This document shows, piece after piece, positions 1-33,231 of a DNA stretch of 33,231 bases. The position numbers and the translations under genes are program-made. The notes beneath the pieces were generated by a model. That model saw nothing but the letters and a program-made list of their open reading frames with translations, searched no databases and was not told where the DNA came from. Every line of letters begins with the position of its first letter. Positions within the stretch are counted from its first letter, which is position 1. This DNA comes from an uncultured Methylococcaceae bacterium (GTDB lineage: Bacteria; Pseudomonadota; Gammaproteobacteria; Methylococcales; Methylomonadaceae): assembly GCA_903938485.1 (NCBI GenBank), contig CAJADF010000084.1, forward strand, positions 1 to 33,231, in the 5' to 3' direction.

Positions 1-13
1 AAAAAGGCGAGAT

Positions 14-79
14 AGGGGGAAATCCCCCTTATTTATGGGGATAAATTAGCTTATTTTGTCTGTTTTTCGTCAAAATAAG
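14..79. terminator. two inverted repeats at the left edge, possible terminators
   Basis: A 6-bp G/C stem (14-19 with 24-29, loop AAAT) lies beside a 9-bp perfect stem (50-58 with 71-79, 12-nt loop). They sit downstream of the minus-strand adhesin fragment and of whatever gene lies left of the window. Neither has a clean T-tract in either direction, so terminator function is only suggested. Confidence 0.3.
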
Positions 80-136
80 TTAAAAAATCAGTTTTAGGCC
101 ATTGTATTACAGAGATCACCTAATCAAGCAAAGGTC

Positions 137-373
137 TCAATTAGTTAACGGATCCCATGCCGAAGCCGTTCCAGCAGTTGCACCGATGAACAAAGTACCA
201 GAAGTCACGGATTTAATGTTAAAACTGGTAACCGTGCCATCTGCATCAGTAGCATTACTTTGAGCTAATAGGTTATCAAAACTGATGATTATCTGTGCAT
301 TCTCATTCCCACTGCCAATAGGTGAAAGAAAAGCATCAAAGATTGGATTTGTATTTAATGAAATGGGTGGCAT
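137..373 (-). pseudogene. orphan fragment of a giant adhesin / cadherin-like repeat module
   Basis: The 78-residue reading frame has no signal peptide or complete domain. It begins with an N-T-N-P-I-F stretch, then NEN...II-SFDNL, then ATDADGTVTSF and a GTLFIGA.AGTASAW segment. From memory, this matches one beta-sandwich module of very large repetitive surface proteins with Ca-binding or VCBS/cadherin-like repeats. Such modules normally continue past the W-x-x-x-T-N segment for several dozen residues, but here a TGA follows at once. There is no convincing ribosome binding site before the ATG. The likeliest reading is the remnant of a decayed or recombined adhesin gene. A short domesticated gene is possible but less likely. 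The module family is recognised by pattern only, without a search. Confidence 0.45.
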
Positions 374-628
374 AGAAGAATCTCAGTTTTAATAAATCAA
401 GAATAAAATATAAAGTTTAATCTGATAATAACTAAGTAACTATGTCTCGGTCAATCAATGAAATATTAAAATTTTATGAATTGTATTACACATTTAATAA
501 TGCATTGTTTAATATAAATTTATTATTTTATTTACCTAATTCCAAAATGTTAAAAAAATATCAACATTAGTAATGACTGATAATATCGAAGCACCCTCAC
601 TATACCTGCCAATTATCACCCCCCCAAT

Positions 629-803
629 CTATCCACCTTCCGGTCCTATAGACCGACCTATACACCCGAAAGACTGACCTTTACGGTAAAACGAGTAACT
701 ATCCACCCGATACGTTGACCTATTAACCCAATACGTCGGTGATTACACCCGATAAGTTGGCCTATCGGGTGTAATCACCGACCTTTCAGTCCTATAGCTG
801 CGT
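629..803. repeat. 21-bp-phased degenerate tandem repeat with a 20-bp inverted repeat
   Basis: Units start at about 658, 679, 699, 720, 741, 762 and 783, so the period is 21 bp with one 20-bp unit. A more divergent start lies at 629-657. The best units read roughly CTATnCACCCGATACGTTGAC; the one at 699-719 is closest to this. The unit at 762-782 is inverted. As a result 735-754 and 763-782 form a perfect 20-bp inverted repeat around an 8-nt loop (AGTTGGCC). A smaller perfect inverted repeat, CGGTC-CTATA-GACCG, lies at 641-655. A 21-bp period is two helical turns, so equivalent bases fall on one face of the DNA. Confidence 0.75.
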
Positions 804-837
804 ATTTAGACTCAGTTTGGGATTCATTAGGGTCTAT

Positions 838-899
838 AGGTGCGTGATACGAGTCAAAGCACGCACCTTTTAGGGCGTTAGGTCAATCTATTGACCTAA
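838..899. repeat. paired palindromic elements (REP/MITE-like)
   Basis: A 9-bp perfect stem AGGTGCGTG / CACGCACCT (838-846 with 860-868) has a 13-nt loop. It is followed by a second perfect inverted repeat, TTAGGTCAAT / ATTGACCTAA (878-887 with 890-899). The segment CTATAGGTGCGTG (835-846) also resembles CTATAGCTGCGTA (792-804) just upstream, which suggests the same element family as the 21-bp array. This looks like a short non-autonomous intergenic element. No other copy is visible in the window. Confidence 0.5.
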
Positions 900-1041
900 A
901 AGCTCATTGATGTGCACTTTTTGCAACTTCAATATTACAAAAATGAAACTTATTATTTATTTTCAATAACTTATATCTTTTTTATAATTTATAGTTTAAG
1001 GTACAAGCGTGACAACCCACTTAATCACCTAGGTATAAATT

Positions 1042-1656
1042 ATGAAACAGGCTAAAGTTCTTTTCGATTTCGTACTATTTGCATTAAACCTAAAAGTTAT
1101 TTTTTTTAGAACCGTCTTATTAAGACTAACCGGCAATCCATTTTTTACCGATCCTGACGTTTCTTTAAATGACGCCAAAATAGCTACTGATCTCCTCGAT
1201 AATGCTATACAAGCTAGCCAAGATGGCGGCCATACCGCTATTTCTATAATGCACGACTATGATAAAAGTGCGACGCTCATCTTTAAAAACTTAGCTCATT
1301 ATGTAGAGCGGTTATCCAATGGTGAAGAAACTAAAATATTAAGCAGCGGTTTTAACATGCGTAAACAACCCGCCATGTTTAATAAAGAAATTTTAGCGGT
1401 AACAGATGGCCCACATAGCGGAAGTGCAAAACTAACTGCACTGGCTAATCCTAGGGCGGGATCTTATTATTGGAAGATGTGCAAAGGACAATTGCCAGAA
1501 AAAGAAAGTGATTGGGTGTTTATTACGGTCACCACCCAATCTTCTTATCGCATTGAGGGTTTAGATCCTGGGGTTTATTATTACTTTACAGTTGCCATTA
1601 CTACACCTGAAGGCCTGAGTGATTTTTGCCCAGCCGTAAAAAAACTAATCAATTAA
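1042..1656 (+). CDS. small fibronectin type III-like domain protein
   Basis: The protein has 204 residues. Residues 1-60 contain the stretch LTGNPFFTDPDVSLNDAKIA, a signature I associate with small Fn3-domain hypothetical proteins of Bacteroidetes and some aquatic Proteobacteria. Residues 60-120 are helical in character. Residues 123-200 have a fibronectin type III pattern: a Y-Y-W core, then SSYRIEGLDPGVYYYFTVA near 175-193, the usual strand E-F-G signature. The hydrophobic stretch near residues 8-27 is interrupted by K and R, so no clear signal peptide is seen. No catalytic residues are recognised. The start is ATG after a weak AGGT. The gene stands alone next to the repeat array. The fold is moderately sure; the function is unknown. 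Confidence 0.6.
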   Translation: MKQAKVLFDFVLFALNLKVIFFRTVLLRLTGNPFFTDPDVSLNDAKIATDLLDNAIQASQDGGHTAISIMHDYDKSATLIFKNLAHYVERLSNGEETKILSSGFNMRKQPAMFNKEILAVTDGPHSGSAKLTALANPRAGSYYWKMCKGQLPEKESDWVFITVTTQSSYRIEGLDPGVYYYFTVAITTPEGLSDFCPAVKKLIN

Positions 1657-1729
1657 TCGTTATCGTTTTAGCATTAATTATCAAATTTGTATTTGAAACT
1701 TATTGTGATTGTCATTGTCAAAACGCGTA

Positions 1730-1748
1730 CTATTAATTTAATTAATAG
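1730..1748. promoter_or_regulatory. 19-bp AT-rich palindrome upstream of the secreted-protein gene
   Basis: CTATTAATT and AATTAATAG (1730-1738 and 1740-1748) are perfectly inverted around one T. The site lies 45 bp before the ATG of the Pro/Tyr-rich protein. It could be an operator, but AT-only palindromes arise easily by chance in DNA of this composition. Confidence 0.3.
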
Positions 1749-1792
1749 CTTGCTTGCAGAATCCATGAAAACAATACTAAAGAGGATGACAA

Positions 1793-2080
1793 ATGCTAAA
1801 AATCTTATTATCTCTTTTATTAAGCCTTACTTTTTCTGCTAGCAGTTATGCAGACCGAGATGATGGCATATTACCGTTACTTGAGGGTATAGCCATTGGC
1901 TCTATACTCCCTCGCCCCGTTCCACCGCCAGTGTATTACCCACCCGAAGGCTATTATCCACAACAAAGAGTTTACGTACCTGTGCCAGCGCCTGTGTATT
2001 ATGAGCCAGCTTATCGATATGAAGGTTACGAATATGGACAGGGGCACCGACACAACCACAGAAGATGGGATCGTGATTAA
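1793..2080 (+). CDS. small secreted Pro/Tyr-rich protein
   Basis: The protein has 95 residues. The N-terminus is a typical Sec signal peptide: K3, a run of Leu, then SASSYA-D with cleavage near residue 20. The mature part begins with acidic DRDDGILP, followed by a Pro/Tyr/Val-rich stretch (residues 40-75) with repeated PVYY and VPVPAP motifs. It ends in a His/Arg/Asp-rich tail that could bind metal or nucleic acid, though this is not shown. The ribosome binding site AGAGGA lies seven bases before the ATG. It probably acts in the periplasm or outer envelope. No enzyme family is recognised; similar low-complexity exported proteins are common and unassigned. It ends 17 bp from the convergent gene at 2098. 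Confidence 0.65.
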   Translation: MLKILLSLLLSLTFSASSYADRDDGILPLLEGIAIGSILPRPVPPPVYYPPEGYYPQQRVYVPVPAPVYYEPAYRYEGYEYGQGHRHNHRRWDRD

Positions 2081-2097
2081 ACAATCATTTCTAACGT

Positions 2098-2607
2098 CTA
2101 CAATAAATAATCTAAAATAAACTCTGCAAAGTCTTCTTGATCCGGTTTTTTAATGGAGGCTTGTAATTTTTTCTCAGTTAAGTCATCAATATCTTCGAGA
2201 TAGTCTTCTCTGTATTCTTCTCGAAGATAGCGACACCAATCCAATTTACTTTTACGCAGATTATCAAAAGAACCTAAAAACTGAATCTGCACTTCAATAT
2301 CTTTTAATAGTTCATTTAAGGTCGCTAATAGTTCTAGCTCATCTAATTCTTGCTTGGCTGCGGCTTCGAAGACCAGAGCAATAGCCTGTTTTGCTAGGGT
2401 TTTATCCTGCGCATTGTCATCAGATAGCACTTCTAACAAATCATTATGTATCGCGTTATGTAATTCAGCTTCTGTTGTGTACCAAAAAAAACACCCACCT
2501 GCACTACCGGCATATTCATCTTCTAAAAAGAAACCATAAGGAAACTCAAGTGGATTCCTACCTTGCGCTTCTTCTAAAGTATTTAATAATGTTGGATCTG
2601 TTGGCAT
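2098..2607 (-). CDS. acidic hypothetical protein, function unknown
   Basis: The protein has 169 residues from the ATG at 2607. An in-frame TTG at 2625 would add six residues, but AGGAAC stands just before the ATG and decides the start. The protein is acidic and mostly helical, with no signal peptide or membrane segment. A short Gly-Gly-Cys-Phe-Phe-Trp patch lies at residues 36-43, and a Leu/Glu-rich helical centre at 65-115. A charged C-terminal part contains RKSKLDWCRYLREEY. I do not recognise the family. It could be a small cytosolic regulatory or structural protein. It is transcribed alone, divergent from the rubredoxin gene. Confidence 0.6.
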   Translation of the reverse strand: MPTDPTLLNTLEEAQGRNPLEFPYGFFLEDEYAGSAGGCFFWYTTEAELHNAIHNDLLEVLSDDNAQDKTLAKQAIALVFEAAAKQELDELELLATLNELLKDIEVQIQFLGSFDNLRKSKLDWCRYLREEYREDYLEDIDDLTEKKLQASIKKPDQEDFAEFILDYLL

Positions 2608-2689
2608 TTTAGTTCCTGTGTTCAATGGATATCATCTGTTGAGTTACACATCTTAACAACTAATAAGGGGTATTACCCTAAAAAAGTAG

Positions 2690-2744
2690 AGATTGAAATT
2701 CATAATAAAACTGTTAAATTCAATCTTACTAAACTAAAGTTTAG
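2690..2744. promoter_or_regulatory. inverted repeats in the rubredoxin upstream region
   Basis: Arms 2690-2700 and 2716-2726 are inverted at 10 of 11 positions around a 15-nt loop. CTAAAC (2729-2734) and GTTTAG (2739-2744) form a second short inverted repeat. Both lie between the divergent genes at 2607 (minus) and 2770 (plus), so they may be operator or leader structures. Function is not shown. Confidence 0.25.
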
Positions 2745-2769
2745 ATTTTATTAACCTTGAGGATTAAGT

Positions 2770-2949
2770 ATGGCTGATTACAAAAAATATATCTGCGAAG
2801 TATGCGAACACATTTATGATGAAGCGTTGGGCGATACCGATTCTGATATCGCTCCGGGTACTGTATGGGCTGATGTGCCAGAAGATTGGCGTTGCCCAGA
2901 CTGTGGCGTGGGCAAGGATGATTTTATATTACTCGTAGACCCTAGCTAG
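2770..2949 (+). CDS. rubredoxin
   Basis: This 59-residue gene falls below common ORF length cut-offs. It encodes a one-iron electron carrier of the cytoplasm. The four iron ligands are clear: C9-E-V-C12 and C42-P-D-C45. The family core is present: YICEVC.HIYDEA, then D-I-A-P-G-T near 26-31, DVPEDWRCPDCG near 36-46 and KDDF. The usual Gly after the first CxxC is Glu here. The start is ATG with GAGG upstream. The stop codon lies inside the 3' end of the convergent olsA gene, giving a 21-bp tail-to-tail overlap. Its redox partner is not in the window; rubredoxins commonly serve alkane hydroxylase, peroxide or oxygen detoxification systems. Confidence 0.93.
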   Translation: MADYKKYICEVCEHIYDEALGDTDSDIAPGTVWADVPEDWRCPDCGVGKDDFILLVDPS

Positions 2950-3705
2950 TTCTACATTAAGCGCAATTTTATCGACGATAGATTCTCTGGCTTCATGACT
3001 CACAGAGAGTCTATCTCTACCGGAACTTCTAATTACGGGTAAAAATGAAATCACCAAATCAATTTTTTCCATCGTTAGGATTCTTAATAAATGCGATACA
3101 AAATCATCATCACCTACAAACGGTGCTAATTCTTTTGAAGGGCCAATATACTCCAGCGCAATCGGTTGAATAGGTGCTTTGGTCAGTAATGCCGGTTGAA
3201 ATAAAGAAGCATGAAAACCTAAGACATCATCACCTTTTGTAGTGGTGCCCTCTGGAAACGCGATGATATTAGATTGTTGTTTCAACAACCAGATCATGCG
3301 CTCATTGATTTCTTTGACGTGTTTTTTATCGCCACGACGGATAAATATAGTTCCCGCTTGTCTGGCTAAAAAGCCAATCACCGGCCAACCGGAAATATCA
3401 CTTTTAGCGACAAAATAAGCCGGTAAAAATTTACCAATTACGACAATATCTAACCAAGAGATATGGTTACTGACTAATAGTGAACCCTCTTCTGGCAGTG
3501 TACCCTCTTGGGTGATATGCAGATTAAGAATGGCACTAAAACTGTTAAGCCAATTTTGTTTTATCGCATCACGTCTTTTTTTGGCAATATTAGCTTTGCT
3601 TAATAATCCCAATAAAGGGAATATTAAACCCGCTAATACTAAACCATACGCAAATAAAACAATAACTCGACTTAATTTATAGGTTAGCCGCAGTTTCGAT
3701 TTCAT
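2929..3705 (-). CDS. olsA: lysophospholipid / lyso-ornithine-lipid acyltransferase (PlsC family)
   Basis: The protein has 258 residues. It transfers an acyl chain to a lyso-lipid at the inner membrane. The family motifs are present: NHISWLD with H81 and D86 (HX4D catalytic motif), FIRRGD near 121-126, and FPEGTTTKGD at 150-159. One N-terminal membrane segment lies at about residues 13-35. Its start overlaps the end of the upstream olsB by 29 bp, so translation is probably coupled. That pairing supports OlsA, the second step of ornithine lipid synthesis (O-acylation of lyso-ornithine lipid), rather than the general PlsC of phospholipid synthesis. Its last 21 bp overlap the rubredoxin gene on the other strand. 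The family is sure; the exact substrate is inferred from context. Confidence 0.85.
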   Translation of the reverse strand: MKSKLRLTYKLSRVIVLFAYGLVLAGLIFPLLGLLSKANIAKKRRDAIKQNWLNSFSAILNLHITQEGTLPEEGSLLVSNHISWLDIVVIGKFLPAYFVAKSDISGWPVIGFLARQAGTIFIRRGDKKHVKEINERMIWLLKQQSNIIAFPEGTTTKGDDVLGFHASLFQPALLTKAPIQPIALEYIGPSKELAPFVGDDDFVSHLLRILTMEKIDLVISFLPVIRSSGRDRLSVSHEARESIVDKIALNVELARVYE

Positions 3706-4468
3706 TAGGTGCTTGATAGCCTTTCATATAATGTTTGCTGTAACGATCTTTTAACTGATCTAAAGGTAATAATACAAATAAATCCATACAGTTAAAATCT
3801 TCATCCCAATACGGTTCGCCACAAATTAATGCACCAAATCGTAAATAGGCCTTTAATAAAGGTGGGATACCTGACTCGTCACGTTGACATCTTAATTCAG
3901 CAGGCACTGCGATACTAGGGGTTACTTGAATATCGCTAGGGGCGATATTCTTTTCATCAATGTTTCTAAATACTGCATCAATTGCATAACCGCTTGGACC
4001 GGGCGTAATACTTGCACAACCTAATAAGTAGTTATATTGGCCTTCTAAGGCATATTGCACTAATGAAGACCATAACGTGGTTAATACCGCACCACCACGA
4101 TAATCAGGATCTACACACGTTCTACCCACTTCTAAAAAACGACCGGGTAGAGCCAATACTTGATCTAGATTAAATTCATCTTGTGAATAAAAACGACCCA
4201 ATCTTTTTGCTTGATCTTGGTTTAATAAGCGTGTGTAACCCACAATCTTTTGGTTAACATTGTCATAAACAATTAAATGATCACAATAGCTATCCACTTC
4301 ATCATAATCAAGACCTTCCGCTTCGGTCTTTAATTTTGCACCCATTTCTCTACCAAATACGCGGTATCTCAGGGCTTGAGCTTCTTTTATTAATGCTTCT
4401 GTATCAGCTAAAAAACAATCTAGTTTTTTAGTGGCTTTGATAAGTGTTTCTGTCTCTGTGTTTTGCAT
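3677..4468 (-). CDS. olsB: L-ornithine N(alpha)-acyltransferase (OlsB-like GNAT protein)
   Basis: The protein has 263 residues from the ATG at 4468, which has AGGTGG eight bases upstream. An in-frame GTG at 4480 is closer to that site and less likely. OlsB makes lyso-ornithine lipid from ornithine and 3-hydroxyacyl-ACP. Family features seen are ALRYRVFGREMG near 36-47, LGRFYSQDEFNL near 89-100, EVGRTCVDPDYRGG near 113-126 (the GNAT cofactor-binding region), and the C-terminal PPLLKAYLRFGA / GEPYWDEDFNCMDLFVLL block typical of OlsB-type proteins, formerly called hemolysin-like. It is the first gene of an overlapping pair with olsA and stands behind a three-part Pho box, as expected if ornithine lipids replace phospholipids when phosphate is scarce. 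Confidence 0.85.
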   Translation of the reverse strand: MQNTETETLIKATKKLDCFLADTEALIKEAQALRYRVFGREMGAKLKTEAEGLDYDEVDSYCDHLIVYDNVNQKIVGYTRLLNQDQAKRLGRFYSQDEFNLDQVLALPGRFLEVGRTCVDPDYRGGAVLTTLWSSLVQYALEGQYNYLLGCASITPGPSGYAIDAVFRNIDEKNIAPSDIQVTPSIAVPAELRCQRDESGIPPLLKAYLRFGALICGEPYWDEDFNCMDLFVLLPLDQLKDRYSKHYMKGYQAPNEIETAANL

Positions 4469-4552
4469 GTATTTTGCCACCTAGCTCGGATAAATATCGA
4501 AATAGATTAATCAACCAAAGTGACAGTTTAATGTCAGCTTAGTTAAAGAAAC

Positions 4553-4581
4553 ATGACAATCAAATGACAGATTTGTGACAA
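4553..4581 (-). promoter_or_regulatory. predicted Pho box (three half-sites) upstream of olsBA
   Basis: Three 7-mers with 4-nt spacers read ATGACAA-TCAA-ATGACAG-ATTT-GTGACAA on the plus strand. That is three copies of the PhoB half-site (CTGTCAT, read on the minus strand) at 11-nt period, oriented toward olsB. The box ends 84 bp before the olsB ATG. A possible -10 lies in the TAACTA region at 4540-4546, but it is weak. A further TGACAgtttaaTGTCA inverted pair lies at 4521-4536. Confidence 0.7.
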
Positions 4582-4604
4582 TTCATTTTTAGTAAATCAA
4601 CTTA

Positions 4605-4616
4605 GTTGATATCAAC
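4605..4616. promoter_or_regulatory. perfect 12-bp palindrome in the olsB-pepA divergent region
   Basis: GTTGATATCAAC is fully self-complementary. It lies in the 298-bp (from the olsB ATG, 310-bp) space shared by olsB and pepA, 163 bp before the pepA ATG. It could be a regulator site for pepA. It lacks the 4-nt spacer of an FNR site. Candidate -10 hexamers for pepA are TATAAT (4689-4694) and TATACT (4713-4718), neither with a good -35. Confidence 0.3.
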
Positions 4617-4778
4617 AGTTATATACATTCTTTAGCCTTTTTAAGCATTACGCCTCATCAACACTATATAGGCAAAGGCTATTGGCTGTATAATTTAAAG
4701 AAATACTTGTCTTATACTGTTTAGAGATTAAACTCCTATAACATTGTAATTTTAATCAGCCCCCTTACGAGTTTAGTT

Positions 4779-6266
4779 ATGGAATATGTTTTAGAAACCA
4801 CCCCCGTAAATACCCTTCATACTGATTGCCTCATTATTGGTGTTTACAAAGATTTACAACTCACCCATTCCGCAACATCTCTTAACGAGAACATTCTTAA
4901 TATCATTAACAAAGTATTAGCGCGTGGTGACAACAACGGTGAGTTAGCGTGCACTCTATTGATTAATGCCTTACCCGATAGCAGTATCGAACGCATTTTA
5001 TTAGTCGGCCTGGGTGATCAAAAAGCGCTATCAAGTAAAAATTTTAGAAAAGCGTTACAAGCCGTGTTCCTTAGTTTAAAGAAAACCCAAGTTAAATTGG
5101 CGACTTGCACTTTGGCTGATGTCGATGTTTGTGACAGTGATCGCCAATGGAAAACTCGCCAAATTATTGAAATCGCCAATGATACCGCTTATCAATTTAC
5201 CACATACAAATCTAATAAAGACGTTGATTTTAATGTTGATAAAATCACAGTAACTGCACCAGAATCTGAATTAGCATTGGCACAATTAGGGCTATCACAA
5301 GGCATTGCCATTGCTGATGGCATCAATCTAACTAAATTACTTTCTGATTTACCCGGCAATATTTGTACACCCACTTATCTTGCAGAACAAGCCATTGCCT
5401 TAGGCAGTCAATATGACAAGTTAAGCATTAACGTACTTGAAGAAGCCGATATGGAACAACTTGGCATGGGTGCGTTGTTATCGGTCTCTCGTGGCAGCAG
5501 ACAACCCGCTAAATTAATTACCTTGGATTATCAAGGGGGGGATAAAAACGTTAAGCCTATAGTGTTAATTGGTAAAGGATTGACCTTTGATGCGGGCGGA
5601 ATTTCATTAAAACCTGGCTTAGGCATGGATGAAATGAAATACGATATGTGCGGTGGCGCTACGGTATTAGGTACATTAAAAGCAGCTGCAGAAATGCAAT
5701 TACCGCTCAATATTATTGGCTTAATCCCATCATCAGAAAACTTACCCGATGGTGACGCTAATAAACCGGGTGACATCTTAATCAGCATGTCCGGCAAAAC
5801 CATTGAAGTATTAAATACTGATGCCGAAGGTCGTTTATTGCTATGCGATACATTAACGTATGCAGAACGTTTTAACCCTGATGTCGTTATAGATATGGCT
5901 ACCTTAACAGGTGCTTGTTTAGTCGCCTTGGGCAGAGTACCCAGCGGTTTATTAGGCAACTGTGATGCTTTGTGTAACGATTTAATCGCCGCCAGTGAAG
6001 TGGCCAATGACAGCTTATGGCGCTTACCATTATGGGAAGAATATCAAGAGCAACTTAAATCTAACTTTGCAGACCTCGCTAATATTGGTGGTAAAGATGC
6101 AGGCACCATTACTGCCGCATGTTTCTTGTCGCAATTTGCAGAAAAATTTAACTGGGCGCATTTAGATATCGCGGGAACGGCATGGCGAACCGGCCAAAAT
6201 AAAGGTGCAACAGGCAGACCTGTACCATTATTAACGCAATATTTATTAAATAGAGCTTATGGCTGA
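4779..6266 (+). CDS. pepA: leucyl aminopeptidase (M17 family, PepA)
   Basis: The protein has 495 residues, close to the usual length. It is a cytosolic hexameric dimetal peptidase that removes N-terminal residues from peptides; in E. coli, PepA also binds DNA in Xer recombination and carAB control. The signature NTDAEGRL is at residues 346-353. Metal and catalytic residues can be placed by the family pattern: K266 and D271 (GKGLTFDAGG), K278, D289, D348, E350 and R352. Each is four positions before its E. coli counterpart. Residues 1-165 are the variable N-terminal domain. Its last 8 bp overlap the start of holC, in the conserved pepA-holC-valS order. Confidence 0.97.
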   Translation: MEYVLETTPVNTLHTDCLIIGVYKDLQLTHSATSLNENILNIINKVLARGDNNGELACTLLINALPDSSIERILLVGLGDQKALSSKNFRKALQAVFLSLKKTQVKLATCTLADVDVCDSDRQWKTRQIIEIANDTAYQFTTYKSNKDVDFNVDKITVTAPESELALAQLGLSQGIAIADGINLTKLLSDLPGNICTPTYLAEQAIALGSQYDKLSINVLEEADMEQLGMGALLSVSRGSRQPAKLITLDYQGGDKNVKPIVLIGKGLTFDAGGISLKPGLGMDEMKYDMCGGATVLGTLKAAAEMQLPLNIIGLIPSSENLPDGDANKPGDILISMSGKTIEVLNTDAEGRLLLCDTLTYAERFNPDVVIDMATLTGACLVALGRVPSGLLGNCDALCNDLIAASEVANDSLWRLPLWEEYQEQLKSNFADLANIGGKDAGTITAACFLSQFAEKFNWAHLDIAGTAWRTGQNKGATGRPVPLLTQYLLNRAYG

Positions 6267-6693
6267 AGTCAGCTTTTATGTACTGTCATCTGATTCAATT
6301 GATAAACGCGATGAGTTTGCCTGCAAACTCATCGAAAAAGCTTATCGGAGTGAATGTTACTGTTATGTATTAACGGATAATGCAGAACAAAGCCATAAGT
6401 TCGATGATTTACTATGGACTTTTAGAGCGTCTAGCTTTGTACCTCATCAAATAGATGACGGGGTATTACCTGAGTTTAAAAATCAAATTCTAATAGGTTC
6501 AAACGGCATTCCCCAAGACTGGCAACATACCGTGATTAATCTTTCTACAAACTGTCCCGAAGATTTTAGTAATATAGTACGCATTCTGGAAATCTTAGAT
6601 AATAACGAAACGACTAAAATGTCTGGCAGACAGCGCTATAGTACTTACCAAAAAGCCAGCATACCGATTACTACCCATCATATTAATAATTAA
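6259..6693 (+). CDS. holC: DNA polymerase III chi subunit
   Basis: The protein has 144 residues. HolC belongs to the clamp-loader complex and links it to single-stranded DNA binding protein. The N-terminus, V-S-F-Y-V-L-S, is a typical HolC first strand. The middle part contains [12 protein letters not shown] and [15 protein letters not shown], the latter matching the conserved L-W-x-F--x-S-F-x-P-H block near residues 51-64. The next part ends in P.DW.HTVINLS near 90-101. The start ATG overlaps the pepA stop by 8 bp and valS begins 16 bp downstream, so it is co-transcribed. The C-terminal 20 residues are variable and not assigned. Confidence 0.92.
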
Positions 6694-6709
6694 AAAAGAC
6701 CCTTCACAC

Positions 6710-9520
6710 ATGGAAAAAACTTACGCCCCGCATTCTATTGAACAACGCTGTTATCAAACTTGGGAAAACAAAGGCTATTTTGCCGCCCAATCAGAAGGTG
6801 AATCTTATTGCATTATGATTCCACCACCCAATGTCACAGGTAGTTTGCACATGGGTCATGCGTTTCAAGATACTATTATGGATGCCCTCACCCGTTATCA
6901 TCGCATGAAAGGTTACAGCACCTTATGGCAACCTGGCACAGATCACGCTGGTATTGCTACTCAAATGGTAGTAGAGCGTTTATGTAATGCTGAAGGCAAA
7001 ACCCGTCATGATTATGGCCGTGAAAAATTCTTAGAAAAAGTCTGGCAATGGAAGGATGAGTCTGGCGGCACGATCACTCGTCAATTACGTCGCATGGGTT
7101 CGTCTTTAGATTGGGAAAAAGAACGCTTTACCATGGATGAGGGCATGTCAGATGCCGTACAAGAAGTTTTTATCCAACTCTATGAAGAAGGTTTAATTTA
7201 CCGTGGCAAACGCTTAGTTAACTGGGACCCTGTCTTACACACCGCCGTATCTGATTTAGAAGTATTATCAGAAGAAGAAAATGGTTCTATGTGGCATTTG
7301 CGTTACCCCTTATCAAACGGTAAAGGTCATTTAATTGTTGCCACCACCCGTCCTGAAACACTATTAGGTGATGCCGCTGTGGCTATCCATCCTGATGATG
7401 AACGTTATAAACACTTATTGGGTGAGTTTGTCGTATTACCTTTAAGTGGGCGTTTAATCCCAATTATTGCAGATGAGTATGTTGACCCAGAATTTGGTAC
7501 CGGCTGTGTAAAGATCACCCCAGCTCATGATTTTAATGATTACGAAGTATGGACTCGTCACCGGAATACCTCTGTTATTCAAGCCTTACCGCATGGCGGT
7601 TTAATTAATATCTTGACCGTTGATGCAGCTATTCGTAGCAACACTGCGGATGAAGATAACTTAATCCCCAGCAAATATGTAGGCCTAGATCGCTTTGAAG
7701 CGCGTAAACAAATGATCGCTGATATTGATGCCGCGGGCTTATTAGAAAAAATCGTTGATCATAAGTTGATGGTGCCACGTGGTGATAGAACCAACAGCGT
7801 CATTGAGCCTTTATTAACCGATCAATGGTATGTCAAAGTAGCTCCTTTAGCAGAACCTGCCATTGCAGCTGTTGAAAATGGTGATATTAAATTTGTCCCT
7901 GACAATTGGAAAAATACCTATTACGAATGGATGCGTAACATTCAAGACTGGTGTATCTCTCGACAAATCTGGTGGGGCCATAGAATCCCGGCTTGGTATG
8001 ATGATTTAGGCAATATCTATGTTGGTAATTCTGAAGCCGCTATCCGCTCCAAACATCATTTAGCGGCGGACTATCCGCTTAAACAAGATGAAGATGTATT
8101 AGATACCTGGTTCTCTTCGGCTTTGTGGCCGTTCTCAACCTTAGGTTGGCCAGAAAAAACACCTGAACTGGCTAAGCATTACCCCACCAGCGTATTAGTC
8201 ACTGGCTTTGACATCATCTTCTTCTGGGTCGCTAGAATGATTATGATGGGACTTAAGTTTCAAGGTGAAGTGCCTTTTAAAGAAGTTTACATTCATGGTT
8301 TAGTGCGTGATGCAGAAGGCCAAAAAATGTCTAAATCTAAAGGTAATGTATTAGATCCGATTGATATTATCGATGGTATTGAATTAGAAGCCTTAGTTGA
8401 AAAACGTATATCGGGCATGATGCAACCGCATTTAGCTAAGAAAATTGAGCAAGATACCCGTAAGCATTTCCCTGATGGGATTCAATCTTACGGCACCGAT
8501 GCGTTACGTTTTACTTTTGCATCGCTAGCCTCAACGGGCCGTGATATCCGTTTCGACTTAGCTAGAACCGAGGGTTATCGTAACTTCTGTAATAAACTCT
8601 GGAATGCCGCACGTTACGTATTAATGAATACGGAAGAATTTGATAATGGTTTTTCTGGGGCTCCTGTGTCATACACTCAAGTCGACCTTTGGATTACTTC
8701 CAGACTGCATCAAGTGATTGCGACCACTAGCCATGCCATAGATAACTATCGATTTGATTTAGCAGCCCAAGCGATTTATGAATTTACGTGGAATGAATAC
8801 TGTGACTGGTATTTAGAATTAGCCAAGATCTCTTTGCAATCAGAAGATGAAAATCTACAACGCGGCACCCGTCATACTTTAGTCACGGTATTAGAAACTA
8901 TCTTACGTTTAGCGCATCCGATTATGCCGTTCATCACTGAAGAGATCTGGCAACGTGTCGCACCGTTAGCCGGTATTACAGCTGAAACCATTATGTTGCA
9001 AGCTTACCCTATCAGTGATGATGCACAGATCAAACTCGATGCGATTGAAGAAACCAACTGGGTAATGAACTTTATCTTAGGGGTGCGTCGTATCCGTGGC
9101 GAGATGAATATTGCCCCTGGCAAACCTTTACCGATATTATTACAACATGGCTCTGCTAATGACCAACAATGCTTAGCTAACAACTTTGCTTATCTTAAAA
9201 AGCTAGGTCGTTTAGAAGAAATCACTTGGTTAGACGCAAGTGAATCAGCACCTGAGTCTGCGATTGCGTTAGTTGGGGAATTAAACATCTTAATTCCTAT
9301 GGCAGGTTTAATTGATAAAGAAGCTGAATTAACCCGTTTGGATAAAGAGATTCAAAAGATAAGTAATGATCTCCCTCGCGTGGAAGGTAAATTAAGCAAT
9401 CCAACGTTTATTGATAAAGCGCCAGCGGATGTGATCGATAAAGAAAAGGCTAAATTAGCGGATTTACGCTCCACGTTAAATAATCTAGAGCAACAAAAAA
9501 CTAAAATACTAGCACTATAA
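6710..9520 (+). CDS. valS: valyl-tRNA synthetase
   Basis: The protein has 936 residues, the normal bacterial length. It is a class Ia aminoacyl-tRNA synthetase charging tRNA-Val in the cytoplasm. The HIGH motif is HMGH at residues 47-50 within [16 protein letters not shown]. The KMSKS loop is at 539-543, followed by [13 protein letters not shown]. The editing (CP1) domain is intact, with [10 protein letters not shown] near 218-227. The anticodon-binding domain follows at about 640-790. The C-terminal 65 residues form the usual tRNA-binding coiled coil, with the heptad-like stretch [15 protein letters not shown]. It is the last gene of the pepA-holC-valS unit, closed by a strong hairpin terminator. 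Confidence 0.98.
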
Positions 9521-9565
9521 ACGATAGAGGGAGTGCTATCCCTGTAAGCGCTCCCTCTATCGTTT
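9519..9565 (+). terminator. rho-independent terminator after valS
   Basis: A 15-bp perfect stem (9519-9533 with 9551-9565) extends by three more pairs, including one G-U, and begins at the valS stop codon. The 3' side runs into TTTGATTGATTT, a modest T-rich tract. Confidence 0.85.
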
Positions 9566-9619
9566 GATTGATTTATTGACTGATAATGAGATAAAAAGCG
9601 TTAATTAGTCAAAACCCGC

Positions 9620-9638
9620 TATACTACATAGTAGTATA
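9620..9638. promoter_or_regulatory. palindrome over a putative pilB -10 element
   Basis: TATACTAC-ATA-GTAGTATA is a perfect 8-bp inverted repeat. Its left arm contains TATACT, the best -10 hexamer before pilB. No good -35 is seen. The arrangement would suit a repressor covering the promoter. The site is 108 bp before the pilB ATG. Confidence 0.4.
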
Positions 9639-9745
9639 TGTTAGTCTCTATGATGTAATAAATTCCATCAACGCAGATATCTTCCCACTCATCTGCCCTG
9701 TAGAGTTATTTAGACTCTTATAACTTCAATCGATTTGATAATCTT

Positions 9746-11458
9746 ATGCCAAATGTTGCAAACGAAGATTATCTGCCAAAAGGCTTTAATCATTTTCTGA
9801 TAACAAGTCTGCAAGTTAATAAAACGTCAGCTCAACAATATATAATTGCGGCTAACAACATGCAGCTTAGTTTATTACGCTACCTTATTTTAAATAACTT
9901 AGCCGATGGTCTTGATGTGGCTACAAAAGCGTCTATTGAATATGGTTTGGCTTTACTAGATTTAAATGCTGTAGACTTAAGCAAGCTTCCTTTACATCTA
10001 CTTAATGAAAAACTGATTCGTAAACACAATACACTACCGCTTTTTTCAAGGGGCAATACACTATTTATTGCACTATCAGATCCAACTGATCAAACTGCGT
10101 TAGATGAAATAAAGTTTCATAGCCAATACCATCCAGAAGTCATTTTAGTTGAAGATCATAAATTAGCTAGAGCCATTGATATCTGTATTGATGCCTCCGA
10201 CACAGAAAATTTAACCCTATTTGAAAGAGCTCATAGTAATTTAGAAACTCCCCTAAGTCATGAGAACAACTCTGATGATACTGATATTAACGATACCCCA
10301 ATCGTCAGTTTTGTAAATAAAGCCTTAGCTGATGCCATCAAAAAAAACGCTTCTGACATCCACCTTGAACCTTATGAAAAGATATTTCGAATTCGGTTTA
10401 GAACAGATGGGATGCTCTATCTTTATGCCAAACCTCCACTCAGCATTGCTAATAGAATTATTTCCAGAATTAAGGTCATGGCAAAACTAAACATTTCAGA
10501 ACATCGAATACCTCAAGATGGACATATTAAAATAACGCTAAATAAAAACAAATCAGTAGATTTTAGAGTCAATTCCTGCCCTACTCTATTCGGTGAAAAA
10601 GTTGTTTTACGCATACTTGATCCAAACAAGGCTGAGATTGGCATTGAAAAATTGGGCTTTGAACCCGAACAAGAAAAATTATTTTTAGAGGCTATTAATA
10701 AACCTTATGGCATGGTCTTAGTAACCGGCCCTACCGGAAGTGGTAAAACGGTAACGTTATATACCGCATTAAATTTACTCAACCGAATTGAACGTAATAT
10801 TTGTACCGTAGAAGATCCGGTCGAAATAACAGTTGATGGCATTAATCAAGTTAATGTTAATTTAAAAACAGGCCTAACATTTGCTTCTGCATTAAGAGCC
10901 TTTTTAAGGCAAGATCCTGATGTAATAATGGTAGGAGAAATTAGAGATTTTGAAACTGCTGATATTGCTGTAAAAGCTGCCCAAACAGGCCACTTAGTAC
11001 TTTCTACTTTGCATACAAATGATGCACCACAAACACTCAATAGACTCTTACAAATGGGTATCGAACCCTACAATATTGCTTCAGCAATTGTACTCATAAT
11101 GGCGCAACGCTTAGCGAGATGCTTGTGCCCTTTATGCAAAAAAATAGTCAATTTACCTGAAGCGACCCTATTAGATTTTGGTTTTAGTAAAGCAGAGTTG
11201 AAAGACCTTATTCTATTTGGACCTGTCGGTTGTGATCATTGCAAATCGGGTTATAAAGGCCGTATAGGTATTTTTCAAATAATGCCCTTAAGCGATACCA
11301 TGCGTACTTTAATATTAGATAACGGCAATGCTGAACAAATTGCTGCTTTAGCAGATTTAGAAGAAATTAATACCTTAAGAGCATCCGGTTTAAAGAAGGT
11401 TAGATTGGGCATCACCAGTTTAGAAGAAATAGATCGAATTACTAAAGAAAAACAGTAA
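9746..11458 (+). CDS. pilB: type IV pilus assembly ATPase PilB
   Basis: The protein has 570 residues. It is the cytoplasmic hexameric motor that drives pilus extension. Residues 45-150 are the MshEN-type N-terminal domain. The secretion ATPase domain covers about 185-460, with Walker A GPTGSGKT at 328-335, the Asp box around 352-360, Walker B with DVIMVGEIRD at 392-401, and the His box TGHLVLSTLHTND near 414-426. A tetracysteine zinc site is formed by C461/C464 and a later C-x-x-C in GCDHCKSGYKGR, as in PilB and not in PilT. The start is ATG without a clear ribosome binding site. pilC begins 2 bp after its stop. No pilin gene lies between valS and pilB. Confidence 0.95.
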   Translation: MPNVANEDYLPKGFNHFLITSLQVNKTSAQQYIIAANNMQLSLLRYLILNNLADGLDVATKASIEYGLALLDLNAVDLSKLPLHLLNEKLIRKHNTLPLFSRGNTLFIALSDPTDQTALDEIKFHSQYHPEVILVEDHKLARAIDICIDASDTENLTLFERAHSNLETPLSHENNSDDTDINDTPIVSFVNKALADAIKKNASDIHLEPYEKIFRIRFRTDGMLYLYAKPPLSIANRIISRIKVMAKLNISEHRIPQDGHIKITLNKNKSVDFRVNSCPTLFGEKVVLRILDPNKAEIGIEKLGFEPEQEKLFLEAINKPYGMVLVTGPTGSGKTVTLYTALNLLNRIERNICTVEDPVEITVDGINQVNVNLKTGLTFASALRAFLRQDPDVIMVGEIRDFETADIAVKAAQTGHLVLSTLHTNDAPQTLNRLLQMGIEPYNIASAIVLIMAQRLARCLCPLCKKIVNLPEATLLDFGFSKAELKDLILFGPVGCDHCKSGYKGRIGIFQIMPLSDTMRTLILDNGNAEQIAALADLEEINTLRASGLKKVRLGITSLEEIDRITKEKQ

Positions 11459-11460
11459 CC

Positions 11461-12687
11461 ATGTCTAAACCCTTGAAAGATGATTATTTTGACTTTAACT
11501 GGCAAGGCACGGATAACAACGATACTTTTCATGAAGGCACGATTAATGCCAAAAGTTTATTGTTGGCTAGAGTTGCATTAAAAGAAAAAGGTTATCAAAT
11601 TTCAGCGATATCATTAAAAATAAAGCCTTTATTCCAAATTAATATCCAAACAATCAATTCTACCGAAATTGCACTATTTTTCAGACAACTAGCGACCTTA
11701 CTGAATGCTGGCATTCCATTGGTCCAAGCCCTTACTGTTATAGGCCACGGTCATGAAAATCAACGGATGAAAAATCTAATATTGGCAATTAATGAGGATA
11801 TCCAGAACGGACAGACCTTAGCTGAAAGCCTTAGAAAATTCCCCCACTATTTTGATCATCTAATTTGCAATCTTATTGAGGCCGGTGAAAATGCAGGAAT
11901 ACTTGAATCTCTGCTTACCAAAATAGCGAGTTATAAAGAAAAAACTGAGTTATTAAAAAAGAAAGTCAAAAAAGCATTAATTTATCCCAGTACTGTTTTA
12001 TGTATCGCATTTATTGTTACTACAATACTTTTAGTCTTTGTCGTACCCATATTTAAAGAGTTGTATACCAGTTTTGGCGCAGAATTACCATTATTTACTC
12101 AAACAGTTTTATCAATGTCTCAATGGCTTATCAATGATTGGTGGATAATATTGATTATGATATTTATAGGCTCTTTTAGTCTTTACTATGCTAAAAAGCA
12201 TTACAAACCCTTTGAGTATTTTTTGGATAGCCTGCTACTAAAACTACCTCTTATTGGGCTATTAGTAAATAAGTCTATCATTGCTCGCTTAACACGCACG
12301 TTATCTACTTTATCGGCAGCGGGTATCCCAATTATTGATGCGCTGCAATCTGTTGCAGGGGTCTGTGGCAATCATGTGTATTCTGAAGCAATACTTTCCA
12401 TGCGAGAAGATGTAGCAACCGGACAAAGACTTCAAGATGCCATGCTAAAAACCCATTTATTTCCTTACTTTGTTCAGCAAATGATTGCCATAGGAGAGGA
12501 ATCGGGGGTACTTGATAATATGCTGTCTAAAATTGCCGATTTTTATGAAACAGAAGTTGATAATCTGATGGATAACTTAGGTAGCTTAATAGAGCCCTTT
12601 ATTATGGTGATATTAGGTCTATTAATTGGTGGCTTAGTCATTGCAATGTACCTACCCATTTTTCAAATGGGCGCTGTCATTGGATAA
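11461..12687 (+). CDS. pilC: type IV pilus inner-membrane platform protein PilC
   Basis: The protein has 408 residues. It is the membrane platform on which PilB (and PilT) act. It has two T2SSF domains, at about 70-195 and 270-400. Each begins with the family pattern: FFRQLATLLNAGIPLVQAL near 80-98 and LTRTLSTLSAAGIPIIDAL near 279-297. Each also has a GE(N/E)(A/S)G turn. Membrane segments lie at about 172-198, 222-242 and 375-402. The start ATG follows the pilB stop by 2 bp, so the two are translationally coupled. A 110-bp gap with TATACT at 12745-12750 precedes pilD, which may therefore have its own promoter. Confidence 0.95.
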   Translation: MSKPLKDDYFDFNWQGTDNNDTFHEGTINAKSLLLARVALKEKGYQISAISLKIKPLFQINIQTINSTEIALFFRQLATLLNAGIPLVQALTVIGHGHENQRMKNLILAINEDIQNGQTLAESLRKFPHYFDHLICNLIEAGENAGILESLLTKIASYKEKTELLKKKVKKALIYPSTVLCIAFIVTTILLVFVVPIFKELYTSFGAELPLFTQTVLSMSQWLINDWWIILIMIFIGSFSLYYAKKHYKPFEYFLDSLLLKLPLIGLLVNKSIIARLTRTLSTLSAAGIPIIDALQSVAGVCGNHVYSEAILSMREDVATGQRLQDAMLKTHLFPYFVQQMIAIGEESGVLDNMLSKIADFYETEVDNLMDNLGSLIEPFIMVILGLLIGGLVIAMYLPIFQMGAVIG

Positions 12688-12797
12688 AACTCGACTAGTA
12701 ATAAAGCTGATTACATAGCAGACAAACCGCTCACTACATTATGCTATACTTTAATGAAACATCAGCGCCCATAATTTTTTTTTACAAAAACTAAACA

Positions 12798-13679
12798 ATG
12801 TCACAAACACTCGATAACCTATTCAATAACTATTACCTATTTTCTTTATTTATCGGGTTAATTGGGTTAATGATAGGTAGTTTCTTAAATGTAGCAATCT
12901 ATCGACTGCCGATCATGCTCCAAAATGAATGGCGCTCAGAGTGTTTAGAGTATTTACAGATAACTTCTGAAGTGACAACCCCGCCAAAGAAACTCTTTAA
13001 TTTAGCGATACCTCACTCTCATTGCCCTAAATGTGAATCAGCCATTAAGCCTCACCAAAATATACCCGTTCTTAGTTATATTTTTTTAAAAGGTCGATGT
13101 GCTAATTGTAAAACTGAAATACCCATTCGATACCCTTTCGTAGAAATTTTAACCACAGTGCTATCAATTATTGTCGCAATGCATTTTGGTTATTCCACAC
13201 ATACTTTTTTTGCACTGATTTTAACTTGGGGCCTTATTACTCTGAGTTTTATTGACATTGATTACCAATTATTACCCGATAATATTACTCAACCGCTACT
13301 TTGGCTAGGTTTATTCTTAAGTCTTTTCAATCTGTTCAGTACGAGTACTGATAGTGTAATTGGTGCAATATCGGGTTATCTAAGCTTGTGGCTTGTATTC
13401 CATGGTTTTAAATTAATTACTGGCAAAGATGGCATGGGCTTTGGTGACTTTAAATTATTGGCCGTTTTTGGAGCCTGGTTGGGCTGGCACTTCTTACCCC
13501 TTATCATCCTACTCTCCTCTTTAGTTGGCACTCTTATAGGTTTGATCATGATATCACTAAATAAACGGGATCACTCTTCGCCATTCCCATTTGGACCTTA
13601 TTTAGCTATAGCGGGTTGGCTAGCACTTTTGTGGGGAGAAGAACTTAATCAGTTCTATTTTTCTGCTTTTGGTCTTTAA
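12798..13679 (+). CDS. pilD: prepilin peptidase / N-methyltransferase PilD
   Basis: The protein has 293 residues. It is an inner-membrane aspartyl protease that cleaves prepilin leader peptides and methylates the new N-terminus. The cytoplasmic loop carries the zinc-type tetracysteine C76-x2-C79 and C101-x2-C104, found in the bifunctional forms. The catalytic aspartates are D153 (FIDIDYQLLPD) and D217 in GMGFGDFK. About seven hydrophobic segments are seen. It sits after pilB-pilC and 2 bp before coaE, the standard gammaproteobacterial order. It would also process type II secretion pseudopilins if the organism has them. Confidence 0.95.
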   Translation: MSQTLDNLFNNYYLFSLFIGLIGLMIGSFLNVAIYRLPIMLQNEWRSECLEYLQITSEVTTPPKKLFNLAIPHSHCPKCESAIKPHQNIPVLSYIFLKGRCANCKTEIPIRYPFVEILTTVLSIIVAMHFGYSTHTFFALILTWGLITLSFIDIDYQLLPDNITQPLLWLGLFLSLFNLFSTSTDSVIGAISGYLSLWLVFHGFKLITGKDGMGFGDFKLLAVFGAWLGWHFLPLIILLSSLVGTLIGLIMISLNKRDHSSPFPFGPYLAIAGWLALLWGEELNQFYFSAFGL

Positions 13680-13681
13680 AA

Positions 13682-14278
13682 ATGCTTAAAATCGGTTTAA
13701 CCGGCGGCATTGGCAGTGGTAAAACCACTGTAACAACAATTTTTGATAAACTCAATGTACCAATCATTGATGCAGACATCATATCTCATCAATTAGTTGA
13801 AAATGGCCAACCCGCACTACTGCAAATTAAGGAACTATTTGGCGAGTCTGTCGTCAATACTGATAGTTCTTTAAACAGACAAGCCTTGAGAAGCATTATT
13901 TTTGATAACCCCGAACAAAAAAAAATATTAGAGAACTTACTGCATCCTCTTATATACGAAAAGATAGAGTCAGAAATTAAACTATTAAATCAGGCTTACT
14001 GTGTAATTAGTGTTCCTTTGCTTTTCGAAACACAGATGACAGATTTGGTAGATAGAGTTTTAGTGATTGATTGTAGTGTCGAAGAGCAAATTAATAGGCT
14101 ATTGTCTCGAGATGGAATGAGTATAGACATTATAAAAGCCTTCATTAACAATCAAGTATCAAGAGAGTTTAGACTCAGCCATGCTGATGATTTAATAATT
14201 AATACCGGAACACACGATAAACTTGCAGAAGATGTTAAAAAACTGCACAATTTGTACCTTTCAATCAGTACGCACTAG
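13682..14278 (+). CDS. coaE: dephospho-CoA kinase
   Basis: The protein has 198 residues. It catalyses the last step of coenzyme A synthesis, phosphorylating the 3'-OH of dephospho-CoA. The P-loop GLTGGIGSGKTT is at residues 5-16. DADIISHQLV near 30-39 is the conserved substrate and catalytic segment with the D-A-D motif. HPLIYEKI near 92-99 and VPLLFE near 117-122 are also family motifs. The start ATG is 2 bp after pilD. It belongs to the pilD-coaE-zapD-yacG block. Confidence 0.95.
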   Translation: MLKIGLTGGIGSGKTTVTTIFDKLNVPIIDADIISHQLVENGQPALLQIKELFGESVVNTDSSLNRQALRSIIFDNPEQKKILENLLHPLIYEKIESEIKLLNQAYCVISVPLLFETQMTDLVDRVLVIDCSVEEQINRLLSRDGMSIDIIKAFINNQVSREFRLSHADDLIINTGTHDKLAEDVKKLHNLYLSISTH

Positions 14279-14291
14279 GATCGTTTTGTCT

Positions 14292-15062
14292 GTGAACAAC
14301 ACCATAACTTATGAATTTCCACTTAATGAAAAAATACGTGTATTCATAAGACTCGAACATCTTTTCAATCAATTTATTCATTTTTCTGCAAGTCCCGTTG
14401 TTAATGACAAACGTGCAGCTATTACCGTATTACTCGATATTATTTCTATATTTAAACGCACTGATTTAAGGTCAGAAGTATTAAAAGAATTAACCCGCCA
14501 AACCACTGTATTAAAAAAAATAGCGAATAGTGAGGGTGTCAATAAAGAAATGCTTCAGGGAATTCTGACTCAATTAGATGAAGTAACGAAAAAACTGCAT
14601 GGAATGACCGAAAAACTGGGATTGGGTAATACTGAAAATAACTTACTACAAAGTATCGCTCAGCGCAGTTCTATTCCGGGTGGCAGTTGTTCTTTTGATT
14701 TACCAGAATATCATTACTGGTTAACACAAGCTGAAGAAAATCGAGTTAACGATTTAGAAAACTGGTTTCGACCTTTCAAAGATATAAATACCGCATTAAA
14801 CTATATTCTTAATTTTATCCGCAATAGTTGCAATCCAAAACCTGAAATAGCGCTAGCGGGTTTTTATCAAATTGCTTTAGATCAAAATCAACCTTATCAG
14901 CTTATTAGACTGAATGTTGATAAATCTATAAAATGTTTTGCTGAGATTAGTGGTGGTAAACACCGATGCAATATCCGCTTTATGGAAGTCATGCCAGATA
15001 ACAAAATACCTGTTCAATGTATTACGGACATCCCTTTTACTTTGACTCGTTGTTTATTTTAA
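14292..15062 (+). CDS. zapD: cell division protein ZapD
   Basis: The protein has about 256 residues. ZapD bundles FtsZ filaments at the division ring. I choose the GTG at 14292 because the family begins directly with (N)[13 protein letters not shown]. The longer frame from 14223 would overlap coaE by 56 bp and add 23 unrelated residues. A TTG at 14286 is a second candidate, with AGGA at 14277-14280. Family motifs are [11 protein letters not shown] near 18-28, [15 protein letters not shown] near 134-148, and RLNVD near the C-terminus. No membrane segments are present. It ends in a 1-base overlap (TAATG) with yacG. Confidence 0.92.
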
Positions 15063-15280
15063 TGTCGTTATCTAATAAACAACTAAGCGTAAAATGCCCC
15101 ACTTGTAAGAGCACTGTAGATTGGGTACCAGAAAATAAATTTAAACCTTTCTGTTGTGATCGATGCCGTTTAATTGACTTAGGTGAGTGGATTTTTGAGG
15201 AAAAAAGAATTCCAGGTGAATCAATTGAATTAGATTTAACCGATGAAGATAATTTTTCTATCAATAATTATTCTAAGTAG
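15062..15280 (+). CDS. yacG: DNA gyrase inhibitor YacG (zinc-binding)
   Basis: The protein has 72 residues from the ATG at 15062, which shares one base with the zapD stop. YacG is a small zinc protein that binds GyrB and restrains gyrase. The ligands are C12-x2-C15 and C31-x3-C35, with the family context CPTC...[18 protein letters not shown]. The C-terminal 20 residues are acidic and variable. An upstream in-frame ATG at 15017 would run inside zapD and adds nothing family-like. Confidence 0.94.
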
Positions 15281-15322
15281 AAAGGTTATTTAACTTATCA
15301 TTAAACTATATAGGTAAATATC

Positions 15323-15550
15323 ATGTGTCTTGCCTTACCTATGCAGATTACTAACATAGCGGGTAATAATGCCAAATGCATGACCCATGGTGTCATGCGA
15401 GAAGTGAGTTTAGCTTTATTGCAAGAAGAACAAATTCAAGTTGGCGATTATGTTTTGATTCACGTTGGTTATGCTTTACAAAAAATAACGGTAGCGGAAG
15501 CTTTATCTACTTGGGAATTAATTGACCAAATGCAAGCAACATCCGATTAG
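15323..15550 (+). CDS. hypC: hydrogenase maturation chaperone HypC
   Basis: The protein has 75 residues. HypC/HupF carries the Fe(CN)2CO group with HypD and delivers it to the [NiFe]-hydrogenase large subunit. The N-terminus MCLALPMQI carries the essential C2. The GDYVLIHVGYALQKI segment near 43-57 is the OB-like core of the family. AGGT precedes the ATG. It lies 42 bp after yacG and starts a tight five-gene hyp cluster. It is specifically HypC/HybG type by length; which hydrogenase it serves cannot be told. Confidence 0.95.
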   Translation: MCLALPMQITNIAGNNAKCMTHGVMREVSLALLQEEQIQVGDYVLIHVGYALQKITVAEALSTWELIDQMQATSD

Positions 15551-15551
15551 T

Positions 15552-15902
15552 ATGCATGAATTGTCTTTATGCGAGGATTTACTTGAGCAAGTGCTAAACA
15601 TAGCCAAGAAAAATCATGCCGAATATGTAGAGTCAATTACCCTTAACATTGGACCATTAGCGGGGATAGAACCACTTTTACTAGAAAATGCTTTCTCAAT
15701 TCTTAAAGTTTCTACACTGGCTGAGAACGCAGAACTCATTATAGAATCCTCTCCTGTTATTATTGTATGTAATGATTGCAATCAACAATCAACAGTTTCT
15801 GTAAACTATTTAATTTGTAATCTTTGCCAAAGTAATAATTCACAATTAATTAGTGGCAATGAATTAATATTGGCTAATCTAGCCTTATATACTGCTTCAT
15901 AA
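15552..15902 (+). CDS. hypA: hydrogenase nickel-insertion protein HypA
   Basis: The protein has 116 residues from the ATG at 15552, one base after the hypC stop. The frame extends upstream to a TTG inside hypC, but the family always begins M-H-E-L-S. H2 and the N-terminal amine bind nickel. The zinc site is C73-x2-C76 and C89-x2-C92. HypA passes nickel to the hydrogenase precursor together with HypB. The E-N-A-F-S-I segment near 45-50 fits the family A-F--V/I helix. It is co-transcribed with its neighbours. Confidence 0.95.
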   Translation: MHELSLCEDLLEQVLNIAKKNHAEYVESITLNIGPLAGIEPLLLENAFSILKVSTLAENAELIIESSPVIIVCNDCNQQSTVSVNYLICNLCQSNNSQLISGNELILANLALYTAS

Positions 15903-15921
15903 TAAATCTGAAGGTGCAACA

Positions 15922-16764
15922 ATGTGTAATACCTGTGGCTGTAATGTAACACCGGGTAATCAGCCATTTATTAATGCTGAAAAACCTCAAAAAGGCTTAA
16001 CAACAATCTCAGTATTACAGAATTTACTCACGCATAATAATAATCAAGCCGATCATAATCGTGCACACTTTGATACAGAAAAAGTATTAGTTATTAACTT
16101 AATGTCTGCTCCAGGCTCAGGAAAAACATCTTTATTAGAAGCCACCATTAAATCATTAAAAGCGTCTCTCAATATAGCTGTCATTGAAGGTGATCTTGAA
16201 ACTGAGAACGATGCTTTAAGAATCAAAGCTCAAGGTGTGCCTGCCTATCAAATAACCACGGGGACCGCCTGCCATTTAGACGCACATCTTATCCATAATG
16301 TGCTTCACCATATATCCCTTAAAGGCTTAGATCTATTATTTATTGAAAACGTTGGTAACTTAGTATGCCCTGCTAGTTTTGATTTAGGCCATCATCTAAA
16401 TGTAGTGTTATTATCTGTGACAGAAGGTGATGATAAGCCTTCTAAATATCCAGTTATGTTTAAGGCTGCTGACTTAGTACTGATAACTAAATCTGATTTG
16501 CTACCCTATTTAGATGACTTTTCTGTCGATAAGGCTAAAGAAAATATTCATAATTTGGCTAACAAAGCTCCTATACTGACTTTTAATACTAAAAATATTG
16601 CAACTATCGATACTTGGGGCTCTTGGCTAATGGCAGAAATAAAACATCACCAAGCACGCCTACTTAATCATCAAACGCTAAAACCAAAAATTCAGACTGA
16701 AGGCATAACTATTCATACCCAAACGTCTAAAAAACTTCATCCTGTTCTAAAGCCAAAGCAATAA
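15922..16764 (+). CDS. hypB: hydrogenase nickel-incorporation GTPase HypB
   Basis: The protein has 280 residues. It is a SIMIBI-class GTPase for nickel insertion. The N-terminus MCNTCGC (C2, C5, C7) is the high-affinity metal site of E. coli-type HypB. Walker A APGSGKTS is at 63-70 and switch region EGDLETENDA near 89-98. The G-domain metal site is C117-H118, and C149 lies in NLVCPASFD. LVLITKSDLLPYL near 189-201 carries the guanine-specificity motif (TKSD, a variant of NKxD). There is no His-rich nickel storage tract. The C-terminal tail beyond about residue 245 is His- and Lys-rich and variable. The gene lies 19 bp after hypA and 4 bp before hypD. Confidence 0.95.
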   Translation: MCNTCGCNVTPGNQPFINAEKPQKGLTTISVLQNLLTHNNNQADHNRAHFDTEKVLVINLMSAPGSGKTSLLEATIKSLKASLNIAVIEGDLETENDALRIKAQGVPAYQITTGTACHLDAHLIHNVLHHISLKGLDLLFIENVGNLVCPASFDLGHHLNVVLLSVTEGDDKPSKYPVMFKAADLVLITKSDLLPYLDDFSVDKAKENIHNLANKAPILTFNTKNIATIDTWGSWLMAEIKHHQARLLNHQTLKPKIQTEGITIHTQTSKKLHPVLKPKQ

Positions 16765-16768
16765 ATGT

Positions 16769-17884
16769 ATGGTTAGTGATGCAAAACAGTTACTAAAACT
16801 TATTCATCAACTACCCATCACTGAAACAATACGGGTAATTAATGTCTGTGGCGGCCATGAGCGGTCAATTACGCATGCGGGCCTAAGAAGTTTATTACCT
16901 AAGTATATCGACCTTATACCTGGCCCAGGATGCCCAGTATGCATTTGCCCAGAGGAAGACATTTACCAAGCGATACAAATTGCCCTGCATGAAAACGTAA
17001 TTTTACTCGCTTTTGGTGATTTATTTAGAGTACCCGTTAATACACCTATTAACGGTGTAAGGTCATTAGATGAAGCTAAAGCAAAAGGTGCAAATATACA
17101 TGCTATTGCATCACCCATAGAAGCCCTTAGCATGGCTCAAAAACATCCCGAGTGCACCATAGTATTTTTTGTTGCTGGCTTTGAAACAACTTGCGCACCC
17201 GTTGCTGCAATGTTGTCCGAAGGTATCCCTCAAAATCTACTATTACTTATGAGTGGCAGATTAACATGGCCTGCTGTCAATATGTTACTCAATTCTGATG
17301 AACAAAATTTTGATGCTCTTATTGCCCCCGGTCATGTAGCAACTATTATGGGCTTTGAACAATGGCGTTTTGTAACCACCAAATATCAAATACCTACCGC
17401 TGTTGCAGGATTTACATCAGAGAGTTTACTGTGTGCACTTTATTCTGTATTACGACAACATATTGAAAATACAATTTTCTTAGATAATACTTATACTCAA
17501 GTAGTTCAAGCAAGTGGAAACTTAAAAGCTCAACAACTCCTCACCAGAGCATTTTCAATTGTTGATGCCACATGGAGGGGGATAGGAATTATACCTAATT
17601 CAGGCTACGAACTAGCTGAGCATTTATCAGCCAATAATGCCCGTTTATATTTTCCAGAATATACGCATCAAGCCCGAAAAAATGCTGGCACAATGCCTCC
17701 TGGTTGTGACTGTGCCAAAGTGATACTGGGTCAAATTAAACCCCATGCATGCGCGTTATATGGACGTACTTGTTCACCTAGAACTCCTATTGGACCTTGT
17801 ATGGTTTCAGATGAAGGCGCTTGTAAAATTTGGTGGTCTTCAGGTATTGAAAATACCGAAGATAAAATTTCTTTACTCGATTAA
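16769..17884 (+). CDS. hypD: hydrogenase Fe(CN)2CO assembly protein HypD
   Basis: The protein has 371 residues. HypD is the [4Fe-4S] scaffold on which CN and CO ligands are attached to iron, working with HypC and HypE. Family motifs are VCGGHE with C27, GPGCPVCICPEEDI with C55, C58 and C60, and GFETT near 138-142. The C-terminal cluster-binding region PPGCDCAKVILG...C...C reaches a last conserved C near residue 350. The ATG at 16769 is 4 bp after hypB; an overlapping alternative upstream is out of frame. Its partner HypE is not encoded next to it. Confidence 0.96.
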   Translation: MVSDAKQLLKLIHQLPITETIRVINVCGGHERSITHAGLRSLLPKYIDLIPGPGCPVCICPEEDIYQAIQIALHENVILLAFGDLFRVPVNTPINGVRSLDEAKAKGANIHAIASPIEALSMAQKHPECTIVFFVAGFETTCAPVAAMLSEGIPQNLLLLMSGRLTWPAVNMLLNSDEQNFDALIAPGHVATIMGFEQWRFVTTKYQIPTAVAGFTSESLLCALYSVLRQHIENTIFLDNTYTQVVQASGNLKAQQLLTRAFSIVDATWRGIGIIPNSGYELAEHLSANNARLYFPEYTHQARKNAGTMPPGCDCAKVILGQIKPHACALYGRTCSPRTPIGPCMVSDEGACKIWWSSGIENTEDKISLLD

Positions 17885-17893
17885 TAATCTAGA

Positions 17894-20143
17894 ATGAATG
17901 ATAAATCCCTTATAGCTAGACACATAACAATAAGCGGGAGAGTTCAAGGTATTGGGTTTAGACCCTTTGTAAGTTCTTTAGCAAAACAACTGAACTTATT
18001 TGGGTGGGTACGTAATGAAGGTGGTCTGGTTAAAATATGGGTAGAAGGAAATAGAGAAAAACTTGAATATTTTAAAAATCTTTTACTGACTCAAGCGCCA
18101 TTAAATACACAAATCAAACATATCAAAGTTGATGCTGCCCAACCTCAAAAATATTCATGCTTTACGATCAATGAAAGCAAACAAAGTATAATTAAATACG
18201 CTCAAATCCCCCAAGACTATAGTATTTGTAAAACGTGTTTCTTAGAACTCAATACACCCACAAATAGACGCTATCAATATCCGTTTATTAACTGTACTCA
18301 ATGTGGACCTCGCTATACGCTTATTAAAAAACTTCCTTACGATCGAAGTTCTACAAGTATGGTGAATTTTGAGATGTGTGAAAGTTGTATAACTGAATAT
18401 AAAAACCCGATAGACAGACGCTATCATGCACAGACTTTATCTTGTCCAGAGTGCGGCCCGTCATTATCTTTTAAGCAAGATAAGTTAAAAACCACTAACG
18501 CAAATGAAGCGCTAAGATTAGCGATTATATCTCTTCATAAAGGACATATTCTCGCAATAAAAGGGATAGGTGGCTATCATTTATGCTGCTTGGCAACTTC
18601 CGAAAAAGCAGTCAATACGCTACGCAAAAAAAAATCTAGAGCATTAAAACCTTTTGCGGTGATGTTAAGAAGTAATGAATCCTTAAAAGAACACGCTGCT
18701 AAACCATCTGAATCACAAAGAAAATTATTAAACGCAGATGATCGCCCTATAGTTCTTATAGAAAAAAACAAATACTCAACTATCGCTAATGCAGTAGCAC
18801 CCGGACTTAATGAAATTGGTTTTATGCTGCCCTATACTGCTTTACAACATTTATTGCTACAAGGGGTCAATCAACCAATTGTTATAACATCTGCAAATAT
18901 TAGTGGTGATGCGATTTTATTAGATAACAATCAAGTTGAATCTAAAATGGAACATATTGCTGATGCATTTTTACATCATGATATTGAGATTTTAAGAACG
19001 GCAGAAGATTCCGTATATAGTGTTATAAATAACAACCCTCTGCCATTTCGGCTAGGAAGAGGCATTACTCCACTAGAATTTGATTTACCTATTACGTTAG
19101 CAAACCCCTTAGTTGCATTGGGCGGACACTTTAAAAACACTATCGCCTTGGCTTGGGACAATCGAATTGTCATATCACCTCATATTGGCGACCTTACTTC
19201 ACCAAGAAGTATGCAAGTTTTTGAAGATACAATTAGTCAATTAAGCCAACTTTATGGTGTTAGTTTTAACGAGTATGTCTGTGATGCCCATCCAGATTAC
19301 AACTCACATAGATGGGCTAAGGCAAATATACTTAAAGTCAACGAAGTATTTCATCACTACGCACATGCTTCTGCATTATATGCAGAAAAACAATTAAGCG
19401 AGGATGTATTATTTTTTACTTGGGATGGCACAGGTTATGGAGAAGACGCGACGTTATGGGGAGGCGAAGGCTTATATGGAAAACCTGGTAACTGGGAAAG
19501 AGTTTCTTCTATTAAGCCATTTCGACTCATAGGTGGATATAAAGCCACTACTGAACCTTGGAGAACGGCGCTAAGTGCTTGCTGGGAAATAGAAAAAAAT
19601 TGGATGGAATGCCCTTTTGACTCCCGTTTACTAAAGCAAGTTTGGACAAAACAATTTAACTGCCCTATAACAAGCTCAATAGGAAGGCTATTCGATGTCG
19701 CAGCAGCACTAACTCATCAAGTTTACAAAGCTGATTTCGATGGCCATGCGCCAATGTGGTTAGAGACGATAGCGGATAACAATACCGGGATTGCTATCGA
19801 CTTGCCTTTAATTGGTAAAGAAAATGGATTATGGGAAAGTGATTGGACACCATTAATTACCATGCTGTTAAATACACAATGGAACGCACAAAAAAAATCC
19901 AGTTGCTTCCATACAAGTCTTGCGAAAATGTTAGTCAAGCAAGTTAAGCAAATAAATAAAGAGCGGAAATTTAATACAATTGGTTTATGTGGAGGGGTAT
20001 TTCAAAACCGCTTATTAACAAAACAAGCAATCGAATTATTAACAACTGAAGGTTATCACGTTAGCTTGCATCAACTATTACCCTGTAATGATGCAAGCCT
20101 AAGTTATGGACAAATAATTGAAGTAGGTAGCAGAAAAATCTGA
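17894..20143 (+). CDS. hypF: carbamoyltransferase HypF
   Basis: The protein has 749 residues, the normal length. HypF converts carbamoyl phosphate to carbamoyl-AMP and passes the carbamoyl group to the C-terminal Cys of HypE, the source of CN ligands. Domains in order: acylphosphatase-like at about 8-98 (GRVQGIGFRPF, R23 conserved), two Cys4 zinc fingers at about 108-185 (CKTC, CTQCGPRY, CESC, CPECGPS), YrdC-like nucleotide domain at about 205-385 (KGIGGYHL, STSANISG-type TSANISGD), and a Kae1-like domain at about 400-745 with FHHYAHASALYAE and LCGGVFQNRLL. The start ATG is 9 bp after hypD. The cluster ends here; phoU converges from the right. Confidence 0.96.
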   Translation: MNDKSLIARHITISGRVQGIGFRPFVSSLAKQLNLFGWVRNEGGLVKIWVEGNREKLEYFKNLLLTQAPLNTQIKHIKVDAAQPQKYSCFTINESKQSIIKYAQIPQDYSICKTCFLELNTPTNRRYQYPFINCTQCGPRYTLIKKLPYDRSSTSMVNFEMCESCITEYKNPIDRRYHAQTLSCPECGPSLSFKQDKLKTTNANEALRLAIISLHKGHILAIKGIGGYHLCCLATSEKAVNTLRKKKSRALKPFAVMLRSNESLKEHAAKPSESQRKLLNADDRPIVLIEKNKYSTIANAVAPGLNEIGFMLPYTALQHLLLQGVNQPIVITSANISGDAILLDNNQVESKMEHIADAFLHHDIEILRTAEDSVYSVINNNPLPFRLGRGITPLEFDLPITLANPLVALGGHFKNTIALAWDNRIVISPHIGDLTSPRSMQVFEDTISQLSQLYGVSFNEYVCDAHPDYNSHRWAKANILKVNEVFHHYAHASALYAEKQLSEDVLFFTWDGTGYGEDATLWGGEGLYGKPGNWERVSSIKPFRLIGGYKATTEPWRTALSACWEIEKNWMECPFDSRLLKQVWTKQFNCPITSSIGRLFDVAAALTHQVYKADFDGHAPMWLETIADNNTGIAIDLPLIGKENGLWESDWTPLITMLLNTQWNAQKKSSCFHTSLAKMLVKQVKQINKERKFNTIGLCGGVFQNRLLTKQAIELLTTEGYHVSLHQLLPCNDASLSYGQIIEVGSRKI

Positions 20144-20144
20144 T

Positions 20145-20173
20145 GTGATGGTAAATTTAAAACTCACCATCAC
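20145..20173. terminator. hairpin between convergent hypF and phoU
   Basis: GTGATGGT (20145-20152) and ACCATCAC (20166-20173) form an 8-bp perfect stem with a 13-nt loop. On the minus strand it is followed by ATCAGATTTTTCTG, so it may end the pst-phoU transcript. The plus-side tract is poor. Confidence 0.5.
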
Positions 20174-20180
20174 CTGAAGA

Positions 20181-20894
20181 TTAATTAAATTTTACTCTTT
20201 TCTCTAATTCTTCTTGAGATAAATGCCGTACATCTTCGCCCTTGATCATATACACAATATGTTCACAGATATAACAAGCATGGTCGCCAATTCTTTCTAA
20301 AGCACGAACTGTCCAAAGCACATCCAATGTACGAGTAATATTTCTAGGATCTTCCATCATTCTAGTAATTAACTGTCTAAGAATGCTGTCGTATTCCCGA
20401 TCAACATTAATATCTAAAGCAGTAATAGCAGGCACATCATCAAGAGTCATTCTTGCAAAGGCATCAAGCGCATCATGTAACATACCCTTAACTAAAACGG
20501 CCATATGATCTAATTCATAATGCGATAGCTTATTTTCCGTACCAGCCAATTTAATAGCCATTTCGGCTATTCGTTCTGCTTTATCACCTACACGCTCTAT
20601 TTCGTGAATGATTTTAATGACAGTAATTAATAATCTTAAATCAAAAGCCGTAGGTTGTCTTAATGCTAAAATTTGCGTACATTCTTGATCAATTTGAATT
20701 TCAAGCTCATCAACTTCGTTGTCTTGCTTAATCACTTGCTCTGCAAGTTCCATATTACCCGTCGCATAGGCTTCAATGGCTAACTCTATTTGGCGCTCAA
20801 CTAAACCTCCCATCATTAACACTTTATTGCGAATATCTTCTAATTCAACATTAAAGCGCTCTGAAATGTGATGCCCTATTTTAGTGTTTTCCAT
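20181..20894 (-). CDS. phoU: phosphate-transport regulator PhoU
   Basis: The protein has 237 residues. PhoU links the Pst transporter to the sensor kinase PhoR and keeps the Pho regulon off when phosphate is plentiful. The fold is two three-helix PhoU repeats with E/DxxxD metal motifs, seen in HEIERVGDKAERIAEMA near 90-106 and in the second copy ALERIGDHACYICEHI near 202-217. The start ATG has AGGAG eight bases upstream. It is the last gene of pstS-pstC-pstA-pstB-phoU, 13 bp after pstB. Confidence 0.96.
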   Translation of the reverse strand: MENTKIGHHISERFNVELEDIRNKVLMMGGLVERQIELAIEAYATGNMELAEQVIKQDNEVDELEIQIDQECTQILALRQPTAFDLRLLITVIKIIHEIERVGDKAERIAEMAIKLAGTENKLSHYELDHMAVLVKGMLHDALDAFARMTLDDVPAITALDINVDREYDSILRQLITRMMEDPRNITRTLDVLWTVRALERIGDHACYICEHIVYMIKGEDVRHLSQEELEKRVKFN

Positions 20895-20907
20895 TGCCTA
20901 CTCCTAA

Positions 20908-21738
20908 TTAACCATACCTACCGGTAATGTAATCTTCAGTTTGTTTTTTTACTGGATTCGTGAATAGTTCGCTGGTTGTACCCATTTCAATTAATTCACC
21001 CATATACATAAATGCAGTATAGTCAGACACACGAGCAGCCTGTTGCATATTATGTGTCACAATCACTATAGTATATTTTTCTTTAAGTTCGTTAATTAAT
21101 TCTTCAATTTTTAAAGTCGATATAGGATCTAATGCAGAAGCAGGTTCATCGAGCAATAAAACTTCAGGCTCAATAGCAATTGCCCTAGCAATAACTAACC
21201 GTTGTTGTTGACCTCCAGACATACCTAAGGCATTGTCATTCAGCCTATCTTTCATCTCATCCCAAAGTGCAGCACCTCGTAATGAATTCTCAACCGTTTC
21301 TTCTAAAATTCTCTTATCGTTGATGCCTTGAATTCTTAGACCGTAAGCCACATTTTCAAAAATTGACTTTGGAAATGGATTAGGCTTTTGAAAAACCATA
21401 CCAACACGTCTTCTAAGCGCAGCAACATTTACTGATTTATCATAAATGTTTTCGTTGTCTAATAATATTTGGCCTTCGATTCTAGCACTATCAACTAAAT
21501 CGTTCATGCGGTTGATACATCTTAATAAGGTTGATTTACCACAACCACTAGGTCCAATAAAAGCAGTTACTTTTTTCTTTGGCATTTCCATATTGATAGT
21601 ATGTAATGCCTGTTTTTCACCGTAGAAAAGATTAAGATCTTTTACAGTTATACAAGTTTCATTATGATTATTCTCGTTACCTTTATCACGCAAAACTGAG
21701 CTCATATCGATAGCATGTGTACGTATTTGTTCTGACAT
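20908..21738 (-). CDS. pstB: phosphate ABC transporter ATP-binding protein PstB
   Basis: The protein has 276 residues. It is the ATPase of the high-affinity phosphate importer on the inner face of the membrane. Walker [10 protein letters not shown] is at 62-70, the Q-loop in [12 protein letters not shown] near 112-124, the ABC signature MSGGQQQR at 173-180, Walker B with VLLLDEP at 193-199, and the H-loop in [11 protein letters not shown] near 226-236. It is about 20 residues longer than E. coli PstB at the N-terminus (a charged leader, residues 1-28). AAGG lies eight bases before the ATG. The gene follows pstA by 4 bp. Confidence 0.97.
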
Positions 21739-21742
21739 TTGA

Positions 21743-23398
21743 TTAACCTTCTAGGGCGCGATATTTTTCTCGCAAGTTATTTCTTATAACAATTGCAGCC
21801 AAATTAAGACCAACAATAACTAAAACCAACAATAATGCTGTTGCATAAACCAAAGGTCTAGCAGCTTCTACATTAGGACTTTGAAAACCAACATCATAAA
21901 TATGAAAGCCTAAATGCATGAATTTTCTATCTAAATGTAAGAAGGGGAAATTACCATCCAACGGTAACGTAGGCGCTAATTTAACTACCCCTACCAACAT
22001 CAATGGTGCAACTTCACCTGCTGCTCTAGCAACCGCTAGAATTAATCCTGTCATCATTGCAGGACTAGCCATGGGTAATACAGTTAACCATAAGGTTTCC
22101 AGTTTCGTGGCACCTAAAGCTAAGCTTCCTTCACGAATTGAACTGGGAATTCGAGCTAAACCCTCTTCAGTAGACACGATAACGACAGGTAAAGTCAGTA
22201 AAGCCAATGTGATAGAAGCCCATAATAATCCTGGAGTACCATAGACGGGTGCCGGTGCAGATTCTGGAAAGAATAAACGATCAATATTTCCACCTAAAAT
22301 GTACACAAAAAACCCTAAACCAAATACACCATATACTACTGATGGCACCCCAGCTAAATTATTAACGGCAATTCTTATTAAGCGGGTAATAAATCCTTGT
22401 TTAGCATATTCACGTAGATAGACTGCTGCAATAACCCCAAACGGAGTTACAATAACGGACATCATAAGCACCATCATTACGGTACCAAATATAGCGGGAA
22501 AAATACCCCCTTCAGTATTTGCTTCTCGAGGATCTTCTGTTAAAAACTCATAAACTTTAGCGCCATAGTGACAGATCTTATCGAATACAGTCATTGAGTT
22601 AGGCTGAAAAACTCTAACTACTTTAGCGAGTGGAATTTTAACTTGAACGCCATTTTCAGCTTCTGCCACTAAAACATCGCGTCTAATTTTTTGGTATAAA
22701 TCAGCTAACTGGACTTGATATTGTTTATATTCGGCGTCGTAAGTATTTTTCTCATCTGCCAACTGTTGTTTAGCACTTTCATCTAAACGATTTTCTAACT
22801 CTAACTTACGTTGGTTTAATCTAAGGCGCTCAAGATTATAATTGATAGACCCAATCTCTTTCTTTTCTAAATGGGCAATTTCCTTAAAAACAGCTAAGGT
22901 TTCTACAATTTTGGTTTGTAATACTGGCCAAGCTTCTGAACCTGAGGCAATTGTCTTTCCAGACTCTTTAATCTCAAGTATTCGACCGTAAAAATTTCCC
23001 CATTCACGTCTTTCTACAACTATTAAATCATCAGGCTCATTTTCAGACTTAACATTACGTTTCTCTATCCACAAAAAGTCTGTACCTGTAACATCTCTGT
23101 TACCTGATTTGATTAAATATTGTATTAATACGTCTTCATTATCGGCCATTTTATGACCAGTAGACTTAGCCATAAGTGCCGGCGTGACACTTGAGTCAAC
23201 TTGTTCGCCGATAATTATCTTTTCTGATTTACCCTCTTCTAAATAAGTAAATTGCTTTACCTGTGAAGGCCAAAAATGACCAATGCCTCTTCCAGTCACT
23301 AACCCTAAGATGCCAACCACCATCAGCATACAAATACTAACAGCTGCCGCATTGAGCCATATCCAAGGGGCTCCACTTTTAAACCATACTTTAATCAT
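21743..23398 (-). CDS. pstA: phosphate ABC transporter permease PstA, long form
   Basis: The protein has 551 residues, nearly twice the E. coli length of about 296. A first membrane segment at about 10-35 is followed by a roughly 260-residue insertion before the permease core. The insertion includes a charged coiled-coil segment near residues 172-242 (L-E-K-K, L-E-R-L, L-E-L-E-N pattern). The core runs from about 300 to 545, with [19 protein letters not shown] and the cytoplasmic EAA-type loop ([12 protein letters not shown] near 419-430) that contacts PstB. Long PstA proteins are known from Vibrio, Pseudomonas and relatives, so this is an accepted variant. It overlaps pstC by 4 bp (ATGA). 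Confidence 0.94.
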
Positions 23399-25692
23399 AA
23401 TGAGCTATATTTTTCGCGTAAACGCTGACGAATAATTTCAGCCAGGGTATTAAAAACAAAGGTAAATGTAAACAACACAAGAGCGGCTAAAAACAACACT
23501 CGATAGTGTGTACTATCAACTGCAGATTCTGGCATCTCTACAGCTATATTTGCAGCTAGAGTTCTTAATCCTTGAAAAATACTAATATCCATAACGGGTG
23601 TGTTACCCGTTGCCATCAAAACAATCATGGTTTCACCCACTGCGCGACCTAGTCCAATCATTACAGCCGAAAAAATACCAGGGCTTGCCGTTAATAAAAC
23701 AACCTTGGTCATTGTTTGCCATGTAGTTGCACCTAATGCCAAAGAGCCAACTGTTAAGTGTTTAGGCACACTGAATATTGCGTCTTCTGCAATTGAATAA
23801 ATAGTTGGAATTACCGCGAATCCCATTGCAATACCAACTACCAAAGCATTTCTTTGATCGTAACCTATGCCAAATTCATTTTTAAACCAGTCTCTTAATG
23901 TTCCACCAAAAATATAGGCTTCCATAGGTACACTTACAGAAAAGGCTACCCATGCCGATAGGATAATAACGGGGATTAATATTGCAGACTCCCAACCTTC
24001 ATGAATATTTTGCAAGACTGATTTTGGAAAAAACTGCCAAACAAAAGCAAATAAAATAACACTGAGGGGTACAAATAAAAATAACGTAAATAACCCCGCT
24101 AAATGTTCTTCTATAATGGGCGCTAACCATAAACCTGCTAAAAAACCTAAAATAACCGTAGGCAAGGCTCCCATTAACTCAATGGTTGGCTTGACGTATT
24201 GACGCATTTTTGGCGTCATAAAGTAAGCGGTATAAATCGCCCCCATCAACGCTAAAGGCATCGCCACAAGCATAGCGTAAAAGGCGGCTTTTAACGTGCC
24301 AAAAACTAAAGGCGTTAAACTGTATTTGGGCTCAAAATCACTATTTGCAGAGGATGATTGCCATATATAATCTGGTTTTGAATAACTTTCATACCAAACT
24401 TCTTCCCATAGAGATTTTATAGAAACCTCTGGATGTTTGTTATCAATAGACCAGCTATTTAATTTTCCATCTGAAGATTCAACTACAACTGCATTTGCTC
24501 TAGGAGAGAGAGCTGAAGCAATGGGCATTCCAGTTCCGATTGACTCTTTTATCATTTCACGTTCTGAAGTTGAATGATAAACCGCCAACGTATTATTAGC
24601 GTCTAGCGTTAAAAAACCTTTACGACGTTGTTCAGGATTTATTGCAAGTACAGCTTTATCAGAAACTTTAAATTGTCTAATTTTTTCTAAAGTAAATTGA
24701 TTTTTTTGATCTCTTACTTTACTCCACTGTGTAACTAAACCTGATGAATCACCTACCATAATAGATAAATCACCATTTAAAAAAGCTGTACTGGTTATTG
24801 TCTCTCCTTTATCCACCAATAACTGCTCTTTAATCAATTTTGGTGAACTTTTATCAGAGATATTAAATAGAGCCAAAGTGCCATCTTGGCTGAATAAATA
24901 TAAATTTTGCTCCTCTTTATCAATCAACATATTTTTTATAGGGGAAGCGGCATAATTTATGATTGAATCAGTACGCGTTAATGTCGCCTCATCGGAAAAT
25001 AATGACTGCTCTTTCTCAAAATTACAAAGGCGTATTTTACTTCCGTCCGAAGCATTATTCGTAGTTTTAGCTACAATCGTACTTGATTTATCACCCATTT
25101 TAACGGCAATCTCTTCTAATGCAGAGCCTGTATCATCAACAATCAATGGCGTTTCACCCATAGGATATGCTAACGAAGGTGTAATCAATTTCACATTATT
25201 TGGATAAGTGACTTTGTACTGATGTTTAACAACAACAGCCTTACCGTCTGAAAGTCCATAAATAACAGCCCCTTCACTAATAGGACTTCCTTGAGAAAAA
25301 CTAACTATCTGAACTGATTCAGGAAGTTTGACAGACTCAACTGCAATTGTTTTACCTGTGCTTACCGAAAAGAAAACCACTTGGCCTTTATCAGTAAATC
25401 GAGCACCTACTTCATTTTGCTCCTCAATCTCTAGCAACACTGTTTTACCTAAATTCATTTCAGGTACGGCATATTGAGCAATAGGTTCAGCTGAAGCAGA
25501 AATAAATAGTGGGTAAACGACATAAAGCAAATAGAAAAAAATCAGCGCAATCGCAAATATAATGCCTAATCCGCCTGCAATAACACCATATCGAGCGATA
25601 GCATCTTTTATAAGCCGCCATCTTTCATGTGCACTACCGGATGATAACTGCAAACTTGAAGTTGATTTTGTTTGATTGTTTAGTTTAGACAT
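23395..25692 (-). CDS. pstC: phosphate ABC transporter permease PstC, long form with periplasmic domain
   Basis: The protein has 765 residues against about 320 in E. coli. One membrane segment at about 34-62 is followed by about 380 extracytoplasmic residues. These have repeated short beta-strand patterns (LFSQDGTLALFNIS, GDLSIMVGDSSGLVTQWS, SSDGKLNSWSID) like a WD40/beta-propeller domain. The permease core begins near 455 (TPLVFGTLKAAFYAMLVAMPLALMG) and contains the PstB-contacting loop [17 protein letters not shown] near 660-676. Long PstC proteins occur in other Gammaproteobacteria. The gene is separated from pstS by 136 bp containing a strong inverted repeat. The ribosome binding site is weak. 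Confidence 0.93.
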   Translation of the reverse strand: MSKLNNQTKSTSSLQLSSGSAHERWRLIKDAIARYGVIAGGLGIIFAIALIFFYLLYVVYPLFISASAEPIAQYAVPEMNLGKTVLLEIEEQNEVGARFTDKGQVVFFSVSTGKTIAVESVKLPESVQIVSFSQGSPISEGAVIYGLSDGKAVVVKHQYKVTYPNNVKLITPSLAYPMGETPLIVDDTGSALEEIAVKMGDKSSTIVAKTTNNASDGSKIRLCNFEKEQSLFSDEATLTRTDSIINYAASPIKNMLIDKEEQNLYLFSQDGTLALFNISDKSSPKLIKEQLLVDKGETITSTAFLNGDLSIMVGDSSGLVTQWSKVRDQKNQFTLEKIRQFKVSDKAVLAINPEQRRKGFLTLDANNTLAVYHSTSEREMIKESIGTGMPIASALSPRANAVVVESSDGKLNSWSIDNKHPEVSIKSLWEEVWYESYSKPDYIWQSSSANSDFEPKYSLTPLVFGTLKAAFYAMLVAMPLALMGAIYTAYFMTPKMRQYVKPTIELMGALPTVILGFLAGLWLAPIIEEHLAGLFTLFLFVPLSVILFAFVWQFFPKSVLQNIHEGWESAILIPVIILSAWVAFSVSVPMEAYIFGGTLRDWFKNEFGIGYDQRNALVVGIAMGFAVIPTIYSIAEDAIFSVPKHLTVGSLALGATTWQTMTKVVLLTASPGIFSAVMIGLGRAVGETMIVLMATGNTPVMDISIFQGLRTLAANIAVEMPESAVDSTHYRVLFLAALVLFTFTFVFNTLAEIIRQRLREKYSSL

Positions 25693-25772
25693 GCCGCAAT
25701 TCTAAAGTTGGAGTTTGACTCTGTTAAATCGATCAGATAGAACAAATATAAAACTTATATGTGTCTGATATA

Positions 25773-25811
25773 AATAAAATCTTATAAGCATCCTTGCAAT
25801 AAGATTTTATT
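25773..25811 (-). terminator. 13-bp hairpin between pstS and pstC, possible partial terminator
   Basis: Arms 25773-25785 and 25799-25811 are perfectly inverted (AATAAAATCTTAT / ATAAGATTTTATT) around a 13-nt loop. On the minus strand it lies just after the pstS stop, and its 3' arm is itself T-rich. It probably reduces read-through into pstC or protects the pstS mRNA end. Confidence 0.6.
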
Positions 25812-25828
25812 AAAGCTTATCAAGTGTG

Positions 25829-26812
25829 TTACTTAATTGTATTTAAAACTTTATCTACAATTTTAGCTGGTAATGGAATATATCCATCTTTAATAACAAC
25901 TTGTTGACCAGATTTAGATAAAACAAGTTTGATGAACTCATTTTCTAAAGGTGCTAATGGTTGGTTCGGTTTTTTATTAACATAAACGTATAAAAAACGA
26001 GTTAATGGATAAGTACCATTAAGTGCATTTTCAGGTGTTGCATCTACAAAAGGTTGGCCTTCTTTTTTAGCTAATGGCACCATTCTAATACCCGATGTTG
26101 TGTAACCCATACCAGAGTAACCAACACCATTTATTGAAGAAGTGACCGATTGAACAACAGAAGCTGAACCAGGCTGTTCATTTACATTGCTTTTAAAATC
26201 GCCTTTACACAAAGCATGTTCTTTAAAATACCCATAAGTTCCAGACACAGAATTACGTCCGTACAATTGAATAGATTTTGTACCCCAAGCTTCAACACCT
26301 GCTTCACCCCAAGTAGTTATGTTACTAGGATTACCACATTTCAATGTAGTAGAGAAAATAGCATCTACCTGTGGAACAGTTAATCCTTTAATTGGATTAT
26401 CTTTATTAACCATTACAGCTAATGCATCTATAGCAACAGGTATTGCAGTGGGTTTATAACCATATTTATCTTCAAACGCTTCTAATTCATCATCTTTCAT
26501 TTCGCGACTCATAGGTCCAAGATTAGAAGTTCCTTCAGTTAAGGCTGGAGGTGCAGTTGAAGAACCTGCTGCTTGAATTTGTACGTTTACATTTGGATAT
26601 TCGCGATTAAATTCTTCTGCCCACAAAGTCATTAAATTAGCTAATGTATCAGACCCTACACTAGATAAATTTCCTGCAATACCACTTGCTTTTTGATAAG
26701 TAGGTAATCCTGAATCAACTGAAGGAACAGCCTGTGCTGTTGTTGTAAACCAAGTTGAAGACACAAAACCCATCGCAAGTAATAGCGACTTTGTTTCAAA
26801 AGAAAATCTCAT
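25829..26812 (-). CDS. pstS: phosphate-binding periplasmic protein PstS
   Basis: The protein has 327 residues from the ATG at 26812, chosen because GGAG stands eight bases before it. A GTG two codons upstream would sit too close. It binds phosphate in the periplasm for the PstCAB importer. The signal peptide ends at A-Q-A near residue 28. Family motifs include [13 protein letters not shown] near 53-65, [11 protein letters not shown] near 83-93, [13 protein letters not shown] near 98-110 with the S-R phosphate ligand, and [14 protein letters not shown] near 191-204. A Pho box precedes it. It is the first gene of the operon and probably the most highly expressed. Confidence 0.96.
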
Positions 26813-26865
26813 TAACACTTCTCCAGTAATTTATTAGGGTACTATTATCTAAGTTATACATCACA

Positions 26866-26899
26866 ATAATATTAATATTATATGACAAGAATGTGAAAG
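26866..26899 (-). promoter_or_regulatory. predicted Pho box and -10 element of the pst operon
   Basis: On the minus strand CTTTCAC-ATTC-TTGTCAT (26882-26899) gives two PhoB half-sites with the usual 4-nt spacer. Exactly 10 nt downstream is TATTAT, a good -10, and no separate -35 is needed in PhoB-dependent promoters. The -10 lies within a 16-bp A/T palindrome (26866-26881). Confidence 0.72.
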
Positions 26900-26959
26900 C
26901 CACTCAAGAATGATATTTATGATGCATCATTTCTATTAGCTAACCCAATTAATCATTAA

Positions 26960-27466
26960 CTATTCAGATAATAACTTCGCATATGTTATCGATATTAAAG
27001 ACGCACAACCTGATTCAAGCGAAAACCAATCTTCTGGCATTTTTAATCTAACTAAAGTTGATGTAGGTAATAATTTGTTAGTGTCTGGCAAGTTACCTGC
27101 GCCCACAAAATTAATCAAAACATGTTCTAACTCTGGATTGTGACCCACTAATAGTAGCTTTTTGACCTGCATAGGGCATTCTGCTAAAACACCTTTTATT
27201 CTTTCAACACCTTCTTGATACAAACGTTTATCAATTGCAATCAATAACGAATTAGCAACTTCTCCATGTATTATATTGGCTGTAGAGAACGCTCTATTAG
27301 CAGGAGAACTTAAAATATAATCAGGTATTAAATTGTTATTTGACATCCATTTTGCTAAGCACAGTAAATCATGCTTGCCTCTCTTTTTCAAAGGCCTATC
27401 AAAATCATCGACAGCTAAATCTCGGTCAGACTTCCCATGCCTAAGTAACCATAATTCTCTACTCAT
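26960..27466 (-). CDS. sixA: phosphohistidine phosphatase SixA
   Basis: The protein has 168 residues. SixA is a small histidine phosphatase that removes phosphate from phosphohistidine; in E. coli it acts on the nitrogen phosphotransferase system (NPr). The catalytic RHG is at residues 9-11 (LLRHGKSDRD), with the conserved DFDRPLKKRGKHD following at 21-33. The second catalytic His lies in LLVGHNPELE near 104-113. GGGAG stands six bases before the ATG. It lies about 140 bp upstream of pstS on the same strand and is divergent from the CHAD gene, a pairing that suggests a phosphate-related role. Members of this family can also hydrolyse other phosphoesters. Confidence 0.9.
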   Translation of the reverse strand: MSRELWLLRHGKSDRDLAVDDFDRPLKKRGKHDLLCLAKWMSNNNLIPDYILSSPANRAFSTANIIHGEVANSLLIAIDKRLYQEGVERIKGVLAECPMQVKKLLLVGHNPELEHVLINFVGAGNLPDTNKLLPTSTLVRLKMPEDWFSLESGCASLISITYAKLLSE

Positions 27467-27532
27467 GAAATACTCCCTTTGTATTTAGATGTTTTTCACT
27501 TAAACCTGATACGATAACCATTTATTATTACA

Positions 27533-27566
27533 CTGTCATTAAATGTTAATACTGGATAAATACACT
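27533..27566 (+). promoter_or_regulatory. Pho-box-like site and -10 upstream of the CHAD gene
   Basis: CTGTCAT-TAAA-TGTTAAT (27533-27550) has one perfect and one weak PhoB half-site at the correct spacing. TACACT, a possible -10, begins exactly 10 nt after it (27561-27566), the same geometry as at pstS. It lies 53 bp before the ATG. Confidence 0.5.
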
Positions 27567-27603
27567 ACTACCGTAAATTTTTAATCTTCGATTCCAAACT
27601 AAA

Positions 27604-29130
27604 ATGCAATTACAATTTGATTTCCCTCCCAACTTAAAAGCTGAAAAGTTTATTTGCAAATTAAGCGACATAGCTAATGTTGAATTAATTTCAAAGCAAT
27701 ACATGTTAAAAACTTTTTACGATAGTTTCGACTGGAGACTCTTCAAAAATAATATGTCTTGTGAGTTTAGTCGTTCTAAAAACGTTTCATCATTTACTAT
27801 TAAAAATTTAAAAAAAGACCTTATTATCAGCGACACTGAACTAACTGAAATTCCTGAATTTTTTCATCAGTTCGAATCAGAAGAGATTAAAAACCAACTT
27901 GCACCCTTATTAGAAATGCGGGCTTTATTACCCGTATGTAATTTAGATTACGAAAGTTACCATTTAAATATACTTAATAAAGTTAATAAGACTATACTTC
28001 GCTTAGTTTTAGAACAAAACGAACACTTCAATAGTCGATTAACCTTAATACCTATAAAAGGTTACTCTAAAGCACAAGAACATTTTATTTCAGTCATTAC
28101 AAATGAATTTAATCTAGTTGCCGCAACTCTTCCTACTTTAGTAATTGCCTTAAAACTTCAGGGGCGTAAACCGAACGATTATTCATCCAAATTAAACATC
28201 ATATTAGACCCGTTTATGAGGGCTGATATTGCTGTAAAACTTATTTATAGCTATTTACTTAAAGCTATCAAAGATAATGAACAAGGCATAATTGCAAATA
28301 CTGACAGTGAATTCCTTCATGATTTTAGGGTTGCAGTGCGCAGAACACGTTCAGGAATTAGCCAACTAAAAGGTTTAATCCCAGATAACACTAACACTTA
28401 TTTTGCGGAATTTTTCTCTTGGCTCGGTCAAATCACCAGCCATACCCGTGATTTAGATGTATATTTACTAAACTTTCAGAGTTATAAAAATAGCTTACCT
28501 GAAGCCACTAGAAATGATCTTGACCCACTATACGATTTTCTTTTAATAAAACACAACCAAGCTCAACTAGAACTTGCTAGCAATCTTCGATCGCAGAATT
28601 ATTTAACTAAAATTTCTGAATGGGAAAGTTTTCTGAAGGAACAAGCACCCTCAATTGTCATTCAGGCTAATGCTAAACTATCTATTCATCAACTTGCTAA
28701 CCAAAGAATTCTCAAAAGTTATAAACGTGTTTTAAAAGAAGGTAATGACATTACTGATCATTCTGAATGTGAAGCGTTACATGATTTAAGAAAATCTTGT
28801 AAAAAACTTCGATATCTACTGGAATTTTTTCAAAGCCTCTACCCTGAAAACCAAATAAAAGTATTTATAAAAAGCTTAAAAGAATTACAAGCTGTCCTTG
28901 GTGATTTCCAAGATTATGCGGTTCAAGAGAATGCTTTAAAATTATTTAGTGTTGAGATGTTAAATAACAACGCAAGTGCAAATACATTAATAGCTATTGG
29001 TTTTTTAATTCAAAATTTAGATAGCCTCAGAAATGAGGCTCGAAATAATTTCTCAATAAAATTTAATGAATTTAAAAATAAAGATACTCAAGAAGAGTTT
29101 GAAAAGCTACTTGCAAGAAAGATAATCTAA
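27604..29130 (+). CDS. degenerate-CYTH / CHAD domain protein, probably polyphosphate-binding
   Basis: The protein has 508 residues and no signal peptide. The C-terminal 300 residues are a CHAD domain with the expected basic helical repeats: FLHDFRVAVRRTRSGI (H239, R242, R246, R247, R249) and ALHDLRKSCKKLRYLLEFF (H393, R396, K397, K400, K401, R403). CHAD domains bind polyphosphate and localise to polyphosphate granules in several bacteria. Residues 1-190 resemble a worn CYTH (triphosphate tunnel) domain: FYDSFDWRLFKNNMSCEFSRSK near 38-59 fits the Y-x-D-T/S-x-x-x-L region. The N-terminal ExExK catalytic motif is absent (LQFDF instead), so triphosphatase activity is unlikely. It is divergent from sixA next to pst, with a Pho-box-like site before it. 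Confidence 0.85.
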   Translation: MQLQFDFPPNLKAEKFICKLSDIANVELISKQYMLKTFYDSFDWRLFKNNMSCEFSRSKNVSSFTIKNLKKDLIISDTELTEIPEFFHQFESEEIKNQLAPLLEMRALLPVCNLDYESYHLNILNKVNKTILRLVLEQNEHFNSRLTLIPIKGYSKAQEHFISVITNEFNLVAATLPTLVIALKLQGRKPNDYSSKLNIILDPFMRADIAVKLIYSYLLKAIKDNEQGIIANTDSEFLHDFRVAVRRTRSGISQLKGLIPDNTNTYFAEFFSWLGQITSHTRDLDVYLLNFQSYKNSLPEATRNDLDPLYDFLLIKHNQAQLELASNLRSQNYLTKISEWESFLKEQAPSIVIQANAKLSIHQLANQRILKSYKRVLKEGNDITDHSECEALHDLRKSCKKLRYLLEFFQSLYPENQIKVFIKSLKELQAVLGDFQDYAVQENALKLFSVEMLNNNASANTLIAIGFLIQNLDSLRNEARNNFSIKFNEFKNKDTQEEFEKLLARKII

Positions 29131-29167
29131 AATTCAATTACATTTACATTGAATCTATTTCAAAGGA

Positions 29168-29195
29168 TAAGAGGGTAATAAATATTACCCTCTTA
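29168..29195. terminator. bidirectional hairpin between the CHAD and DUF1097 genes
   Basis: TAAGAGGGTAATA (29168-29180) and TATTACCCTCTTA (29183-29195) are perfectly inverted with a central AA. It lies 37 bp after the CHAD stop and 14 bp after the convergent DUF1097 stop. T-tracts on both sides are short. Confidence 0.7.
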
Positions 29196-29209
29196 CAAAT
29201 TCATTAATT

Positions 29210-29728
29210 CTATTTAGTTAATTTAGCACTCAACTGTGCAGACCATTGACCAAAGTAAGTACCAACAACAATAGAAATTGAAATAACTAACAATGGATTA
29301 CTCAATGAAACGCCCAATAAAACTTCTGGAGTTAACTTTTCTGGAGTTTGTAACAAATATGCAAAAGTAGAAGAATAGCCTAATACACTCGCAGGAATCG
29401 TAGCTAATTGTGGAATATTTGCCGCCAGACATAATACCAATACTGCTACAGCAACAGTTACAGCTGCCATTAATGGAAAGCCAAGTGCAGCATCAGCAGG
29501 AATCTTTGTTAATAAAATAGCTGTTACCCACGCCATAAAAACACCAAATATACCGCATACAATTGTATTCATTAATGCTTCTTTAGTAGCACCCAAGAAG
29601 AAATAAGCTGCCCACGCAATTGTCGCTGCCCAAATAAAGAAAAGGCCACTTGCAGGACCAACAGCTAAAAACGTAGCAAAACCTGACAAGCCAGCAATAC
29701 TTAAAGACAGCGCAGTTAATTTATCCAT
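29210..29728 (-). CDS. DUF1097 family inner-membrane protein
   Basis: The protein has 172 residues from the ATG at 29728, which has GGAG eight bases upstream; an in-frame GTG at 29749 lacks one. It has five to six hydrophobic segments and almost no charged residues in the core. The pattern GLSGFATFLAVGPASG near 11-27, with a G/A/P-rich middle and a C-terminal NPLLVISISIVVGTYFG, fits DUF1097 (E. coli YcdZ-like). Transport is often assumed for such proteins, but no substrate is established and I infer none. It stands downstream of the ZIP gene on the same strand, separated by a 10-bp inverted repeat. Confidence 0.7.
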   Translation of the reverse strand: MDKLTALSLSIAGLSGFATFLAVGPASGLFFIWAATIAWAAYFFLGATKEALMNTIVCGIFGVFMAWVTAILLTKIPADAALGFPLMAAVTVAVAVLVLCLAANIPQLATIPASVLGYSSTFAYLLQTPEKLTPEVLLGVSLSNPLLVISISIVVGTYFGQWSAQLSAKLTK

Positions 29729-29767
29729 AGTAAATCTCCAAAAAATCACCTCATTATTATAATTTAA

Positions 29768-29803
29768 TTAGATTTTACATTGAGGTGGACCTATAAAATC
29801 TAA
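29768..29803 (-). terminator. inverted repeat between the ZIP and DUF1097 genes
   Basis: TTAGATTTTA (29768-29777) and TAAAATCTAA (29794-29803) form a 10-bp perfect stem with a 16-nt loop that itself contains AGGT-GG-ACCT. On the minus strand it follows the ZIP gene and runs into an A/T-rich tract. It may be a terminator or part of the DUF1097 leader. Confidence 0.45.
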
Positions 29804-29835
29804 CGAATTACCCCCTGAATTCTCTTCAAGTCATT

Positions 29836-30786
29836 CTATCCTAACATATTATCTAATATCATCATGACTATAAACCCAAACAATAATGCAAATGTTGCCA
29901 TTCTTGAACGCCCATTCGCATGTGTTTCTGGAATAATTTCTTCACTGATCACAAACAGCATAGCTCCTGCAGCAAATCCCATGGCTATGGGCAATAATGA
30001 TTGAAATAATGTCACCATAGTAATGCCTAATAAACCACCGATTGGCTCAACTAATCCGGTCAATGTTGCGATAGAGACTGCTCGCCATTTATTGTAGCCT
30101 AAAGCGACTAATGGTAACGCTACTGCCAAACCTTCTGGAATATTCTGCAAACCAACTGCTATAGCTAACACTAAACCATTTTTTAACTCACCAGAACCAA
30201 AACTTACACCCACTGACATGCCTTCTGGAAAATTATGTAGGGTGATGGCAATAATAAACAACCAGACCTTTTTAAGTGAGGAGAGTTGCTCATCCGTTGA
30301 GGCATCAAAATGGATATGGGGCAATTGTCGATCGGCATAATGTAAAAATATAGCACCGATGACCATACCCACAGACACGACATAAATACCCTGCCCTGGC
30401 CATAGATGGTTGCCGAAGTTCAGACCTGGCACCAATAAAGAGAAAGCTGTCGCAGCCAACATAACGCCCGCGGCGGCTCCTAATAGGCTATTAAATAGAT
30501 TACGAGAGATGTCTTTAAAAAAGATTGCAGGTAATGCACCTAATCCGGTTGCAAGCCCTGCAATAATACTCGCAAAGAATCCTATGACGACCGTTTTACC
30601 AAACAGCAGATACAACATTAAAAATATCACTACTTGGAATGCTAGTAATAAACCAGCTAATGTTAACCGTCTCTTTAAAGGCGGCATAAGCATTATGTCT
30701 TGATAATAAAGACTGTCTTTAACCTCGCCTGTTTTGACTTCTACAAAATATTGTAATTTAGAAAGCACTTTTGTTGTTATTGTCAT
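29836..30786 (-). CDS. ZIP family divalent metal transporter
   Basis: The protein has 316 residues and about eight membrane segments. ZIP proteins import zinc or other divalent metals. The metal-transport helices show the signature HNFPEGMSVGVSFG near 184-197 (segment IV) and NIPEGLAVALPL near 214-225 (segment V). EEIIPETHANGRSR near 282-295 is the GufA/ZupT-type segment VII. The N-terminal 35 residues are a cytosolic leader. AGGTGA lies upstream of the ATG. The metal cannot be told from sequence; GufA-like members carry Zn, Fe, Mn or others. It appears to be transcribed alone or with the DUF1097 gene. Confidence 0.9.
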   Translation of the reverse strand: MTITTKVLSKLQYFVEVKTGEVKDSLYYQDIMLMPPLKRRLTLAGLLLAFQVVIFLMLYLLFGKTVVIGFFASIIAGLATGLGALPAIFFKDISRNLFNSLLGAAAGVMLAATAFSLLVPGLNFGNHLWPGQGIYVVSVGMVIGAIFLHYADRQLPHIHFDASTDEQLSSLKKVWLFIIAITLHNFPEGMSVGVSFGSGELKNGLVLAIAVGLQNIPEGLAVALPLVALGYNKWRAVSIATLTGLVEPIGGLLGITMVTLFQSLLPIAMGFAAGAMLFVISEEIIPETHANGRSRMATFALLFGFIVMMILDNMLG

Positions 30787-30861
30787 CGGCCATCACCTTA
30801 TTGGAATAAGTCTTTGTTATGAGCTGGCATTATAGCTAAATACTATTAAATAGTACGGGTA

Positions 30862-31107
30862 TTAAATATGAGCCATAAATTCATGCACGTGTTCAGCATC
30901 AAAGGGCCAATTAAGCCTTTTTGAGCTGTCGGGATGATATAAAACGGGGATAAACAGGGCGAATTCTGATTGATAGTGTTCTTGTTCGGCAATATCAAGC
31001 TCTTCGATAATGATTTTATTACCATCAAGCGAACAAGACGCGATAATCTGTTGGGCTTCTTCACACAAATGACAGCCCGAAGTCCCTAATAGTAATAAAT
31101 TAAGCAT
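30862..31107 (-). CDS. small glutaredoxin-like (DUF836) thiol protein
   Basis: The protein has 81 residues. The N-terminal strand MLNLLLLGTSGCHLCEEA leads into C12-x2-C15, the redox motif of the short glutaredoxin/thioredoxin-fold family. IIIEELDIAE near 32-41 is the second strand, and FIPVLYHPD near 52-60 carries the cis-Pro expected of the fold (IPV). No signal peptide is present, so it acts in the cytoplasm. It begins 12 bp after the metH stop, so the two are probably co-transcribed. A role in reducing the cobalamin enzyme is only a guess. Confidence 0.85.
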   Translation of the reverse strand: MLNLLLLGTSGCHLCEEAQQIIASCSLDGNKIIIEELDIAEQEHYQSEFALFIPVLYHPDSSKRLNWPFDAEHVHEFMAHI

Positions 31108-31119
31108 GGTGTATGAATA

Positions 31120-33231
31120 CTAATGATGTAAATGTGCGGCCAACCAACGCGCCGCAAATTCTTCTGCAATGCCTTTACGATTTGCATAGTCTTGCAACTG
31201 ATCTTTATCTATTTTACCGACGTTAAAATATTGCGACTCTGGGTGTGAGAAATACCAACCACTCACGGCAGAAGCCGGATACATCGCATAACTTTCTGTA
31301 AGTTCTATACTGGTGTTGGCTGTGACATTAAGCAACTCGAATAATTTAGCTTTTTCAGTATGATCAGGACACGCAGGATAACCTGGTGCAGGTCTGATAC
31401 CTTTATATGATTCGTTTATTAATTCATCTGAACTGAGCGCTTCATCTTCTGCATAGCCCCAATAGTCTTTTCTGACTACTTCATGCATATATTCTGCAAA
31501 CGCTTCTGCTAATCTATCGGCCAATGCCTTGAGCATAATAGAACTGTAATCATCATGATCTTGCTCAAACTGCTGGAGTTTTGCTTCTATACCAATCCCT
31601 GTTGTAACGGCGAAGGCTCCAATATAATCGGCTTTACCTGAGGCTACAGGAGCAATAAAGTCTGCTAAACAATAGTTAGGACGACCTGGCGCTTTAATAT
31701 TTTGTTGACGTAAATGATGCAGAGTTTCTAAGGGTTGTTGACGCGCTTCATCGGTATAAACTACGACATCATCGCCTTGACTATTAGCCGGATAAAAGCC
31801 AATCACCGCACGCGCCGTTAACCATTGCTCAGCTACAATGTCTTTAAGCATCGCTTGGGCATCATTAAATAACTTTCTGGCTTCTGTTCCCACGACCTCA
31901 TCATCTAAGATTTTAGGATAACTTCCGGCCATTTCCCATGTTTGGAAGAAAGGTGTCCAATCGATATAAGCCACTAATGTGTCTAAGGGGAAATTATCAA
32001 TAACCTTATTGCCGGTAAAGGCCGGTTTAACCGGTTCATAACGACCCCAATTAAACTTATTAGCCCGTGCATCCACTAAGGAATGTTGCTTTGTTTTTGC
32101 TTCGCGGCCTTTATGACGCTCTCTGACCTCTTCGTACTCTTCATGTACGCTTTTGATAAAGTCATCCTTTAAATCCGCGCTCAATAAGTTACTGGCGACA
32201 CCCACACCACGCGAAGCATCAGTTACATAAATCGTAGCACCGTCATAATGCGGTTCGATTTTAACAGCGGTATGCGCACGTGATGTCGTTGCACCGCCAA
32301 TCATCAACGGAATTTTAAAGCCTTGGCGTTGCATTTCTTTGGCAACAAAGACCATCTCATCTAAAGAAGGTGTGATCAAACCACTTAAACCAATGATATC
32401 GACATTTTCTAAACGAGCCGTTTGAAGAATCTTTTCTGCCGGCACCATCACACCTAAATCGATCACTTCGTAATTGTTACACTGCAACACCACGGCCACG
32501 ATGTTTTTACCAATATCATGCACATCGCCTTTAACGGTAGCCATGAGGATTTTGCCGTTGGTTTGTCTATCACCGCCCGCTTTATCCGCTTCCATGTATG
32601 GCATTAAGTACGCCACTGCTTTCTTCATAACGCGGGCTGATTTAACGACCTGTGGTAAGAACATTTTGCCAGCGCCAAACAAGTCACCGACCACGTTCAT
32701 GCCGTCCATCAAGGCGCCTTCAATCACATGCAAGGGTCTCTCGGCTTCTAATCGTGCTTGCTCGGTGTCTTCATCAATGTAATCGGTGATACCTTTGACT
32801 AAAGCATGTTCTAAGCGTTTGCTCACTGGCCATTCACGCCATTCTAAATTTTCTTGTTTGACTTCACTGCTACTGCCATCACCACGATACTTTTCGGCTA
32901 ATTCTAAGAGTTTGTCTGTGCCACTGCCGTCATGGCGATTTAAAATTACGTCTTCTACGGCATCACGTAAATCGAGTGGAATATCTTCATAGATAGCCAA
33001 CTGACCGGCATTAACAATACCCATCGACATGCCGGCTTTAATGGCATGATATAAAAATACCGCATGGATCGCTTCACGTACTGGGTTATTGCCACGGAAA
33101 GAAAATGACACATTAGATACACCACCCGATATTAAGGCATAAGGTAAGGTACGCTTAATTTCACGCGTAGCATCTATAAAATCGAGGCCATAATTGTTGT
33201 GTTCATCTATGCCTGTAGCAACGGCAAATAT
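31120..33231 (-). CDS. metH: cobalamin-dependent methionine synthase, 3' part (5' end beyond window)
   Basis: There are 703 visible residues; the frame stays open to the right edge, so the homocysteine domain and part of the folate domain are outside. A GTG at 33109-33111 is internal, not the start: the 40 codons before it read [10 protein letters not shown] and [15 protein letters not shown], the conserved methyltetrahydrofolate-domain end. The four-helix cap then leads to the B12 domain with DVHDIGKNI (axial His in D-x-H-x-x-G, visible residue 238), [11 protein letters not shown] and [14 protein letters not shown]. The C-terminal AdoMet reactivation domain has [12 protein letters not shown]. 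MetH transfers a methyl group from methyltetrahydrofolate to homocysteine through cob(I)alamin. Confidence 0.97.

Follow-up and report, generated by a model that had tools for sequence, protein, structure and literature searches.

The window, as we call the whole 33,231-nt stretch of DNA analyzed here, makes up contig C84 in a draft genome of 2.51 Mb. The OlsB that it encodes shares 99% identity with one from an uncultured Methylococcaceae MAG and groups among Methylobacter, Crenothrix and other Methylococcales; judging by this protein, we take the host to be a gammaproteobacterial methanotroph. On its minus strand it carries two overlapping genes resembling olsB and olsA and, further along, a pst operon. 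The gene pepA diverges from olsB, and the intergenic stretch of 298 bp between the two contains an array of six PhoB-type half-sites followed by a putative −10 hexamer. The features are listed below, with half-sites P1 to P6 scored against TGTCAY.

2929–3705, minus strand: olsA-like gene, acyltransferase (PF01553, 83 bits), overlapping the end of olsB
3677–4468, minus strand: olsB-like gene, GNAT acyltransferase (PF13444, 118 bits; cut-off 22.4)
4504–4509, minus strand: −10-like hexamer TAATCT, 10 nt past P6, with TANNNT at the same offset in 80 of the 80 named loci described below
4520–4525, minus strand: half-site P6, TGTCAC, 6 of 6, at the place expected for a −35 element
4531–4536, minus strand: half-site P5, TGACAT, 5 of 6
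4542–4547, minus strand: half-site P4, TTTAAC, 4 of 6, weak
4553–4558, minus strand: half-site P3, TGTCAT, 6 of 6
4564–4569, minus strand: half-site P2, TGTCAT, 6 of 6
4575–4580, minus strand: half-site P1, TGTCAC, 6 of 6
20181–26818, minus strand: pstS-pstC-pstA-pstB-phoU operon
26844–26898, minus strand: pst promoter, with TTTCAC, TGTCAT, ATTAAT and TGTGAT at an 11-nt pitch, then 10 nt, then GATAAT

A preliminary description of this DNA had reported three PhoB-type half-sites at exact 11-nt spacing, facing olsB-olsA. The minus-strand sequence from 4580 to 4553 bears this out: TGTCAC, TGTCAT and TGTCAT, separated by AAATC and TTGAT, match TGTCAY without a mismatch at an 11-nt pitch toward olsB. 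The count of three covers half of the feature, however, as P4 to P6 extend the triple in register. From 4580 to 4520 the minus strand reads TGTCAC, TGTCAT, TGTCAT, TTTAAC, TGACAT and TGTCAC (6, 6, 6, 4, 5 and 6 of 6 matches) at a single unbroken 11-nt pitch, and 10 nt further on is TAATCT, at 4509–4504. The array thus has the direct repeats and the half-site consensus, (C)TGTCAT, of PhoB-activated promoters, as well as their arrangement of a last half-site at the −35 place and a −10 hexamer ten nt downstream. We estimate that transcription of olsBA would start near 4497. The ORF list places the start of olsB at a GTG at 4480, but homologues begin at the ATG at 4468, so the GTG is probably not the true start.

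The promoter of E. coli pstS is built in the same way, with TGTCAY half-sites at an 11-nt pitch, the last of them 10 nt ahead of the hexamer taken as the −10. The sequence used for this comparison matched three records at 100%. The E. coli promoter differs in having four half-sites rather than six, and in driving phosphate uptake rather than lipid synthesis. A Pho box is defined as direct repeats, each roughly 7 nt long, at an 11-nt pitch (PMC4415409), and in a modelling study PhoB at its sites over the −35 position contacts sigma as well as alpha subunits (PMC3348028).

To judge how readily such an array arises, we compared it with shuffled sequence and with the rest of the genome. Allowing up to three mismatches, the triple pattern matches the window four times, each match being a register of the olsB array; the mean in dinucleotide shuffles of the window is 0.14, and none of 100 shuffles reaches four. 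A perfect pair of half-sites occurs at four places in the 2.51 Mb, and these make up two perfect triples: the olsB array, and one at positions 1346–1373 of contig C45. On the strand of the C45 triple, no ORF of at least 40 aa starts within 1.1 kb downstream, so a triple alone is no proof of a promoter. This second triple (locus L032) is intergenic, and is flanked at ~1210 and ~1580 by two copies of a repeat containing TTATCCACA, which is DnaA-box-like. Looser pairs are common. With up to one mismatch there are 42 places in the genome, versus 22 for the pattern read backwards. Pairs with no more than two mismatches number 10 in the window, where 7.94 are expected, so a lone pair would mean little.

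We also used a composite score, which sums four half-sites (maximum 24) and requires TANNNT at a fixed offset, 16 nt after the position where the last half-site begins. The olsB array scores 21 of 24, while 60 shuffled windows peak at 18 (0 of 60 reach 19). Six places in the window score 15 or more, versus 1.2 in shuffles; all except the olsB array score exactly 15, and most have no evident role.

Conservation of the half-sites upstream of olsB in relatives had been proposed as a check in the preliminary description, and when we made the comparison the site proved to be kept at all 80 of the named loci examined, which are described below. OlsB matches are present in 31 of 61 genomes (this one included), and we retrieved the loci for 30 of the 33 matches. 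In a six-unit scan, all 22 olsB loci from the same family score between 26 and 33 of 36. Eight further loci, from the order's other families, have four-unit promoters and score just 19 to 25. A five-unit pattern, allowing up to three mismatches, has exactly one match in each of 19 of the 35 genomes of the genus, always immediately upstream of olsB, and the reversed pattern has none in the same 35 genomes. As the pattern itself comes from olsB promoters, matches there are expected, and the informative result is its absence elsewhere: it is missing from all 14 genus genomes without olsB. It also missed two of the 21 that have olsB (G001 and G021), whose arrays are more degenerate.

The olsBA genes are patchily distributed in the genus. 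The 14 of 35 genomes without an OlsB match are G002, G004, G005, G007, G011, G016, G018, G020, G022, G023, G025, G029, G030 and G033, and seven of these are at least 94% complete.

We also analyzed, without the five-unit pattern, a set of 80 named loci that are the best 80 of 572 OlsB relatives and come chiefly from Methylococcales. These loci share ancestry, and many come from genomes identical or close to those in the set of 61. In all 80, no more than one of 60 first-order resamples equals or exceeds the score of a four-unit array. All 80 likewise reach a composite score of 17 of 24 with TANNNT at offset 16, as do 3 of 2103 control windows taken from the same loci. With TANNNT required at any of the 17 alternative offsets between 8 and 25 instead, no more than 17 of the 80 loci reached 17. 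Across 46 aligned six-unit loci, half-site columns carry an average of 1.59 bits of information and spacers 0.90 bits. The 25 columns preceding P1 average 0.20 bits, and we rejected the idea that the array extends further upstream. A chance origin of the olsB array is rejected by the shuffles, the control windows, the offset control and this conservation.

The length of the array varies. Six units precede olsB at 46 of the 80 named loci (counting a locus as six-unit if P1 matches at 5 or more of 6 positions), five units at 3 loci (L127, L129 and L131), and four at 31. Methylobacter tundripaludum SV96 has six units, whilst Methylovulum psychrotolerans and Methylotuvimicrobium buryatense 5G have four. 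In most six-unit relatives the P2 position holds a weak TTTAAY or CTTAAY, and strong and weak half-sites alternate in arrays of four to six units. Length differences are of whole 11-bp units and the distance to the −10 is constant, which strengthens the reading of the units as tandem regulator sites. On a tree of OlsB sequences made by a quick method (81 rows including the window), the length label requires 10 changes, compared to 27.5 for shuffled labels, so array length is inherited yet has repeatedly changed; gain and loss of units are not distinguishable on this tree. Crenothrix sp. D3 and a MAG related to it (L142 and L148) may have a seventh unit, TGTTAT, which stands in register upstream of P1.

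To look beyond the order, we sampled 232 Gammaproteobacteria, of which 42 have an OlsB match; 39 of these are outside the order, and loci were kept for 27 of the 39. Four-unit arrays whose shuffle fraction is 0.02 or less (200 resamples each) are present at 21 of the 27, and 6 exceed that fraction. At offset 16, 17 of 27 loci have a composite score of at least 15 and 10 fall short of it; at other offsets 0 to 2 of 27 reach it, and control windows never exceed 15, a score that about 0.2% of 1300 attain. On these results, a Pho-type promoter before olsB is common in Gammaproteobacteria, with the window as one instance. A gammaproteobacterial host for such a site, which the preliminary description had considered noteworthy, is therefore unsurprising, the more so as a Pho box upstream of olsB is published for Acinetobacter (PMC11828411).

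A matching box at pst in the same window had also been noted. It exists and has the same layout as the olsB promoter, though it is weaker and has four units. Among 30 pstS loci kept from 39 matches, the best −10 match is exactly 10 nt past the array in 22, and at the other 8 the 10-nt spacing is not the best. The window's PstC (765 aa) and PstA (551 aa), encoded at 21743–25692, are far longer than the 296- and 272-position models, having long N-terminal parts. Beside pst, at 26960–29130, are a gene for a SixA-like phosphohistidine phosphatase (47 bits; cut-off 74.5) and one for a 508-aa CHAD-domain protein, the latter gene with a weak half-site array at 27512–27566 that scores 15.

PhoB and PhoR are both encoded in the genome, by adjacent genes on contig C40, and score 336 and 408 bits against curated cut-offs of 296 and 334. 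Upstream of phoB itself there is just one good half-site, and no composite score reaches 15.

We consider it very likely that 4504–4580 is a PhoB-dependent promoter of olsB-olsA, and that the olsBA product is a phosphorus-free amino lipid which partly replaces phospholipid at low phosphate. Of the parts of this reading, the predicted control of olsBA by PhoB is well supported, by conservation in 80 of 80 named loci and by a PhoB and a PhoR that both exceed curated cut-offs. The binding of PhoB, the direction of regulation, and the lipid with its role and benefit are what we infer from sequence, and so is the 'phosphate-sparing lipid switch' of the preliminary description. In the mechanism we propose, PhoR would phosphorylate PhoB when phosphate is scarce. 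Up to three PhoB dimers would bind head to tail over the six 11-bp repeats, the last covering the −35 position, and bound PhoB would bring RNA polymerase to the −10, which lies ten bases beyond the array. Induction of olsBA would then accompany that of pst under phosphate limitation, and the phosphorus-free amino lipid made, most likely ornithine lipid, would take the place of part of the phospholipid. The membrane lipids of these bacteria would thus probably change when phosphate runs out.

The sole LpxH/PlcP-like phosphatase gene that we saw, which may encode PlcP, has no half-site array of this kind and no composite match of 15 or more in the surrounding 10.5 kb, and at six PF00149 loci the regions upstream of ORFs of at least 150 aa score no higher than 14 of 24. 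PhoB-coordinated phospholipid removal is therefore unsupported in this genome.

The strongest competing explanation accepts PhoB control of the promoter and concerns the lipid: the head group might be lysine, glutamine or another, or the lipid might have a role other than sparing phosphate. We think this unlikely, but it has some substance. The two genes score below the cut-offs of the NCBIfam equivalog models (for OlsB, 164 and 160 bits against 320 and 350; for OlsA, 117 and 115 bits against 300), so we name them OlsB-like and OlsA-like; these models carry the names of other groups. Moreover, a search for a solved structure of a relative gave none at E 0.01, and Acinetobacter is reported to make both ornithine and lysine lipids under the control of olsB (passages of PMC11828411). 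On the other side, the PF13444 domain is present, no NCBIfam model matches better than those of OlsB, and olsA adjoins olsB in the window and in 76 of the 80 named loci (3 of the remaining 4 lie within 100 nt of a contig end). OlsB and OlsA have also been assigned to some methanotrophs by other authors (in passages of PMC9239053).

It is less likely still that a PhoB-like paralogue reads the array instead of PhoB, or besides it, in which case the signal may not be phosphate alone. Two more PhoB-like response regulators are encoded in the genome, at L069 1489–2181 (contig C108) and L034 5135–5827 (contig C113), and at 281 and 274 bits they are just under the PhoB cut-off of 296. By eye, their recognition-helix regions, EERTVDVHIRRLR and EERTIDVHIRRLR, are nearly the same as or identical to that of PhoB, EERTIDVHIRRLR. 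Against a role for them, neither has an adjacent sensor kinase within the stretches examined, the pst promoter shares the layout of the olsB promoter, and that layout is kept in other gammaproteobacterial orders, which may or may not encode such paralogues.

It is highly improbable that the array serves pepA or came about by chance. It does lie in the intergenic stretch common to both genes, and the C45 triple and the surplus of composite matches without evident role show that look-alikes exist. However, no shuffled window exceeds 18, against 21 for the real site, and we rejected control of pepA on finding a divergent pepA at just 7 of the 80 named loci (in one of them 2.35 kb away; a few of the loci are cut off close upstream by a contig end), when the array is at all 80.

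A PhoB-dependent promoter of olsBA would be of a kind already known. In Acinetobacter, as in the window, a Pho box lies upstream of olsB, and the formation of aminolipids at low phosphate depends on PhoR; that box was set against a two-half-site consensus, and the Acinetobacter olsA is without a box, whereas in the window olsA overlaps olsB (PMC11828411, in part). Pho boxes are likewise predicted before olsB in Burkholderia sensu lato (passages of PMC7814305). Vibrio cholerae is another gammaproteobacterium with ornithine lipid synthesis under PhoB control, but it uses the bifunctional OlsF in place of OlsB and OlsA (passages of PMC12186959). The methanotroph Methylosinus trichosporium OB3b makes ornithine lipid at low phosphate and has OlsB/A genes; it is an alphaproteobacterium, however, with remodelling centred on PlcP, and the term 'Pho box' does not occur in the main text of the report (PMC9239053). 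Variable arrays have a parallel in the complex PHO operators of Streptomyces coelicolor, where 11-nt direct repeat units vary in number and order between promoters, although there the regulator is PhoP, the motif is GTTCACC, and the variation is among the genes of one genome rather than at one promoter across species (passages of PMC4415409). The passages of PMC6460317 and PMC11844350 contain nothing on phosphate-induced ornithine lipid. What the present analysis adds is the Methylococcales instance, its conservation across the order, and the stepwise variation in length by 11 bp at one promoter.

Among methane sinks, aerobic methanotrophs are important, and little is known of their regulation by phosphorus (PMC9239053). 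Since the promoter is conserved at every Methylococcales olsB locus that we examined, the prediction is that these bacteria swap phospholipid for amino lipid at low phosphate, which would matter for the interpretation of ornithine lipids as biomarkers and for growth where water is poor in phosphate. More tentatively, and with considerable doubt, we suggest that the number of half-sites before olsB might be an evolved dial: the length of the array would set how much phosphorylated PhoB is required, and hence when in starvation phospholipid is given up, separately from the four-unit pst promoter. Promoters of four, five and six units before one gene form a natural series for probing the effect of extra PhoB sites.

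Similar arrays stand before other genes in this genome. One, scoring 19 of 24, precedes the gene for a 437-aa secreted protein without a Pfam or NCBIfam match (L034 2863–4176, on C113). Another, scoring 20 of 24 and 10 nt ahead of TATGAT, precedes that for a 164-aa lipoprotein-like protein (L036 2269–2763, on C85), and a third, scoring 18 of 24, precedes that for an XrtD-type exosortase (L035 1847–3457, on C83). These three genes are candidates for further members of the predicted regulon.
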